A stretch of DNA of 64,000 nt from assembly GCF_001434475.1 (NCBI RefSeq), contig NZ_AZGF01000010.1, positions 204 through 64,203 of the forward strand, in the 5' to 3' direction. Numbering within the stretch: the first letter of the stretch is position 1; the number at the start of each line of letters is the position of its first letter. A program made the translations under genes and the position numbers. This document shows positions 1-64,000 of this stretch, piece by piece. The notes beneath the pieces are model-generated. The model was given only the letters and a program-made list of their open reading frames with translations, was not told where the DNA came from and searched no databases. The DNA comes from Paucilactobacillus suebicus DSM 5007 = KCTC 3549. GTDB lineage: Bacteria > Bacillota > Bacilli > Lactobacillales > Lactobacillaceae.

Positions 1-3000
1 CTGTGTACTTGTATCTCCACTAATGGATTGATTAGGAATAATCGTATCGCCAGTCGTTTCATCAATATATTCCACGACAGCTTTTTGTGTATCAGGTGCA
101 TAAATAACAATCGTTGGTGTATTTGTCTTCTCTGGGAAATTAGGAACCGGTTGTCCCGGAACTACTGTATAACCTGGAATATTTGGATACATAGTTGTGT
201 CAATTGGTGTATCTGGAATTCCGGTTTCTGTTACAGGAGTTGTTGGTTCCCCAGGAACATCATTTCCATTTGGTAATTCTGGTTTAATTGGTGTCGTTGT
301 TTTAATAACTGGCACTGGAGTTAAGACCACTTTGAAAACTTGATCTGTGTTGTCATCATTATCAAACTGTGCATTTAAAGTGCCATCAGTTACTAGGTTG
401 TATCCCTGATTAATAGCTTCTTGAATATTTGGAACAATTTGATCGTGCTCGACCAACGATCCCGTACCTCCAGAAATTGGTTGGTCAGCAAGAATCTTAT
501 TACCATTTCCATCGACATACTCGACCACTGCTTTTTGAGTATCTGCCGTATAAATAACCGTTTGTTGCTGATCTTGTGGAGTTGTTGTTTGCTCTTTTGT
601 AGCAGTAATTGGTGTGTTGGTAAAGGTCACTTCATCTTGATCTGGAGTGTAGCCGGTTACTGGTGGAGTGGGAACTGTTTCGCTTTGGTCACTTGGCGTG
701 TAAACAACCGTCCCAGTGACTTCATCAGTATCTGAACTCCAAGTAACAGGATTGGTACTATCAGCTGGTGTCAAGTCAGTTGGTGTTCCTGTATAAGTAA
801 CTACGTTATTAGTCGTTATAGCAGCTTGATTGACATCATGAACATGTTTTAGATGAACGGTATAAGCTTGATCTGCATTATCATCACTGTCGAACACAAT
901 TGAAGCTGGAACATCCGTACTAACAAGTTCATAGCCTTCATCTGTGAAACCTTTTAGTGTACCAGTGTAATCATAGTCACTAGTGGTATTGCTACCACCA
1001 GTTAGTTTATCGGTTTGGATGGTACTATTTTCATCATCATCGATATACGTAACTGTAGCATTTTGTTGATCAGCAGTATATGTGACAGTTATTTTTTGAT
1101 TTTGAGGAACATCTGCTTTATTAACTGCCCCATCGCTAGGTCCTAACGGATCATTGGTAAAAGTTACCGTGGTTTGGCTAGCAGTATAGCCAGGTATTAC
1201 AGGGCTCGTAACCGTGTTACCAGTACTTGTAGGGGTAAAGGTTTCATCGTTGTTAGCCTGATCCAAGTCCACATTCCAGTTCACACTCGTAACATTGTCA
1301 GCCGGTGTTAAATTGTTTGGCAACCCAGTATAAGTGACCGTATTCGTGGTGGTTGTGGTGCCACTATCGTGAACATGTTTTAATAACACAATTTTAGGGA
1401 CCCAAGTTGGGACTTCAGTGGCACTAGTAGGAATTGTAAAACTATAGTTTCCAGAAACTGGTTGGAAAGCATCAGCTAATTCATAACCGGTTGGAATCTG
1501 CTGTGAGACGTTATATGTCGTGCTTTCATTAGTAACGCCATTAATTGGAATACCTGCTCCAACTTGTGCATTGTTATTATCTTCATCTTCAAAAATCACT
1601 TGGGCTTGTTGTGGGTCAGCAGTAACATGAATCGTAACCGTATAGGCACCTCGTCCGATATCCAAAGGGTCAGTACCATCAGAAACGCTTTGGCTTTGCA
1701 AAACTGGTGTGAAATCAACGGTTTGCGTGCTAGCATCATAGGTGGCACCTAGTGGGTCAGTAGCGCTGTCGGCAAACCCACCATTTGGGTAAGCCGCGAT
1801 ATCTGGTGAATACCCGACTGGAAAATTATTCAGTGTTAAAGTCGCCGAATCAATACTTGGAGTATATGTTGTAATTTTAGTGACTTCGTCATATGCAATA
1901 GTCCAAATGACGTTTGGCGAATATACGGTCGTCACCCCCATCGAGGTCGTACTACCTTTTCCAATCGTGTCATTAATATAACCAATTTGTAATGTCCAAT
2001 CGTCAGTTTCGGTATCAATAATGTGTTTTAATTCTACCGTAAAATCATCACTGTCATCATCACCGAGTTTGATGACATCAGTGCCTAATCTATTTTGGGT
2101 ACTATCCGCTAGTGTATAGCCTGTGGGAAGTTGCATTAAATAATTGGCAGCATAACTAGCATCTGGGCTAACCGCGCCACTAATAACCTGCGTTCCTTGG
2201 GGTCCTGCAATAGGTTGGTCACCATTATCAGCATCTAAATAAGTAATCGTGGCGGTATTTGCCAATACATATGTGTCAGGCGTTACACCATCATAACTGG
2301 TGACGATAGCCCCTGAAGGATTGGTCACAGTCTGACCAACACCACCGCCATTGACGTCACCAGTACCAAAACCTACAGCTGCCCAAGTTGGATTATTAAC
2401 ATTGATATTAGCTAAATTCATGGCCGGCATGTCAGCACCAAAGGTAATGTTGATCAAATGCGAATTATTATCTAACATCTGATTCATCGTCGCACTCGCA
2501 TTCGGTGTCCAAGCCTCGAAGTTAAGGGTCGTAAAGGCTGTGCCGTTAAACAGGTTGTCAAAATCAGTAACGTTGCTAACATCCCACTTTGGATAATTAT
2601 CAACTTCACTTAGTGAGCTATCTTGATAGAACATGTTGGCCATTGTTGTAACATGACTGGTGCCAATTTGGCCTAAATTAAGGTCCGTAAGCCCGCTATT
2701 CCCAGCAAAAGCCCCACTCAAATCTGTGAACACGTCCGACACCCATTGAGATGTATCAATGGTAGCCAATTGACTATTACCCGCCTGATTATCAGCAGTT
2801 AAGTTATTTAAGAAATTAGCCGCGGTCGTGAGATTAGTCATCTGCCAACCAGAAATATTTAAAGTCGTCAGTTGTGGCGTATTTTCAAACATCCCACTAA
2901 TATCTTGCATTGAGTTTCCAACACCCCATTGAGCGTTGACACTCGTTAGACTAGTGTCATTTCTAAACATGTCAGCGGCAGTCGTAACTGTTTCAATGTT

Positions 3001-3978
3001 CATTCCACTAACATCAACTGTTTGTAAACTAGTATCATTTTCAAACATGCCACTAACATCTGTTAAATTAGCTCCACCAACAGACGTTGCAAATGTAATA
3101 TTCGTGAGTGCTGTATCGTTAGCAAACATGTTCTTCATGCTAGTAATATTAGTGAAATCAATGTTATTTATATCACTCACCGTCGTTAAGCTTGGTAGAT
3201 TTGCAAATAGATTACTGGAATCAGCTGGTAATATTGTAGAATTTGACACAAAATCGATACTGGTAATATCAGTATTGCCACTCCATGGAGCAGGCGTGGT
3301 CAAACCACTAATATCACCGGCAATTTGCAAAGTCCCATCACTAATTTGCCATTGACCGCCAGTGGAAACCGTTCCAGAAGTGGCTGTATCAGCAGCTATT
3401 GCATTAATTTGTTGTGGCTGACCAGTTTGTTGATACTGCTCTTCAGCTGCCGACTTTGCTTCCTGTATTTGATCACTTGTTGGATTATTTAATGTCTGTA
3501 TATCAGCAGAGCTTGACGCTTGATTAGCATCGACTGATGTTCGTTGTGCTGACACCGCCCTGTCAGATTTAGATGCACTGCTTGTATCAGTTTGATTAGC
3601 TGGTTCGGATACAATTGCTTCGCTAGCTACACTACTTTCAGTTTGACTAGTAGATGTTGACGTTGCAGCTACAGTCTCACTAGCATTGTCAACTGAGAAG
3701 TTGCTTGCAGCGTTATTAGCTTCTGACAAATTATTCGTGCTATGCGAGTTCAAAGCCACACTTGCAGTATTGCTGTTAGCGGCACTCGTCACAACAGACG
3801 TATCAGTGGATACCGGTGTTGTATCACTAGCCTCAGCGTTTTGAGTGCTTAAACCAACCCCCAATGAAATTGCAAAAGTAAAAATTCCAGCATACACCCA
3901 ATTTTTACCACGTTTATACATCTTGTAGTGTTCCTGTGCATTTTGACGTAAGAAGCTGGATTTGTTATTTCTAGACAT
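1..3978 (-). CDS. Large cell-surface protein with KxYKxGKxW signal, BspA-like and MucBP-type repeats (3' end outside window)
   Basis: 1326 codons are open from the ATG at 3978 to the window edge with no stop, so the C-terminus (and any LPXTG anchor) is not visible. An AAAGGATG ribosome site precedes the start. Residues 19-27 read KMYKRGKNW, the KxYKxGKxW signal motif, followed by a hydrophobic stretch and a likely cleavage near an AEA. Residues about 50-200 are Ser/Thr/Ala-rich. Residues about 210-535 repeat the pattern GMFxNxxxLxxxxxxxW with conserved Met-Phe and Thr-Thr positions, typical of BspA-like DUF285 surface repeats. From about residue 570 on, MucBP-type modules (VTYxDxDxxxxI, YTADxQxAxVxY) repeat. 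Proteins of this build act in adhesion to mucus or plant surfaces; the ligand cannot be told. Confidence 0.85.
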   Translation of the reverse strand, partial: MSRNNKSSFLRQNAQEHYKMYKRGKNWVYAGIFTFAISLGVGLSTQNAEASDTTPVSTDTSVVTSAANSNTASVALNSHSTNNLSEANNAASNFSVDNASETVAATSTSTSQTESSVASEAIVSEPANQTDTSSASKSDRAVSAQRTSVDANQASSSADIQTLNNPTSDQIQEAKSAAEEQYQQTGQPQQINAIAADTATSGTVSTGGQWQISDGTLQIAGDISGLTTPAPWSGNTDITSIDFVSNSTILPADSSNLFANLPSLTTVSDINNIDFTNITSMKNMFANDTALTNITFATSVGGANLTDVSGMFENDTSLQTVDVSGMNIETVTTAADMFRNDTSLTSVNAQWGVGNSMQDISGMFENTPQLTTLNISGWQMTNLTTAANFLNNLTADNQAGNSQLATIDTSQWVSDVFTDLSGAFAGNSGLTDLNLGQIGTSHVTTMANMFYQDSSLSEVDNYPKWDVSNVTDFDNLFNGTAFTTLNFEAWTPNASATMNQMLDNNSHLINITFGADMPAMNLANINVNNPTWAAVGFGTGDVNGGGVGQTVTNPSGAIVTSYDGVTPDTYVLANTATITYLDADNGDQPIAGPQGTQVISGAVSPDASYAANYLMQLPTGYTLADSTQNRLGTDVIKLGDDDSDDFTVELKHIIDTETDDWTLQIGYINDTIGKGSTTSMGVTTVYSPNVIWTIAYDEVTKITTYTPSIDSATLTLNNFPVGYSPDIAAYPNGGFADSATDPLGATYDASTQTVDFTPVLQSQSVSDGTDPLDIGRGAYTVTIHVTADPQQAQVIFEDEDNNNAQVGAGIPINGVTNESTTYNVSQQIPTGYELADAFQPVSGNYSFTIPTSATEVPTWVPKIVLLKHVHDSGTTTTTNTVTYTGLPNNLTPADNVTSVNWNVDLDQANNDETFTPTSTGNTVTSPVIPGYTASQTTVTFTNDPLGPSDGAVNKADVPQNQKITVTYTADQQNATVTYIDDDENSTIQTDKLTGGSNTTSDYDYTGTLKGFTDEGYELVSTDVPASIVFDSDDNADQAYTVHLKHVHDVNQAAITTNNVVTYTGTPTDLTPADSTNPVTWSSDTDEVTGTVVYTPSDQSETVPTPPVTGYTPDQDEVTFTNTPITATKEQTTTPQDQQQTVIYTADTQKAVVEYVDGNGNKILADQPISGGTGSLVEHDQIVPNIQEAINQGYNLVTDGTLNAQFDNDDNTDQVFKVVLTPVPVIKTTTPIKPELPNGNDVPGEPTTPVTETGIPDTPIDTTMYPNIPGYTVVPGQPVPNFPEKTNTPTIVIYAPDTQKAVVEYIDETTGDTIIPNQSISGDTSTQ
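310..2035 (-). repeat. Tandem MucBP-type modules inside the surface protein
   Basis: Three successive modules of roughly 175-220 residues each begin near a LKH(V/I)(H/I)D motif, encoded near 2035, 1380 and 853. The last two are the most alike: both contain VTYTG, NLTPAD or DLTPAD, a PGYT or TGYT motif, VTFTN, and YTAD followed by a VTYID/VEYVD strand. Another YAPDTQKAVVEYID motif near the window edge shows that the array continues outside. Confidence 0.7.
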
Positions 3979-4326
3979 ATTCTAATTCATCCTTTCTTTA
4001 TACAAACCGGTTCACTAGCAACCAGTGTTGTACTCCCAATAAAGTACTGACAATTAGTAATAAATAGTAAATCTATTAAATTAAAATGATTGTAACACGT
4101 ATATAACTATTAAAACGTCAAGAAAATATTTTGTAACATAGCTTATACAGTTTAAGATGTTAATCATCTACTAAATAACGTGTAAACTATCATTACCATC
4201 ATTCAGATAGATGCTATCATTTTTAAGAAAAACATTAAATGTCTTCACGTGGGTGTTTGTTCTACGTGTTTTTATAAATTATCTAAAAAGAGTGTAATTA
4301 ACATTATTTTTAAAATGCCTGGACAC
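3979..4326. other. AT-rich upstream region of the surface protein gene
   Basis: No reading frame was recognised here. The stretch must hold the promoter of the surface protein on the minus strand. A TTGACG element near 4113-4118 followed by AT-rich sequence is a possible -35, but no convincing -10 at normal spacing was found. Confidence 0.4.
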
Positions 4327-4358
4327 TAAAAAAAGGAATCGCTTTAGCGATTCCTTTT
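4327..4358 (-). terminator. Intrinsic terminator after araA
   Basis: A perfect 12-bp stem (4331-4342 with 4347-4358) around a 4-nt loop is followed, on the minus strand, by a T-run. It lies 16 nt downstream of the araA stop. Confidence 0.9.
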
Positions 4359-4374
4359 AATCGAAAATTTTAAA

Positions 4375-5799
4375 TTATTGAATGTCAACAAAGTCTAAGT
4401 CGATCAAGTTGGCAAAGTCTTGCAACTGTGTGCTTGTCAAAGCAAGTGAGAATACAGTATGGTGACCACCACCAGCGTGAATCCAAGCAGTTGCGCCCTT
4501 CTTCAAGCCAACTTTAGGTGTCCATAATTGCTTAGCAACTGGAAGATGTGGAGTTTCTTGTGCTTTAGCAGCAGTAACATCGTAACCAATCATCTTGAAG
4601 TCTGTACCCATGTCTGAAACGGTAACATCGATACCATCACCAGCTGAACCTGTAAATACAAGACGTGCAGGATCATCTTTGCCACCAATATCCAATGGGT
4701 GAACTTCAACACGAGGCTTATCACTAGCAATTGTTGGATCAACTTCCAACATGTGTGAACCAAGGATAGCTTCTTTACCATGTTGTAATTCAAGTGTGTA
4801 GTCTTCCATGAAGGCTGTTTGTTTGTTGTGTGACATGATCTTAAGGAGACGTGCCAAAGCAGCTGTCTTCCAGTCACCTTCAGCACCGAATCCATAACCT
4901 TCAGCCATCAATAATTGAGCAGCTAAACCAGGTAATTGCTTCAAGCCCCAAAGATCTTCGAAGTTTGTAACAAATGCGTGATAGTTGTTACGTTCCATGA
5001 ATGACTTCAATGCGAAGTATTGACGAAGTTGTTCCTTAACTGAAGATTCGAACTTTTCAGGTGTGTTGTCGCCAACAACAAATGTATAGTCCTTTTGTAA
5101 TTCTTCATATTTTGCATCAACGTCTTTTTCGTCAACGTGCTTGATTTCTTCAACCAAATCACCGACACCATAGTAATCAACAGTCCAGCCAAATTTAATT
5201 TGTGCTGAAACCTTGTCACCTTCAGTAACGGCAACATTACGCATGTTATCACCGAAACGAACAACACGAATCTTTTGGCTTTCGTTGTAGGCTACTGCAA
5301 CATCTTCCCACTTACCGATTTCGTTTTGTGTTTCTTCATCGCCCCACCAGCCGTAAACAATCTTGTTGTTAAGGCCTAAGCGAGCATTGATGTATCCATA
5401 TTCACGGTCACCATGGGCACTTTGGTTAAGGTTCATGTAATCAAAATCAATTGTGTCATATGGGATCTTGTTTAAGAATTGTGTTGCCAAGTGAAGTAAT
5501 GGCTTCTGCAATAATTTTGTACCGCGAATCCAGTTTTTAGCTGGTGAGAATGTGTGCATCCATGTGATGACACCGGCAACGTTGTCATTGTAGTTAGCAT
5601 CCTTCATAAACTGAGTGATGTTTTCGGCGGTAGTAGCAACCAACTTAAATACAACCTTGTATGGTAACTTACCACTTTCGTTTAATTTGTCGACAATTTC
5701 ACGGGCGTCGTTTTCAACTGATTTCAGTTGATCTTCACCATACAAAAATTGACTACCAGTTGCAAACCAGAATTCATAATCAGGTACTTGTAATGACAT
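4375..5799 (-). CDS. araA: L-arabinose isomerase
   Basis: The 474-residue product converts L-arabinose to L-ribulose in the cytoplasm, the first step of arabinose use. The length is usual for the family. The start [21 protein letters not shown], the internal [19 protein letters not shown] stretch and the C-terminal [11 protein letters not shown] stretch are family hallmarks; the Glu and His residues in them are expected metal ligands. A strong AAGGAGATC ribosome site precedes the ATG. The gene is transcribed alone, with its own AraR-controlled promoter and terminator, while araB and araD form a separate unit. Confidence 0.97.
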
Positions 5800-5879
5800 G
5801 AGATGATCTCCTTTTTAATTTATTGTGTTGCAATAGAATTTGAATAGCGTTTTCATCCAAGCAACCGCAACACTTAAAT

Positions 5880-5921
5880 CGCTTACATACATATTGTATG
5901 ATATTTGTCCGTATAAATCAA
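5880..5921 (-). promoter_or_regulatory. araA promoter with AraR operator in the spacer
   Basis: On the minus strand, -35 TTGATT (5916-5921) and -10 TACAAT (5893-5898) are 17 bp apart. The 16-bp near-palindrome ATTTGTCCGTATAAAT (5903-5918) fills the spacer and matches the known AraR box ATTTGTACGTACAAAT closely. The half-cre TGTAAGCG (5880-5887) follows near the expected transcription start. Confidence 0.85.
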
Positions 5922-6041
5922 CAAAAACTTTTTTTGATAGCATAAAAATGACAAGTATTAGCCCTCAATAGCTGATAAATCTGTGCGATATCAGTGCTTT
6001 TATCGTTTAGAAAATAAATTTATCAAATAGTAAAAGTCACT

Positions 6042-6068
6042 AAAAAAGCCGCCCACTGGACGACTTTT
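6042..6068 (-). terminator. Intrinsic terminator after araR
   Basis: A stem of about 10 bp including two G-T pairs, a short loop and a T-run on the minus strand lie 57 nt beyond the araR stop. Confidence 0.75.
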
Positions 6069-6125
6069 GGTAATAATAATTAAATTAATTGTACTTTTTT
6101 AAAATTGGTGACATAAATTTATTAA

Positions 6126-7208
6126 CTATTGATTCTTCTTAATACCTGCTGATTTTCTAATTTTTAGATCCAAAGGATAGCGAATTGATTCCACTTCCTC
6201 ATGGTTAATCATTCTCATCAATAATTTGCCAGCATCAATCCCCATCTTACCCTTTGGATGGACAATCGTTGTTAAGCTTGGTTCAATGTACTTACTTAGT
6301 TGATAATCATCGAAACCGACAACGGCAACATCTTCTGGAATTCGTAAATCCAGCGAACGGACAACATCAATAATTTGAATTGCCAATTGATCGTTATAAC
6401 AAGCAATCGCTGTTGGTCGATCTTCGCGCTGAAAAATACCCGAAACCTTATCGAAAATCTTAACCATTTCATCACTCGATTGGTACATAACCATTTCACT
6501 TAAGTACGATATCTTCGGATGCTTAAGGTATGCGTGAATAAAGCCGTCCATCCGATGAACTCCCTGCAAATCGTCTATTTGAAAAATGCCAAGTATTTTT
6601 TCATGTCCTTGGGTAAATAAGTACTCGGTCAATTGCTGCTCAGCATCGGAATCTTGTGTCTCAACATATGGAAAGGTGAAGTCCTCATAATGAGAGTTGA
6701 TAAATAGCGTTGGAATTCCAGACGCTTTGATTTTTTCATAGATGTCACGATTAGGGTTAGGTAAAGCACTTTGAGTTGGTTCAATAATCATTGCTTCGAT
6801 ATTATCATCAAGCATACGGATCAAGCTTTGCCGTTCCTTTTGGTGATTGTTATGTGTATTACTCAAGATCATTGAGTACCCGTTATCGGAGATTACCCGA
6901 TCTATGCCACTAATGATGCTTGGAAAAATATAATCGGCGATATGCGTTGTAATCAAGCCAATCATCTTATTATTGACCTTACTTGAACGGCCCTTTTGCC
7001 ATTCGTCAACAAACATCCCCCCACCTTGAATACGGTAGACGTAATGTTCATTCTCTAGTTCACCGATTGCACGACGAATTGTGTATCGACTTACCTTATA
7101 TTGTTCCATCAGCTCGGACTCTGTTGGCAGTTTATCGGTGACTTGGTACTTGCCGGCAATAATCTCTGACTTCAGGCCCTGCTTGACCATTTCATATTTA
7201 CTTTCCAC
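6126..7208 (-). CDS. araR: Arabinose operon repressor AraR (GntR head, LacI-type effector domain)
   Basis: The product has an N-terminal GntR winged helix (LPTESELMEQYKVSRYTIRRAIGELE, then the wing YRIQGGGMFV) and a C-terminal LacI/periplasmic-binding-like sensor domain (GLITTHIADYIFPSIISGI ... VAVVGFDDYQLSKYIEPSLTTIVHP). This fusion is typical of AraR, which releases DNA on binding arabinose. I place the start at the GTG at 7208 (360 aa), because AGGAG lies 9 nt before it. The frame stays open for 23 more codons to a TTG at 7277, but no ribosome site precedes that codon. Three matching operators lie upstream of araA, the sugar porter and araB. Confidence 0.93.
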   Translation of the reverse strand: MESKYEMVKQGLKSEIIAGKYQVTDKLPTESELMEQYKVSRYTIRRAIGELENEHYVYRIQGGGMFVDEWQKGRSSKVNNKMIGLITTHIADYIFPSIISGIDRVISDNGYSMILSNTHNNHQKERQSLIRMLDDNIEAMIIEPTQSALPNPNRDIYEKIKASGIPTLFINSHYEDFTFPYVETQDSDAEQQLTEYLFTQGHEKILGIFQIDDLQGVHRMDGFIHAYLKHPKISYLSEMVMYQSSDEMVKIFDKVSGIFQREDRPTAIACYNDQLAIQIIDVVRSLDLRIPEDVAVVGFDDYQLSKYIEPSLTTIVHPKGKMGIDAGKLLMRMINHEEVESIRYPLDLKIRKSAGIKKNQ

Positions 7209-7352
7209 GAAATCTAACTCCTCATTTTTACGTATCTTTGCTAATACTATATCACTTGGAAACGTTTTTTGCTTCAACAGATGATAAACTTTTTTTCTTT
7301 TTAGCTTTTACGTTTATAATAGAGCATGTTAATAAACTAAACGGAGGCCATT
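7209..7352. promoter_or_regulatory. Divergent promoter region of araR and the aldo/keto reductase
   Basis: On the plus strand TATAAT at 7315-7320 and an ACGGAGG ribosome site at 7340-7346 serve the reductase gene. On the minus strand a TTGAAG-like -35 near 7277 and AT-rich -10 candidates precede araR. A weak AraR-like sequence near 7225-7240 could allow autoregulation, but several positions differ from the box. Confidence 0.5.
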
Positions 7353-8204
7353 ATGACAGATATTAGCGATAACTTCATCACTCTCGCCGATGGCAATAAG
7401 ATGCCACAGCAGGGGTTCGGTGTTTACAAAATCACCGATCAATCCGAATTTGAGCAGGCCGTGACTGCCGCATGGCAGCAAGGATACCGTCTGTTTGACA
7501 CTGCACAAATGTACGAAAACGAACAGTATCTTGGTAAGATTTTACATGATTTACAGGTGCCACGCGAACAAATTTTTATTACTACTAAAATTTCGGAAGC
7601 CAATCAAGGTTATGACGCCACAATTCGTTCAATGAAAGAATCTTTAAAAAAATTACAGATGGATTATGTTGACTTATTATTAATTCACTGGCCAATTAAC
7701 ACCCACTTTTTCGACACGTGGCGTGCATTTGAAGATCTGAAAGCTCAAGGACTCACAAAATCGATTGGTGTCAGCAACTATGGCATGGTTCATCTTCAAT
7801 ACTTGGCAACCCAAGCACGTGAAATGCCAGTATTAAATCAAATTGAGGTTAGTCCCTACATGAGCCAGAAGCCACTCCTTCAGTTTGATAGAGAAAATAA
7901 TATTGCTACCCAGGCATGGAGTCCGCTTGGACGAGGAAAAGTATTTAACGAGCCCGTCATTGCAAAAATTGCCGAGCAAAAACACCGTTCAGCAGCTCAG
8001 ATCATCCTCAGATGGCACTTGCAAAACGGTGTAGCATTCATACCAAAATCAACTCATCCAGAAAGAATTGCACAAAATGCATCTATTTATGATTTCTCAT
8101 TAACAGACGAAGAAATGCAACTGATGGATAGTGTTAATAAGAACCATCGTGTAAGTAAGGAACCTGAACTTGTTTACGAGTTTGGGGAACAGTATCCATA
8201 TTAA
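7353..8204 (+). CDS. Aldo/keto reductase, 2,5-diketogluconate reductase type
   Basis: This 283-residue NADPH-dependent reductase of the AKR superfamily acts on aldehydes or ketoses; the substrate is unknown. The catalytic tetrad is complete: Asp49 (FDTAQ), Tyr54 (MYENE), Lys79 (TTKI) and His112 (LIHWP). The cofactor-binding part is visible as WSPLGRG and IPKSTHPERIAQN. It lies divergent from araR but has no AraR box, so a role in arabinose use is only a guess. Its stop codon runs directly into a long hairpin element. Confidence 0.9.
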   Translation: MTDISDNFITLADGNKMPQQGFGVYKITDQSEFEQAVTAAWQQGYRLFDTAQMYENEQYLGKILHDLQVPREQIFITTKISEANQGYDATIRSMKESLKKLQMDYVDLLLIHWPINTHFFDTWRAFEDLKAQGLTKSIGVSNYGMVHLQYLATQAREMPVLNQIEVSPYMSQKPLLQFDRENNIATQAWSPLGRGKVFNEPVIAKIAEQKHRSAAQIILRWHLQNGVAFIPKSTHPERIAQNASIYDFSLTDEEMQLMDSVNKNHRVSKEPELVYEFGEQYPY

Positions 8205-8331
8205 GAGTGCGTAGAGTCCCCGGTCTGAGACTGGTGTATAAGAAGATTAGGAGGATTGATTGCCGGTTTTTGGCAATTGATTCTCCTAATCTTCTTATAC
8301 GTTAGGTCTCAGGGGACTCGGAGCACATTTC
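8205..8331 (+). repeat. Long structured hairpin element (copy A), end motifs AGAGTG / CACRTTTC
   Basis: An imperfect palindrome of about 127 nt abuts the stop codon of the aldo/keto reductase. Reading on the plus strand: basal stem of about 15 bp (GTGCGTAGAGTCCCC with GGGACTCGGAGCAC), a GGT bulge on the 5' side, a middle stem CTGAGAC/GTCTCAG, an internal loop, then an upper stem of more than 18 bp starting with GTATAAGAAGATTAGG. There is no T-run, so it is not a classical terminator. Confidence 0.85.
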
Positions 8332-8388
8332 GATTATATAAATTGATCAGAAGCACTAAAAAGTTAAAGATAAAACTCTATGATTAGC

Positions 8389-8434
8389 AGAAACAAGCAA
8401 AAACAGTCCGAACCACATCATATAAGCAAAGAGA
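8389..8434 (-). repeat. Degenerate half-copy of the hairpin element
   Basis: About 45 nt here closely match the left arm of copy B (8479-8523): the GAAAC start, a GCAAAAA run, a CCACATCATATAAGC stretch and GCAAAGAG. The matching right arm is missing, so this looks like a decayed or half-deleted copy standing in tandem with copy B. Confidence 0.7.
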
Positions 8435-8478
8435 ACCATATAGCTCATACCCATCAGTATCCATCCTGCTGCCTAGCT

Positions 8479-8599
8479 GAAACGTGCAAAAATAGACTGA
8501 TCCACATCATATAAGCAAAGAGGACTCACAGCCAAAACCCAGGCTGTCAGTCCTCTTTGCTTATATGAGACGGATCAACCCGTCTATTTTTGCACTCTA
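8479..8599 (-). repeat. Long structured hairpin element (copy B)
   Basis: On the minus strand the element begins AGAGTGC and ends GCACGTTTC. The basal stem is 14 bp (GTGCAAAAATAGAC with its complement), the middle stem is TGATCC/GGATCA behind a GGGT bulge, and the upper stem is about 26 bp beginning CATATAAGCAAAGAGG. It overlaps the last codons and the stop of the small membrane protein gene at 8584-8823. Confidence 0.88.
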
Positions 8600-8823
8600 T
8601 TTTGTTTCATATTCATGACCGCAATAACATCAGCAATAATAACCATTGCCAACCCAATTAGTGATACATATAAATTATCGTACATCATTGTCACAGCTGA
8701 CAGCATAAATAACGACACAGAAATCATCCTTATCCTGCTACTCTTTGATGACTGGTGACGATCACGATTAAGCTGAAATAAGCCCGTGGCCAGTATAAAA
8801 ATCATCACTATCAACCTAAACAT
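8584..8823 (-). CDS. Small membrane protein of unknown function
   Basis: A 79-residue protein with two predicted membrane helices (LIVMIFILATGLFQL and VSLIGLAMVIIADVIAVM) separated by a basic, Ser-rich loop. I chose the ATG at 8823 because TGAGGTG lies 7 nt upstream; an ATG five codons earlier would overlap that ribosome site. The last codons (KQNRVQK and the stop) are encoded by the conserved end of hairpin copy B, which suggests that the element has supplied the stop. No family was recognised. Confidence 0.65.
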   Translation of the reverse strand: MFRLIVMIFILATGLFQLNRDRHQSSKSSRIRMISVSLFMLSAVTMMYDNLYVSLIGLAMVIIADVIAVMNMKQNRVQK

Positions 8824-9078
8824 TACGTTACACCTCATTTCTCATCATCTAAATATTTTTATTTCATCGATTTGAACACACAGTCTAACACTTTATGAAA
8901 ATGTTTCAACTATAAAGAACTAAAGCGCATTTTAGACCGAACACATCAGTATATTTAATCAGTCTTTGAGCCTTAATCTGCTCATAACTATGTGAGCAAA
9001 TGTATGTTTTTAGCTTCTATTCGTTGATATAAACATTATACATAAAATTATGGTTCGATACGTTTATTCATAAAAACA
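8824..9078. other. Intergenic region upstream of the small membrane protein
   Basis: AT-rich sequence between two minus-strand genes. It must hold the promoter of the small membrane protein and the 3' end of the MarR transcript. No coding frame or clear terminator was seen. A small inverted repeat TGCTCA/TGAGCA lies near 8980-9000. Confidence 0.3.
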
Positions 9079-9534
9079 TCAAAAATTGTTTATCATTTTG
9101 TCAACAACTTCCATAAAGATATGTTGCTCACCAGGTGTCACATCTTTTGTCATCTTTTTTTCAACTTGATCAACTAGTTTACTAATTTGATCAAAATGAG
9201 CGTCCATAAATTCTTTTCCAATTGGTGACAAGCTCAACATGACCTGTCTCGCATCAGTGTCTGACTTACGGGCTTGAATGTAATTCATTAAACTAAGACG
9301 CTTGACGATTCCTCTAGTGGTCGGATGACTCAAACGGAAATTTAATTCCAATGATTTTTGAGACATTTCATCATCTACAATATACAAAGTGTTAAGAACA
9401 GCAACTTGAACACCGGTTAAATTAGGAATCACTTTACTAATCGTATTGTTCAATTCCTTTTCAACTAGTGTATCAAGCATCTTTAATCTAGGACCCAGTT
9501 GATCTCCTGGTAACTCTGGTAGTGGTTTTGTCAT
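9079..9534 (-). CDS. MarR-family transcriptional regulator
   Basis: A 151-residue winged-helix protein. The recognition region LELNFRLSHPTTRGIVKRLSLMNYIQARKSDTDARQVMLSLSPIGKEF fits MarR helices 3-4 and the wing, with the DxR signature (SDTDARQ). Dimerising helices lie at both ends. The ATG at 9534 is preceded by GGAGGAG; a TTG five codons upstream overlaps that site and is less likely. No neighbouring efflux or detoxification gene shares its promoter, so its target and ligand are unknown. Confidence 0.88.
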   Translation of the reverse strand: MTKPLPELPGDQLGPRLKMLDTLVEKELNNTISKVIPNLTGVQVAVLNTLYIVDDEMSQKSLELNFRLSHPTTRGIVKRLSLMNYIQARKSDTDARQVMLSLSPIGKEFMDAHFDQISKLVDQVEKKMTKDVTPGEQHIFMEVVDKMINNF

Positions 9535-9605
9535 TAGTTGCTCCTCCAAGTTGAACGAAGTACCCTGCTTCGCTATCTAATCAGTTGATATCATACCACA
9601 AAAAC

Positions 9606-9722
9606 AGAGTCGTCAAGAAGGCGTTTAGATTATGTTGTATAAGCAAGGGTCGCTAATATTCGTCATTTGGATGTTTCCAAACCTTGCTTATACAATGAGA
9701 ATTTGACCTCTTGACCACGTTT
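9606..9722 (+). repeat. Long structured hairpin element (copy C), more decayed
   Basis: Ends match the family (AGAGTCG at the left, CACGTTT at the right). The outer stem GTCAAGAAGG pairs with CCTCTTGAC, and the upper stem TTGTATAAGCAAGG pairs perfectly with its complement at 9682-9695. The large apical part is less well paired than in other copies. Unlike most copies it does not follow a gene stop: it lies between the MarR start and the terminator of the sugar porter. Confidence 0.7.
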
Positions 9723-9734
9723 AGAACCGACAAC

Positions 9735-9763
9735 AAAAAAACGAGATCCCATAAAGGATCTCG
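9735..9763 (-). terminator. Intrinsic terminator after the arabinose porter
   Basis: CGAGATCC pairs with GGATCTCG around a 6-nt loop and is followed on the minus strand by seven T. Confidence 0.88.
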
Positions 9764-9858
9764 CATAAAACTTCATGTCATTAATACGCGCAACCAAAGC
9801 ATACCAACGAATATTTATTTTTAAATTTTATTAATGAGCTGTTGCAATGTTAGAGAAA

Positions 9859-11238
9859 TTATTCCTTAACGTTCTTAGCTTCGATCTCTTCAAGTGAAAT
9901 ACCTTTAGTTTCTGGAACACGGAACTTAACAAAGATAACACCGAAGATACAGATAACACCGAAGATGGCGAACACGGCTTCTTGTGGAAGACTTGCAGTC
10001 ATGATTGGGAATAACAGACCAACAACGAATGAACCAATCCAGTTGAATGATGAAGCCAAGCCAGCGGCTTTACCACGAACAGCCAGTGGGAACATTTCAC
10101 CAACGATAACCCATGTTAGTGGAGCCCAAGTAAAGGCGTAGAAGAAAACATAGATACATAGGAATACCAAAAGAAGAATTGGGTGTTCAGTACCAGTAAT
10201 CTTGTTAACAATAGCTGGGATCAAGAATGAAATGGCCATGATTGTACCACCAGTCATGATCAATGTACGACGCTTGAATTTTTCAGCAATGATCATGTAG
10301 AGCAAAGCTCCGACAACCAAGATAACACCTTGGAGAACTGACCAAATCAAAGCATCACTAGCGTTAATCTTCAAAGCACTTTCAACGATCAACGGAATAT
10401 AGTAGAAGATCGCGTTTGCACCTTGGAATTGCTGGAAGGCAGCAACCCCAACACCGGCAATAACTAGGTAACGATACTTACCAGTAAATAATGAAGCGTA
10501 GCTAACACTCTTGTTAGCAGCAGCATTTTCTGCTGAAGCAGTTTTCTTGATATCACTTAATTCTGAATCAATTTCATTGTCGTTATCACGAACGTAACTC
10601 AAAACCTTACGAGCTTCGTCGTTTTGACCATGGTTAACCAAGAAACGTGGTGATTCAGGTAATTTCAAAACACCAAAGAACAAGATAATTGCAGGAACAG
10701 CAGCGAAGGCTAACATAACACGCCAGCCCCATGATACTGGTAAACCTTTGAATACGTAATCCATGATGTATGAAATCAACATACCAGAAACAATCATTGT
10801 TTGGTTAAGTCCATTCATACGACCACGTAAACGTGCAGGTGCAAGTTCGGCCATGTATGGAGGTACAAGTGCTGAAGCAGCACCAACGGCCAAACCAAGG
10901 AAGCACCGAACGATAATCAAGTACATTGTACCGTTGTTAGGTGCAAAACCTGATAATAGTGAGAAGATACAGAAGATAACAGCTGAATACAAGATCATAC
11001 GACGACGACCAAGACGGTCAGCTAATTGTCCAGCAATTGCACCACCAAAGATGGCACCGAACGTAACACCAGAAGTAACCCATCCGACTAATGAAGCATT
11101 TGACATTGCGCTTGCCCAATCAATTTTCAAGAAAGGTAAGGCACCAGTCATAACACCAATATCATAACCAAAAAGGATTCCACCAAATGATCCAAAGAAG
11201 TATATGAACCAACTTGGAATTTTCTTTTCATTTTCCAT
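9859..11238 (-). CDS. MFS sugar porter, likely arabinose:proton symporter
   Basis: A 459-residue protein with twelve membrane segments of the sugar porter family. Signatures include GYDIGVMTGAL in the first helix, GQLADRLGRRRMI between helices 2 and 3, PPYMAELAPARLRGRMNGLNQ, PESPRFLVNHG after helix 6, QQFQGANAIFYY and PETKGISLEEIEAKN at the end. It would import L-arabinose by proton symport. The specificity is inferred from its own AraR operator at 11440-11455 and its place between araR and araBD. An AAAGGAG ribosome site precedes the ATG. Names used for such genes are araE, araT or araP; I cannot choose between them. Confidence 0.88.
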   Translation of the reverse strand: MENEKKIPSWFIYFFGSFGGILFGYDIGVMTGALPFLKIDWASAMSNASLVGWVTSGVTFGAIFGGAIAGQLADRLGRRRMILYSAVIFCIFSLLSGFAPNNGTMYLIIVRCFLGLAVGAASALVPPYMAELAPARLRGRMNGLNQTMIVSGMLISYIMDYVFKGLPVSWGWRVMLAFAAVPAIILFFGVLKLPESPRFLVNHGQNDEARKVLSYVRDNDNEIDSELSDIKKTASAENAAANKSVSYASLFTGKYRYLVIAGVGVAAFQQFQGANAIFYYIPLIVESALKINASDALIWSVLQGVILVVGALLYMIIAEKFKRRTLIMTGGTIMAISFLIPAIVNKITGTEHPILLLVFLCIYVFFYAFTWAPLTWVIVGEMFPLAVRGKAAGLASSFNWIGSFVVGLLFPIMTASLPQEAVFAIFGVICIFGVIFVKFRVPETKGISLEEIEAKNVKE

Positions 11239-11415
11239 TGTACTTTTCTCCTTTGCTCCAAAGAATTAAACATGATGCCGTCAACGTAAGCGCTATCTAA
11301 AAACCCAGTAGTTTGTCAACAGAACTCGTATCGATCAGCATCACTTAACGGTAAATAATGGCTGTAGTTGCTGTGCCCGATCACATTTTGTCTAGAATTA
11401 AATATGACAAGGTAC

Positions 11416-11458
11416 CGCTTACATATCTAACAATAAAATATTTGTACGTATAAATCAA
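11416..11458 (-). promoter_or_regulatory. Sugar porter promoter with AraR operator in the spacer
   Basis: -35 TTGATT (11453-11458) and -10 TATTGT (11430-11435) are 17 bp apart on the minus strand. ATTTGTACGTATAAAT (11440-11455) is the best AraR box of the three. The half-cre TGTAAGCG lies at 11416-11423. The start codon is about 180 nt downstream, so the transcript has a long 5' leader. Confidence 0.85.
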
Positions 11459-11706
11459 GTACTAATTTGATTTATTTTACAATTTTTGTAATCGATTACC
11501 TTTTTAAGCTTTATTTACGTTCCTTAAAATACCGTTAAATCAGCTTTTATAGGCAAAATCATCTTTACATATTGATTTCGTAATTATTTCATCAATTTTA
11601 ATTAGTCTCTAATTTATTTGATGATTACGCTAACATTTTATTTGAATTAATCATCCAATACTCTGATTAGATTGAAAATTTATAGTTACTTACCGAATAA
11701 CAGAGT
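11459..11706. other. AT-rich intergenic stretch, no gene seen
   Basis: Between the porter promoter and the araD terminator lie about 250 nt of very AT-rich sequence. I see no reading frame with a ribosome site, no tRNA and no hairpin of note. Confidence 0.5.
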
Positions 11707-11750
11707 CAAAAAAATGGATATCGCAACCTTCAAGATTGCGATATCCATTT
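11707..11750 (-). terminator. Intrinsic terminator after araD
   Basis: A perfect 15-bp stem (11712-11726 with 11736-11750), a 9-nt loop and a T-run on the minus strand lie just after the araD stop. Confidence 0.92.
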
Positions 11751-11762
11751 AAGCACACAAAA

Positions 11763-12491
11763 CTATGCCTTCTTAGCATGTCCTTGTGACTTAGCATTAG
11801 TTTGACCGTAATATGCATTGGCCCCATGCTTCCGATAATAGTGCTTGTCTAACAAGTATTGTGGCACATGACTGTCGTCATGAGTCAATTGAAGAGTATG
11901 GTAATCCATCTCAGCAACGACTTCAAGAACCTTAGCATTATGCACAGAGTCAGCGGCATCTTTGCCCCATGTGAATGGTCCATGTTGGCTGACCAATACG
12001 GCTGGGACGGCGTCTGGATCGATACCACGTTTTTCAAATGTATCCACAATTACCTTACCGGTATTTGCTTCATATGCATCTTCGATTTCTTCCTTGCTTA
12101 ATGCATCTGCGGCTGGAACATCCCCGTAGAATGTATCTGCATGAGTTGTACCAAAGGCTGGAATGTCCATCTTAGCTTGTGCAAACGAAACTGCCCAAGG
12201 TGAGTGAGTATGAGTCACACCACCGATGTTTGGAAAATGATTGTAAAGGTATGTGTGTGTTGGGGTATCACTTGAAGGGTTCATGTCACCTTCGACAACT
12301 TCACCCTTCAAATTAACGACAACCATGTCTTCTGGCTTCATCTTGTCATAATCAACACCAGAAGGCTTGATGACAAATAAGCCTTTCTCACGGTCAATTT
12401 GTGAGACATTACCCCACGTAAATGTGACAAGATCAAGTTTTGGCAACATCATGTTAGCCTCATAGACCTTTTGCTTAAGTTCCTCTAACAT
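11763..12491 (-). CDS. araD: L-ribulose-5-phosphate 4-epimerase
   Basis: The 242-residue product converts L-ribulose 5-phosphate to D-xylulose 5-phosphate. Class II aldolase-type signatures are clear: TWGNVS near the start, IKPSGVDYDKM, SSDTPTHTYLYNHFPNIGGVTHTHSPWAVSFA with the zinc-binding His pair, and HGPFTWGKDAADSVHNAKVLEVVAEM. It is the second gene of araBD, 23 nt after araB, with its own GAGGGAG ribosome site. Confidence 0.96.
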   Translation of the reverse strand: MLEELKQKVYEANMMLPKLDLVTFTWGNVSQIDREKGLFVIKPSGVDYDKMKPEDMVVVNLKGEVVEGDMNPSSDTPTHTYLYNHFPNIGGVTHTHSPWAVSFAQAKMDIPAFGTTHADTFYGDVPAADALSKEEIEDAYEANTGKVIVDTFEKRGIDPDAVPAVLVSQHGPFTWGKDAADSVHNAKVLEVVAEMDYHTLQLTHDDSHVPQYLLDKHYYRKHGANAYYGQTNAKSQGHAKKA

Positions 12492-12514
12492 TTAAATATT
12501 CTCCCTCTTTCTTA

Positions 12515-14122
12515 TTAGTTCATCTTCATTGATTCTACAGCCTTACTCTCTACAGGTAAAGCTGCTTTGTAATTATCAATAAATTTCTCGTATCCGCGAA
12601 CACTAACAGGTTCTGGATCAAGAGTTGAACTATCAGGATCAGTAAACACTTCATCGTCAAGATAATCAGACAATGATTGACCATCTTTGTGACTCTTGGC
12701 ATAAAGTGCTAGAACAGCCATCCCCCATGGTCCACCTTCGCCAGCATTACCCATAACTGTAATTGGTGTGTTCAATGCGTCAGCGAGCACTTGTTGTGCA
12801 ACAACTGGTGTCTTAAATAATCCACCTTGAGCGATCAAGACATCTGTCTTAATGTGTTCCTCACGCAATAGGATATCCATACCAATCTTCAAAGGAGCAA
12901 ATGCTGAATAAAGCTGTGACTTAAAGAAGTTAGCCAAATTGAAGTTAGCATCTGGCTTACGGACAAACATTGGCCGGCCTTCTGGTAAACGAGTGATGTT
13001 TTCACCTGAAAGATAAGCAAAGTTAACAACGCCACCAGCATCTTGATCACCCTTTAATGAGTTATCAAATAAAGCACCGTATAATTCGTTACCTTTTAGT
13101 GGCTTACCAATTGCACGTGCAAATTCACTAAAGATACTTGCCCATGCATTAATATCTGACGAGCAGTTGTTAGTATGCACCATGGCAACTGGTGCGCCAT
13201 CTGGTGTTGTAACCATATCAATATCACGGTGAACCTTCTTCAATGGGCTGTCCAAAACAACCATTGAGAATGCCGATGTTCCGGCTGAAATATTACCAGT
13301 ACGTTTACGAACAGCATTAGTTGAAACCATCCCTGTACCAGCATCACCTTCTGAAGGAGCCATCAATGAACCAGCTTGCAACTGGCCACTAGGATCAAGT
13401 AAAGCGGCACCTTCACTAGATAATGTACCAGCACTTTCACCGGCAACCTTAATACTTGGTAAAATGTCTTTGATATCCCATTGATACTGCTTAACAGCTT
13501 GAAGTGCACGGAATTTGTCTAACATGCCAGCATCAAAATCTTTGGTTCCTTCGTCAATTGGGAAAATACCAGATGCATCACCAATACCAACGACTTTTTC
13601 ACCAGACAACTTCCAGTGAACATAACCGTCAAGAGTGGTGATAAAGTCAACATTCTTAACATGTTCTTCCTTGTTGAGAATTGCTTGATAAAGATGAGCA
13701 ATACTCCAACGTTCTGGAATGTTAAAGTTGAAGAGTTCTGTTAATTCACTAGCAGCCTGGCCAGTGATATTGTTACGCCATGTACGGAATGGTACAAGAA
13801 TTTCTCCACCCTTATCAAATGCCATGTAGCCGTGCATCATGGCACTAATACCAATTGAGCCTATCTTAGTTAAGCCAACGCCATACTTGTCTTCAACTTC
13901 AGCGGCTAAGTTAGCGTAACTTGTTTGGATTCCCTCCCAAACCTTGTTGAGTGGGTAACTCCAAATTCCTTGGTTTAATTCGTTTTCCCAAACATAGTCA
14001 CCTGAAGCAACTGTTTGGAAGTCAGTAGAAACTAAAACTGCCTTAATTCGTGTTGAACCAAGTTCAATACCAAGAGCAGTGTTTCCGCTTACAATTTCGT
14101 TCTTAATTTGATCTGCATCCAT
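12515..14122 (-). CDS. araB: L-ribulokinase (FGGY kinase)
   Basis: The 535-residue product phosphorylates L-ribulose with ATP. It has the FGGY fold: an N-terminal ALGIELGSTRIKAVL phosphate-binding strand, IGISAMMHGYMAFD, and the C-terminal LIAQGGLFKTPVVAQQVLADALNTPI and GNAGEGGPWGMAVLAL motifs. The start differs from the GxDxGTxSxR seen in enterobacterial AraB, but genes of this shape sit in arabinose operons of lactobacilli. A GGTGGAGG ribosome site precedes the ATG and araD follows. Confidence 0.9.
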   Translation of the reverse strand: MDADQIKNEIVSGNTALGIELGSTRIKAVLVSTDFQTVASGDYVWENELNQGIWSYPLNKVWEGIQTSYANLAAEVEDKYGVGLTKIGSIGISAMMHGYMAFDKGGEILVPFRTWRNNITGQAASELTELFNFNIPERWSIAHLYQAILNKEEHVKNVDFITTLDGYVHWKLSGEKVVGIGDASGIFPIDEGTKDFDAGMLDKFRALQAVKQYQWDIKDILPSIKVAGESAGTLSSEGAALLDPSGQLQAGSLMAPSEGDAGTGMVSTNAVRKRTGNISAGTSAFSMVVLDSPLKKVHRDIDMVTTPDGAPVAMVHTNNCSSDINAWASIFSEFARAIGKPLKGNELYGALFDNSLKGDQDAGGVVNFAYLSGENITRLPEGRPMFVRKPDANFNLANFFKSQLYSAFAPLKIGMDILLREEHIKTDVLIAQGGLFKTPVVAQQVLADALNTPITVMGNAGEGGPWGMAVLALYAKSHKDGQSLSDYLDDEVFTDPDSSTLDPEPVSVRGYEKFIDNYKAALPVESKAVESMKMN

Positions 14123-14180
14123 GGGATAACCTCCACCTATATAATTAAGTAAGAAAATATATAATTACATCAAAGTTGTA

Positions 14181-14216
14181 CGCTTACATTGTAAGATATT
14201 TATCCGTATAAATCAA
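14181..14216 (-). promoter_or_regulatory. araB promoter with AraR operator in the spacer
   Basis: -35 TTGATT (14211-14216) and -10 TACAAT (14188-14193) are 17 bp apart on the minus strand. ATTTATCCGTATAAAT (14198-14213) fills the spacer. The half-cre TGTAAGCG (14181-14188) touches the -10 box. Confidence 0.85.
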
Positions 14217-14249
14217 TAAATATCTAGATTTGTTTCATGAATAATAGAG

Positions 14250-14369
14250 TAGAGTGACAAATAAACCGATTAGGTCAAGTTATGTAAGTGAATAAGACGG
14301 ATATCTCCGGGTTTGGGATATTTGACTTATTGGCTTACATGGCAGGACCTGGTTTATTTGTCGCGTTTC
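14250..14369 (+). repeat. Long structured hairpin element (copy D)
   Basis: Reads AGAGTG at the left and CGCGTTTC at the right. Basal stem GTGACAAATAAACC pairs with GGTTTATTTGTCGC, the middle stem is AGGTC/GACCT behind a GATT bulge, and the upper stem of about 22 bp begins TATGTAAGTGAATAAG. It lies 34 nt upstream of the araB -35 box and does not follow a recognised gene stop. Confidence 0.85.
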
Positions 14370-14494
14370 GGCTAGTCCGCCTAAAGCCACCATAAAAGAG
14401 CATCCCTTCCGAGGCAAAAAAACGTTAACTATTCAACAACTCATAGCAAATACACCTAGAATCATGCATCAATTTAAAAATTTCTCTTACATCT
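14370..14494. other. Intergenic stretch between hairpin copies D and E
   Basis: About 125 nt without a recognised gene. A locally GC-richer piece (14370-14425) with a CCGCC and a TTCCGAGG motif differs from the surrounding AT-rich DNA and may be a remnant, but I cannot name it. Confidence 0.3.
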
Positions 14495-14624
14495 AAAACG
14501 TGCTCCGAGCACACTGAGGCCTTACAAAAATAAGGAGTGCAACTAAATCAATTGCAGAATCTGCAATCAATCTAGCTACACTCCTTATTTGTACAGCCTC
14601 AGCCCGTGTGCTCTCCGCACTCTA
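14495..14624 (-). repeat. Long structured hairpin element (copy E)
   Basis: On the minus strand it starts TAGAGTGC, where TAG is the stop of the membrane protein at 14622, and ends GAGCACGTTTTAG. The basal stem is near AGCACA/TGTGCT, the middle stem CTGAGGC/GCCTCAG follows a GGG bulge, and the upper stem pairs AAATAAGGAGTG with its complement; a further TTGCAGA/TCTGCAA stem caps it. Confidence 0.87.
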
Positions 14625-14945
14625 CTTTGCTTCTTCTCCTCTTCGCAACAAATGATAATGCATCACAATGTTACCGTTAATGATAAAGATAATACTACTT
14701 AACAGCAATGCGTAAACAGCTCCACTTGTCACTCCAATCAAGTATAGAATCGCCGTTGCGACAGCAAACACAATTGCAACTCCCGTTAATATATGAACAG
14801 TCGCCTTCAATTTATGATAGATCGGCATGTTGTCTTCAACATCAGCGGTTGTTTGCTGCTTTTGATCCAATGTATCTCGATAGACCATAAAAGCCGCAAA
14901 TAAAATACAAAATACAAACACAATCAGTGCAAATGTCATATTCAT
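14622..14945 (-). CDS. Small membrane protein of unknown function
   Basis: About 107 residues with three hydrophobic segments (MTFALIVFVFCILFAAFMVY, VHILTGVAIVFAVATAILYLIG and AVYALLLSSIIFIINGNIVM). The start is uncertain: the ATG at 14945 begins the first helix but has no well-spaced ribosome site. The frame is open to a TTG at 14993, which would add a basic RRRHKHK segment. The stop codon is provided by the conserved TAGAGTG end of hairpin copy E. No family was recognised. Confidence 0.6.
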   Translation of the reverse strand: MNMTFALIVFVFCILFAAFMVYRDTLDQKQQTTADVEDNMPIYHKLKATVHILTGVAIVFAVATAILYLIGVTSGAVYALLLSSIIFIINGNIVMHYHLLRRGEEAK

Positions 14946-15159
14946 AGTTTTATGTTTATGGCGCCTTCTTAAACTTATTGAGAAAGCAGCCAATCCTTTC
15001 TGTAATTTCTATTAACAAATATAGCATGAATTTTATGTGAAAGTGAATTCTTTGACCAATAAATTTTAACGGAATACCGCTGAATCAGGTGTTTGTTTAG
15101 TAATAAATTTTTGTTTATACGTTTAGAATGAAATTAACACACTTTCTACTTTTATTGTA

Positions 15160-15285
15160 GAAACGTGCGAGCCAATCCAGCTCGACATAATATAACGGCC
15201 AAAACCCCATCAGGACCACGGTTCAGTCCTAATGGGGTTTTGGCCGTTATATTACCACGAGCTTACTGGATTGGCTCGCACTCTA
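15160..15285 (-). repeat. Long structured hairpin element (copy F) at the adhE 3' end
   Basis: The best-preserved copy. Its TAGAGTGC begins with the adhE stop codon and it ends GCACGTTTC. Basal stem of 16 bp (GTGCGAGCCAATCCAG), middle stem AGCTCG/CGAGCT, TGG/TGT internal loop, then an upper stem of about 28 bp (15191-15218 region against 15226-15254) with one mismatch near the tip. No T-run follows. Confidence 0.92.
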
Positions 15286-17895
15286 TTTTGTTTCAATACC
15301 TTTCCCATCAAAATCATCAATCATGATCTGTTTCAAATCATCGATTAAAGGTTCCTTAGGGTTAGCTGTAGTACATTGATCTTCATATGCTAATGCTGGA
15401 AGGCCATTTTCAATTGCCTTATCGAAATCGGCTTTCTTAACGCCGTTACCTTTAAGGCTTAAGTTGACGCCAACCGCATGTGCCAGCTTAACAAACTTGT
15501 CAATTAATCCGTTGATCAATTCTTCGTCAGTATTGCCTTGTACCCCAACGTAACGAGCTAAGTCAGCATAGTCCTTGTTTGCACGGAAGTATTCATACTT
15601 AGGCCATGCTTGGAACTTTTGTGGTTCAGTTGAGTTGTACTTAACAATGTGCGGGTAAGTAATTGCAATACATAGTCCGTGGGCTAAGTTGAATTCTCCA
15701 CCTAATTTGTGAGCAACTGAATGGTTAATACCAAGGAACGCATTTCCGAATGCCATACCCGCTAAAGTTGAAGCATTGTGCATTTCTTCCTTAGCGTGTG
15801 CATCACCATTATATGATGCTTCCAAGTTGTCAAAGACTAACTTAGCTGCTTGCAATGACCATGGACGAGTGTAATCTGATGCTAATGCTGAAACGTATGA
15901 CTCAGTAGCATGTGATAAAACATCAAGACCAGAGTAAGCAATTGTACGCTTTGGTACAGTTTCAATGAATTGTGAGTCTACGATTGCCACATCAGGTGTC
16001 AAAGCATAGTCAGCTAATGGGTACTTAACGTGGGTCTTGCTGTCAGTAATAACAGCAAATGGTGTAACTTCTGAACCAGTACCTGAAGTTGTTGGAATAG
16101 CAACAAACTTAGCCTTGTTAGCAGTACCAAACTTGTATGTCCGCTTACGGATATCCAAGAATTTTTGCTTAGCACCAAAGAAACTTGATTCTGGGTGCTC
16201 GTAGAATAGCCACATGTTCTTAGCTGCATCAAGTGGTGAACCACCACCAAGTGCAATGATTGTATCTGGTTCAAATTCGCGAATCTGTTTCAAGCCACGT
16301 TCAACAGTATCTGTCGATGGGTCTGGTTCGATATCTGAGAAGATTTCATATTGCATTTCGTTACCGTTAGGACGACGCTTTAATTCGTTGATAACGATAT
16401 CTGCATAACCATACTTAACCATACTTGGTCCAGTAATGATCATAACTTTCTTAACGTTTGGCATGTCCTCAAGATAACGAACAGAGGTCTTTTCGAAGTA
16501 TACTCGTGGAAGTTTTACCCATTGCATGTTATTCCGCCGCTTTGCGATAGTTTTGACATTGATTAAATCAAATGATGATACGTTGTGAGAAATTGAGTTT
16601 TTGCCCCATGAACCAGTACCAAGTGTCAATGAAGGAATCATTTCGTTATACATGTTACCAATACCACCAAGTGCTGATGGCGTGTTAACAATCACACGAC
16701 TAGCCTTCATCTTGATACCAAATTTCAGGATTACATCGTCATCTTCTGATTGAATAGCTGCTGTATGGCCCAAGCCACCGAAGTGAAGTAATGCATCACA
16801 TAATTCAAATGCCTTTTCTTGAGTCTTAGCACGATAAACTGACAGAACTGGTGACAATTTTTCAGCAGAAAGTAGTTCTTGCTTACCAACTTCGTTGATT
16901 TCAGCAATTAAGATCTTTGTGTCCTTTGGTACTGAGATGCCGGCAAGCTTAGCGATGTTATAAGCAGACATACCTGGAATTGGTCCCTTAACACCACCCC
17001 GTTTTGGATCAAACATTGCATCACGTAACGCCTTGTGATCTTTCTTAGCAACAACAAACGCATTGTGAGCTTTAAACTCAGCCATGGTCTCATCATAAAT
17101 GCTATCTTCAATAACAGCACTGTTTTCTGAAGCACAGATCATACCATTGTCAAAAGTCTTAGAAAGTAAAATGTCATTAACGGCACGTTTGATATTAGCT
17201 GTCTTTTCAATATAAACTGGACCATTACCAGGACCAACACCTAAGGCAGGTTTACCAGTTGAGTAAGCAGCCTTAACCATGCCAGGACCACCAGTAGCAA
17301 GAACACTAGCAACACCGTCGTTATTAATTAATTCTGTTGTAGCTTCAAGGCTTGGTGCATCGATCCATTGAATGATATTTTCAGGTGCGCCAGCTTTAAC
17401 TGCAGCATCTAACAAAATCTTAGCTGCAGCAACACTACTCTTTTGAGCTTGTGGATGGAACGCGAAAATAATTGGGTTACGAGTCTTAACAGCAATTAAT
17501 GATTTAAAGATTGTTGTCGAAGTTGGGTTCGTAACAGGGGTGATCCCTGCAATGACACCAAGTGGTTCTGCCACTGTGATTAATTGACGTTCCTTGTCAT
17601 CTTTAATGATACCAACTGTTTTATCATGTTTGATTGAGTGCCAGATGTATTCTGATGCGTAGATGTTTTTAACTGCTTTGTCTTCTACAACACCACGACC
17701 AGTTTCTTCAACAGCTAATTGAGCAAGTTCCATATGCTTGTCCAAAGCAGCCATTGCCATCTGGTGAACAATGTGATCAATTTGTTCTTGGTTGTAACTG
17801 TCCAATGCATCTAAAGCTGTATGGCCATTTGCAACGAGCTTGTTAATCATTTCGTCAACGTTTACTTCTTCTTGTTGTTTGGGTTCTTTAATCAT
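15283..17895 (-). CDS. adhE: Bifunctional acetaldehyde-CoA/alcohol dehydrogenase
   Basis: An 870-residue fusion that reduces acetyl-CoA to acetaldehyde and then ethanol, reoxidising two NADH. The N-terminal half is a CoA-acylating aldehyde dehydrogenase with the catalytic Cys in GMICASENSAV and PLGVIAGITPVTNPT. The C-terminal half is an iron-dependent alcohol dehydrogenase with GGGSPLDAAK, PTTSGTGSEVTPFAVI and the metal motif GINHSVAHKLGGEFNLAHG. The ATG at 17895 has a GGAGGG ribosome site; the frame is open 16 codons further, but through the Rex-like operator. A cre lies upstream. This enzyme regenerates NAD in heterofermentative growth. Confidence 0.96.
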   Translation of the reverse strand: MIKEPKQQEEVNVDEMINKLVANGHTALDALDSYNQEQIDHIVHQMAMAALDKHMELAQLAVEETGRGVVEDKAVKNIYASEYIWHSIKHDKTVGIIKDDKERQLITVAEPLGVIAGITPVTNPTSTTIFKSLIAVKTRNPIIFAFHPQAQKSSVAAAKILLDAAVKAGAPENIIQWIDAPSLEATTELINNDGVASVLATGGPGMVKAAYSTGKPALGVGPGNGPVYIEKTANIKRAVNDILLSKTFDNGMICASENSAVIEDSIYDETMAEFKAHNAFVVAKKDHKALRDAMFDPKRGGVKGPIPGMSAYNIAKLAGISVPKDTKILIAEINEVGKQELLSAEKLSPVLSVYRAKTQEKAFELCDALLHFGGLGHTAAIQSEDDDVILKFGIKMKASRVIVNTPSALGGIGNMYNEMIPSLTLGTGSWGKNSISHNVSSFDLINVKTIAKRRNNMQWVKLPRVYFEKTSVRYLEDMPNVKKVMIITGPSMVKYGYADIVINELKRRPNGNEMQYEIFSDIEPDPSTDTVERGLKQIREFEPDTIIALGGGSPLDAAKNMWLFYEHPESSFFGAKQKFLDIRKRTYKFGTANKAKFVAIPTTSGTGSEVTPFAVITDSKTHVKYPLADYALTPDVAIVDSQFIETVPKRTIAYSGLDVLSHATESYVSALASDYTRPWSLQAAKLVFDNLEASYNGDAHAKEEMHNASTLAGMAFGNAFLGINHSVAHKLGGEFNLAHGLCIAITYPHIVKYNSTEPQKFQAWPKYEYFRANKDYADLARYVGVQGNTDEELINGLIDKFVKLAHAVGVNLSLKGNGVKKADFDKAIENGLPALAYEDQCTTANPKEPLIDDLKQIMIDDFDGKGIETK

Positions 17896-17925
17896 ATTAT
17901 TTTCCCTCCATGCCCGATAAATATC

Positions 17926-17943
17926 TTGTGAACATCTTAACAA
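17926..17943 (-). promoter_or_regulatory. Rex-type redox operator before adhE
   Basis: TTGTGAACATCTTAACAA matches the Rex consensus TTGTGAA-N4-TTCACAA with one mismatch. It lies 31 nt before the adhE start codon. Rex senses the NADH/NAD ratio and commonly controls adhE in Gram-positive bacteria. Confidence 0.7.
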
Positions 17944-18109
17944 CTACGAGTATATACCGTTTTTCATTTTTGTAAAGCTTTTTGTGCAAACTTTTTCAAA
18001 GTCAATAAAATCAATGCTTTGTTGTGATAAAAGCGGCGTTATTTTTTCACAATATCGATTACTGATACGACAACAAGGACTAAAATAGTTTGTGAATTAA
18101 ATAACTAAT

Positions 18110-18123
18110 TGTAATCGCTTTCA
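18110..18123 (-). promoter_or_regulatory. cre site upstream of adhE
   Basis: TGAAAGCGATTACA on the minus strand fits the CcpA consensus TGNAANCGNWNNCA fully. It lies about 215 nt before adhE and beyond the terminator of the neighbouring gene, so adhE is the likely target. Confidence 0.7.
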
Positions 18124-18130
18124 TTTTTTG

Positions 18131-18176
18131 CAAAAAAAATAAAAGAAATTTGATGGGCAAACACCAAATTCCTTTT
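18131..18176 (-). terminator. Intrinsic terminator after the DUF1836 gene
   Basis: A 15-bp stem with two G-T pairs (18141-18155 with 18162-18176) is followed on the minus strand by a long T-run. Confidence 0.85.
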
Positions 18177-18184
18177 ATCAGAAC

Positions 18185-18691
18185 CTAATTCTTTTCTTTT
18201 TCCATTAATTTAAGTAACATTCTAGCTCTTAAACTGGTAATTACACTTTCAGTAGCAACCTCCATTAGCTTGTTGTTAAGCTGATTGGTTCCATCATCAT
18301 CGGGTAACTGTTCACCTTTTAGAGATGCTACAAGCATCGACACAAACCTATCATATCCCTGCTTTGGGTAATTTCGCTTAGTAACTTGGTCAATTCCTGA
18401 CCGGATCGTTTCTAACGAGTATGTAGACTTTAACAGACTAATAATCAAAATATCAGCAACTTGCATTGATTGGTACTTTTTCTTCACTGGAGCCACAACA
18501 ACCTTATGCTTAACATAGTTGTTAATCATTGATGAGGTTATCGGTTCAAATTCCAGCTTACCTAACGTACTGTTTACAAAAGCCACAACTTGATCCATAT
18601 ACAAATCAAACTTAGGTAGTTCATCCCACGTTGGCAATGCAACCGTCGCTAATGATTCTTCCCACTCACGATATTCATCCATAATCTCCAT
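18185..18691 (-). CDS. DUF1836 family protein (probable DNA-binding regulator)
   Basis: A 168-residue protein. The stretch LPTWDELPKFDLYMDQVVAFVNSTLG followed by EPITSSMINNYVKHKVVVAPVKKKYQSMQVADILIISLLKSTYSLETI is the DUF1836 signature; the family resembles MerR-like winged helices and is common in lactobacilli. The function is unknown. It stands alone between a terminator and the VanY gene. The start MEIMDEY could also be the second Met, three codons further in. Confidence 0.8.
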   Translation of the reverse strand: MEIMDEYREWEESLATVALPTWDELPKFDLYMDQVVAFVNSTLGKLEFEPITSSMINNYVKHKVVVAPVKKKYQSMQVADILIISLLKSTYSLETIRSGIDQVTKRNYPKQGYDRFVSMLVASLKGEQLPDDDGTNQLNNKLMEVATESVITSLRARMLLKLMEKEKN

Positions 18692-18763
18692 TTTTTCACC
18701 CCATTTTCGTAATCAATTTTACCCCAACACATCTAGTTATGGCAACTACAACAACCAGTTTAT

Positions 18764-19438
18764 TTAATTAGATATCTTAGCAATGTACTGTTCCAGGGTT
18801 AAATGATGATGGTAGATATAGCTGGCATTACGCTTACCAACGTAGCGAAAGTGCCAGGACTCATACGAAATATGCGTGGAATTTTTCCCATTTTCTGGAT
18901 ATCGTAGTATCCATCCATACTTCCACGAATTAGCCGCCAACCATTTACCTTGTTTCGTTTTTGCAAAAGATTGAGTTACATCACTACCAGCTTTTTGTTC
19001 ACGGGGAGTCAAAAAATCCATTGCCAATCCAGTTTGATGTTCACTAGCTCCAGGTTGATTAACCGTCTTGAGTGCATCAGAGCGGGCCGCAGTCGCACTC
19101 ATCCCCTTCGCTTCTCGAGACTCAATATTTCGATTCAACACTTGTTCTTGTTGTGCATACGAACGATATCCAGACCCCGCTACCAGTGTTGCTCCAGCTG
19201 ATTTGGCAGCCGTAGTCATTTTTTCGTAGCTGGACACTACTCGTGAATCCAACTGTTGTCCATTATCAACCGTTGTCAAATTAGGGACGAAATTTGAATC
19301 TAATCTATGATTAACATTTACCAGTTTTAAATCCCATTCACTGGCATTAGCCGTCTTAAGTGTTTGAGTACTTTGGTACCAATTAAATCCAATGATACCT
19401 AAAATCACAATTAAAATGACCAGCAGTGTTTTTTTCAT
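18764..19438 (-). CDS. VanY/LdcB-type D-alanyl-D-alanine carboxypeptidase
   Basis: A 224-residue protein with an N-terminal membrane anchor (LLVILIVILGIIGFNW) and a zinc peptidase domain: SGYRSYAQQ, the metal ligands His134 and Asp141 in SEHQTGLAMD, and His196 in ESWHFRYVG. It trims the terminal D-Ala of peptidoglycan stem peptides outside the membrane. It lies 12 nt downstream of the BacA-like gene and is probably cotranscribed with it. Although VanY is known from vancomycin resistance, this form is normally a housekeeping cell-wall enzyme. Confidence 0.88.
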   Translation of the reverse strand: MKKTLLVILIVILGIIGFNWYQSTQTLKTANASEWDLKLVNVNHRLDSNFVPNLTTVDNGQQLDSRVVSSYEKMTTAAKSAGATLVAGSGYRSYAQQEQVLNRNIESREAKGMSATAARSDALKTVNQPGASEHQTGLAMDFLTPREQKAGSDVTQSFAKTKQGKWLAANSWKYGWILRYPENGKNSTHISYESWHFRYVGKRNASYIYHHHLTLEQYIAKISN

Positions 19439-19450
19439 ATTTTCACTTTC

Positions 19451-19987
19451 CTATTTAATGATGTGATAAAGACACCATACCATATCCGGATGATATTTCT
19501 GAATAATTTGATATGGATGACCTTCCGTTAAGGAATCTTCACTAACTATTGTAAAACGATAATCGTCAGCCACAAAGTGATCGTACGCGCTGGCCTTACT
19601 GCCGGCATAATGAATTGAAATATCCAATTTCTGTTTTTTTAGGTACGTGTTTAATAAGTTAGTCGTGGCAGGATGAATAATCGCCTTATTTTGTTTAAAG
19701 TTGAAATTTGAAATTAAACAGAGGGTCTTCAATGGATGATGATAAACCGTTTCTAATGTCAAACGGTCCCAGTACTCATAACTAAGCTCACGCCACCCAA
19801 AATCACTGTGCTTGCTTTGATAAGCTGCTGGCAATAATAAATAGTCATCCGCATAATGTTGCAGATTTTCAATAATATCATCAAAACTATCATGAAGAAC
19901 GATTTCATTTTCAACATCATCAGGAATGTGCTGTGATGCTTCATAGCTATCAGTAGCTTTCGGACCAAGCGTGTGTATTTTTCTCAT
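19451..19987 (-). CDS. Prephenate decarboxylase/dehydratase-fold protein (BacA-like)
   Basis: A 178-residue protein. From memory of BacA of the bacilysin pathway, I see the same succession: an N-terminal IHTLGPKATDSYEAS (BacA has NTLGPEGTSSEYAA), LHDSFDDIIENL, a DDYLLLPAAYQS strand, a middle FNFKQNKAIIHPATTNLL and a C-terminal DDYRFTIVSEDSL ... PDMVWCLYHI. The TRF motif of true prephenate dehydratases is absent. The start at 19987 has GGAGA 7 nt before it; the frame is open upstream only through an attenuator. No other bacilysin gene is nearby, so the chemistry is open. A Phe-rich leader supports a link to prephenate or phenylalanine. Confidence 0.55.
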   Translation of the reverse strand: MRKIHTLGPKATDSYEASQHIPDDVENEIVLHDSFDDIIENLQHYADDYLLLPAAYQSKHSDFGWRELSYEYWDRLTLETVYHHPLKTLCLISNFNFKQNKAIIHPATTNLLNTYLKKQKLDISIHYAGSKASAYDHFVADDYRFTIVSEDSLTEGHPYQIIQKYHPDMVWCLYHIIK

Positions 19988-20011
19988 ATTATTTTCTCCA
20001 TTCATAAAACC

Positions 20012-20053
20012 AAAAAATCCGTCAGACTTAAGCTCACTTAAATCTAACGGATT
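20012..20053 (-). terminator. Leader terminator (attenuator) before the BacA-like gene
   Basis: On the minus strand a 14-16 bp stem with two G-T pairs (20038-20053 with 20016-20031), loop GTGAGC, is followed by TTTTTT. It stands between the leader peptide and the start codon at 19987, so transcription must pass it to reach the gene. Confidence 0.85.
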
Positions 20054-20069
20054 GATTCTCGATTTTAAC

Positions 20070-20153
20070 TCCGATAGATTAACCATACCTATCGGATATT
20101 TCCTCAGATATGGACGCAAGCCATTTGGGCGTCCACATCTGAGACATGGACGC
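20070..20153 (-). promoter_or_regulatory. Alternative antiterminator hairpins of the leader
   Basis: Segments in transcription order: 1 (20147-20153, GCGTCCA), 2 (20129-20143), 3 (20103-20117), 4 (20083-20097) and 5 (20070-20082). 1 pairs with the end of 2 (7 bp); 2 pairs with 3 (15 bp, one G-T); CCATATC of 3 can pair with GGTATGG of 4; 4 pairs with 5 (CCGATAG/CTATCGG); 5 can pair with the terminator 5' arm (TTAATCTATCGGA with TCCGTTAGATTTAA, one bulge and one mismatch). The pairings exclude one another. Confidence 0.7.
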
Positions 20154-20200
20154 TATCTAAAGAAACTAAAATTAAATTGTTGTAATTGCTGTTTACTCAT
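20153..20200 (-). CDS. 15-residue Phe-rich leader peptide
   Basis: ATG at 20200 reads MSKQQLQQFNFSFFR and stops at TAG (20153-20155). CTGAGGT lies 7 nt before the start. Four of fifteen residues are Phe, clustered in the last seven codons, and the stop codon touches hairpin segment 1. This is the layout of a ribosome-mediated attenuator peptide such as enterobacterial pheL. Four Gln codons also stand out, so Gln sensing is an alternative. Confidence 0.7.
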   Translation of the reverse strand: MSKQQLQQFNFSFFR

Positions 20201-20228
20201 TTAATCTACCTCAGATCTATTTGTATTC

Positions 20229-20257
20229 ATTAAAACAGGGTGAGTGATATTTGTCAA
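20229..20257 (-). promoter_or_regulatory. Promoter of the leader/BacA-like/vanY unit
   Basis: -35 TTGACA (20252-20257) and -10 TTTAAT (20229-20234) are separated by 17 bp on the minus strand. The expected start is near 20222, about 22 nt before the leader ATG. Confidence 0.75.
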
Positions 20258-20312
20258 ATTCAGAATTCTCTAAACCGAGATTTGATGATGATTGATCAAT
20301 ATTTCATAATCA

Positions 20313-20870
20313 TCAGTCACCTTGTACCTGACTAGTCCGATAAGCTCCATTAGTATCCATACCTGGGAACGTTAATTCATCCCCATTCTTATGCACTGTC
20401 AAAGTTTCAGGTCCACCTTTATATAAGCCACTAGGCTGACCAGTTCCCGAAATCAGGTATTCCCCATTTTGCATTTTCCAAGTCACATTCGTGATTTTTT
20501 CACTTGGCATATTAGAATACTGTAAAGTAATCGAATCCGCAGTAAATTCGTACACAGGGGCAAAACCATCAGATTCATTTTGTTTTACCTTATCCTGATA
20601 CAATCCGATCAATTCCGCCGGCACTCCATTGTGTACGGCATCATCGCTACTGGAACTACTAGAGCTGGTTGAACTACTTTGACTGTTCACAGAACTTGTA
20701 CTGCTTTGACTAGTAGCACTCTTATGTGAATCCTTGCTTGATGTATTTTTAGTACTGACCGAACTTTTGTCACTAGAACTTTGTGATTTACTGTGAGACG
20801 AGTTACTCCCACAACCCGCCAAAGCCAACACAGCAATTACTGCAACTCCTGCACCTACAACTTTTTTCAT
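20313..20870 (-). CDS. Ser-rich lipoprotein of unknown function
   Basis: A 185-residue protein with an export signal and lipobox (LALAGC, lipidated Cys about residue 20). A Ser/Thr/Lys-rich linker follows to about residue 78. The C-terminal domain of about 100 residues (ELIGLYQDK ... YEFTADSITLQYS ... WKMQNGEYLISGTG ... TLTVHKNGDELTF) looks like a small beta-rich fold as in secreted lactobacillar proteins that start with a GxYxxK motif. It would be anchored on the outer face of the membrane. Function unknown. Confidence 0.75.
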   Translation of the reverse strand: MKKVVGAGVAVIAVLALAGCGSNSSHSKSQSSSDKSSVSTKNTSSKDSHKSATSQSSTSSVNSQSSSTSSSSSSSDDAVHNGVPAELIGLYQDKVKQNESDGFAPVYEFTADSITLQYSNMPSEKITNVTWKMQNGEYLISGTGQPSGLYKGGPETLTVHKNGDELTFPGMDTNGAYRTSQVQGD

Positions 20871-20897
20871 AATATATCCCCCAATAAATTCGATATA

Positions 20898-20932
20898 AAA
20901 ATTATATCAAACCGCAAATGGCGGTTACAAGA
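20898..20932 (-). promoter_or_regulatory. Lipoprotein promoter with a palindrome in the spacer
   Basis: On the minus strand TTGTAA and TATAAT are separated by 18 bp. The inverted repeat AACCGCCATTTGCGGTT (20910-20926, arms AACCGC/GCGGTT) occupies the spacer. A repressor bound here would block the promoter; the regulator is unknown. Confidence 0.6.
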
Positions 20933-21013
20933 GCTTGCAGGACTATTGATTAAATTAATTTATTTAGTAATAATCTGATTATTATATCTATTTAGATATT
21001 TAGACGCACAAAA

Positions 21014-21037
21014 AAAGCCCCAAACCAATGGGACTTT
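21014..21037 (-). terminator. Intrinsic terminator after tRNA-Thr
   Basis: AAAGTCCCA pairs with TGGGGCTTT (one G-T) and is followed by a T-run on the minus strand, 14 nt after the tRNA. Confidence 0.8.
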
Positions 21038-21050
21038 CATGTATCCGTGA

Positions 21051-21123
21051 TGCTGATTACAGGATTCGAACCTGTGACCCCTTCATTACTAGTGAAGTGC
21101 TCTGCCAACTGAGCTAAATCAGC
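21051..21123 (-). tRNA. tRNA-Thr (anticodon AGT)
   Basis: A 73-nt cloverleaf: acceptor GCTGATT/AATCAGC, D arm GCTC/GAGC, anticodon stem CTTCA/TGAAG with loop CTAGTAA (anticodon AGT), T arm ACAGG-TTCGAAT-CCTGT, discriminator A. CCA is not encoded. Confidence 0.93.
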
Positions 21124-21188
21124 ATAACTGAAAAGTACTCTTAATATATTACCATAAAATCATAAAAGTACAATACAGTTAGGAGATT

Positions 21189-22430
21189 TTATTTACGAAT
21201 TTGACCATTACCACGAATTACGTACTTAGTAGACGTTAATTCATTTAGCCCCATTGGTCCGCGAGCATGTAATTTTTGCGTACTAATACCAATTTCGGCA
21301 CCAAAACCAAATTCAAAACCATCGGTAAAACGAGTTGATGCGTTCACGTAGACGCACGCCGCATCTATTTCACGAAGAAACTTTTCGCTATTTTCATAGT
21401 TATCAGTAATGATCGATTCTGAATGTTTAGTGTTGTACTTATTAATGTGATCGATTGCTTCATCTAATGAATCAACTACCTTGACTGCCATAATGAAGTC
21501 ATTATATTCAAGACCCCAGTCTTCCTCTGTTGCAGGCGTAATGTCAGGTAAAATTTCTTGTGCACGTTTATCCCCACGCAACTCAACATTAAATGGCTTC
21601 AACGCTTCAGCAATCTTTGGCAAAAACTCTTTTACAACACTCGAATGGATCACAATTTTTTCAGCCGCGTTGCAGACGGATGGTCGCTGTGTTTTGGCAT
21701 TAACAATAATATCTGAAGCCATTTGTAATTGCGCAAATTCATCAACGTAAATATGGCAATTTCCTGCCCCAGTTTCAATAACAGGAACCTTTGCATTTTG
21801 TACTACTGCTTGAATTAAGCGTGCGCTACCACGTGGAATTAAAACATCAATGTATTCAGTTAACTGCATCATCTTGTCAGCCGTTTCATGCGATGTGTCC
21901 TGCATAACTTGAATCATGTATGGATTAAGGTCGTTTTGTTTTAATACGGATTGCAAAACGTCACACACTGTGATGTTGGTCTGGAGTGCTTCCTTACCAC
22001 CTCGTAAAATAACAGCATTGCCCGACTTGAATGTCAGAGCTGAAGCGTCTGCAGTAACGTTTGGCCGTGCCTCATAAATAATACCAATCACACCTAAAGG
22101 CACTCGCTGCTGTTCGATCATTAACCCTGCTTCAGTTCGCCAGCCTTTTTCAATATTACCAATGGGGTCTGATAATTGTGCAACTTTTTCCATCCCCAGT
22201 GCCATTTGTTCAATTCGTTCTGCTGTTAAAGTCAATCGATCAACAAAATTCACAGCCAGATCCGAAGCAGAGTTCAGGTCACGTTGATTGGCCAACATAA
22301 TTTCTGCTTGGTGCTGTCTCAACGATTGCGCCATTTGAACTAGAACTTGGTTTTTAGTGATTGTTGACAATTGTGACAATTCTCGTTCTGCTGTTTGGGC
22401 TTGTTGCCCAATTACTTGCAAATCATCCAT
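21189..22430 (-). CDS. proA: Gamma-glutamyl phosphate reductase
   Basis: A 413-residue NADPH enzyme that reduces gamma-glutamyl phosphate to glutamate semialdehyde in proline synthesis. Aldehyde dehydrogenase-like signatures are RVPLGVIGIIYEARPNVTADASALTFKSGNAVILRGGKEA, the catalytic Cys in TQRPSVCNAAEK, and the C-terminal FGFGAEIGISTQKLHARGPMGLNELTSTKY. It follows proB by 5 nt, with GGGAGG as ribosome site overlapping the end of proB. Confidence 0.96.
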   Translation of the reverse strand: MDDLQVIGQQAQTAERELSQLSTITKNQVLVQMAQSLRQHQAEIMLANQRDLNSASDLAVNFVDRLTLTAERIEQMALGMEKVAQLSDPIGNIEKGWRTEAGLMIEQQRVPLGVIGIIYEARPNVTADASALTFKSGNAVILRGGKEALQTNITVCDVLQSVLKQNDLNPYMIQVMQDTSHETADKMMQLTEYIDVLIPRGSARLIQAVVQNAKVPVIETGAGNCHIYVDEFAQLQMASDIIVNAKTQRPSVCNAAEKIVIHSSVVKEFLPKIAEALKPFNVELRGDKRAQEILPDITPATEEDWGLEYNDFIMAVKVVDSLDEAIDHINKYNTKHSESIITDNYENSEKFLREIDAACVYVNASTRFTDGFEFGFGAEIGISTQKLHARGPMGLNELTSTKYVIRGNGQIRK

Positions 22431-22435
22431 ATTGA

Positions 22436-23257
22436 CTAGTCCTCCCGTTTCAACGTCGGAGCAAACAGCGTTCCGACTGATTTACCGGCTAAAATATCAA
22501 AAATAATTTTGGGATCGGTCCCGTTAGCTAACACCATTTGATGTCCAGCGCTCATCACCCGCTGGGCAGCCTTTAGCTTAGTCACCATGCCGCCAGTTCC
22601 AAATCTAGTGCCGGAACCACCGGCAGCTTCAATAATTGCTGGAGTAATTTCATCGACATAAGGTAGTGGATGAGCATCATCATCAACATGGGGATCAGCA
22701 TTAAAGAGTGCATCAATGTCAGATAAAACGATTAACAAATCAGCATCTAAAGATGTTGCGACAATAGCAGACAATTGATCATTATCACCAAAAGTCGTTT
22801 TGTGATCCAGTTCATCAACGGCCACAGTGTCATTCTCGTTCACTATTGGGATTGCATTCATGTTCATTAACTGGTCAAACGTATTCAATACATTTTCCCG
22901 ACTATGTGGATAATCCATCACGTCATGTGTCAGCAAAACTTGTCCAATCTGCTGACCATAACTGGCAAATCGTTGATTGAAGATTGCCATCAGTTCATTT
23001 TGCCCAATTGATGCAATTGCTTGTTGCGATGCAATGTCTGCTGGCCTTTTTTTCAAATGCATTTGGTTTAATCCAACACCAATTGCTCCAGATGAAACAA
23101 GAACCACTTCACGACCCTTTTTCCGAACCGCGCTTAGTACAAACGCTAATTCATCCATTGTTCTTAAATTTAACTGACCGTCTGGATAGATTAGACTACT
23201 GGTACCAATTTTAACAACTAATCGTTTGGGGTCCAGAAAATTTGGCCGTTGACTCAT
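22436..23257 (-). CDS. proB: Glutamate 5-kinase, short form
   Basis: A 273-residue amino acid kinase that phosphorylates glutamate, the first step of proline synthesis. Signatures: VVKIGTSSLI, EVVLVSSGAIGVGLNQM, PIVNENDTVAVDEL, FGDNDQLSAIVA and GTGGMVTKLKAAQRVMSAGHQMVLANG. It lacks the C-terminal PUA domain of the long form, as is usual in lactobacilli. Forms an operon with proA. Confidence 0.95.
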   Translation of the reverse strand: MSQRPNFLDPKRLVVKIGTSSLIYPDGQLNLRTMDELAFVLSAVRKKGREVVLVSSGAIGVGLNQMHLKKRPADIASQQAIASIGQNELMAIFNQRFASYGQQIGQVLLTHDVMDYPHSRENVLNTFDQLMNMNAIPIVNENDTVAVDELDHKTTFGDNDQLSAIVATSLDADLLIVLSDIDALFNADPHVDDDAHPLPYVDEITPAIIEAAGGSGTRFGTGGMVTKLKAAQRVMSAGHQMVLANGTDPKIIFDILAGKSVGTLFAPTLKRED

Positions 23258-23317
23258 TTATTCCACCTCATTCAATATTTTCACTAATTGTAACCATTTT
23301 ACATTATTTGTCCAATA

Positions 23318-23854
23318 TTATATATCGCTGACGCCAATTGATTGGTTCGTGTACTGATCGATTGAGCAGGCATTCGCAATTATTGTTGCTAACGAATCAA
23401 CATTCACTAAATCACCCTGTAACGGGCTTCCTTCATTAGAAACTTTCACACTAGTTGAAGCATTAGTTTGCGGAGCAGCACGGACGATTGTATATGGAAT
23501 CTCAAGTTCATCAATCATTTTAATGGCGTATTGATATGAAAGAATCAAATCCCCATATTCATCCCCATACCAACTAGATAATTTTTTTGTATCAACTTCA
23601 TCGTTTACTCCGGCAATCGACAACATGACAATTTTTTCAGGAGCTTTAGCGCGCTGATCAAGTAAGCCAATCAGATCAAACACTTGATCGTCGACTCGCG
23701 GATTTTCAGCCAGCCAAACGACCACTTGTGCTGTTTTCAAAGTTTGGTCAAACTGAGAAGTCAATGTCACCTGATTACCCAACCGAACTAAATCATCATT
23801 AACCGATTGTCCGAGGGACTCAATGTTATTCGCAACTACTGTTATCTTTTTCAT
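23318..23854 (-). CDS. NAD(P)-binding Rossmann protein, NmrA/SDR-like
   Basis: A 178-residue protein with a Rossmann start (KKITVVANNIESLGQSVNDDLVRLGNQVTLTS), a strand VVVWLAENP, KIVMLSIAGVND and a YTIVRAAP motif as in atypical short-chain dehydrogenases that act as redox sensors. The glycine pattern of the first loop is degenerate (ANNIESLG), so cofactor binding is not certain. It lies 9 nt after the degenerate ABC gene and likely shares its transcript. Confidence 0.6.
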   Translation of the reverse strand: MKKITVVANNIESLGQSVNDDLVRLGNQVTLTSQFDQTLKTAQVVVWLAENPRVDDQVFDLIGLLDQRAKAPEKIVMLSIAGVNDEVDTKKLSSWYGDEYGDLILSYQYAIKMIDELEIPYTIVRAAPQTNASTSVKVSNEGSPLQGDLVNVDSLATIIANACSIDQYTNQSIGVSDI

Positions 23855-23863
23855 TCACTGCAC

Positions 23864-24736
23864 CTACCAAACCAATAATTCATCTGCAACCGTGGCGTCA
23901 GTAATTCTAACATCCGTAATTCCACTTTGCTCTAGTAGTGGTAACAATGACTGAATACTGCCACTGAAAATAAATTCCTGCTTGGCAGGCGTTTCTTCTA
24001 TAAAATGACCACCTAGCGTGGCGACCGTATCAACTGGCAATCCAGCGCCAATCACCTTAACCACGCAATCACTGCTGTCATGCGTTAATATTTGCCTAAT
24101 CTGTGAAACATGTCCGTTAGAAACATAAATAATATGATTAGACCATCGTTGCATTTCGGGGACAGATTCACTGGTAAATAGGATGGTTGCATGAGTTTTT
24201 TCAACATAATCTGTTAGCAACTGCCAAATACTATTGGCGCTAATTTCATCCATGCCTGCAGTTGGATTAACCATTAGTAAAATCGGTAGCTTCAACGATA
24301 CTAGTTTCACAATTTCTACTTGACGTAATTCAACTTCGTCTAAATCACCTAACCGTGCATCTGAATCAATTTTTAGCTGATCAATAATTGAATTAGCTTG
24401 TTCAGCACTTAAATGTCCTTCTTTGGCCTTTTTTAAGCTATTATTCAGATATTCTTTCACTGATACATGTTTACTGGCCTGTAAACTACTTGGCAAGTAA
24501 CCGATTGATTGGCCTAATTTTTTTCGATCATGACGAGCATCATGATCATTGACGATCACGGTACCCTCATCAGCTTTAATCTGTCCTTGGATAAGGTCAA
24601 AAATTGCCCCAACGCGTTCAAACTTATCAGGACAAATTGCACTTATTGTGGATGACTCAACGCTTAGTGAAAATTCTTCTAATAATTCTTTCTTATGATC
24701 TACCAAACCAACCCCGGTAAATTGAACTGTGGTCAT
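23864..24736 (-). CDS. Degenerate ABC-type ATPase (catalytic motifs lost)
   Basis: A 290-residue protein with the layout of an ABC ATP-binding subunit, but each catalytic motif is altered. The Walker A place reads ICPDKFERVGAIFDLI with no GxGKS/T; the Q-loop region is GYLPSSLQ; the signature is LGDLDEVELRQVEI; Walker B and D-loop read LPILLMVNPTAGMDE, where Asn replaces the catalytic Glu and Val the usual Asp; the H-loop His is missing in LFTSESVPEMQRW. No permease is adjacent. The ATG at 24736 follows GGAGG; an ATG six codons upstream overlaps that site. It may be a regulatory or structural pseudo-ATPase. Confidence 0.75.
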   Translation of the reverse strand: MTTVQFTGVGLVDHKKELLEEFSLSVESSTISAICPDKFERVGAIFDLIQGQIKADEGTVIVNDHDARHDRKKLGQSIGYLPSSLQASKHVSVKEYLNNSLKKAKEGHLSAEQANSIIDQLKIDSDARLGDLDEVELRQVEIVKLVSLKLPILLMVNPTAGMDEISANSIWQLLTDYVEKTHATILFTSESVPEMQRWSNHIIYVSNGHVSQIRQILTHDSSDCVVKVIGAGLPVDTVATLGGHFIEETPAKQEFIFSGSIQSLLPLLEQSGITDVRITDATVADELLVW

Positions 24737-24784
24737 CAGTCTTTCCTCCGTCATTTTCCATTCTCATCACCCTATAATAATAGA

Positions 24785-24834
24785 CCAAAAAAGCACTAAA
24801 CAAAACTATCCATTTCAAGTTTTGTTTAGTGCTT
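24785..24834 (-). terminator. Intrinsic terminator after the PTS IIC-like gene
   Basis: A perfect 17-bp stem (24791-24807 with 24818-24834), 10-nt loop, T-run on the minus strand. Confidence 0.93.
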
Positions 24835-24851
24835 CAATTTAAAAAATGATT

Positions 24852-25937
24852 TTAAACAATTTCCATGTGCAGGTCTTGAGCTTCAACCAAGTGAAATGCT
24901 CTCATTACCCTGTAACCAATGGCTGAGATAACTGCGGGTAGCAGAATACCACAGAACATGTATACCCAGAATGAGTGCATATTGCTGGAAGCTAAGTTAA
25001 TTGGTGCAATTAATGAATTCAATCCTAATCCACCCAATGTATATGGAACACTGAATTTAAAAACAATCGTTCCGATTGCAGCACTGACCATCGCGGCGAT
25101 AAACGGTGGAATACATAATGCCGGTCTCTTTAGCAAGTTAGGAAATTGAACTTTGGGTGTAATCAATCCTTGTGCGATGTTGGCGCCAAGATTATTTTCC
25201 TGAAATGACATTGCCAAGAAGCCAACGAACTGGGCTGTTGTCCCGATCAGAGTCGCACCAGACGAGATTGGGTTCAGTGCAATTGCAATCGCAAGTGCAG
25301 CAGAAGATGCCGGTGTCATTAAAAAGATGGCGAATGCAAGTGACAGGCACATTGATCCAATGAGTGGACTTACCGTCATCGCTCCAGCAACCCATTTGCT
25401 CAAAGCGTTCAACGCGGGTGTCACAACTGTTCCTGCGCCAAGGCCAAACATTGATCCAGCAAAGGTTGCAGCAAGTGGGACTAGAATCATATCTAGCGGT
25501 GTTTTCCCGGTTAAATATTTACCAATCAATGTTGCTAAAATTGCGGCTAAAACGGCACTAATTGGCTGTCCTGTCGTAAAAATAGTACTAGCGGCAGCTT
25601 CATGCATTTGCCAGCCAGTTGCAGTTGTTGCATTAACCGCAGCTTTAGTAAAGTAGACACCGTTAGCTCCCACAGTTGCGGCAATCATTGAACTAAACAA
25701 TACCAGTGTATTGACTTTCAATTGGGAAGCAACACCCGCTCCAAAAGCGGCTGGCAATAATACTTGAGCCAACGCCCCAACCTGATAAAGTGCCTGCCAG
25801 TGAGTAATGTTAGCCACTGATTGAAACAGCAGTCCAACCCCCAACATAACCAGCACGGCGTTTGAAACCGCCGCTGAAACATTATAAACATACGAACCGA
25901 TGGTCATCTTACCATCTTTTGTCTGTGCATTCTGCAT
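24852..25937 (-). CDS. PTS EIIC-like membrane transporter (PTS_EIIC_2 family)
   Basis: A 361-residue protein with about ten hydrophobic segments. GVGLLFQSVA, LLPAAFGAGVASQLKVNTLVLFSSMIAATVGANG, KTPLDMILVPLAATFAGSMFGLGAGT, MTPASSAALAIAIALNP and ASSNMHSFWVYMFCGILLPAVIS fit the PTS_EIIC_2 group, whose members have no attached IIA or IIB domain. The substrate is unknown and it may not be phosphotransferase-coupled. Single-gene unit with an AGGGGGA ribosome site and its own terminator. Confidence 0.78.
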   Translation of the reverse strand: MQNAQTKDGKMTIGSYVYNVSAAVSNAVLVMLGVGLLFQSVANITHWQALYQVGALAQVLLPAAFGAGVASQLKVNTLVLFSSMIAATVGANGVYFTKAAVNATTATGWQMHEAAASTIFTTGQPISAVLAAILATLIGKYLTGKTPLDMILVPLAATFAGSMFGLGAGTVVTPALNALSKWVAGAMTVSPLIGSMCLSLAFAIFLMTPASSAALAIAIALNPISSGATLIGTTAQFVGFLAMSFQENNLGANIAQGLITPKVQFPNLLKRPALCIPPFIAAMVSAAIGTIVFKFSVPYTLGGLGLNSLIAPINLASSNMHSFWVYMFCGILLPAVISAIGYRVMRAFHLVEAQDLHMEIV

Positions 25938-26078
25938 ATATGTATCCCCCTCTAAAGTCCCAAAAATTATGTAAAAATTAAAATATAATGAGAATATGAT
26001 AATAATTTAATCTTTTTTTCTAATCTTTGTCAATATTTTTTTGTTCAAATGCTTATTACAACAACGATTCCACAAAAA

Positions 26079-26105
26079 AATGGTAACGAATACATCGTTA
26101 CCATT
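26079..26105 (-). terminator. Intrinsic terminator after the Rrf2 gene
   Basis: An 11-bp perfect stem, 5-nt loop and T-run on the minus strand, 24 nt after the Rrf2 stop. Confidence 0.9.
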
Positions 26106-26128
26106 AGTGGAATCTGATCGCAAAAGAA

Positions 26129-26599
26129 TTAATCAGAATTTTTTTCAAATTTATTGAGAAAATAGCCGTGATTTTGAATATCATTCTTTATATCAGCAAG
26201 TGTAAATTGGTGATAAAACTTTCGGTAATCTTTATCGGCAAGCGTAAACAAATCATTCAAGGTTTCTTTAATGTTATCAGCAATTTCGGTTGGATGAGTT
26301 TCTTCCATGACGTTAGACTTTCCCGTAATAAAGCGTGCGTAACTAATAGTTGGCGGAATTGTCAAATCGTACAGTTCGCCGACATTACATTCATCAAGTG
26401 ACTTTAACAATTGATAGCCACCATTTTTACCAACATTTCCTTTGACATATCCATTCTTATGAAGCAACGACAAAATGTTTCTAATCATCACAGAATTAAC
26501 ATCAAGTGACTCGGACAACTCACGACTGGAAATGCGCCGATCCCCCTGTTGGTCCAAATACAGCATACTATGTACGGCTACTGAAAAATCCAGTCGCAT
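26129..26599 (-). CDS. Rrf2-family transcriptional regulator without the cluster cysteines
   Basis: A 156-residue protein with the Rrf2 winged helix: MRLDFSVAVHSMLYLDQQGDRRISSRELSESLDVNSVMIRNILSLLHKNGYVKGNVGKNGGYQLLKSLDECNVGELYDL. The three Cys that hold an iron-sulfur cluster in IscR or NsrR are missing, as in the YwnA/CymR-like members, so it probably senses a small molecule or partner protein. It is divergent from the CNNM gene, with an AAGGAGG ribosome site. Confidence 0.85.
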   Translation of the reverse strand: MRLDFSVAVHSMLYLDQQGDRRISSRELSESLDVNSVMIRNILSLLHKNGYVKGNVGKNGGYQLLKSLDECNVGELYDLTIPPTISYARFITGKSNVMEETHPTEIADNIKETLNDLFTLADKDYRKFYHQFTLADIKNDIQNHGYFLNKFEKNSD

Positions 26600-26837
26600 G
26601 TGTTCATCCTCCTTGTTTCAAATCATATAACAACATTTTACACCATTATACGATATAAACGCTAATCTTAGCGTATCAAAATGTCGACATAGGGCAATCA
26701 GAAAAAATAATGTTTGGTAGGCCGAATTCGTTGGTACTACTTGCTTTTATCGCCGTTTACCTGTACCATTGTTCCAATTAATAGTATAATAGCTTTTGAA
26801 TATATGGTTACTTGACCCAAGAAATGAGGAATAGTTT
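26600..26837. promoter_or_regulatory. Divergent upstream region of the Rrf2 and CNNM genes
   Basis: About 240 nt with a TATAAT near 26783-26788 for the plus-strand gene and a GAGGAAT ribosome site before its TTG. No further structure beyond a loose TGGTAC/GTACCA inverted pair at about 26731-26766. Confidence 0.4.
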
Positions 26838-28220
26838 TTGGACAGCGGTCAGATAATAATCAATCTTGTGATTATTCTAATTACATTCTGCTTTGCAGCA
26901 TTCTTTGTTGCCGCAGAATTTGCACTTGTGCAGACACGGCTTACAGCTCTTGAAGAACGACAAGAGGAACGTGACAAGCCATCTACCAAGATAAACCGGG
27001 CCATCAAGATGGTCACTAATTTAAATGAATACCTTTCAACCACACAGGTTGGTGTTTCAGTCTGTGGTATTATTTTAGGTTGGATTGGTGAATCGTTCAT
27101 TGAATCACTGCTCTTTGATGTGCTGGATCTCAGTCATCTGCCAATCAGTTCCGGGGCACTGCACGGTATTGGTGCAATTCTTGGTGTGCTGATTCTAACG
27201 TACTTGGAAGTGGTATTTACTGAAATCGTTCCAAAGAACATTTCAATTGATATGCCACTTAAAGTTATGATGTTTGTAACCACACCATTGCATTGGTTCC
27301 ACATTATTTTCTATCCATTCGTTTGGTTGTTAAACGTTTCAGCCAGCGGAGTTGTTCGTCTAATTGGATTAAAACCGGCAGATGAAACTGATGAGGTTCT
27401 GTCGCAAGGTGAAATTCTAAGTCTATCGCGCAACGCCGTTGAGGGCGGTGAGCTTGAAAAAAACGATCTGTTGTACATGGAACGTGCCTTTGATCTTAAC
27501 GATAAAGTTGCCAAAGATGTCATGGTTGATAGAACGCAGTTAGTGGTCATCGATATCAAGGATAAGATTTCCGATGGGATCAGCGTGTATTTACAAGAGA
27601 AGTACAGTAGGCTTCCGGTCGTTGCAGATGGTGACAAGGATAAGATTCTTGGCTACGTCTTCAACTATGATCTAATCAGACAAGCTCGGATTGATTCAAA
27701 CGTTGCGATCAGCAAGGTCATAAGACATATTTCAACAACCCCCGAATCTACCCCAATTACTGAGGTGCTCCAACAAATGATTCGCAAACGTACGCCAATT
27801 GTTGTTGTTGTTGATGAATATGGCGGTACCAGCGGGATCGTTACAGATAAAGATATCTATGAAGAACTATTTGGTACTGTCCGTGACGAGATCGATGATG
27901 TCTCAGACGAAATCATCTTTAAACAAGATGATGGATCTTTCAAAGTAAGTGGTAAAACGACTACTTATGATTTTGAACGCTACTTCCAAGCTGACATTAA
28001 ATCGTTTGATAAGAACGAATCAGTTACCATTACCGGCTACGTAATCGATAACACTCCAACCATCCACGTTGGTGATGTCATCCATATCGATAATTTTGAT
28101 CTAGAAGTACTCGATTATGAAAATTCATACATCAATTGGTTTAAAGTCACTGAACATAAACCTGTTCAACCTGAAGAAACTAAAGATGATGAAGCAGCCG
28201 ATGAATCTGAATTAAATTAA
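26838..28220 (+). CDS. CNNM/CBS-domain membrane protein (HlyC/CorC family)
   Basis: A 460-residue protein starting with TTG (ribosome site GAGGAAT). Residues about 5-190 form the DUF21/CNNM membrane domain (FAAFFVAAEFALVQTRLTALEE, LNEYLSTTQVGVSVCGIILGWIGE, EVVFTEIVPKNIS). Two CBS domains follow (VMVDRTQLVVIDIKD..., YSRLPVVAD, RKRTPIVVVVDEYGGTSGIVTDKDIYEELFG), then a CorC-type transporter-associated domain. Such proteins are thought to move or sense Mg2+ or other divalent ions in the membrane. The older name haemolysin is misleading. Confidence 0.92.
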   Translation: MDSGQIIINLVIILITFCFAAFFVAAEFALVQTRLTALEERQEERDKPSTKINRAIKMVTNLNEYLSTTQVGVSVCGIILGWIGESFIESLLFDVLDLSHLPISSGALHGIGAILGVLILTYLEVVFTEIVPKNISIDMPLKVMMFVTTPLHWFHIIFYPFVWLLNVSASGVVRLIGLKPADETDEVLSQGEILSLSRNAVEGGELEKNDLLYMERAFDLNDKVAKDVMVDRTQLVVIDIKDKISDGISVYLQEKYSRLPVVADGDKDKILGYVFNYDLIRQARIDSNVAISKVIRHISTTPESTPITEVLQQMIRKRTPIVVVVDEYGGTSGIVTDKDIYEELFGTVRDEIDDVSDEIIFKQDDGSFKVSGKTTTYDFERYFQADIKSFDKNESVTITGYVIDNTPTIHVGDVIHIDNFDLEVLDYENSYINWFKVTEHKPVQPEETKDDEAADESELN

Positions 28221-28246
28221 AAATACATTGCGAATTTCTGAATTTT

Positions 28247-28284
28247 AAAGTAGCTTACGTGGTAAAATTAAGCTACTTTTTAAT
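28247..28284 (+). terminator. Intrinsic terminator after the CNNM gene
   Basis: AAAGTAGCTTA pairs with TAAGCTACTTT (11 bp) around an 11-nt loop and a T-rich tail follows. Confidence 0.88.
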
Positions 28285-28313
28285 TTTGTAAATATTCGTC
28301 CGGAGGAAATTTT

Positions 28314-28781
28314 ATGACTAAGATTAACGCTCTCTACATTTCAATTGAAGGTAACACACGATCATTTATCAACCGGCTTGCTGCATACGCAAGTCAGCAA
28401 CACGCAATCGACGATTCGTTGCCGTTAGTATCTTCAAAAGAGATCAGTGAACAAATAGACTTTGACGACGAACGCGAACCTTTTTTTGCATTTGTCCCAA
28501 CGTACCTTGATGGTGGTAATGGTATTGATTCAGGCGTCAAAGAACTAATGACCAACGTACTTGGAGAATATATCGCCTATCACAACAATGCACGCCAATG
28601 TGCCGGCGTAATTGGTAGTGGCAATCGTAACTTTAATGAACAATACTGTTTGACTGCCAAACGTTATGCACACCAATTTAACGCTCCATTTTTAGCTGAT
28701 TATGAACTACGTGGCACATCTGCTGATATTGAACGCATCTATAATTTACTTGCAAAACAGGTTGAACCAACAAAAGAGTAA
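28314..28781 (+). CDS. nrdI: NrdI-like flavodoxin
   Basis: A 155-residue flavoprotein. ALYISIEGNTRSFINRLAAY is the FMN phosphate loop, FVPTYLDGGNG and GVIGSGNRNFNEQYCLTAKRYAHQFNAPFLADYELRGT are the characteristic NrdI stretches. NrdI normally supplies oxidant to assemble the manganese cofactor of class Ib ribonucleotide reductase. Here nrdE, nrdF and nrdH are not adjacent; the next gene is a nitroreductase 19 nt downstream. It could be a second, stand-alone copy. Confidence 0.88.
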   Translation: MTKINALYISIEGNTRSFINRLAAYASQQHAIDDSLPLVSSKEISEQIDFDDEREPFFAFVPTYLDGGNGIDSGVKELMTNVLGEYIAYHNNARQCAGVIGSGNRNFNEQYCLTAKRYAHQFNAPFLADYELRGTSADIERIYNLLAKQVEPTKE

Positions 28782-28800
28782 CTAGAAAGAAGTACTTCCA

Positions 28801-29556
28801 TTGGCTAATAGTTCAACAATTGAGACACTTTTAAATCATCGCAGCATCAGAGATTTTACTGAACAGCAGTTAAGTGAACAACAGGTTGATCAATTACTAG
28901 ATGCAGCTCGACAAAGTTCATCATCAATGTTTATGCAGCAGTTCAGCATCATTAACGTATCCGATAGTGACATAAAAAAGAATTTAGTCGCAATCACCGG
29001 CCACCCGTATGCTGCTAATAATGGCCATTTGTTTATATTTGTTGCTGATCAGTACCGTAACTACTTGATTGGCCGTGAAAAAGGGCTCGACACCAAGTTA
29101 CTCGGTGAAACGGATCGTCTACTTGGTGGTGTATATGATGCAACTATTGCCGCACAATCCATTGTTACTGCGGCAGAAAGCATCGGACTCGGTGCAGTTT
29201 ACCTTGGCAGTATTTTAAATGATGCGGCTAAAGTTGTAGATATGCTTAATTTGCCTCGCCTAACTTTCCCACTATTTGCACTTGCCGTTGGTTATCCGGC
29301 TAACTCACCCGAGCTAAAACCCCGATTACCAAAATCACTAACAACTTTTAATGACCAATATAAAATACCAGATAATTTTGACGACATCCTCGATGATTAC
29401 GATAAAACACTGACAAATTACTACGCTACTAGAAGTACTAATAATCGCTCGGAAACTTTTCGTGAACAAATTGATCGTCATATTTTATCATCCCCAAAGA
29501 AACGAAGAGATTTGTATAAAGTATTACGATCTCAAGGCTTTTTGACGGAGGCTTAG
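28801..29556 (+). CDS. NfrA-type NADPH oxidoreductase/nitroreductase
   Basis: A 251-residue FMN enzyme of the nitroreductase superfamily, starting with TTG. LLNHRSIRDFTEQQLSEQQVDQLLDAARQSSSSMFMQQFSIINV holds the FMN-binding Arg-Ser; AAESIGLGAVYLGSILND and FALAVGYPAN complete the fold. Family members reduce nitro compounds, flavins or disulfides with NADPH. Likely cotranscribed with nrdI, which suggests that it could supply reduced flavin; this is inference. Confidence 0.88.
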   Translation: MANSSTIETLLNHRSIRDFTEQQLSEQQVDQLLDAARQSSSSMFMQQFSIINVSDSDIKKNLVAITGHPYAANNGHLFIFVADQYRNYLIGREKGLDTKLLGETDRLLGGVYDATIAAQSIVTAAESIGLGAVYLGSILNDAAKVVDMLNLPRLTFPLFALAVGYPANSPELKPRLPKSLTTFNDQYKIPDNFDDILDDYDKTLTNYYATRSTNNRSETFREQIDRHILSSPKKRRDLYKVLRSQGFLTEA

Positions 29557-29557
29557 A

Positions 29558-29600
29558 TACAAAAACAGAAACTGGAACTTTTCCGGTTTCTGTTTTTGTA
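29558..29600 (+). terminator. Intrinsic terminator after the nitroreductase gene
   Basis: A 19-bp stem with one G-T pair (29558-29576 with 29582-29600), 5-nt loop and terminal T-run; T-rich on both strands. Confidence 0.9.
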
Positions 29601-29628
29601 TGCTGATATTTTTTTATATCTATTTTTT

Positions 29629-29715
29629 TAACGTGTTCTAGCAGCACTGAGGCCTTGCACAAGGGAGTTTATTTGCTAAGCTTTTGCAATCAATTTTTAA
29701 CACCGGCTTTTAACT
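29629..29715 (-). repeat. Degenerate copy of the hairpin element
   Basis: AACGTGTTC, AGCACTGAGGCCTT and GCTAAGC...TGC.ATCAAT match copy G at 29733-29861 in order, but the complementary right arm is short and diverged (CACCGGCTTTTAAC). It stands 20 nt from copy G in the same orientation: an old tandem duplicate that has lost its pairing. Confidence 0.65.
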
Positions 29716-29732
29716 ATTTTGTTTCCCCTTTT

Positions 29733-29861
29733 GAAACGTGTTCCAGAAGCACTGAGGCCTTACATATAAGGACACAAGGAATATCAATCGCTAAGCCCCT
29801 GCGATCAATATTCCTTGTGTCCTTATATACCAGCCTCAACCCGTGCTTCTTACACACTCTG
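29733..29861 (-). repeat. Long structured hairpin element (copy G) at the SNF2 gene 3' end
   Basis: On the minus strand it starts AGAGTGTG two nt after the helicase stop and ends ACACGTTTC. Basal stem GTGTGTAAGAAGCAC with GTGCTTCTGGAACAC, GGGT bulge, middle stem TGAGGC/GCCTCA, upper stem of about 22 bp starting TATATAAGGACACAAGG, inner stem TCGC/GCGA. Confidence 0.9.
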
Positions 29862-29863
29862 AT

Positions 29864-32800
29864 TTAGTCTATTCCCAAAATTAATCTTATCTCTACATTG
29901 GTCAATGATCCCTTATTTTGTGTACCACTTAGTACTTGATCCACAAAGTTTCTTTTTTGTTCCTGTAACTTATAAATTTGTTCTTCAATCGTGCCCTTCG
30001 TAATCAATCGGTACACTTCAACCTTGTTCTTTTGTCCAATTCTGTGGGCCCTGGCAGTTGCCTGGTCTTCAACTGCTGGGTTCCACCATAGATCAACTAA
30101 GATAACTAGATCGGCTCCCGTTAAATTCAATCCTGTGCCACCGGCTTTCAAGGATATTAGAAAAATATTCTTATCACCGTTGTTAAATGAATCAACCATG
30201 GTTAATCTATCTTTTGGCTTCGTATCACCTTTTAGTACATACGCAGACAAACCATTTTGCTGCAACTCGTCTTCGATTACGCTGAGCATACTTGTAAACT
30301 GAGAAAAAATCAAAATGTGACGACTACTATCAACCGCTTGTCGAATAACTTCATTCAGTTGATCTAACTTTCCGGAATCACCCTTATAGTCGTCTAAATA
30401 CAACGCTGGAGTGTCGCAAATTTGGCGCAGTCTTGTTAAACCAGCCAGAATTTCAATTTTATTCTTAACCAGACCATCATTAGACAATCCTCGGACTTTA
30501 ACCTGCATTTGTTGAAGTTGTGCTAGGTAAACAGTCTTTTGTTCTTTTGTCATTTCATTCGTTAAATTAGATTCAACTTTAGGGGGCAGATCTTTCAAAA
30601 CAGTCGCCTTTTCGCGACGCAAAATAAATGGCTTAACCCTCACTGCAATCTCTTGTGGAGTTAATTTTTTAAATTCCTTTTTATTTGGTAGTAATCCAGG
30701 CATAACTAAGGTGAAAATTGACCATAGCTCTTCTGCTCGGTTTTCAATTGGCGTCCCTGACAAAGCAAAAGTATTACGAGGTGTCAGTTTTCTTAGACTT
30801 TGATTAGTCTTACTGTTACCATTTTTAACATACTGCGCCTCATCAAGAATCATATAATTTAATGGCAACTTCTGATAAAGATCATTGTCTAACCTGGCAC
30901 TATTATAACTGGTAATAAATACAGACGACTTGCTCGTTTTAATTAACTCACGGCGGTTGCCTTTCGATCCATCAATTACCTGCACATCTATGTCTGGTGC
31001 GAATTTATGAAACTCCTCTTGCCAGTTATAGATTAATGATGCCGGAGAAATAATCAAATCAATTCTATCGTCACTCAAATGATTATTTAAAAAAGCAATC
31101 GCTTGAATTGTTTTTCCAAGTCCCATTTCATCGGCTAAAATACCGCCAAATTGATGAGAGTCCAGCATTTCTAGCCATTTTATGCCAAGTGTTTGATATG
31201 AACGAAGAGTCGCATTGACTGGCCTTTCATCACTAATATCAAATTGTTCGGGGTGTGACAAGTCCTGGGCAATTTGTTTAAATTGTTGATCAAATTGCGC
31301 TGTTTCACCAAGTTCAGCTTGAACGGCCAATGCTTGCGAAGCTGGCATTTGAACTGATCCATGACTAATTGATCCATGATTTCTAATTTTAGCAAGGACA
31401 CTACTTACCTTGCGTAACTTGTCATCAACAATCAGTAATTTACCATCACTACGTTGAACATAAGGCCGCTGATTATCAAGCTGAGACAGCACACTATCTA
31501 TTTCTTCACCATCAATACCATTAAATGAAAAGTTTACCGACAGTAATCCACTATTCGCTGTAACTTCAATCTCTGGTTCAACGTCATCCCCAAACTGAAT
31601 CAAATCATCTAGTTCATCGGAAATAGTGACAACACCATTTTGTCTCATGTTTGGCAGTTCAGCTGTAAAAAATTGGTACAGCATCGATGAATCAGAAAAA
31701 TCTTTAACCCAATCGTGGCTACGTTTATGGAAGCCCAAGCTTTGCAAATACTCCAATGATTGGTGTTCCTGATCACTATTGCGTTTCACACTTTCCAGTG
31801 AGTCAACGTTATAGCTTTCAATTAATTGGCCGTCGTATTCATAATCCATCGTCAGAAGTAATGAATCCCCGTCACGATTGATATCAAAATGCGGTGTCAT
31901 TGTGCTGGCCGATAGTTCATCGGGCATATCTACAATGCCAATTTGCTTAAAGTAAGCAATGAATTGAAGAAGTTGACTGGCATCACTGCTATTAAAATGT
32001 AGTTTTGCATCAGGTATCCGGTACTTATCAACAAAGCGTGTGCTGCCCGCAAACATCCTGTAACTATTAATAATATTATTAAAGACAGTAAATTCAGTTG
32101 GCGTCATCTGGTAAAATACATTATTAAAAATCATCAAGTGGTCACTAGCAATTAATTCGTCAAATTCAGTGACTAAAGTCACGTCAAATCCATCCACAGC
32201 TTTTTTTACGTGTAGTTCAATTAACCCGTCGTCAACATTAAAAGTTTGAAATTCAATGTTTGAAAATTCATCACCATAACCATTCGTTTTGTAGATAAAA
32301 TGGTCAAACTGATCAACAATCTCTTTAAGGTCATTGATGTCACCAGGATTCAACATTTTTGATTTCTTTTCTTCACTTGTCTCGGAAAATCTGCTTTCTG
32401 CGCCAACTGATTGCACTGACAGGATATTCATTAACTTTTGTTCTGCCGCGGGAAAATCACTTTTTCTTAGACTGAAAGTGTTTTTGTTACTAGTTTGATA
32501 GGTGGACTCTTCTTGATATGCATTAATAAATTCATCAATATTTTTAATAACATAAAATTTTGGGTTCGATGATGAAGCCAGCCTTAACCTAATAAAAAAG
32601 CGATCATCAATTGAATTCCAAGGCGTAGCAACTGATAAAGTCACTTCTAATGATAAATGATCGTTAGTCACATCATTTATAGATGAAAAATAATGTTGTT
32701 TTGGCATTTGTAGTTCATCTAAGAATTCTTGGCCCGTACTTTTCTTTTCTTTTAACTTGGGAAATACATCAAAAGTTCGCTTAAGCGACGCAAAATCGGT

Positions 32801-33283
32801 TGCCTGGGAAGTTGCCTTCTCATCAAGATGCTCGCTAAAATACTGATCCCAAGTGTCTGGATCAGCTCTTAATCGGTTATATTCAGACTTATCTGTATAA
32901 ATCATTCGTGCTGCTAAAGGATTGTCGTTTAAACGCTGCTCGAACTCTTTACTTAATTGCAGATAATTGTCCGGAAATTTATCCGGAAAATCATCATCGT
33001 AATCCCAATCATTAAATAGCTGTTCAAGTGGGCGTCCTTGAGATTGCAGTAATTTAATTACTGCGGCTATATGCTTACAATATCCGTGGTCTGGAAAATA
33101 TGGACACTCACAAAAATTATCTTCCAAACTTACTCCAACAGTCACACCGTAGGGATGAGTACCGTATACCGTTGATTCCACTTCTTTTTGTTTGTTATTT
33201 ATATAATCAATTTCAACTGAACCACGCTCAGCAATTTTTCTGCCGCGGGTCCATATAATGCTTGGCATCGTTATTTTCGCCAT
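29864..33283 (-). CDS. SWIM zinc-finger SNF2-family helicase
   Basis: An 1139-residue protein. A SWIM zinc finger sits near residues 57-75 (CECPYFPDHGYCKHI, CxC and CxH). The C-terminal half is a SNF2 motor: FGGILADEMGLGKTIQAIAFL (Walker A), DLIISPASLIYNWQEEF, MILDEAQYVKN (DEAQ box), ALSGTPIENRAEELWSIF, ILIFSQFTSML, LISLKAGGTGLNLTGADLVILVDLWWNPAVEDQATARAHRIGQ and VYRLITKGTIEEQI. The middle is a low-identity bacterial SNF2-associated region. Such proteins remodel DNA-protein complexes; the exact role is unknown. A GAGGGG ribosome site precedes the ATG. Confidence 0.94.
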   Translation of the reverse strand: MAKITMPSIIWTRGRKIAERGSVEIDYINNKQKEVESTVYGTHPYGVTVGVSLEDNFCECPYFPDHGYCKHIAAVIKLLQSQGRPLEQLFNDWDYDDDFPDKFPDNYLQLSKEFEQRLNDNPLAARMIYTDKSEYNRLRADPDTWDQYFSEHLDEKATSQATDFASLKRTFDVFPKLKEKKSTGQEFLDELQMPKQHYFSSINDVTNDHLSLEVTLSVATPWNSIDDRFFIRLRLASSSNPKFYVIKNIDEFINAYQEESTYQTSNKNTFSLRKSDFPAAEQKLMNILSVQSVGAESRFSETSEEKKSKMLNPGDINDLKEIVDQFDHFIYKTNGYGDEFSNIEFQTFNVDDGLIELHVKKAVDGFDVTLVTEFDELIASDHLMIFNNVFYQMTPTEFTVFNNIINSYRMFAGSTRFVDKYRIPDAKLHFNSSDASQLLQFIAYFKQIGIVDMPDELSASTMTPHFDINRDGDSLLLTMDYEYDGQLIESYNVDSLESVKRNSDQEHQSLEYLQSLGFHKRSHDWVKDFSDSSMLYQFFTAELPNMRQNGVVTISDELDDLIQFGDDVEPEIEVTANSGLLSVNFSFNGIDGEEIDSVLSQLDNQRPYVQRSDGKLLIVDDKLRKVSSVLAKIRNHGSISHGSVQMPASQALAVQAELGETAQFDQQFKQIAQDLSHPEQFDISDERPVNATLRSYQTLGIKWLEMLDSHQFGGILADEMGLGKTIQAIAFLNNHLSDDRIDLIISPASLIYNWQEEFHKFAPDIDVQVIDGSKGNRRELIKTSKSSVFITSYNSARLDNDLYQKLPLNYMILDEAQYVKNGNSKTNQSLRKLTPRNTFALSGTPIENRAEELWSIFTLVMPGLLPNKKEFKKLTPQEIAVRVKPFILRREKATVLKDLPPKVESNLTNEMTKEQKTVYLAQLQQMQVKVRGLSNDGLVKNKIEILAGLTRLRQICDTPALYLDDYKGDSGKLDQLNEVIRQAVDSSRHILIFSQFTSMLSVIEDELQQNGLSAYVLKGDTKPKDRLTMVDSFNNGDKNIFLISLKAGGTGLNLTGADLVILVDLWWNPAVEDQATARAHRIGQKNKVEVYRLITKGTIEEQIYKLQEQKRNFVDQVLSGTQNKGSLTNVEIRLILGID

Positions 33284-33456
33284 ATTTACCCCTCAATTAA
33301 CACCTAAAACGTTCGTTTGATAATTTTACAATAATTGCGAGATTGTGCAATGGAAAAGTTTGGGTTTTCTATCTTTTATTTTAACTAACATCTACAACTG
33401 AAGCACTTCTTGCAAGATAATATTTTCCGAATAAGTTTGAATATAATTAAAGCTTT

Positions 33457-33515
33457 TCATTATATAAAGCAACCAGACGCCCGCCTGTTTGGGATTGATC
33501 CACTTTCTATTCTTT
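33457..33515 (-). repeat. Degenerate copy of the hairpin element
   Basis: A 22-nt run starting TCATTATATAAAGC and ending ACCAGAC is identical to the left upper arm of copy H at 33547-33568, 90 nt away. The opposite arm here is destroyed (CCTGTTTGGGATTGATCC). Confidence 0.7.
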
Positions 33516-33522
33516 ATAGATT

Positions 33523-33642
33523 AAACGTGAAAAAAACAGCAGTGTCTCATTATATAAAGCAACCAGACAGATATTCCAAGTTCGGGAATATCTGTCTGGT
33601 TGCTTTATATAACAGACACTGAACGCTGTTTTTTTCACTCTA
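33523..33642 (-). repeat. Long structured hairpin element (copy H)
   Basis: On the minus strand it starts TAGAGTG and ends CACGTTTAA. Basal stem of about 13 bp (GTGAAAAAAACAGC with GCTGTTTTTTTCAC, sharing ends), middle stem CAGTGTC/GACACTG, and a fully paired upper stem of about 27 bp starting TATATAAAGCAACC. It lies just beyond the terminator of the 19-codon unit. Confidence 0.9.
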
Positions 33643-33647
33643 TGTAT

Positions 33648-33676
33648 ATAAAAAGCCGGCATCATCATTTGCCGGC
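33648..33676 (-). terminator. Intrinsic terminator of the small-peptide unit
   Basis: GCCGGC (33671-33676) pairs with GCCGGC (33655-33660) around a 10-nt loop; TTTTTATA follows on the minus strand. Confidence 0.88.
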
Positions 33677-33690
33677 CTTCCTTAAACACA

Positions 33691-33750
33691 TCAGTAATTT
33701 TCACCGTTATTCACGGATGCTGATGCCTTAAGTTGTATTCCATTTGTCAA
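33691..33750 (-). CDS. Candidate 19-residue small protein with a perfect Shine-Dalgarno
   Basis: TTG at 33750 reads MTNGIQLKASASVNNGENY and stops at TGA (33691-33693). Nine nt before the start lies AAAGGAGGTGAT, an extended match to the 16S rRNA 3' end, far stronger than those of neighbouring genes. The ORF has its own promoter (33781-33809) and terminator (33648-33676), so the whole unit is about 125 nt. No signal peptide or membrane segment is seen. It could also be a regulatory RNA in which the ribosome site has another role. Confidence 0.5.
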   Translation of the reverse strand: MTNGIQLKASASVNNGENY

Positions 33751-33780
33751 AAGACATCACCTCCTTTGTTTGATGGTTAG

Positions 33781-33809
33781 AATATATCACCAAGTTGGAT
33801 GAAAATCAA
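33781..33809 (-). promoter_or_regulatory. Promoter of the small-peptide unit
   Basis: -35 TTGATT (33804-33809) and -10 TATATT (33781-33786) with a 17-bp spacer on the minus strand; expected start near 33774. Confidence 0.7.
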
Positions 33810-33822
33810 TTAATTGCAATCT

Positions 33823-34170
33823 TTATTTTAGAAAATCTTCTCTTTGTGGCGTAAAACTATCTAATAACTGACTATCGTCTTCCAACGGAATACACCCATG
33901 ATAAACATTTGATGGAAAATAGATGCTATCTCCTTGATGTACTTCTTGTACATCTGGCCCATTTTCACCGCGAATTTCAAACTTAAATGATCCTTTTAAA
34001 ACATACGTTGTCTGTTCATGAACATGGTTATGAACTGGAATTTCATCATTCGGTGTTGCGTGTTTAAAAAACACCTTAACATTCATCAGTTTGCCTTCGT
34101 GAGCTAGTACCTCACGATATGAATTGTCATCAATTGTTTGAATCTTTAATTGATCCTGTTTGAAAAACAT
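33823..34170 (-). CDS. Small cupin-fold protein
   Basis: A 115-residue single-domain cupin. The metal-binding motif is visible as IPVHNHVHEQTTYVLKGSFKFEI (two His, one Glu-like Gln position) and the second cupin strand as GDSIYFPSNVYHGCIPLEDDSQLLDSFTPQREDF with its His. Such proteins bind or isomerise small organic molecules, often sugars; the substrate is unknown. It follows gnd, but a terminator separates them. Confidence 0.85.
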   Translation of the reverse strand: MFFKQDQLKIQTIDDNSYREVLAHEGKLMNVKVFFKHATPNDEIPVHNHVHEQTTYVLKGSFKFEIRGENGPDVQEVHQGDSIYFPSNVYHGCIPLEDDSQLLDSFTPQREDFLK

Positions 34171-34192
34171 TGTCTTCCATCCTTTCTATATT

Positions 34193-34227
34193 AAAAGAGT
34201 CCGGTCACCCTTTTGGGTTCCGAACTC
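34193..34227 (-). terminator. Intrinsic terminator after gnd
   Basis: On the minus strand GAGTTCGG...CCGGACTC with an inner CCC/GGG pair and an AAAA loop forms an interrupted stem followed by TTTTAA. It lies between gnd and the cupin gene. Confidence 0.75.
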
Positions 34228-34242
34228 GATTTGAATTATTAA

Positions 34243-35157
34243 TTACTTTTTATCAACCGCATGTCCGCCAAATCCGTTACGCAAAGCTGCAACAACTTTA
34301 CCAGTGAAGTTGTTATCAGCATCACGCATTGATTCGTAACGCATCATCAGTGACAGAGCAATAACCGGTGTTGGTACGGCCATGTCAAGTGATTCCTGTA
34401 GAGTCCACTGACCTTCACCAGATGAATGCATCCGGCCAAGCAAGTCGTCTAATTTAGGATCCTTAGCAAAGGCATCTTCGGCAAGTTCCATTAACCAACT
34501 ACGGACAACTGAGCCATGGTTCCAAAGCTTAGCAACTGCTTCGTTATCATAATTGTAGTCACTGTTTTCAAGAACATCAAATCCTTCACCAATGGCTTCC
34601 ATCATACCGTATTCAATACCGTTATGGACCATTTTGAGGTAGTGACCTGAACCAGCCTTGCCGGTGTACAAGAAACCATCTGGTTCTGATACAAGTTCAA
34701 ATACTGGACGAAGGTACTCATCAAACATGTCTCCATCATCGCCACCGATCATGAAATTACCACCATTCAGTGCACCATTTTGGCCGCCTGATGTACCACA
34801 GTCGAAGAACTTAATGCCAGCACCCGTTAGAATATGGTTATGACGGAGTGAATCCTTGTAGAATGAATTTCCACCGTCAACAACGATGTCACCCTTATCG
34901 AGTGTGTTGGCGAGTTGTTGAATTGTAGCATCAGTTGGTTTGCCGGCTGGCAACATCAACCAAGCAATTCTTGGAGTATCAAGCTTACTAATCATATCTT
35001 CCAAAGTTGAAGCAGGAGTAGCGCCAGCTTCCTTAGCAGCTGCAACGTTATCTTTTGCAAGATCGAAACCAACAACTTCGATTCCGTTTCGTAACATATT
35101 CTTAGTTAAGTTTAGCCCCATTTTACCAAGGCCGATCATTCCAACACGCATGTTCAA
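34243..35157 (-). CDS. gnd: 6-phosphogluconate dehydrogenase, decarboxylating (short GntZ/YqeC type)
   Basis: A 304-residue enzyme that turns 6-phosphogluconate into ribulose 5-phosphate, CO2 and NAD(P)H. Rossmann start MRVGMIGLGKMGLNLTKNM, substrate motif VDGGNSFYKDSLR, FFDCGTSGGQNGAL and catalytic KMVHNGIEYGMMEAIGEGF. The length is that of the short form, not the 470-residue housekeeping form; short enzymes are often NAD-dependent. It is divergent from an RpiR-type regulator, which probably controls it. It works downstream of the gluconate kinase at 40003. Confidence 0.94.
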   Translation of the reverse strand: MNMRVGMIGLGKMGLNLTKNMLRNGIEVVGFDLAKDNVAAAKEAGATPASTLEDMISKLDTPRIAWLMLPAGKPTDATIQQLANTLDKGDIVVDGGNSFYKDSLRHNHILTGAGIKFFDCGTSGGQNGALNGGNFMIGGDDGDMFDEYLRPVFELVSEPDGFLYTGKAGSGHYLKMVHNGIEYGMMEAIGEGFDVLENSDYNYDNEAVAKLWNHGSVVRSWLMELAEDAFAKDPKLDDLLGRMHSSGEGQWTLQESLDMAVPTPVIALSLMMRYESMRDADNNFTGKVVAALRNGFGGHAVDKK

Positions 35158-35310
35158 ATACCTCTTTCGTAGTTTTTGATTTTCTTGTTTTTCTTTTTAC
35201 AAGATCATTATATGCAAATACCTATCAAATTGCAACAATAATTGATGAAAATTGTGAAAATAAATCTTTTTTGGTATACTATTAATTAAAATAAAGTAGG
35301 AGGTCTAAAA

Positions 35311-36153
35311 ATGACCCTTCAATTAATCGAACGGATTTATTCAAAGTACGACACTTTTGGCAACAGCAGCCATAAAATCGCTGATTATTTTCTTAATAAT
35401 CTTGCCGATTGTGACCACCGTTCAATCCAATCACTTGCAAAGGACATCGATACATCAGTTTCCACTATTTCACGATTTGCAAAGCGGTTAGGATATTCTA
35501 GTTATCCCGAATTGCAACTAGCTATCAGCGATCAATTAAAGCATCCAGAAAAGATTGCAGCTGATATAGATGTCACAGATCCTAATATTATGGTTGCCCA
35601 AAAGGTATTCAGTTCTAACGCTTCTTCACTTAATAAGACCCTTGATCTATTGACCGAGGATAAACTAAACAGTGCCGTCGAGCTGATTACCAACGCCAAT
35701 CAACTTAGTTTCTTTGGCTTAGGTGCCTCAGAAGTCGTTGCTTTTGATGCTTACCACAAGTTTTTAAGAACTCAGATTACCGCTATCTACAACTCTGACT
35801 ACCATATGTCATTAATGCAGGCAGCTAAGATGAACAGTGATGACTGTGCGATCGTGATTTCACACTCTGGCCGTAACCTTGATACATTAAAAATGACCAA
35901 GATTTTACGTGATAACCATGTTCCAATCATCGCCATCACCAGTTTCTCGTCATCAGAACTAGCTAAGATCGGTGATGTAACATTCTATTCCGTCTCTGAT
36001 GATTCTAAATATCGATCACAGGCGGTTGCTTCATTGATTTCTCAGATGAGTATCATCGACTGCCTTTACATGTCTATCATGCGAGATGAGACTGGTAATC
36101 CAAGTCCTAAACTCACCAAAATTAACTCAGTTATCAAGCAAACTCGTGAGTAA
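35311..36153 (+). CDS. RpiR/MurR-family regulator (HTH + SIS)
   Basis: A 280-residue protein: an N-terminal RpiR HTH (NSSHKIADYFLNNLADCDHRSIQSLAKDIDTSVSTISRFAKRLGYSSYPELQLAI) and a C-terminal SIS sugar-phosphate domain (LSFFGLGASEVVAFDAYHKFLR, DCAIVISHSGRNLDTLKMTKIL, VPIIAITSF). The SIS domain should bind a phosphosugar, plausibly 6-phosphogluconate given the divergent gnd. An AGGAGG ribosome site precedes the ATG. Confidence 0.9.
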   Translation: MTLQLIERIYSKYDTFGNSSHKIADYFLNNLADCDHRSIQSLAKDIDTSVSTISRFAKRLGYSSYPELQLAISDQLKHPEKIAADIDVTDPNIMVAQKVFSSNASSLNKTLDLLTEDKLNSAVELITNANQLSFFGLGASEVVAFDAYHKFLRTQITAIYNSDYHMSLMQAAKMNSDDCAIVISHSGRNLDTLKMTKILRDNHVPIIAITSFSSSELAKIGDVTFYSVSDDSKYRSQAVASLISQMSIIDCLYMSIMRDETGNPSPKLTKINSVIKQTRE

Positions 36154-36184
36154 TTACCCGTTTTTAGCAATTTTTGAGCATAGC

Positions 36185-36225
36185 AAAGCCCTCATAGTTG
36201 GTTAAACCCAAGTATGAGGGCTTTT
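36185..36225. terminator. Bidirectional terminator between the RpiR gene and the 2-hydroxyacid dehydrogenase gene
   Basis: AAAGCCCTCAT pairs with ATGAGGGCTTT around an 18-nt loop. T-rich tails on both sides serve both convergent genes. Confidence 0.82.
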
Positions 36226-36248
36226 ACTATTCATTCAATAACGTTCAA

Positions 36249-37241
36249 TTAAAGTGTTGAAGTTAATTCACGACCAAGTTTCTTGCCGGCAACAAGGTTC
36301 TTAACATCGGCAACACACTTTTCACCCATACCATGAAGACATTCGTATGTGTAAGCAGAAGTATGTGGAGTAATTAAGAATCGATCATTTTGCAAGAATG
36401 GGTGGTTGGCACGAACTGGTTCTACTTCCATAGTATCAGCTGCGTAACCAGACACTTTACCACTTTCAACGGCGGCAAGCATTGCCTTTTCATCAATCAA
36501 TGCACCACGAGCATGGTTAACAAAGTAAACACCATCTTTAGCCTTCTTCAAGGCATCAGCATTGATCATGTGTGTATCTTCTTCGTTCAATGAAGCGTTC
36601 AATGAAATGCAATCTGATTGTGCTAACAGTTCATCAAGTGAAACACGTTCAATCTTTGGATTGTCTTCAAACCAGCCCTCACGTGCATGTGGATCTGGAT
36701 CACAGACAACAACCTTAGCGGCGAAGTACTGGAAGATTTCAGCGACACGGCTACCAATGTTACCACAGCCAATTACACCATAGGTCTTACCAGTAAATTC
36801 GTGACCCATGAATTCGGCACGATCTTCATAGTGGTCTGCCTTGATACGCTCTGATGAAGGAGTTGCACGACGAATCAGTGAAAATAAGTTAGCGATCGCA
36901 TTTTCAGCAACTGCATTTCTTTCAACCAATGGAGGCACAATGGTTACTTTTGTACCATGTTCCTTTGCGGCTTCAAGGTCAATGTTGTTGTAGCCAATAC
37001 CATGGCGAGAAATCAACAGAAGTTCATCCTTGTTTTCAAAGAAGTCTTTCTTGAAAAATGGTGTCACACTAGAAATAATTACGTTATATCCCTTTAGCTT
37101 TTCAGCTAATTCAGGACCTGGAATGTTAGGTTCAACCATGAAACGATCCACTGTACCGATTGCTTCTAGTTGTGTCCAATGTTCAGTAAAAACTTGTCCA
37201 AAACTACTTGAATTTACAACTGCGATTTTATATTCTGTCAT
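36249..37241 (-). CDS. D-isomer 2-hydroxyacid dehydrogenase
   Basis: A 330-residue NAD-dependent enzyme. GKTYGVIGCGNIGSRVAEIFQYF is the Rossmann loop, SRHGIGYNNIDLEAAKEHG carries the catalytic Arg region, and Glu and His lie in TMEVEPVRANHPFLQNDRFLITPHTSAY. Unusually the C-terminus keeps a lysine-rich short tail. It follows uxuB by 33 nt and so probably acts on a sugar-acid metabolite such as a 2-keto aldonate; lactate- or glycerate-type substrates cannot be excluded. Confidence 0.85.
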   Translation of the reverse strand: MTEYKIAVVNSSSFGQVFTEHWTQLEAIGTVDRFMVEPNIPGPELAEKLKGYNVIISSVTPFFKKDFFENKDELLLISRHGIGYNNIDLEAAKEHGTKVTIVPPLVERNAVAENAIANLFSLIRRATPSSERIKADHYEDRAEFMGHEFTGKTYGVIGCGNIGSRVAEIFQYFAAKVVVCDPDPHAREGWFEDNPKIERVSLDELLAQSDCISLNASLNEEDTHMINADALKKAKDGVYFVNHARGALIDEKAMLAAVESGKVSGYAADTMEVEPVRANHPFLQNDRFLITPHTSAYTYECLHGMGEKCVADVKNLVAGKKLGRELTSTL

Positions 37242-37274
37242 CTTATTTTCTTTTCTCCATTCTCGATTTTAATA

Positions 37275-38921
37275 CTAGTCTACTTCTTGACCCTTGGCTG
37301 CAAGAGTATCATGCAATACTTGTTCGATGGCGCCGGCACCGGCCAATTCTTGCTTGAAGTATGCTTCAATCTTATCACCCAAACCTACTTCGTAAAGATC
37401 CAAGTTAAAGATTCCCTTGTTGCTTAAGATGCCCTTAACATCTTCGTGAACATCAACATCTGATGAACCTAGCTTCAAATCAGCAACCTTTGCATGTAAT
37501 TCATCATACATTGGATCTGGACTTGGTTCGAATGTTTCACCCTTATCGTTGATACCCATCAAGTAACGTAACCACGTTGCGATTACTAATGGAATGAAGT
37601 TCAAGTCCTTAGGATCACGGTTTGCGTCATCAACGTAGTGTTGAATTGTAACACCGTAACGAACGCCAAGCTTTTGTGAAGTATCTGTAGCGATACGTTG
37701 TGGCTTGTCTGGTGTGTATGGGTTAGGTAAACGCTTCTGAACTAATTCATCGATGAATGACTTAGGGTTGATAACCTTAGGATCCTTAACAACAGGCAAT
37801 CCTTCAACGTAACCAATTTGCTTGATCAAAGCAACTAAGTCCTCGTTACCCATTTCAGATGAAATTGATTGGTAACCAAGAATGCTACCGTAGACAGCTA
37901 AGGCAGTATGAAGTGGGTTCAAGCAAGTTGTAACCTTCATTTCATCAGCTGAGTTAACTGTGTCACGATCTGTCATGATCACACCGGCCTTTTCAAAGGC
38001 TGGACGGCCATTAGGGAATGTGTCTTCAACGACTAAATAATGTGCTTCTTCAGTGTTGGTGAAAGCAGCGATGTTAGTATGCTTCTTAGAATGTAAAATA
38101 GTTGCATCTTCAAAGCCATCATCCAACAATGATTTTTCAATTGTTTCAGATGGGTTTGGTGTAATCCGGTCAATCATTGATAATGGAAAGGCAATTTTCT
38201 TGCTGTCTGACAAGTAATCAATGAATCCTTGGTCAACAAAGCCCTTATCTTGCCAAGCTTTAGCAATGGTCATGACACTGCTCTTTAGACGGTCACCATT
38301 TTGTGAGAAGTTGTCCGTGCTCATCATGGTCAATGGAACTGCACCATTTTGGTAACGAGCAAGTAACAAGCTTACCAACAATGACATATTGTTTTCTGGT
38401 TTAGCAGGACCGTTTTCGATATCACGTGCAACTGGTGGGAAGAATTCTCCTGCACCATTCTTAAGGTGATAACCTTTTTCAGTAATTGAGAATGAAACAA
38501 CTTGTAGGCTTGATTGAGTAAAGTATGACTTTAATTCTTCAAATCCACTTGCATCTTCGGTAGCTGGACCAGCAAATACGGCCTTAGCAACTGATGCGAA
38601 GAGGTCACGATCTTGTGAACCGTCGGCCTTAGTAACAACACGTACAATTTTGTTGTCATATTTACCGTAGATGTCATTAACAACTTGATCATCATAGGTA
38701 TCACTAACGATAACACCGGTATCTGCTACACCATCATCTAACAGTTTGCTTGCGATGGCAGCGTGAAAAGCACGAAACAGGTTACCACCACCAAAGTGAA
38801 TCCAGTGTGGTTCTGCTAATGTCTTTTCAGCCACCTTTTTAGCATCGTAAGTTGGAACAGTAATCTTACTGTCCGCAAATGCCTGCTTATTTTCTAAGTA
38901 ATTGTCTGTAATTTTTACCAT
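37275..38921 (-). CDS. uxuB: Fructuronate reductase/mannitol dehydrogenase-family protein
   Basis: A 548-residue member of the long-chain mannitol dehydrogenase family. WIHFGGGNLFRAFHAAIASKLL is the NAD-binding start; SMIDRITPNPSETIEKSLL and TCLNPLHTALAVYGSILGYQSISSEM hold the catalytic Lys/Asn/His region. The length matches the Firmicute D-mannonate oxidoreductases that reduce D-fructuronate to D-mannonate. uxaC and uxuA in the window complete that path. The promoter has a perfect cre and a motif shared with the gntK promoter. Confidence 0.82.
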   Translation of the reverse strand: MVKITDNYLENKQAFADSKITVPTYDAKKVAEKTLAEPHWIHFGGGNLFRAFHAAIASKLLDDGVADTGVIVSDTYDDQVVNDIYGKYDNKIVRVVTKADGSQDRDLFASVAKAVFAGPATEDASGFEELKSYFTQSSLQVVSFSITEKGYHLKNGAGEFFPPVARDIENGPAKPENNMSLLVSLLLARYQNGAVPLTMMSTDNFSQNGDRLKSSVMTIAKAWQDKGFVDQGFIDYLSDSKKIAFPLSMIDRITPNPSETIEKSLLDDGFEDATILHSKKHTNIAAFTNTEEAHYLVVEDTFPNGRPAFEKAGVIMTDRDTVNSADEMKVTTCLNPLHTALAVYGSILGYQSISSEMGNEDLVALIKQIGYVEGLPVVKDPKVINPKSFIDELVQKRLPNPYTPDKPQRIATDTSQKLGVRYGVTIQHYVDDANRDPKDLNFIPLVIATWLRYLMGINDKGETFEPSPDPMYDELHAKVADLKLGSSDVDVHEDVKGILSNKGIFNLDLYEVGLGDKIEAYFKQELAGAGAIEQVLHDTLAAKGQEVD

Positions 38922-38966
38922 TTGAATAGCTCCCTCCAGCTAAATAATTAGTAATGTAAAACCAAC

Positions 38967-39024
38967 TGATATACTAGTATGCCTGAATACGCTTTCATTA
39001 TAACGCACATTTCCGATGTGTCAA
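38967..39024 (-). promoter_or_regulatory. uxuB promoter with cre and a candidate GntR motif
   Basis: On the minus strand -35 TTGACA (39019-39024), 16-bp spacer, -10 TATAAT (38997-39002). The cre TGAAAGCGTATTCA (38984-38997) begins at the last base of the -10 box. ATACTAGTAT, a perfect palindrome, and the overlapping AACTGATATA motif lie at about 38965-38980, just downstream of the start. Confidence 0.8.
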
Positions 39025-39068
39025 TGTTTATTTTTAGATTCTAATCTAAACACCAGAAATAACATGTT

Positions 39069-39764
39069 TTACTCACTTGCCTCTGTATCAATATTGATGT
39101 CAAAATAATCTGGAAACTTCTCTAGCAAGCTTGGCAATTCATGCAGCATCAATCTTAGATGTGATTCGGCACTAAAACGAATTCCTTCGATATTATGAGA
39201 CTTAATTGCATCAAATATTCCTTGATGTTGGTCAAGCAATGTATCCCAATCTAGTTTGGTAACTTCCAATCTCAACCGACGATACCGATTGAGGTGCATG
39301 TTAATCATTTGCAACCAGTCCCAGATCATTTGTCTGTCGGCACCAATGTAAAATAATTGATGAAACTGTTCATCTAAGTCAAAGAACAAGTTATCATTAC
39401 CATCTGCAACAGCTTGGCGTTGTTGGGATAAGTTTTGTTCTACCCGATCAAACATGTCATCACTAGCCTTAATTGAAAATTGAAGTAAAACATCTGGATC
39501 AATTTTACGACGTAAAAACTGCGCTGTTTCAGCAGATTTTAAGTCAATTTTAGTAATATATGTCCCGCTTTGTGGCACAACTTCTACTAGTGAATAGCGT
39601 TCCAGTCTGATAATTGCTTCACGAACCGGAGTCCGTCCGATACCGAGATCTTGAGAAACAATTTTTTCCGAAATTTTTTGTCCGGGATAGTAAACACCGT
39701 GTAAAATTTGATATTTCAACTGATTATATGCGTCCGTTCGCATGTTGGCTGACGTGTCTTCCAT
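39069..39764 (-). CDS. GntR-family regulator, FadR subgroup (FCD domain)
   Basis: A 231-residue protein with a GntR winged helix (YYPGQKISEKIVSQDLGIGRTPVREAIIRLERYSLVEVVPQSGTYI) and a helical FCD ligand domain with metal-binding Asp/His positions (DLDEQFHQLFYIGAD, HQGIFDAIKSHN, AESHLRLML). It lies between uxuB and gntK, so it most likely responds to a hexuronate or gluconate and controls both. Candidate operators share AACTGATATA. Confidence 0.87.
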   Translation of the reverse strand: MEDTSANMRTDAYNQLKYQILHGVYYPGQKISEKIVSQDLGIGRTPVREAIIRLERYSLVEVVPQSGTYITKIDLKSAETAQFLRRKIDPDVLLQFSIKASDDMFDRVEQNLSQQRQAVADGNDNLFFDLDEQFHQLFYIGADRQMIWDWLQMINMHLNRYRRLRLEVTKLDWDTLLDQHQGIFDAIKSHNIEGIRFSAESHLRLMLHELPSLLEKFPDYFDINIDTEASE

Positions 39765-39877
39765 TAAGTATTCACTTCTTCATCTATAGATTTTATATCC
39801 ATTAATATGGTTTTACATATCTCGACAATACCACAAAATCGAGTACTAGTTTGCGTTTATTTAAAATAATTTTTTCA

Positions 39878-39936
39878 AACTGATATATCTGTTATTGACA
39901 TTCATCTCTTGATTTTGTATCATGTAAGCGTTAACA
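39878..39936 (+). promoter_or_regulatory. gntK promoter: near-palindromic operator, -35/-10 and cre
   Basis: AACTGATATATCTGTT (39878-39893) is a palindrome apart from one symmetric pair. It touches -35 TTGACA (39895-39900); -10 TATCAT (39918-39923) follows after 17 bp. The cre TGTAAGCGTTAACA (39923-39936) lies over the start region and matches the CcpA consensus fully. Confidence 0.85.
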
Positions 39937-40002
39937 GATGAACTAGCCTCCATCTTTAAAAAGAAAAAACTATTTTTTACAATCACAGGAGGGAACCTAC
40001 AC

Positions 40003-41547
40003 ATGGATTATATTATTGGTGTGGACGTTGGTACGACTAGTACAAAGGCCGTTATCTACACGCTCCACGGAGACATAAAAGGCTATTCGAACCAACTTTA
40101 CCCACTTTATCAAGATACCCCAGATACTGCTGAAGAAGATCCAGATGAAATTTTTAACGCAACTGTTAAAGCATTAACCGATGTTGTCAGCAAAGTAAGT
40201 GGTACTGTGCGTGCCGTATCATTTTCAACACAACAGCATAGCTTAATTGCACTAGATAAAGATCACAAGCCACTGACAAAAGTTATCACCTGGGCCGATA
40301 ACCGTGCTGAAAAGCAGGCTACTGAGGCTTCTAAGAGCGGTTTAGGAATGAAGATCTATAATAAGACCGGTCTTCCAATCCACCCAATGGGTCCTGTTTA
40401 TAAATTAATGTGGTTAAAAAAGGAACACAACGATATTTTTGAAAATGCCAACTATTGGGTTGGATTAAAAGAATACCTAATGTGGCGTTTCTTTGGTCAA
40501 CTGAAGGAAGAAACTTCAATGGCTTCTGCCACTGGATTAATGAACATTTTCGACATGGACTGGGATGATGACATTCTCAGTTGGGTTGGCATTAATCGTA
40601 AACAATTACCGGAATTAGTTGATCCAACTTATCAATTAACTGGAATGGACAATGATATTGCTGCTGAAATTGGCATTTCACCAAAAACTCCATTTGTTAT
40701 GGGTGCCACTGATGGTGCCCTTGCAGAAATTGGCTTAGGCGCAATTGGTAAAGGTGAAGTTGCCGTTACCATTGGTACTTCTGGTGCCGTAAGAACCTTC
40801 GTTGACAAGCCTCAGCTTGATCCTAAAGGCCGGACATACTGCTACCCTGTTATGAACGGCAAATGGATCGTTGGTGGTCCCGTTAACAGTGGTGGAATTG
40901 TCTTCCGCTGGGTTCGCGATAACTTGTTTGCACCTGAAAAAGCCACTGCTAAGATGCTTGGCATGGATCCTTATGACTTCTTAACAGAAGTTGCTAAGAC
41001 AGTTCCTGCCGGTTCAGATGGTTTGATTTTCCAGCCATTTCTTGGCGGTGAACGTGCACCTATCTGGAATGGTAACGCACGTGCAACCTTCTTCGGTTTA
41101 ACTCGTAGTCACACACGTGCTCACATGGTTCGTGCAGCCCTTGAAGGTGTTGTCTATAACCTCTACTCAGTTCTACTAGCCTTGCAAGAAGCTGTTGGTG
41201 AACCAACTGTGATTACTGCGACTGGTGGTTTCGCTCGTTCAGCCCTTTGGCGTCAAATGCTTGCTGATGTCTTTGAACATCCAGTAACCATTCCCGAAGC
41301 CTTTGAAAGTGGCTGCTTGGGTGCCATGGTAGTCGGCTTAATTAGTATCGGTGAAGCAGATGACCTTTCAGTTGTTAAGAAGTTCATCGGTAAGCAAAAT
41401 ACTTACCAACCAGATCCATCGAACTTTGAGAACTACCGTGATCTGTTACCAATCTATCTGAGTGTTGGCCGTCAGCTTGAATCTGAGTACGATTCAATTG
41501 CTGAATATCAACGGAAGCATCCACATCCAGAAGATAAAAAAGATTAA
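40003..41547 (+). CDS. gntK: Gluconate kinase (FGGY family)
   Basis: A 514-residue kinase that makes 6-phosphogluconate from gluconate. YIIGVDVGTTSTKAVIY is the phosphate-binding start; VITWADNRAEKQA, MGATDGALAEIGLGAIGKGEVAVTIGTSGAVRTF, FLGGERAPIWNGNARATFFGL and ITATGGFARSALWRQMLADVFEHPV are typical of gluconate kinases of this family. The context (gnd, GntR, cre) agrees. Xylulose kinases resemble it, but these stretches fit gluconate kinase better. An AGGAGG ribosome site precedes the ATG. Confidence 0.9.
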   Translation: MDYIIGVDVGTTSTKAVIYTLHGDIKGYSNQLYPLYQDTPDTAEEDPDEIFNATVKALTDVVSKVSGTVRAVSFSTQQHSLIALDKDHKPLTKVITWADNRAEKQATEASKSGLGMKIYNKTGLPIHPMGPVYKLMWLKKEHNDIFENANYWVGLKEYLMWRFFGQLKEETSMASATGLMNIFDMDWDDDILSWVGINRKQLPELVDPTYQLTGMDNDIAAEIGISPKTPFVMGATDGALAEIGLGAIGKGEVAVTIGTSGAVRTFVDKPQLDPKGRTYCYPVMNGKWIVGGPVNSGGIVFRWVRDNLFAPEKATAKMLGMDPYDFLTEVAKTVPAGSDGLIFQPFLGGERAPIWNGNARATFFGLTRSHTRAHMVRAALEGVVYNLYSVLLALQEAVGEPTVITATGGFARSALWRQMLADVFEHPVTIPEAFESGCLGAMVVGLISIGEADDLSVVKKFIGKQNTYQPDPSNFENYRDLLPIYLSVGRQLESEYDSIAEYQRKHPHPEDKKD

Positions 41548-41557
41548 TATCTAAACA

Positions 41558-41600
41558 AATAGAAGTTCTAAATTCCTAATGGTTATTTAGAACTTCTATT
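41558..41600 (+). terminator. Hairpin after gntK
   Basis: AATAGAAGTTCTAAAT pairs perfectly with its complement (16 bp) around an 11-nt loop. The following T-run is poor, so it may be a partial terminator or a processing hairpin before the MATE gene. Confidence 0.6.
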
Positions 41601-41641
41601 ACTGTACATAGCAGTAAAATCATCTTGGGGGACAAGCGTTC

Positions 41642-42988
41642 ATGAAGGACACAATTGATTTAACAACTGGATATCCGTTAAAAAAAATTTTACTGTTTTC
41701 TCTTCCACTTGTAGGCGGATCATTGTTTCAACAACTATACAATTTCATTGACACAATGATTGTCGGCCGATTAATTGGAATCGATGCCTTGGCTGCAGTT
41801 GGTGCGTACTACCCACTCAGTTTTTTGATTCTTGGTTTTGTTCAAGGAAGTTGTGTTGGCTTTAGCATTCCACTTGCACAGAGCGTTGGTAGTAAAAGTG
41901 AGCGAGACATTAAGGACTATTTAGTAAATGCTGTTTGGCTTTGCCTAGTGGTGGCAATTATATTGACTCCACTCATGATGATCTTTGCCCACTCAATTTT
42001 ACAAGGGTTAAATACACCGCATGAGATTATTAAGTTAGCCACTACTTTTACAGTAGTGTCGTTTGCTGGTATCCCGGCAAATATTCTCTATAATTACTCA
42101 GCTAATGCATTGCGCGCTTTTGGTGATTCAACGCGACCTTTTTACTTTTTAATCAGCTCTCTCGTACTAAACATCATTTTAGCGTTAATTTTCATTGAAG
42201 TATTTCACTTCGGTATTGCCGGTGTAGCTCTAGCTACCGTTATCAGTGAATTTTTTAGTGGCATGTTAAACGTCATCTGGTTAATTTACAGCGGTCATTT
42301 CATCAAAGTGCGATGGCATGACTTCAACTTCAGTTTGCATCATATTAGTAGAATGTGCATTATTGGTTTTCCAATGGGGTTCGAGTACTCGATTTCTGCA
42401 ATTGGCGCCGTGGTCATGCAAGACGCAATCAACTTGCTAGGTACAGCAGCCGTGGCTGGTCAATCTGCTGGTGAAAAAATTAGACAATTATTCACACTAC
42501 CTGCCGAAAGCGTCGGCATGGCAATTGCAACGTATATGGCCCAAAATTATGGTGCCAAAAAAATTGATCGAATTAAAAAAGGCATCCTCCAAGGATCTCT
42601 AATTCAATTGATATACTCTTTAACAGCCTTTGTGTTAGTCATGGTGTTCAAAAAATTACTAATCTCGGCAGTTTTGGGCACAACTAGTGGTGTTGTCTAT
42701 AACAAGGCGGACCAATATTTAACAATTATCAGCTTCTTCTTTATCATTCACGGACTACTAATGATCTTTAGAAACACTCTACAAGGACTTGGCCACAGTA
42801 TTTATGCTATCTTCTCTGGCTTTGGTGAACTTATTGGCCGTTCCATCGGTGGTATCCTGTCGATTACCTCAATGGGATATATAGCAATCTGTTATTCAAA
42901 TCAAATTGCTTGGGGACTATCACTGTTATACTGCATGTTCATCATGTTCAGGCTTTTCAAAACTGATAATCAACTAAAAAATAAATAG
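41642..42988 (+). CDS. MATE-family efflux transporter
   Basis: A 448-residue protein with twelve membrane segments. KILLFSLPLVGGSLFQQLYNFIDTMIVGRLIGIDALAAVGAYYPLSFL and the second-half repeat IGFPMGFEYSISAIGAVVMQDAINLLGTAAVAGQSAGEKIRQL show the two MATE halves. It would export drugs or cationic metabolites by ion antiport. The substrate is unknown. Its stop codon abuts the stop of the convergent AraC gene. Confidence 0.9.
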   Translation: MKDTIDLTTGYPLKKILLFSLPLVGGSLFQQLYNFIDTMIVGRLIGIDALAAVGAYYPLSFLILGFVQGSCVGFSIPLAQSVGSKSERDIKDYLVNAVWLCLVVAIILTPLMMIFAHSILQGLNTPHEIIKLATTFTVVSFAGIPANILYNYSANALRAFGDSTRPFYFLISSLVLNIILALIFIEVFHFGIAGVALATVISEFFSGMLNVIWLIYSGHFIKVRWHDFNFSLHHISRMCIIGFPMGFEYSISAIGAVVMQDAINLLGTAAVAGQSAGEKIRQLFTLPAESVGMAIATYMAQNYGAKKIDRIKKGILQGSLIQLIYSLTAFVLVMVFKKLLISAVLGTTSGVVYNKADQYLTIISFFFIIHGLLMIFRNTLQGLGHSIYAIFSGFGELIGRSIGGILSITSMGYIAICYSNQIAWGLSLLYCMFIMFRLFKTDNQLKNK

Positions 42989-44134
42989 CTATTCCGCGTC
43001 TAAGTCGTGACCTAAGTCACGGCTTTTTGCATACTCTGATGGTGACATCCCCACGATTTTTTTGAAACACTGTGCAAAGTAACTTTGACCATTAAAACCA
43101 ACGTTAATTGCTATTTCATTCATTTTACTATTCTCAGTTCTAATCAACTGTTTAGCAAATTCAATACGTTGAAAGTTGATAAACTCAAACAATGATTGAC
43201 CTGTTTCTTTGCTAAAATTCCTAGATAAAACTGATAGGTTGCTGTGTACAGCATGAGCAATTTGAGTAAGTGTTAACTGCTGAGAATAGTGCATATTTAC
43301 ATAACTGATCGTCGCACTTACTAGTCGGCCATAGTGTTTATTATGTAAATCGCTGATCAAATCGCAGTATTCTTGAGCCATTGTCCTGATTAGGTGCCAA
43401 ATAGAATTCAAATCTCTGGCCTGCTCGATCTTAATTGCATATTTTTCAGAGATTAAATGAACGTAGACTGGCTCTAATCCACCCTGTTCAGCACCAATTC
43501 TACACATCGTATTATAGGCAAAACCGATATTTTTTGCGGAACGAAGTGGACTACTTGGCACACGACTCACAAATGGTGAAAAGAAACTGGTGGGTGTTCC
43601 GTCAGTTAGAATATCCGCCTGTTTTGCATTTCCATCAATAATTGCATCAATTAATTCCCGTTGTTTCTTATATCTTTCATTTACTTGTTGTTCAAAATTA
43701 TCATCCAGATCACCTGAATCTTGAACAATATGTGAATCATCTTGAAAATCTGTTTCCATATGAACTTTAGCTTCACCACAATTAATCAATGATGCCGTAA
43801 TTGATGTAATACTATTGATCTCCGACTTATTTAAAATTGGTAAACTACTTAATTCATTTTGAATCCGTTTTGACTTACTCGCAATATTATATATTTTTAA
43901 ATCCGAATTTGATAAAAAAGGCCCTAGAACAACTATGGATGATATTTTTTTGTTTTGCCATTCGGCAATTGCCAGATATTTCACAATATTTTGATTAAAA
44001 TAATAGCATGTATTCTCACTCTGTTTAATCAAATAATCGAACATCTTTTTCGTGGCTTTTTTAGTAAATTTATGGTAAATGTTCACGTTAACCTTTGCTA
44101 TTTCACTCAGATGTGATGCCAATGCATTATCCAT
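42989..44134 (-). CDS. AraC-family regulator with an N-terminal sensor region
   Basis: About 381 residues. The C-terminal 100 residues are an AraC double HTH (VNMHYSQQLTLTQIAHAVHSNLSVLSRNFSKETGQSLFEFINFQRIEFAKQLIRTENSKMNEIAINVGFNGQSYFAQCFKKIVGMSPSEYAKS). The N-terminal part resembles the sensor of YSIRK/PocR-like regulators but I cannot name its ligand. The ATG at 44134 follows GGAGG; an ATG eight codons upstream lies before that site. It is divergent from gusA and is the best candidate regulator for it. Confidence 0.85.
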   Translation of the reverse strand: MDNALASHLSEIAKVNVNIYHKFTKKATKKMFDYLIKQSENTCYYFNQNIVKYLAIAEWQNKKISSIVVLGPFLSNSDLKIYNIASKSKRIQNELSSLPILNKSEINSITSITASLINCGEAKVHMETDFQDDSHIVQDSGDLDDNFEQQVNERYKKQRELIDAIIDGNAKQADILTDGTPTSFFSPFVSRVPSSPLRSAKNIGFAYNTMCRIGAEQGGLEPVYVHLISEKYAIKIEQARDLNSIWHLIRTMAQEYCDLISDLHNKHYGRLVSATISYVNMHYSQQLTLTQIAHAVHSNLSVLSRNFSKETGQSLFEFINFQRIEFAKQLIRTENSKMNEIAINVGFNGQSYFAQCFKKIVGMSPSEYAKSRDLGHDLDAE

Positions 44135-44221
44135 CTCATGTATCCTCCAATCAGTCATTATAATTATAATATAGTCAATATATTAATAAAACCAGCTAAT
44201 AAAGTTTAATATACTGATTAC

Positions 44222-44235
44222 AGTAAGCGATTACA
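44222..44235 (+). promoter_or_regulatory. cre-like site before gusA
   Basis: AGTAAGCGATTACA differs from the cre consensus only at its first base. It lies 24 nt before the gusA TTG, with the ribosome site GGAGG between them. Confidence 0.6.
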
Positions 44236-44258
44236 TTGATTGAATGGAGGAAATTAAT

Positions 44259-46076
44259 TTGTTATACCCTATTACAACAAACACTCGTGTAGTTTTAGAT
44301 TTAGATGGAGTTTGGAAATTTCAAGTTGAAGAACCAGTTGGTAGCATTACAGAAGATAATCCGCTTAAAACAGACGAAGTCATGGCTGTTCCGGCGTCCT
44401 TTAATGACCAAACTGACAAACCGGCCTTAAGAGAACACAACGGTTATTTCTGGTACGAGACTAACTTTGAAGTTGCCGATATTTTACAGGACCAACGATT
44501 GGTTTTAAGATTTGGTTCAGTCACTCATGAAGCATGGGTGTATCTGAACGGGAAAAAATTAACACACCATAAGGGAGGATTCACTCCCTTTGAAGTTGAA
44601 GTAAATGACTTCCTGGTGCCTGGAAAAAATAGATTATCTGTGCGCGTAAGTAACTTACTGGATTACACCACACTCCCTGTCGGAAACTTCTCTGAAACTA
44701 AAGATGAGAATGGTGACCCTCAATACAGCGTTGATGAAAATTTTGATTTCTATAACTACGCTGGTATTCACCGACCTGTAAAGCTTTATTCAACACCCAA
44801 AGACTACATCAGTGATGTAACAATCGTCCCAGACGTTAATCTAAATGATGGGTCTGCAAACGTAAACTTTGATATTGACACTGGCGGGAGCTTTGATGAT
44901 ATCGAAATTAAAATCATTGATGAAAATAATAACGAAGTTGGTACCGCCAAGGGAACGAGCACAAATGTTGAAATTAATAACGTCCATCTATGGCAGCCAC
45001 TTAATGCTTATATCTATACTGCCAAAATCATTGGCATCAAAAATGGCAAAATCGTAGATACCTATGAAGAACCATTCGGTGTTCGTAAAGTTGAAGTTAA
45101 ATCCGGCAGATTCTTAATCAATGGAGAACCATTTTATTTTAAAGGATTTGGTAAGCATGAGGACACCTACGTCAATGGTAAAGGATTGAATGAAGCATAT
45201 AATGTTTTAGACATTAAATTAATGAAATCAATGGGAGCAAATTCATTCCGCACGTCGCATTATCCATACTCAGATGAAATGATGAGACTTTGCGACCGTG
45301 AGGGAATTGTCGTGATTGAGGAAACTCCAGCTGTTGGTTTGATGGTTGACTTTGGCTTTGATATTGCTAACAAGATGGATAAAATTGATGAAGATCCAAC
45401 ATGGTCTAAGTTAAAGACTGGAGACGCACATCGACAAGTCATCCACGAAATGATTGACCGTGATAAAAATCACGCATGTGTAGTCATGTGGTCAATTTCG
45501 AATGAATCGGCTCATTACGCACCCGGTGCTCATGAATATTTTGAGCCCCTCTTCAAATTGGCGCGTGAGCTAGATCCACAGAAACGTCCATGCACATACG
45601 TTGCCATCATGATGACTCTCCCTGATACAGATAAATGTACAGACCTCGTTGATGTTATTTCACTAAATCGGTACTACGGTTGGTATCTAACAAATGGCGA
45701 CTTAAGCAAGGTAACAGATACTGTCCTACAAGAGCTTAATCAATGGCAATCAAAGTACCCGGATAAACCAATTATTTACACTGAATATGGAGCAGACACA
45801 ATTGCAGGTGTCCACAGTCCCTATAATGAACCGTTCTCGGAAGAATATCAGGTTGAATATTATAAAAAATATAGCACCGCTTTTGATGAAGTTAAGAACT
45901 TCACTGGCGAACAAGTTTGGAATTTTGCTGATTTTCAAACAAAATTTGGCATTCAACGTGTTCAAGGAAACAAAAAGGGGATTTTCACTAGGTCCAGAGA
46001 ACCCAAAATGGCCGCTAAATATTTGTCAGATAGATGGAATAATATTCCAAATTTAGGTTTTAAAAAGTTAAAATAA
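44259..46076 (+). CDS. gusA: Beta-glucuronidase (GH2)
   Basis: About 605 residues. The TTG at 44259 (8 nt after GGAGG) gives MLYPITTNTRVVLDLDGVWKF, which lines up with the E. coli enzyme start MLRPVETPTREIKKLDGLWAF; an ATG five codons upstream overlaps the ribosome site. GH2 features: jelly roll at residues 1-180, the immunoglobulin-like part, then the TIM barrel with NSFRTSHYPYSDEMMRLCDREGIVVIEE, the acid/base Glu in MWSISNESAH and the nucleophile Glu in PIIYTEYGADT. The C-terminal NKKGIFTRSREPKMAA is the glucuronate-recognising NxK region. It releases glucuronic acid from conjugates or plant glucuronides in the cytoplasm. Confidence 0.93.
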   Translation: MLYPITTNTRVVLDLDGVWKFQVEEPVGSITEDNPLKTDEVMAVPASFNDQTDKPALREHNGYFWYETNFEVADILQDQRLVLRFGSVTHEAWVYLNGKKLTHHKGGFTPFEVEVNDFLVPGKNRLSVRVSNLLDYTTLPVGNFSETKDENGDPQYSVDENFDFYNYAGIHRPVKLYSTPKDYISDVTIVPDVNLNDGSANVNFDIDTGGSFDDIEIKIIDENNNEVGTAKGTSTNVEINNVHLWQPLNAYIYTAKIIGIKNGKIVDTYEEPFGVRKVEVKSGRFLINGEPFYFKGFGKHEDTYVNGKGLNEAYNVLDIKLMKSMGANSFRTSHYPYSDEMMRLCDREGIVVIEETPAVGLMVDFGFDIANKMDKIDEDPTWSKLKTGDAHRQVIHEMIDRDKNHACVVMWSISNESAHYAPGAHEYFEPLFKLARELDPQKRPCTYVAIMMTLPDTDKCTDLVDVISLNRYYGWYLTNGDLSKVTDTVLQELNQWQSKYPDKPIIYTEYGADTIAGVHSPYNEPFSEEYQVEYYKKYSTAFDEVKNFTGEQVWNFADFQTKFGIQRVQGNKKGIFTRSREPKMAAKYLSDRWNNIPNLGFKKLK

Positions 46077-46091
46077 TCAATTAAACCAATT

Positions 46092-46129
46092 AAAAAAGCA
46101 GAAACTCCTAACGGAATTTCTGCTTTTTT
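46092..46129. terminator. Bidirectional terminator between gusA and the lactonase gene
   Basis: AAAAAAGCAGAAA pairs with its complement (13 bp) around a 12-nt loop; T-runs lie on both strands. Confidence 0.9.
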
Positions 46130-46134
46130 ACTTA

Positions 46135-47169
46135 TTAACGTTTCAAAAATAAAACGTTGACGCATTCTGGTGTCACAATATTCTTTTCAACTAACGTTAA
46201 TTTACCGTTTTCACTATTTCTTTTATAAATTGTTCCATTACTGGTGTTTTGATTAACCAGCAGAATAAAATTGTTTGTTAGATCTAAATTAAAATCTCTC
46301 GGAAAATCTCCCTCACTGGAAATTTGTTGGATCTCCGTTAATTTAAGACCATCCCTGTTGATTGCAAATACAGTAACACTATTAAACCCTCTGTTAGAAA
46401 CATACAAAAAGCGTTGATCATTACTGATTCTAATCGCTGCTGCACCGTTATGGGCAGTCCATGTTGTTGGTATTGTGGAAACTGAGGATACTAAACTAAA
46501 ACTACCATCGCTCTCGTTGTATTTTAAAGCACTCACCTGACTAGATAACTCACCTAATAAATAAGCAATTGGTTCTTTTTCATTAAACACTAAATGTCTA
46601 GGGCCATATCCGTCAGGTAGCTCAAGTGTTTGAACTAATTTAAGTTTACCCTCTTCGGTAACATCATAAGTAGTTAAAGTGTCATTCCCTAAGTCAACGG
46701 CCACAACCCTCCTGTCAGGTGTCAGTGCAGTAAAATGAACGTGGCTAGATTCCTGTTCTGGCCGTGGCCCATTGCCTTGGTGAACTACCTCGTCAATCTC
46801 ACTGATTGTTTTGTCTTGATTAATTCGATAAACATTAATTTTCCCCATATGGTAATTGCTGGCAAAAATTAATTGTCGTTGTTCATCCAACATGACATGT
46901 GCCGGAGAGGTGCCAACCTTTATATTCTCGTTAATTAGCCTTGGTTCTTCACTATTTAATTCATATGCAGCCACTCCGCTCTGATCGGCATGATCGTCAA
47001 TTAAATAAGCATAGTTATCTTTTGAAACAGCTAAATATGTTGGTGATCCAATTTTTTTGATGTAAGCGGAAGGTGTTGTTAAATGACCAGTTTTCGAATC
47101 AAATGAGGCAACGTAAACTCCCTCACCGTTTTTATGTGTGTATCCACCCAATAAAACTTTTTCAAACAT
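46135..47169 (-). CDS. 6-phosphogluconolactonase-like beta-propeller lactonase
   Basis: A 344-residue seven-bladed propeller of the YbhE/Pgl lactonase family. LLGGYTHKNGEGVYVASFDSKTG, NYHMGKINVYRIN, SSHVHFTALTPDRRVVAVDLGNDTLTTYDV, GYGPRHLVFNEKEPIAYLLGELSSQVSAL and GDFPRDFNLDLTNNFILLVNQ repeat the blade pattern. The family opens gluconolactones. Here it is the last gene of the GH28 unit, 17 nt after it, so a sugar-acid lactone formed in the hexuronide pathway is the likely substrate. A GGAGG ribosome site precedes the ATG. Confidence 0.85.
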   Translation of the reverse strand: MFEKVLLGGYTHKNGEGVYVASFDSKTGHLTTPSAYIKKIGSPTYLAVSKDNYAYLIDDHADQSGVAAYELNSEEPRLINENIKVGTSPAHVMLDEQRQLIFASNYHMGKINVYRINQDKTISEIDEVVHQGNGPRPEQESSHVHFTALTPDRRVVAVDLGNDTLTTYDVTEEGKLKLVQTLELPDGYGPRHLVFNEKEPIAYLLGELSSQVSALKYNESDGSFSLVSSVSTIPTTWTAHNGAAAIRISNDQRFLYVSNRGFNSVTVFAINRDGLKLTEIQQISSEGDFPRDFNLDLTNNFILLVNQNTSNGTIYKRNSENGKLTLVEKNIVTPECVNVLFLKR

Positions 47170-47186
47170 TACAGATCCTCCATTAC

Positions 47187-48437
47187 TTAGTAACTAATTA
47201 TTTCATTTTCACTATCTTCAATTTGAACGTTCGTTAAAACCAAATTTGCAGTTGTCTCAGTATTCAGGCCAATATGGGAACTTGTCACAACTCCTGAACC
47301 ATAGTTAGGTCTTAAATCAAATTCCGTAGCCGTTTTAAAAGGTTTATTCAACTTTAAATTAACATCTCGTAAATATATATCACGAACGGCACCTTCAACA
47401 CTTGAATAGATAAATATACCATTATCTGACTCACAGTTAATGTTCAAAAAGCTGATGTTGTCAATAACCTGATTCTTCATATCAGTTTTTTCATCCCGTT
47501 GAACAAGTGTGATGTATATTGGTTCGCCAGATCCCCACCAGTCCTTAGTATAGGTTTTGTTTTTGATCGTTATATTTTCGAATGTAATGTTCCTAACACT
47601 ACCGGGATCTCTAATTTGAAATGCAATACCGCGATTTGTATCTTCTATTTTAAGATCGGTAAAATAGCAATCTTCAAAATTTCCAAAACTACTACTGCCA
47701 AACTTGATTGCTGAGCTTCGAGTTTTAATGTTGCAACGTTCCACTTTGATATTGTTACAATCACCATACTTAGCAGTTTCTTCTGTGCATTTGGGACAAA
47801 TACCGTCATCTCCGGTAACGATCGTGCAATCATGAATATGTGTTTCTCTGCCTCGGTCAATATCTATTCCATCAGTATTTGGCATTCTCATTTCATTATT
47901 AATAAAAATTGAGTCTATTTCGGTTTTAAAGCATCCAACCAAGTGAATTGTCCAAAATGGTGAATTAATAATGTGAAGATTACTAATTTTAACGTCGCGA
48001 CAATTCTCAAAATAAAACATCATTGGACGTGGGTATTTGTAAAATTTTAGATGTTGTTCACTGCCCTGGTCAGGAAAAATAAATTTTTCAAAGTTTCCAT
48101 CAATCGTTCCATCTCCGGTAACTGCAATATTATTTGCACCATTGGCAAAGATCAGTCCACTAATTGGTGTATTATTTCTAATTAATTCAAATGGACCAGG
48201 CCTTCTGATATACCGTTCTTCATTCCCAGATCCTCTAAGTGTTGCACCAGATTCAACGTTCAAAGTTACATTACTTTTCAGCTCAATACCGTCAATAATA
48301 TAAACTCCTTCTCCTGGGACAGTCACAATCCCACCATCTGCGCCGTTACACTTATCAATTGCACTCTGAATTGCCTCTGTTGCATTAATACTAATATCAT
48401 CAAAATCATGATTATCTAAGATATTGATTTCTATCAA
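47187..48437 (-). CDS. GH28-type right-handed beta-helix glycosidase
   Basis: About 416 residues. The start ADGGIVTVPGEGVYIIDGIELKSNVTLNVESGATLRGS is the typical GH28 entry, and MPNTDGIDIDRGRETHIHDCTIVTGDDGI keeps the NTDGID and GDD catalytic motifs; SSAIKFGSS is the later substrate-binding motif. The family hydrolyses polygalacturonate and related pectic or uronic oligosaccharides. No signal peptide is present, so it should act on imported oligosaccharides. The TTG at 48437 lies 8 nt after GGAGG; an ATG five codons upstream overlaps that site, as in gusA. Confidence 0.85.
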   Translation of the reverse strand: MIEINILDNHDFDDISINATEAIQSAIDKCNGADGGIVTVPGEGVYIIDGIELKSNVTLNVESGATLRGSGNEERYIRRPGPFELIRNNTPISGLIFANGANNIAVTGDGTIDGNFEKFIFPDQGSEQHLKFYKYPRPMMFYFENCRDVKISNLHIINSPFWTIHLVGCFKTEIDSIFINNEMRMPNTDGIDIDRGRETHIHDCTIVTGDDGICPKCTEETAKYGDCNNIKVERCNIKTRSSAIKFGSSSFGNFEDCYFTDLKIEDTNRGIAFQIRDPGSVRNITFENITIKNKTYTKDWWGSGEPIYITLVQRDEKTDMKNQVIDNISFLNINCESDNGIFIYSSVEGAVRDIYLRDVNLKLNKPFKTATEFDLRPNYGSGVVTSSHIGLNTETTANLVLTNVQIEDSENEIISY

Positions 48438-48486
48438 ACCGATTTCCTCCATAATAGAATCTCTGTTTGCGTTAATTATACTCGTT

Positions 48487-48517
48487 TTAAAAAAGGTAGC
48501 CGGTTTCCCGACTACCT
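48487..48517 (-). terminator. Intrinsic terminator after uxaC
   Basis: AGGTAGTCGG pairs with CCGGCTACCT (one G-T) around a 3-4 nt loop and is followed by six T on the minus strand. It would reduce transcription from uxaC into the GH28 gene. Confidence 0.82.
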
Positions 48518-48546
48518 AATGGATTCAAAACTGGTATTAGATTATT

Positions 48547-49980
48547 TTATTTATTTTCGTCTTCAAAAAATGCAAAGTAGTTATATGCATTATTATAGGA
48601 AATATCTTCAACAATTTTGCCAAGTGTCTCTTCATCATCAGGAGCTTGGCCACGTTCAACCAATGAACCAATGTAATCACAAAGAACACGGCGGAAATAT
48701 TCATGGCGAGGATATGACAAGAAACTTCTTGAATCAGTCAGCATACCTACAAAGTTAGCTAATAAACTTTGTTGAGCCATAATTCTGAGTTGTTCAGCCA
48801 TTCCTTCACGTGTGTCATTAAACCACCAAGCACAACCAAGTTGAAGTTTTTGAGTAACTCCGCCACCATAAAAGTCGCCCATGCCAGTGGCTAACTGCAT
48901 CCAGTCATTCGGATTCAGCGAATAAAGGATCGTCCGAGGAATGTTATCTTCATTTTGCATATCAGTGAATAGATCAACAATGTTACCAGCAATATCAGGT
49001 TGTGTCCCCATTGAGTCAAAGCCAGTATCTACACCAAGTTTCTTGAACATTGGTTTGTTTGCATTACGCACAGCATTAACGTGGAATTGCATAGTCCAAT
49101 TAAATTTGTGGTTCAATCTCATCAATGCTTCGATCAGTGCTGTAGAATATGCATCAACTTCATGTGCGGATAGGGATTCATTGGCACGACCCTTATTAAA
49201 AATTTTAGCCAGTTCATTATCTGAAACTTTAACAAAGTGGAAAGTGTTCAAGCCGTGATCAGAAAGACGCCCACCTAAACTATTGAAAAATTCAAAGCGT
49301 TGTTCAAGAGCATCAATTAATGAATTAAAATCTGTAATTTTAACGCCAGAAACTGATGATAGCTCATCAAGGTACGATGCATATGTGTCGGCGCTGATAT
49401 TAAAGGCCTTGTCAGGGCGCATTGCAGGCAATACCTTGAAACCATTTTCTTTTTCTTCCTTCTTCAAGAGCTTATGATATTTCAAATCTGAAGCAGGATC
49501 ATCGGTTGTGCAGACAGCTTTTACATCAAACTTTTTAATAAGATTACGTGGCTTGAAGTCATCCGTTGCTAACATCTTGTTGGCCTTATCCCAAACTTGT
49601 TTAACATTCTTGGTTGAAAAAGGCTCATCAATGCCGAAGAAGCGTTGCAATTCGAGGTGAGTCCATTCATATAGTGGATTACCAATCGCCTTTTCAATGG
49701 TTCCAGCCCATGCAACCATCTTCTGATATTCGTCACCATCACCGGTAATGAATTCTTCATCAACACCGTTAGCTCTCATCAAGCGCCATTTATAATGGTC
49801 ACCAAAGTTACCATCATTAATCCAAATTCTAGAAAGGTTAGGGTAGTTTTTATTCTCATAAATTTCCTTTGGGTTCAAATGACAATGAAAATCAATAATT
49901 GGCATCTTAGCTGCATGATCATGAAGCAGTTTCTTACCCATATCATTTGTTAACAGAAAATCCTTATCTAATAAACTCAT
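48547..49980 (-). CDS. uxaC: Glucuronate isomerase
   Basis: A 477-residue enzyme that converts D-glucuronate to D-fructuronate (and galacturonate to tagaturonate). [28 protein letters not shown] holds the metal-binding Hx[30 protein letters not shown] and [23 protein letters not shown] are family stretches. It lies in the transporter-GH31-uxaC unit, 42 nt after GH31, and feeds UxuB. Confidence 0.96.
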
Positions 49981-50022
49981 TACACATTCTCCTTAGAAAA
50001 ATTTTTAAAGTGACTTCAAATT

Positions 50023-52518
50023 TTAAATTGAAATCAAGTCTTTAACAGAAAAACTTATTTGAACTTGGTATTTATCGACTTGTCTGTTTGCGTACTTAAT
50101 CTCCACTTGGCGACTTTCACCATTAAAGTACCAGCCTTCGTCGGCATTCTCAAACTTATCAAAGTTTAAGAATTGTTCCACCTTTATACCATCAATAGAT
50201 ACGCTGAACGGTGCTACGCCTGGACAACATACTGATAACACCATATTTTTAACCTTTGTTTGGTATTTACCAGTTTGTGTCACGTTTACTAGAACACCAC
50301 CGTCGAGCGGCTGAAAGTCAAAAGTAGTTTCTAATGACTGACCACGTTTATAGTCGTTAGTTTTACCGTCGTCTTCGTAGACAGTAAATGACGATTTAAC
50401 ACTCGGTTCAATCAATAAATCAAGCTTGTCAATTATGTCATTGTGCAAATTACTAATTTCTGGACTTCTTGGAACAATTCCACCCGTTCTTAAGAACATT
50501 GGAATTGAAGACAAATCAACAGGTACTTCAATCGTCTGACCACCCTGATAATACTTGGCAGTTTTAATTTCATACCAGTCAGATCCTTCAGGCAGATAAA
50601 TGCCTTTAACGGTTTGTCCTTTATCTAACACGTTAGCAATTAGAAGTGATGATCCTAGCATAAATTCAAAACTCTCCTCAGCAACTTTTGGATCATCCTG
50701 GAATTCGTAAACTAGCGGACGCATAATTGGAGATCCAATAGTTGATGCCTCGTACAATAATGAATAGAAATACGGAATTAAAGTGTATCTCAACTTGATT
50801 GCATCACGAATATAACTGGTATATTGGGGATACATCCATGGCTCGGTCACTGTATTATCATCATTTGAGGAATGAATTGAGAATCGAGGTTGGAATATTC
50901 CATTTTGAACCCAACGAACGAATAACTCTGGTTCGGGAGCTGGACCATCAAATCCACCGATATCACAGCCTTGATTGGCAACACCGGATAGCCCCATTCC
51001 CAAAATAGTTGGGACATTGTATTTTACGTTAGTCCAACTTGTACGATTATCACCGGCCCAAGTCTGGGCATAACGCTGAATTCCAGCAAATCCGGCACGG
51101 TTAACCAAATATGGTCGTGCATCAGGATTATATTTATTGATCGCATCCTTAGCAGTTTTTGCCATCATCGTTGACATCAATGGCTTAACAGCACCAATCT
51201 TTTTCTTTAATCCTTCAGCATCAACAACAGCATTATTGTCATTAATTTCATACTCGTTATTGTCATTCCAAATAGATGTGATCCCCAATGAAAGCAGGGA
51301 ATCGGTCATATGCTTTGCCCATTCTTGACGACCGGCTTCACTTGTAAAATCAACAAAGTGAGCGTTGCCACCCCAATACTGATCTACTTGATCATCCCTG
51401 CCATCTGAAGTTTTAACATACGCATCGTGCTCCTGAAAATCTTTGGTAAGAAAGTGGGTCGTTAACATTCCTGGCTTAATATTAGGTGCTAGCAAAACAC
51501 CTTTTTCTTTTAGTTTGTTTACAAAGTCTTGAGGATTGGGGAAACGTGTCTTATTCCAATTAAACACATAACGCTTGCCATCTTTGCCACTGGTATATCC
51601 GGATGATAGGAAGAATCCGTCACAAGGTATACCGTATTTTTTGCACGTATCAACGAAATCTAGAATTGCGACATCTGCATTCTCATCTAATTCTGTGTAA
51701 TACATCGTTGAACCCATGTATCCGAAAGAAGGTAGCGGCATCATTGCACTCTTACCAGTTAAATCAGTATAATGCTCGACCACCTTTTTGATTGTTGGTC
51801 CACCAATAAAGAAGACATCCAATTCTCCACCATCACACTCAAAGTAACTGAATCGTTTCCAGTAGTTACTATGTTCGCTATCCATGTCAAAAACTGAATC
51901 ATGGGAATTATTGTAGTATAGACCACTGGCAATATTATCTTCACCATTAAAATCTATATAGAATGGAATCATTTTATATAGCGGATCAGATTTTTTGGCG
52001 TTCCACCCAAGTGAATCCGTGTTGTGCATACGCATTCTACGTTTGAATTTATTTAATTCACCGGATTTTTCTCCAAATCCATAGAAATAATTATGGTCAC
52101 CCATCGAACTATAATGGAAAGAACGTCCATTATCATCCTGTAGAAAGGCTCGCTTTGCTAAGTCTTGATGAACTATGTTTCCATTTTCATCAACTATTTC
52201 AAAAGCAAACGGTTCTTGGTAAATATTTAAAGTATATTTACCAGTTGAAACCGTGTACCCAAATTCTGTTTTTTTAGGATCAGTTTTAATTGCCTGAACT
52301 CTGGTTCTTTCGTCACCTAAAAGTTTATCTGTCTTGTCGTCCCAAGCAGTCTTCGTTAATGCATAAGATTCCTCAGGTGCAAATTCGTCGTCAAACGTAC
52401 CACGCATACGAATGATATTTTCATCTAAAAGATAAACCCTGAACTTTGCGCCATTTGTTTCTAATTCCAAGAAATCGTCATTATTTACAACGTTGAGTAA
52501 CTTTGTACTTACTTTCAT
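50023..52518 (-). CDS. GH31 glycosidase (alpha-xylosidase/alpha-glucosidase type)
   Basis: About 831 residues from the ATG at 52518 (AGGG ribosome site); the frame is open 29 codons further but through an intergenic hairpin. GH31 features: N-terminal beta-sandwich, YFYGFGEKSGELNKFKRRMRMHNTD, catalytic barrel with GITSIWNDNNEYE (nucleophile Asp), TWAGDNRTSWTNVKYNVPTILGMGLSGVANQGCDIGGFDG (acid/base Asp) and RFSIHSSNDDNTVTEPW. No signal peptide. It should cut alpha-linked sugars from imported oligosaccharides; alpha-xylosidase or alpha-glucosidase cannot be told from sequence alone. Confidence 0.9.
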   Translation of the reverse strand: MKVSTKLLNVVNNDDFLELETNGAKFRVYLLDENIIRMRGTFDDEFAPEESYALTKTAWDDKTDKLLGDERTRVQAIKTDPKKTEFGYTVSTGKYTLNIYQEPFAFEIVDENGNIVHQDLAKRAFLQDDNGRSFHYSSMGDHNYFYGFGEKSGELNKFKRRMRMHNTDSLGWNAKKSDPLYKMIPFYIDFNGEDNIASGLYYNNSHDSVFDMDSEHSNYWKRFSYFECDGGELDVFFIGGPTIKKVVEHYTDLTGKSAMMPLPSFGYMGSTMYYTELDENADVAILDFVDTCKKYGIPCDGFFLSSGYTSGKDGKRYVFNWNKTRFPNPQDFVNKLKEKGVLLAPNIKPGMLTTHFLTKDFQEHDAYVKTSDGRDDQVDQYWGGNAHFVDFTSEAGRQEWAKHMTDSLLSLGITSIWNDNNEYEINDNNAVVDAEGLKKKIGAVKPLMSTMMAKTAKDAINKYNPDARPYLVNRAGFAGIQRYAQTWAGDNRTSWTNVKYNVPTILGMGLSGVANQGCDIGGFDGPAPEPELFVRWVQNGIFQPRFSIHSSNDDNTVTEPWMYPQYTSYIRDAIKLRYTLIPYFYSLLYEASTIGSPIMRPLVYEFQDDPKVAEESFEFMLGSSLLIANVLDKGQTVKGIYLPEGSDWYEIKTAKYYQGGQTIEVPVDLSSIPMFLRTGGIVPRSPEISNLHNDIIDKLDLLIEPSVKSSFTVYEDDGKTNDYKRGQSLETTFDFQPLDGGVLVNVTQTGKYQTKVKNMVLSVCCPGVAPFSVSIDGIKVEQFLNFDKFENADEGWYFNGESRQVEIKYANRQVDKYQVQISFSVKDLISI

Positions 52519-52564
52519 GATTTCCCTACTTTCATTGTTCAAACAAATTTGGTCTTTATAAAAT

Positions 52565-52609
52565 GAATGTGCTCGCTTCACTAAAATTATCAGCGATGCG
52601 AGCACATTC
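52565..52609 (-). other. Intergenic hairpin between the transporter and GH31 genes
   Basis: GAATGTGCTCGC pairs perfectly with its complement (12 bp) around a 21-nt loop. There is no T-run, and the downstream gene follows within 47 nt, so it may be an mRNA processing or stability hairpin rather than a terminator. It does not share the end motifs of the long hairpin family. Confidence 0.7.
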
Positions 52610-52631
52610 GCTCTTTATGGTTAATTTAAAA

Positions 52632-54052
52632 TTAGTCTTTTGCTTCTTCTTCAGCGTTTTCGTTGTGAATCTTAGCCAATTTGGCAGCGTTTTCTTGAAC
52701 ACGCTTCTTGCTCAATGGGTAGAAGAACAACAATACTAATGCGGCCAAAAGCAGGCAAGTTGTTGGTACACCAGTTGCTAAGTTATAGATACGATCAACA
52801 ACTTGAGTACTTTGTTGAACACCACCACTAGTAGATGAAACGTAACCAATGATTGTTAGCATAAAGCCACCAAAACCACCGGCGATAGCTTGAGCAACTT
52901 TACGTGCAAATGAGTTAACACCATAAACGATACCATCTTCACGAACACCAGTAATAACTTCATGGTTGTCAATAACATCTGTAATGAATGCCCAAACCAT
53001 CAGGTTAAATACACCTGCACCAAGTGAACCAAAGAACAGCATTACTAGGTATACACCTGCGCTGTGAGTATGAATCAACATCAAAGCACCATAGATAATG
53101 GCACCAAAGATTAAAGCAGCAATTGAACATTCCTTACGACCAAACTTACGAGTCATCCAGTTACTGAATGGAGCAAGTAACAATACAGTCGCAAAGTTAA
53201 AGATCAAAGCAATTGACATTGCAGTCTTGTTTTGGAAGTAATCATTGAATAAATAAGAAATTAATGTCCCAGAAAGGTTTTGGTTGATAACCAAAATAAT
53301 ATCTACAAGAACCAAAATCAAAAGTGCACGGTTTTCGAACATGCCTTTAACAACTTTGCCCAATGGAACTGGTTCGCTCTTTTCAGTACGAACACGTTCA
53401 GTAGTTAAATTGTAGTTAAGTGGTAGCAAATAAATGCTATGACAGCGCATACAACTACGACAATGAAGAAACGATTGCCAGAAATCTTTTGGCTGGCACC
53501 GATGTAAATAAACATTGGTAAGATGTAACTTGTTAAAGCACTACCTAAAGCTGAACCCATGGCACGGAATGTTGATAGTGAAGTCTTGTCATCAGGATCA
53601 CTACTGATGGCTGAAGCCATTGATCCATAAGGGATGTTAACTGATGAGTAGAAAATGCCCCAAGCCAAGTATGTTACAAAGACCCATACAAAACGCATTG
53701 GTAATGCCCAATCCTTAACAATTGGAACGAATACCAAGATGAAGGCAATTAACAGGAACCATCTCATCCGATTCATCCAAGGCTTGAAACGCCCAATTTT
53801 GTGTAATTTACTATTATCAACCAATCTACCAACTGTAATATCGGCGAACGCATCAATAAAACGAGCGGAGATAAACAGAATACCAACCTGCGCACCAGTT
53901 AAACCAAGCACGTTAGTATAGAAGATCATTAAGAATGAGTTAACAACGTTGAATGAGAAGTTATTCCCAATATCGCCAAACATGTAACCTATTTTATCTT
54001 TAATACCAAACGGTGCCGCTTCGATCGTAACTGTCTTTTGCGACTTATCCAA
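52632..54052 (-). pseudogene. GPH-family hexuronide/sugar:cation symporter, frameshifted by an 11-bp partial duplication
   Basis: Two overlapping frames (to 53405 and from about 53450) encode the N- and C-terminal halves of one transporter of the glycoside-pentoside-hexuronide family: FGIKDKIGYMFGDIGNNFSFNVVNSFLMIFYTNVLG at the start, VGRLVDNSKLHKIGRFKPWM in loop 2-3, and NLMVWAFITDVIDNHEVITGVREDGIVYGVNSFARKVAQAI late. GTAGTTAA occurs twice, at 53401-53408 and 53412-53419. Removing one 11-bp period joins the frames into 472 residues reading ICYHLTTERVRTEK. The start is a TTG at 54052 after AGGGAG. It heads the GH31-uxaC unit, so hexuronide uptake by this protein is probably lost or phase-variable. 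Confidence 0.85.
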
Positions 54053-54057
54053 AATAA

Positions 54058-54141
54058 TCACTCCCTAAAATTGATATAACACTGTGAATAAATACAATAA
54101 TGAACTGTAAAACAATTGCTGATCTCTTTTGACTTGTTCAA
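54058..54141 (-). CDS. Candidate 27-codon upstream ORF coupled to the transporter
   Basis: TTG at 54141 lies 5 nt after AAGGAGG. The frame runs 27 codons (beginning MNKSKEISNCF, three Cys, four Tyr) and ends with TGA at 54058-54060, inside the ribosome site of the transporter start at 54052. This suggests translational coupling or a leader peptide; it may also be chance. No similarity is known. Confidence 0.4.
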   Translation of the reverse strand: MNKSKEISNCFTVHYCIYSQCYINFRE

Positions 54142-54185
54142 AAAACCTCCTTGATTCACTCTAATAAAGTTCAACGTCTTACTAA

Positions 54186-54276
54186 ATTATATTGAAAAAA
54201 ATAGTTGAAATTCATCAAAGTGGTATATCAGATATTGATTACAAATGCATCATAAATGCTTTTGAAAGCGTTGTCA
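54186..54276 (-). promoter_or_regulatory. Control region of the transporter-GH31-uxaC unit
   Basis: A minus-strand -10 TATAAT lies at 54186-54191. A perfect cre (54263-54276, plus-strand TGAAAGCGTTGTCA) and a CTGATATA motif (54224-54231, minus strand), shared with uxuB and gntK, lie upstream. The cre could also serve the divergent gene at 54501. Confidence 0.6.
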
Positions 54277-54500
54277 ACAGGTTTTAAAAATGCACACGGT
54301 AACATTTTTTTGTTTATTACAGACCCACGTATTTAATATGTTCTTGCAGGTATTTTCTTTCCTTATTATGTCCATTAAAATTGTTACATTAAAAAAATTA
54401 TCTAATATAACAGTTATTTTTTTGACTAAAAATCACAATTACTAGCTTTATTTAATTTTTTCGCATAGAATAAAAGCAATTTATCGAAGGACGTGATTAA
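54277..54500. other. AT-rich region upstream of the second 2-hydroxyacid dehydrogenase gene
   Basis: About 220 nt, very AT-rich, without a recognised frame. It holds the promoter of the plus-strand gene; TAGAAT at about 54467-54472 is a possible -10 and AAGGACG at 54487-54493 the ribosome site. Confidence 0.4.
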
Positions 54501-55460
54501 ATGTCATCTAAAAACTTGTTGGTGATTTCTCAAATTACTGACGATCAAAAAAATGTCATCAAAAAAATGGGAATTAATGTATTTGGCATAGATGATCTCG
54601 ATGTTCAGGTCTCAAAAAACGAAATCAACATTCTTTATGGTTGGAATAAAAAAATTGGATTAGACATCATCAATGCAGACCACTCTTCATTAGAGTGGAT
54701 CCATGCAATTTCAGCAGGTGTGGATAGCATTCCAATGGACATACTCTCTAAACGCAACATTAAGCTTACAAATGCTAGCGGTATCCACGCTGAATCAATT
54801 AGCCAGTCTGTGATCGCATTCATTCTGCATTTTGTTAGAGGCATTGACAATGCAGAATCAAATCGACTTAATAAAAATTGGATTACTAATGAAAATACAC
54901 AGCCTGCCATAATTTCAGATTTTGATTATTTAATATTTGGCACCGGACATATTGGACAGCAAATCGCCAGATTGTTGAAATCTCTGGGCGGACATACAAC
55001 TGGAGTTAATACATCAGGTCACCCTGCTGAATACTTCGATAAAACAGTCTCCATTAAAAATGTATCTAACCAGCTTATTCACGCTGATGTAATCATTAAC
55101 GTCATGCCCCTAACAGACTCGACACTGCATTACTTCAACTACGACCGTTTCGCATCTGCGAAGGAAATTTTCTTATTTATCAACGTCGGTAGAGGACCGG
55201 TTGTTGAATCAAAAGGTCTAATTAAAGCCATCAATGATGGCACAATCAAGCATGCTGCTCTGGACGTTTTTGAAGAGGAACCTTTAAAATCAGACAGTCC
55301 ATTTTGGACATTGCCGAATACTATCATCACTCCGCACAACACAGGAGTCGTTCGACACTTCAAAAATAAACAGATGCGTATTTTTCTTCCGAACTTAGAA
55401 CAGTATTTGAAAGATGGCACTTTTAAATCAAACCAAGTTAATTTGAACAGTGGATATTAA
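54501..55460 (+). CDS. D-isomer 2-hydroxyacid dehydrogenase
   Basis: A 319-residue NAD-dependent enzyme with FDYLIFGTGHIGQQIARLLKSLGGHTTGVNTSG (Rossmann loop), INVMPLTDSTLHYF, LFINVGRGPVVESKGLIKAI (Arg), ALDVFEEEPLKSDSPFW (Glu) and IITPHNTG (His). It is more distant from the protein at 36249 than typical paralogues, so a different substrate is likely. The setting between transporter and GH30 suggests a keto acid of uronate catabolism. Confidence 0.85.
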   Translation: MSSKNLLVISQITDDQKNVIKKMGINVFGIDDLDVQVSKNEINILYGWNKKIGLDIINADHSSLEWIHAISAGVDSIPMDILSKRNIKLTNASGIHAESISQSVIAFILHFVRGIDNAESNRLNKNWITNENTQPAIISDFDYLIFGTGHIGQQIARLLKSLGGHTTGVNTSGHPAEYFDKTVSIKNVSNQLIHADVIINVMPLTDSTLHYFNYDRFASAKEIFLFINVGRGPVVESKGLIKAINDGTIKHAALDVFEEEPLKSDSPFWTLPNTIITPHNTGVVRHFKNKQMRIFLPNLEQYLKDGTFKSNQVNLNSGY

Positions 55461-55490
55461 AAAAGATCTCCGTTTGTGGAGATCTTTTTT
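55459..55490 (+). terminator. Intrinsic terminator after the second 2-hydroxyacid dehydrogenase gene
   Basis: AAAAAAGATCTCC pairs with its complement (13 bp) around a 6-nt loop; T-run at the end. Confidence 0.92.
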
Positions 55491-55562
55491 ATCACTGCCC
55501 TGCACGATTAGTAGAACAAATTTTTACACAAAAAAGTAATTCATTCTAAAATCAAAAATTAT

Positions 55563-55603
55563 TTGACGAATATTCTTATTGTGATATATTGAAAGCGTAT
55601 TCA
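55563..55603 (+). promoter_or_regulatory. GH30 promoter with cre
   Basis: -35 TTGACG (55563-55568), 16-bp spacer, -10 TATATT (55585-55590). The perfect cre TGAAAGCGTATTCA (55590-55603) starts at the end of the -10 box and is identical to the cre of uxuB. Confidence 0.82.
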
Positions 55604-55661
55604 TGACGCAAACTAATATATCACAATTATTAGTCATCATTTTATGAGGAGGAACAGATTT

Positions 55662-57203
55662 ATGGCATTTAATAACTACTCGAATGAATTTTGGACAGTT
55701 ACCTCTGGTGATTTATCACAAAAACGTCAACATGTAGCGACACCTGAGATTAAGAACACAACAGGTAGTAAGAAAATCATTATCGATCCATCTACTGAAT
55801 ATCAAGATTGGCAAGGTGGTGGAGCGGCCATTACTGATTCTGCAGCAAAATTAATTTGGGAAAACCTTGATAAGTCAAAGAGACACGAATTATTAACTGA
55901 ACTATTTGATCCCGATCAAGGTGGATTTTCGGTTGTAAGAGTTCCACTGGGTTCTTGCGACTTTCAAAGTCAGGATTACTATACTTATGATGATGTTCCA
56001 TTTGGTGAGCACGATAGTAAGCTTGAAAAATTTTCAGTGGGCGAAGGTGTTCCGGGAGCAGAGGACGCAACAAAAGATCTCAAGCACATCGTTCCAGTTT
56101 TACAAGAAATACTACAAATAAATCCTGGAGTTAAGGTAATTGCATCGCCTTGGTCTGCACCGGCGTGGATGAAGAATACTGGTAAGCTAACTCACGGTGG
56201 TCACTTCAGATTTGGCGAATTCACCGGTAACGGATATAACGAAGAAAGCCGCTTTGAATACATTTATGCTCAATATTTCATCAAGTATATAGAGGAATAT
56301 CAAAAACTCGGCATTCCAATTTACGGCATAACTATTCAAAACGAACCTTCTAACGCAGCACATTGGCCAGCTATGATTTGGACAATTCCTCAACTTGCTG
56401 AATTTGGCTATAAGTATTTAAGACCGGCACTTAATAGATCATTTCCTGATACAAAGATGTATCTACTTGATGATAATTTTCACACATTGACCGAGCCTCT
56501 TACTAATAATGTGACTCGCGAACAGGCCACAGCATTTGATGGACTATCTGTGCATACCTATGTCGGCCCTTACACGAACCTATATAATGCAAGTCGTTCA
56601 TTTCCAAACTGGTCATTAATCATGACCGAACGTCGATGCATGATGGAAGAAACCGTTGAAGATGCTTCCCATATCATGATGGGCATTATCGGTAACTGGT
56701 TGGTTAGAAACGGTTTAAACATGATTACATTATGGAATCTTGCTCTAGATGAACGAGGACTCCCTAACGCCGCTGACTCTACCGGCAGACGTGGAGTTAT
56801 TACAATTGACCATACTACTGGTAAGATTCAGCGAAATTTAGAGTACTACATGCTTCGCAACTTTGGACAGGATGTTCCAGTGGGATCAAAGATCATTGCT
56901 TCCACCAACTATACCCCAGATGGATTTAGTGGTAGCATCGGATCAGTTGCATTCAAATCACCAGATAATTCAATTTCAGCACACATTTATAATCCTACAA
57001 ATGCACCGATAAAAGTTGCAATTACTATTAACGGTAATGGAAGTGAATGGCAAGAAGTTACTGTACCTGCATTTGGTACGGTTTGCTTTAGAAAATCAAA
57101 TGGAGTTATCAATGAATCAGAGGTTCCTGCAGACGAAGAATTCAAATTAAATCCAACCCCAGCAAACACTGATGATTTAACACCAACACAGTACCTTAAA
57201 TAA
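55662..57203 (+). CDS. GH30 family glycosidase
   Basis: About 513 residues; the ATG at 55662 lies 9 nt after AGGAGG, while an ATG six codons upstream overlaps that site. GH30 features: YQDWQGGGAAITDSAAKLIWE, VVRVPLGSCDF, VIASPWSAPAWMKNTGKLTHGGHF, acid/base Glu in GITIQNEPSNAAHWPAM, nucleophile Glu in LIMTERRCMMEE, then a C-terminal beta-sandwich ending in a FGTVCFRK strand. Members act on beta-glucosyl, beta-xylosyl or glucuronoxylan links; no signal peptide is seen, so it likely acts on imported oligosaccharides. Confidence 0.9.
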   Translation: MAFNNYSNEFWTVTSGDLSQKRQHVATPEIKNTTGSKKIIIDPSTEYQDWQGGGAAITDSAAKLIWENLDKSKRHELLTELFDPDQGGFSVVRVPLGSCDFQSQDYYTYDDVPFGEHDSKLEKFSVGEGVPGAEDATKDLKHIVPVLQEILQINPGVKVIASPWSAPAWMKNTGKLTHGGHFRFGEFTGNGYNEESRFEYIYAQYFIKYIEEYQKLGIPIYGITIQNEPSNAAHWPAMIWTIPQLAEFGYKYLRPALNRSFPDTKMYLLDDNFHTLTEPLTNNVTREQATAFDGLSVHTYVGPYTNLYNASRSFPNWSLIMTERRCMMEETVEDASHIMMGIIGNWLVRNGLNMITLWNLALDERGLPNAADSTGRRGVITIDHTTGKIQRNLEYYMLRNFGQDVPVGSKIIASTNYTPDGFSGSIGSVAFKSPDNSISAHIYNPTNAPIKVAITINGNGSEWQEVTVPAFGTVCFRKSNGVINESEVPADEEFKLNPTPANTDDLTPTQYLK

Positions 57204-57289
57204 CTAAGTGTCCTAACGTATTAATAGATTGAAACAAAGGTGATATCATCTACCAAAAATGCTAATTTAGTGTTTGAAATTATCTATGC

Positions 57290-57408
57290 TAAACGTGCTA
57301 TGGAAGACTCTCAAAACATTAGGTCTCCAAGACCAAAATCCAATTTTCAGGATTTTAGTCTTGGAGACCTAATATTTTGGGAGACAAGTGACCTTGTTCC
57401 CACTATCT
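57290..57408 (-). repeat. Long structured hairpin element (copy I)
   Basis: On the minus strand it runs from GATAGTGGGAA to GCACGTTTAG. The upper stem is long and almost perfect (TATTAGGTCTCCAAGAC with its complement, then AAAATCC/GGATTTT), while the basal stem is decayed. It lies between the convergent GH30 and uxuA genes, 32 nt after the uxuA stop, with the AGAGTG-like end facing uxuA. Confidence 0.85.
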
Positions 57409-57439
57409 TTCTTGAATATAGTCTTTCATCATCTTATTT

Positions 57440-58507
57440 TTATTTTTCCAATGCTTCCCACAATCCATTTAAATAAGCAATTCCCAAGGCACGATCGTAC
57501 AATCCGTATCCAGGTCTGCCTGTTTCACCCCAAATATTACGACCATGATCTGGGCGAATATATCCATCGAAATGAGTATCATGTAAGGCCTTCATAATTT
57601 CGTACATATCTAGTGAACCCTCGTCTGATAGATGTGCGGTTTCGTGAAAATCTCCCTGTTCATTATCAAATTTAATATTTCGTGCATGCACAAATGGCAC
57701 CCGATTTCTACTCACAAATTCACGAATGATTGCTGGAATATCATTACTTGGGTTTTCTCCCAAACTACCAGTACAAATCGTGAATCCGTTATATGGACTA
57801 TCGACCATTGCTTCAATTTGCCGCATATCATCAATATTTTTGTAGATTCTTGGCAAACCAAATAATGGACGTGGAGGATCATCTGGGTGAATAGCCATCT
57901 TTACGTCACATTCCTCGCATACTGGAATAATGGCCTGCAAGAAATACTGCAGATTATCTCTAAGCTGATTGTCGCTAATCCCCGCATATTCTTTAAACAA
58001 GCCTTTGACAGTTGTTAGTCGTTCTGGCTCCCATCCAGGTAAAGAATATCCATTTGATCCATTTTGAACGTCATCAATAATTTGCTCGGGAGATTTTTCA
58101 AGTCCAGCTGATTGAAATCTCATCACGTTTGAACCATCCGCTAGTTGATATTTTAAATCTGTCCTCATCCAGTCAAAAATTGGCATGAAATTGTAGCAAA
58201 TTACTTTGATGCCAAAACTCGCTAAGTTACGAATTGTTTGTTGATAATTTTCAAAATATTTATCTCGTCCATCTTTACCAGCCTTAATATCATCATGGAT
58301 ATTAACACTTTCAATCACTTCAAGCTTCAAGCCTGCATCTTCAACCTGATTTTTTAAGTTTTTAATTTTTTCTCTAGGCCAAACATCCCCGACAGGTACA
58401 TCATACAATGCACCAACGACCTGTGTAGTACCCGGAATTTGTCTAATTTGACTCAGAGTGATTGGATCATCCTTTTCACCAAACCAACGAAAGCCCATTT
58501 TTTCCAT
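57440..58507 (-). CDS. uxuA: Mannonate dehydratase
   Basis: About 355 residues from the ATG at 58507. It removes water from D-mannonate to give 2-keto-3-deoxygluconate. [39 protein letters not shown] lines up with the E. coli start [51 protein letters not shown] and [13 protein letters not shown] carry the metal-binding His and Cys. The ATG follows GGCGG; an ATG seven codons upstream has no better site. It completes the UxaC-UxuB-UxuA path but stands as its own unit. Confidence 0.94.
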
Positions 58508-58748
58508 ATTTCCGCCATCTCCAAACAATTTGTGCTTCTTAATGTCTCTATATTAATTTGTTTTCTACTAGACAACAACAAATTAATAAGTTAAAATTAT
58601 TTTTCCACTTTAATTAAGCAATGCCCATTTATCAGCATTCGCACGTGACAGTTGCGCAGATGTAAGGTGCTTTATCATCATCAAGTGCTAGCTTGCAACT
58701 GATAAAATTGATAATTTTAGTTTCATCAAAGGCAAAGGGGATACAAGA
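58508..58748. other. Divergent upstream region of uxuA and the XRE gene
   Basis: About 240 nt. It holds both promoters; no cre was found. TTATCAG near 58628 and CTGATAA near 58699 form a distant inverted pair, with AGTTGC/GCAACT inside, but no continuous stem. The plus-strand gene has AAAGGGG before its TTG. Confidence 0.4.
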
Positions 58749-59186
58749 TTGAAAAACACTAACCTAAAATTTTCAAACAATCTCATTAAAGTAAGAAAAG
58801 ACAAGAAAATGTCTCAGGAAGAATTAGCTTCGAAACTATTTCTAACAAGACAATCAATTTCAAAATGGGAAACCGGTGAATCAGTACCAGACATGAACAA
58901 CTTAATTCAACTCGCACAAATATTAGATGTTGGACTAGATCAATTAGTATTAGGGATTGAACCACAAAGCAGTCTGAAGGTTAATCGCATGCAACAAGCA
59001 TTCTCACATATTATGGAACAAGATGAAGCAGATAAAGATTGGCATCAAAATCATCGATGGCGCCAATGGCAATATTCTCATATCAACAATGGATGGGAAT
59101 GGTTAGCTCGCTACTGGTGGGTATTATTTGCATTAATCGCCATGATTTCATATTTTATTTCAAATTTTCTTGGTAAACCGATGTAA
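58749..59186 (+). CDS. XRE-family regulator with a C-terminal membrane helix
   Basis: A 145-residue protein starting with TTG. The N-terminal Cro/C1 HTH is clear (NLIKVRKDKKMSQEELASKLFLTRQSISKWETGESVPDMNNLIQLAQILDVGLDQLVLG). A Trp-rich stretch and one membrane helix (WWVLFALIAMISYFISNFLG) follow, so it is probably membrane-tethered. Its target is unknown; the neighbours are uxuA and an MFS gene. Confidence 0.85.
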   Translation: MKNTNLKFSNNLIKVRKDKKMSQEELASKLFLTRQSISKWETGESVPDMNNLIQLAQILDVGLDQLVLGIEPQSSLKVNRMQQAFSHIMEQDEADKDWHQNHRWRQWQYSHINNGWEWLARYWWVLFALIAMISYFISNFLGKPM

Positions 59187-59195
59187 CAAATAGAT

Positions 59196-59228
59196 CGACT
59201 TCATTTAAACAGATGAAGTCGTTTTTAT
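59196..59228 (+). terminator. Intrinsic terminator after the XRE gene
   Basis: CGACTTCAT pairs with ATGAAGTCG (9 bp) around an 8-nt loop; TTTTTATTA follows. Confidence 0.87.
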
Positions 59229-59270
59229 TATGTTTAGAAGTTGTGAATTCACATTGTGGCCTTACTTCTT

Positions 59271-60434
59271 CTATTCAAGTGACCTTACTCGTTTCGCACT
59301 ATAAGTCATTAATATAAGACTTACGACCATTAACGCTGAAACTGAAACAAACAGTAGTGAATAACTACCATGATCAATAATAATGCCACCATATAACGGA
59401 CCAATTGCTCGACCAACAGAAATTCCCATATTAGCCATTCCCTGATACTTGCCGGTTTCACTAGGATCCGTCACTTGGTCAATCAAAGCTGGCATTCCTG
59501 GCAATCCTAGCATTTCCCCGACCGTTAAGATTATAAAATCAACAATAAAAAATGCGAATGTGTGCGCAAAAATTAGTATAAAAAACGACACAGCAAAGAT
59601 TAACACACCAACTTCAACTTGCCGGGTTAATTTCAAATAGGGCGCTAATTTATTTACCAACGGTTGCCCAAATAAAATTAGAAACCCGTTCATGGTCCAC
59701 AATAAGCTGTAAGCATAAAATGGAATGTGCATGTTAGTCATATGAACGGCCATTACGCTTTTCCACAAGGCGTAGCTAAGGTACGTTGCCACAATCACCA
59801 GACAGATCGTCCAGACAAATTTGATAACTTGCGGATGGGTTTTATTTGAACCTGTTACACTTTTACTGGTGTCTCGACTTACTTTCACGTTAAATGTGCA
59901 TAATATCAAAATTAAGAATGCCACATAACACAAACTAGTCACCGAAAAAACGACCGTCACACCCAATGAAAGTAAAAAACCAACTAGTAGCGTACCAACA
60001 ACTACACCTAAGTTAAGTGCCATGTACAATATATTAAATACGTAACGTGAATTTCGATTTTTCAATGATGCCGCATAAGCATTAATAACAGTGATATTAG
60101 CTCCATCGCCAAATCCAATCACAACCAATAAAATTGCAAAGATTGGCCAGCTATGAAAAAAGATTAATAAAATCACAGCGGTCGTTGCCACACTAACAGA
60201 TGCCAAAGCGGTTTTATATGGTTGCCAATGGTCAAATAACCAGCCACCTAGATAATTGCCGATGATCATTGCACATGACATGATGAATAGCACAACACCT
60301 GCTGTCGCTAACGTTTGATGCAAGTAATTGTGCATATATACGGTTGTTAGTGGCCATAAAAAAGCTGCCCCCGCATTATTAAAAAAATTGGCGAGGACAA
60401 CCCACTTCATCTTAATTTCTTTAGTTTGGCTCAT
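59271..60434 (-). CDS. MFS transporter (drug-efflux type)
   Basis: A 387-residue protein with about twelve membrane segments. NYLGGWLFDHWQPYKTALASV is the loop 2-3 motif; RYVFNILYMALNLGVVVGTLLVG, GEMLGLPGMPALIDQVTDPSETGKYQGMANMGISVGRAIGPLYGGII are typical of MdtG/YttB-like exporters. The substrate is unknown. It lies 22 nt after the PhnB-like gene on the same strand and is likely cotranscribed. Confidence 0.83.
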   Translation of the reverse strand: MSQTKEIKMKWVVLANFFNNAGAAFLWPLTTVYMHNYLHQTLATAGVVLFIMSCAMIIGNYLGGWLFDHWQPYKTALASVSVATTAVILLIFFHSWPIFAILLVVIGFGDGANITVINAYAASLKNRNSRYVFNILYMALNLGVVVGTLLVGFLLSLGVTVVFSVTSLCYVAFLILILCTFNVKVSRDTSKSVTGSNKTHPQVIKFVWTICLVIVATYLSYALWKSVMAVHMTNMHIPFYAYSLLWTMNGFLILFGQPLVNKLAPYLKLTRQVEVGVLIFAVSFFILIFAHTFAFFIVDFIILTVGEMLGLPGMPALIDQVTDPSETGKYQGMANMGISVGRAIGPLYGGIIIDHGSYSLLFVSVSALMVVSLILMTYSAKRVRSLE

Positions 60435-60456
60435 TATCTTTCCCTTCGGGTGGATC

Positions 60457-60900
60457 TTATTCTATTCGTTCTCCAACTCGGATTACCCAAGTAATTCCGT
60501 AATGATCGACAAATTGACCCATTCTGTCACCGTTTGCTTGCGGACTATATGGTAAAATAACGCGCACTGTGTCTGATTCTGTAACTTTATTAAATAGATC
60601 CTCCGCGATCTTGGTATCGTCAGTATCATTGCTATCAAAATCAAGTAAAATTGAGATAAGAGACGACGGTTGCGGTTCAGCCATAAATGCATCGGAACAG
60701 AGAATCTTTGTCCCGGCAACTTCAAATTCACCATGATACGTTGTGTCTTCCAAATTGCTTGGCATCATGCCGTAATACTCGGCTTGATCCTCAGATACAG
60801 GCAAACGTGATATATTAGTGGCGCCAAACACTTCTTTATAGTAGGCCATTGCTTCTTTGGCATTGATAAACGTTATATACGGATACAATTTTGCTGTCAT
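60457..60900 (-). CDS. VOC-superfamily PhnB-like protein
   Basis: About 147 residues; the ATG at 60900 follows CGGAGGA. The frame is open 20 codons upstream, through that site. [60 protein letters not shown] and [42 protein letters not shown] match the PhnB/3-demethylubiquinone methyltransferase-like VOC fold. Metal-binding residues are not conserved enough to name a reaction. Confidence 0.82.
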
Positions 60901-60993
60901 CCATTCATTCCTCCGATTCACTGTCCGTTTTATTATATTTATAATTTTGGACCGCGTCAAACTGGGTTTTATAAAAAATTATATCGTTGTTTT

Positions 60994-61007
60994 TGAAAAC
61001 GTACACA
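60994..61007 (+). promoter_or_regulatory. cre site before glpK
   Basis: TGAAAACGTACACA matches the CcpA consensus fully and lies 48 nt before the glpK start. Confidence 0.75.
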
Positions 61008-61054
61008 AATACTGGTATCATAACCTTACTAGCTACTATTTGGAGGGAAAATTA

Positions 61055-62572
61055 ATGCCATTAAAATCACCAAGTAAATATGTATTGGCCATTGACCAAG
61101 GAACTTTAACCACCAGAGCCATGCTGTTTAACCAGCGGGGTTTTAAAGTGGCTGAAATTGAGCGACCACTACGCAGTTTTACTCCTAAGCTTGGTTGGAT
61201 GGAACACAATGCAAACGAAATTTGGAATGCGGTTCAGCAAGTTATTGCCACCATTCTGATAAATACTAGTATTCAGCCACAAAATATCGCTGCAATTGGC
61301 ATTACTAACCAACGTGAAACCACTGTTGTGTGGGACAAAAAAACTGGTGAGCCAATTTACCACGCCATTGGCTGGCAGTCTCAGCAATCAGCTAGCATTG
61401 CTCGACAATTAATCAAGGATGATCACAATGATTTATTCCGTGAAAAAACTGGATTAAACATTAATACTTATTTTTCCGCCACTAAGATTAGATGGATCCT
61501 GGATAATGTGGAAGGCGCGCAAGAAAGAGCGGAGGCTGGTGAATTATTATTTGGCACCATCGATTCATGGATTGCCTGGAAATTATCTGAAGGCGATATT
61601 CACGTGACGGATTATTCAAATGCCAGTCGCACGCTCCTATTTAACATTCACACACTAAAATGGGATACGGAATTGTTGAATCTGTTAAACATTCCAATTG
61701 AGATGATGCCTGAAGTTAAATCTAGTTCCGAGGTATATGCGACCACTAAAACATTTCAGTTTTATGGCGCTGAAGTCCCCATTGCTGGTATTGCGGGAGA
61801 CCAACAAGCTGCTCTTTTCGGGCAAGCTGGTTTTGAAAAGGGAACCGTTAAAAATACGTACGGTCCTGGTTCATTTATCGTTATGAATACTGGCGATGAG
61901 CCACAGTTATCAAAAAATAACTTGATTACTACGATCGCTTATGGCATAAATGGAAGGGTCACATATGCACTTGAGGGTAGTATTTTCGTTGCCGGTCAAG
62001 CAATTGATTGGTTGCAGGACAATATGGGGATGATTTCCAACCCATTCGAGTCACGAGAAGCTGCACTTGCTTCAACCAATGAAGATGAAGTCTACGTGGT
62101 GCCTGCATTTTCAGGGCTTGGTGCCCCATATTGGGATTTGGATGCTAGAGGTGCCGTTTTTGGGCTCACTCGTGGTACAAACCGTAATGATTTTATCAAG
62201 GCAACACTTCAATCCATTGCTTACCAAACACGTGATGTTATTGAAACGATGAAACAGGATACTGGTTTGTCGATTCCAACTTTAAAGGCCGATGGTGGTG
62301 CATCCAGAAACACCTACTTAATGCAGTTCCAGGCCGATATTCTGAATACTGAGGTCGACCGTGCTGCTGAAGAGGAAACTACCGCTTTAGGAGCTGCATT
62401 CTTGGCCGGGCTTGCCGTTGGCTACTGGCACAACACAGATGAATTGCGTGACGTGCTAGCAGATGGTAAACTTTTTACACCAGCAATGGACGATGCAAAA
62501 CGCAGTTATCTATATCATGGATGGCAAAATGCTGTCAGTGCTACACAAATGTTTAAACCGGATGACGATTAG
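61055..62572 (+). CDS. glpK: Glycerol kinase
   Basis: A 505-residue FGGY kinase from the ATG at 61055 (GGAGGG ribosome site); the frame is open 66 codons further upstream, through the cre. [97 protein letters not shown] and [21 protein letters not shown] are clear. It makes glycerol 3-phosphate. The HFYG motif whose His is phosphorylated by HPr in enterococcal and Bacillus enzymes reads QFYG here. No glpO or glpF is adjacent. Confidence 0.94.
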
Positions 62573-62690
62573 CTTAAAGCGGGAACTTTCCCGTTATTGT
62601 CACAGGTAAAACGTTTTATCAAACTTATGACTAATTATATTTTTTGTCTCAAAGCGGTGTGTTTGCCGCTGATCGAAAGGAAGTGTCGAT

Positions 62691-63866
62691 TTGAAAACTC
62701 GAACTCACAGCTCATTTTTAATTCTTGGTATCTTTCTCCTTGGTGCCTGTATGCGTGCACCAATAACTTCAATTCCATCAATGATTAACAGCATCGCTAA
62801 GTCAATTGGTGTCGCTCCAACTAGCTTAGGTATTTTAACAACCTTACCATTAATTTGCTTCGGCCTATTTTCACCACTTGTACCTAAAATCAGCTCAAGG
62901 CTCGGCAATGAGTGGACTATTGCATTGACAGCTTTAGTGCTAGTTATCGGATCATATTTAAGAATTTTTAATCAATCAATGTTATTTGTTGGTACCATTT
63001 TGGTTGGCATAGCAATCACCTTCATCAACGTTTTGTTACCAGCACTAATTACAGAAAACATGCCCACTAGGATTGGCGCCATGACTAGCCTATACATTCT
63101 GTCTATGGCAATCTTCAGTTCGATTGGTGCTGGGATTAGTGCACCGATTGCTCAAGCAATTAACTGGCAGTTTGTTATCAAAATACTTACCTTTATGGCT
63201 TTAGCATTGTTCATTTTTTGGTTACCTAACCTTCGATTTAATCGTCGTGGGACAAATGAAACTAAAGAAAAATCTGCCAGCCCTTGGCTTAATAAAACAG
63301 CCTGGCTATTATTACTTTATTTCGGGCTATCTTCATTTATCTTCTATACATTGGTCGCTTGGCTACCAACAATTGCGATTAATGCTGGAATTTCGGCTAA
63401 TACTGCTAGTTTGCTAGCCGGCTTATTCCAATTAGCCTCAGTCCCACCATCATTTTTTATCCCCGTTTTGGCTGAAAAATTAAATAATCGCGCCCCCCTA
63501 GTTTGGGGTGCTGGTATCTCGACGATTATCGGTTTAATCGGAATTTTAATTCCGATCCACTCGGTTATCTACTACGTAATCCTAAACATCATTTTGGGAC
63601 TAGCAACATCTGCTACTTTCTCATTGTTAATGACCCTAATAAGCCTCAAAACACGTACGTCGGCTGAAACAAGTAGCTTGTCAGGTATGACTCAATCACT
63701 AGGCTACTTAATCGCGGCAGTTGGGCCCGTTTTAACAGGTTCTCTACAATCATCCACCAATTCATGGACGTCCAGCTTAATCTTAATGATTGTAATTACA
63801 ATTGCATTTACAATTCTTGGATCCATGGGTGAACGTCAAAAATTTGTGTTTAACGAAAAAAAATAA
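62691..63866 (+). CDS. MFS transporter, CynX/NimT type
   Basis: A 391-residue protein starting with TTG (ribosome site AAAGGAAG). LLGACMRAPITSIPSMINSIAKSIGVAPTSLGILTTLPLICFGLFSPLVPKISSRLGNE is the signature of CynX/NimT-like transporters, and SSLSGMTQSLGYLIAAVGPVLTGSLQSSTNSW the matching C-terminal stretch. Members carry cyanate, nitroimidazoles or unknown organic anions; the substrate here is unknown. Confidence 0.87.
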   Translation: MKTRTHSSFLILGIFLLGACMRAPITSIPSMINSIAKSIGVAPTSLGILTTLPLICFGLFSPLVPKISSRLGNEWTIALTALVLVIGSYLRIFNQSMLFVGTILVGIAITFINVLLPALITENMPTRIGAMTSLYILSMAIFSSIGAGISAPIAQAINWQFVIKILTFMALALFIFWLPNLRFNRRGTNETKEKSASPWLNKTAWLLLLYFGLSSFIFYTLVAWLPTIAINAGISANTASLLAGLFQLASVPPSFFIPVLAEKLNNRAPLVWGAGISTIIGLIGILIPIHSVIYYVILNIILGLATSATFSLLMTLISLKTRTSAETSSLSGMTQSLGYLIAAVGPVLTGSLQSSTNSWTSSLILMIVITIAFTILGSMGERQKFVFNEKK

Positions 63867-64000
63867 TTTGAAAATATTGATCTATACCAATTATCACAAA
63901 TTTACTGAGGTTCCCATGCCCTTTAACATTACTAACCCTACCCAATTTTCGCGTTTTTCACGGAAATTGAAAAATTGCTGAAAACGCTGTCTTTTAGGCG
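63867..64000. other. Window end, no supported gene
   Basis: About 130 nt, AT-rich. A short minus-strand frame could be the tail of a gene outside the window, but nothing supports it. Confidence 0.3.

Follow-up and report, generated by a model that had tools for sequence, protein, structure and literature searches.

The 64,000-nt stretch of Paucilactobacillus suebicus DNA analysed here (the window) carries a short RNA gene which is found, one copy per genome, in several genera of the Lactobacillaceae, and whose open reading frame (ORF) of 16–19 codons is overlaid by two mutually exclusive stems, A and B, that are well supported by sequence comparison. We tentatively regard the element, at somewhat less than even confidence, as a ribosome-gated regulatory RNA, in which selection would favour ribosome docking or translation for its effect on the RNA's state, while the product of 16–19 residues would be secondary. 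The RNA switch, the family-wide distribution and the single-copy, stand-alone nature of the element are all features that the initial annotation of this DNA could not see. It had described a promoter, an extended Shine-Dalgarno sequence (SD), an ORF and a terminator without stating the strand; all four were confirmed, and every described part was found at 33809 to 33648 on the minus strand. The features of the window copy are as follows.

33804–33809, minus strand: -35 element TTGATT (promoter scan)
33781–33786, minus strand: -10 element TATATT with TG just before it (promoter scan)
33650–33774, minus strand: predicted transcript of about 125 nt, its ends inferred from the promoter and the T-run
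33756–33767, minus strand: extended SD AAAGGAGGTGAT (complementarity to the 16S tail)
33751–33759, minus strand: 5' arm of stem A, within the SD and spacer (fold, covariation)
33691–33750, minus strand: ORF of 19 codons, TTG start at 33750 and TGA stop at 33693–33691 (translation)
33721–33729, minus strand: shared arm, comprising the 3' arm of stem A and part of the 5' arm of stem B (folds)
33715–33719, minus strand: bases pairing with the SD core (33761–33764) in the predicted nascent fold
33681–33732, minus strand: hairpin B, which holds the second half of the ORF and the stop codon (fold)
33650–33677, minus strand: intrinsic terminator, GCCGGCA...TGCCGGC followed by T5 (minimum-energy fold)

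The TTGATT-17-TATATT pair spans 33809–33781 (minus strand), and as the window holds three promoter-like sites on its two strands against 4.0 expected in shuffles, the pair alone is not significant. The proposed unit of 125 nt agrees in length with the predicted transcript, from about 33774 to 33650, and a covariance-model match spans 33649–33774 on the same strand. A strong SD on so tiny an ORF had been called unusual. AAAGGAGGTGAT is a perfect 12-nt complement to the 16S 3' tail of its own genome and occurs once in the window against 0.01 expected. The ORF had been given as 19 codons, which is its length here, and its predicted product is MTNGIQLKASASVNNGENY. The GC-rich terminator was recovered as a GCCGGCA/TGCCGGC hairpin with T5 inside the minimum-energy fold of 126 nt (z = -4.81, none of 200 shuffles as good); the hairpin at 33677–33650 is absent from the list made by the mechanical terminator scan.

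The family was collected with a covariance model built from six copies, followed by a second built from 76 matches, with a cut-off of E ≤ 1e-5. At this cut-off 105 of 397 Lactobacillaceae genomes, from 12 of the 40 genera sampled, each carry a single copy of the element, while the other 28 genera gave no match. It was found in all 21 Lactiplantibacillus genomes, in 32 of 35 genomes of genus g15 (probably Levilactobacillus) and in 22 of 24 Lentilactobacillus genomes. A DNA search placed it in six of the seven genomes of its own genus, its own genome counted, against three of seven for the adjacent cupin gene. A strict-pattern scan of 84,980 species genomes returned 59 loci, 52 of which match the covariance model and are all from Lactobacillaceae or labelled Lactobacillus; the seven loci outside the family have no covariance-model match and were discarded. 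Across 395 genomes of the order there were 21 strong matches, all within Lactobacillaceae. Two weak matches in other families look by eye like terminator hairpins without SD and ORF and are probably false, and a second weak match in the genome of the window has the same appearance. The window's copy had no match in plasmid and phage collections (blastn, E ≤ 1e-3, not sensitive enough to reach the most distant copies). By eye, element-positive genomes tend to be the larger ones when set beside the 20 listed of the 292 match-free Lactobacillaceae genomes.

The genes around 21 copies mostly differ. The first downstream ORF (at least 90 aa, called mechanically, some perhaps spurious) is co-directional in 11 loci and convergent in 10, and the most widely shared downstream gene pair occurs in three genera. 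Mostly different neighbours with some shared order fit vertical inheritance with rearrangement, and indicate no single governed neighbour. With its conserved promoter-like pair, its terminator and its mostly unconserved surroundings, the element has the features of an independent unit, and on comparison of these loci it is apparently a stand-alone, vertically inherited RNA gene. The same observations bear on whether the element is instead a cis-acting leader-peptide attenuator of a downstream gene. Leader-peptide attenuators and the RNAs derived from them include the ermC-type leaders and rnTrpL, and they share with the element a short ORF with an SD, mutually exclusive hairpins over that ORF and a terminator. 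The element, however, has its own gene, a little-conserved peptide and no common regulated gene downstream, and in the window stem B shares no bases with the terminator stem; of the explanations weighed here we consider this one the least probable.

Copies were extracted with expressions that required an SD-like string and a TTG, together with a length of 15–20 for 15 copies added later. None of 111 model matches failed the SD or TTG requirement, and these 111 places gave 78 distinct copies, L097 (weak and without the anatomy) having been left out beforehand together with four other weak matches, of which L098 contributed two and L058 and L045 a single one each. The stem and gate counts use 52 or 73 distinct rows of the 78, and the promoter counts use 77 copies, since one lies too close to a contig end. 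For the codon set, which brings the distinct copies to 93, 46 of 47 further loci passed the expression (SD, TTG, length 15–20, Lys or Ile); L199 escaped it because Glu takes the place of Lys there, its anatomy being otherwise the same.

The peptide is less strictly conserved than the SD, the start, the length of the frame and the stop. A promoter score of at least 9 of 12 was found near the same place in 52% of the 77 copies, against 3.7% of random positions; the best -35 starts with TTG in 70 copies, the spacer is 17 in 63, and the -10 ends 16–18 nt before GGRGG in 58. The SD reads AAAGGRGGTGAT in 85 of the 93 distinct copies, with near variants in the other eight, and the start is TTG in all 93, with no ATG or GTG at SD+9 to SD+18. 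The first in-frame stop falls after 16–19 codons in 78 of 78 distinct copies, compared with 8.6% of mononucleotide shuffles, while the other two frames have mostly early, scattered stops. Even in Furfurilactobacillus, where hairpin B is much larger, the frame is still 19 codons.

Part of this conservation would suit a base-pairing small RNA or sponge, in which the G-rich SD-like stretch pairs with C/U-rich RNAs, the two folds hide or expose it, and translation is incidental. The SD-like stretch is indeed among the most conserved segments of the element, and the promoter and terminator are conserved as well. Such an RNA leaves the fixed start and the frame of 16–19 codons unexplained, and we think it distinctly unlikely. 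The terminator loop was also considered as a conserved seed and rejected: AATT begins 23 of 87 loops in the element, as against 11 of 120 in background terminators, and is the commonest start in both.

Stem A is formed by SD+5 to SD+13 and the nine nucleotides that encode Lys-Ala-Ser. Outside genus g15 (47 distinct rows) every cell forms a standard pair, and 97.4% of cells do so over all 52 rows, as opposed to 28–52% when the partner strand was slid. The stem covaries: both sides have changed in 20 cells, where shuffles give 1.35 and none of 500 reaches 20, and in four pairs, where shuffles give 0.85 and 1 of 500 reaches four; these shuffles ignore relatedness. GATAC faces GTGTC in two Lentilactobacillus copies (L047 and L083), and in L076 an A-T pair stands in place of T-A, so that the Lys codon has become ATA (Ile) with compensation on the other arm; in L199 the Lys codon is GAA (Glu) and a G-U pair is possible (by eye). 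Five g15 rows are without the stem A register and instead set GGGGGTGAT opposite ATCGCTTCC (GTCGCTTCC in one), a pairing with weaker support because its register was found by eye. Nascent folds have a mean z of -3.5 (range -5.4 to -1.1). Stem B pairs the shared arm with sequence at and after the end of the ORF, with z below -2 in all 73 rows (mean -5.0) and several pair types at the same positions. Hairpin B encloses the stop codon in 73 of 73 rows: 56 have it in the 3' arm and 17 ahead of that arm. The mean energies of the two stems are close (A -20.1, B -20.6 kcal/mol) and B is the lower in 35 of 73 rows, hence many RNAs may stay in A.

The folding model predicts that A precedes B and that the SD becomes cheaper to open afterwards. 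The modelled cost of opening the SD and start averages 17.3 kcal/mol in the nascent RNA, of which only the 5' half exists. It averages 7.6 kcal/mol for the full RNA minus its terminator and 13.9 for a version with a shuffled 3' part; the full RNA is below the nascent one by more than 2 kcal/mol in 73 of 73 rows and below the shuffled one by the same margin in 72. A shuffled 3' part also lowers the cost by more than 2 kcal/mol relative to the nascent RNA in 60 of 73 rows, and the drop is therefore partly unspecific. The mean accessibility of the SD core barely shifts, from 0.31 nascent to 0.35 full, and the rise exceeds 0.05 in no more than 31 of 73 rows, since a small local hairpin is predicted to cover part of the SD when B forms. 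The gate is thus a matter of predicted energies and not a demonstrated on/off switch. We also considered whether a terminating ribosome on the stop would re-close the SD, and rejected this, as accessibility fell in only 26 of 73 masked folds.

A nascent hairpin that hides the SD and is replaced as transcription proceeds has been reported for aapA3 of Helicobacter pylori (PMC6733600), which raises the question of whether the element is a type I toxin mRNA gated like hok or aapA. The likeness lies in the short mRNA and in a metastable SD-sequestering hairpin that later gives way to another fold, which in the element is predicted by folding and consistent with the covariation. The full-length toxin mRNA is described as inert (PMC6733600), whereas the later fold of the element is predicted to ease opening of the SD. 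Nor does the predicted product fit a hydrophobic, conserved membrane peptide: GRAVY over 93 copies averages -0.09 (range -0.89 to 1.14), which is not membrane-like on average, and conservation is weak, with N-terminal codons that evolve neutrally. No antisense RNA is evident, there being no convincing antisense promoter at a conserved place, and the fact that the window's copy matched nothing in the plasmid and phage collections also tells against a toxin. An opposite-strand anti-SD RNA was rejected with promoter scores beyond the terminator at background (7.53 vs 7.38). The best antisense position inside the element has a mean score of 7.06, which slightly exceeds the 6.59 of the best sense position when that is taken at a single fixed place; by eye it comes from the T-run and has no plausible -10, and an internal antisense promoter is rejected here, although not disproved. 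We judge the toxin reading very improbable.

The initial annotation had suggested either a small peptide with a regulatory role or an RNA that may pair with ribosomes or occupy them, and had proposed third codon positions as a test; the suggestion is partly supported and the codon evidence is split. Single-base events were counted on trees of the 93 distinct copies less one class of two members, with multi-base codon changes set aside (41 in the loop, 7 in LKASA, 51 C-terminal). Codons before Leu-Lys are neutral (21 of 88 events synonymous, 0.24 against 0.24 expected), and third positions do not dominate there, with 26, 36 and 26 events at positions 1, 2 and 3. The C-terminal codons show a modest excess of synonymous events (35 of 87, 0.40 against 0.25 expected, P = 0.0013), which at positions unpaired in stem B is 18 of 38 against 0.30 (P = 0.02, uncorrected) and at paired positions 17 of 49 against 0.28 (P = 0.20). 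In the LKASA core, 25 of 35 events are synonymous against 0.27 expected, 13 of these 25 being AAA/AAG changes at a base paired in stem A; divided by stem B pairing, synonymous events make up 11 of 15 at unpaired and 14 of 20 at paired bases, both against an expected 0.33. LKASA lies within two overlapping stems, and its signal therefore cannot decide between peptide and RNA. Pairwise counts run in the same direction as the trees (synonymous in 5 of 34 in the loop, 5 of 9 in LKASA and 13 of 24 after K+4), and the tree-based counts supersede an earlier pairwise count of 4 of 39 in the loop. The C-termini differ between genera and share little (VENELK, SALFGAQD, ENGND, ELNA).

The C-terminal coding signal, seen also at positions left unpaired by stem B, favours a functional micropeptide gene in which the role of the stems is limited to timing or damping translation and constraint on the peptide sequence is loose. 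The synonymous excess in LKASA and the retention of a strong SD, a frame length and a stop are likewise in keeping with such a gene. It is less easily squared with the neutral codons before Leu-Lys, with C-termini that vary by genus, or with a TTG that is kept throughout and never replaced by ATG; moreover, about half of the synonymous events in LKASA fall on the stem A-paired base, and Lys has been lost while pairing was kept in L076 and L199. We consider a micropeptide gene somewhat unlikely. Our reading of these alignments is that translation is conserved and its product at most loosely, which leaves the peptide hypothesis alive.

In the ribosome-gated regulatory RNA that we prefer, stem A would form first during transcription, burying the site where the ribosome binds. 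Completion of the 3' arm of hairpin B would allow B to capture the shared arm from A, and opening the ribosome site would then cost about 10 kcal/mol less. A 30S subunit would dock on the very long SD, initiation from the weak UUG start would be slow, and one short frame would be translated, ending inside hairpin B. The pairing of a strong dock with a weak start codon is suited to initiation that is slow or regulated. A very strong SD close behind the polymerase might also interfere with the terminator, and a gate that opened only near the transcript end would avoid this. We infer that docking or translation, and not the peptide, is the output, and that the RNA acts in trans. In a more specific form, which we think unlikely, this single-copy RNA, core to several genera of lactobacilli, would be a free-standing ribosome-operated switch that reports on or modulates free 30S subunits, with docking or translation itself as its output and neither the peptide nor a downstream gene. 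Among the main explanations we rank the docking or translation signal first, the micropeptide second and base-pairing third.

Some features of the element are known from other systems. Dual-function small RNAs, a class that also encodes a small protein (PMC5521070), resemble it as small independent RNAs with what in the element looks like a translated ORF, and differ in that the ORF of the element lies inside the switching structure. In Staphylococcus aureus, infC, cvfC1 and ccpN combine an extended SD and a conserved non-AUG start with regulated initiation (PMC13009471). The element likewise has long SD complementarity and a conserved non-AUG start; the S. aureus sites use AUA or AUU on ordinary genes, whereas the element uses UUG on a tiny frame. 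Against Rfam 15 the element had no family at gathering threshold and six sub-threshold matches (best E 1.8), of which the only lactic-acid-bacterial name, Lacto-usp RNA (RF01710), is at chance level (15.6 bits against a threshold of 50, E = 6); the only above-threshold match in the window is one tRNA elsewhere. Among the literature matches listed, no title or abstract start describes the element, and seven vesicle RNA sequences of L. plantarum shown in PMC9436029 bear no resemblance to it by eye.

As far as we have looked, then, the parts are of known kinds, and what is new is their combination in a free-standing gene core to several genera. All Lactiplantibacillus species genomes examined, and nearly every genome of two other large genera, contain the gene; it appears to be without an Rfam family and is too short for ordinary gene callers. 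Its design consists of a perfect or near-perfect extended SD, UUG without AUG, a fixed frame length, a drifting N-terminal peptide and two competing stems. Such a design separates being translated from making a particular peptide, a distinction that is directly testable in L. plantarum, a food bacterium that is easy to work with.

Upstream of the -35 in the window is the cupin gene, itself preceded by a 6-phosphogluconate-dehydrogenase-like gene, and a gene for an SNF2-family helicase follows at some distance downstream, also on that strand (Pfam, ORFs). The unit had been described as having almost no spare sequence between these neighbours, which holds on the cupin side, where 13 nt (33810–33822) separate the cupin stop from the -35, and fails on the SNF2 side, where there are about 366 nt. 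The mechanical scan listed no terminator at 33810–33822, and with so short a gap read-through from the upstream operon is possible. In other genera some neighbours recur. The Agri-, Schleiferi- and Lapidilactobacillus copies (L053, L054, L057) have the same two co-directional genes downstream (166–246 aa and 102–106 aa), possibly marking an old location. A LysR-like gene, whose copies form one cluster across genera, lies within 1.8 kb of the element, at varying distances and on varying strands, in Furfuri-, Secundi-, Lactiplanti- and Paucilactobacillus and in g15 (L043, L051, L052, L056 and L059, the LysR-type naming being by eye), and L052 and L056 share a gene of about 410 aa that is aminotransferase-like by eye. 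The downstream gap in the window contains a large nested palindrome at 33513–33652, with perfect 28-nt arms 7 nt apart, outer 28-nt arms that are 79% complementary, and a third partial copy at 33460–33478. Related stretches with 70–81% identity occur on four other contigs of the same genome, and the palindrome is perhaps a member of a small repeat family.
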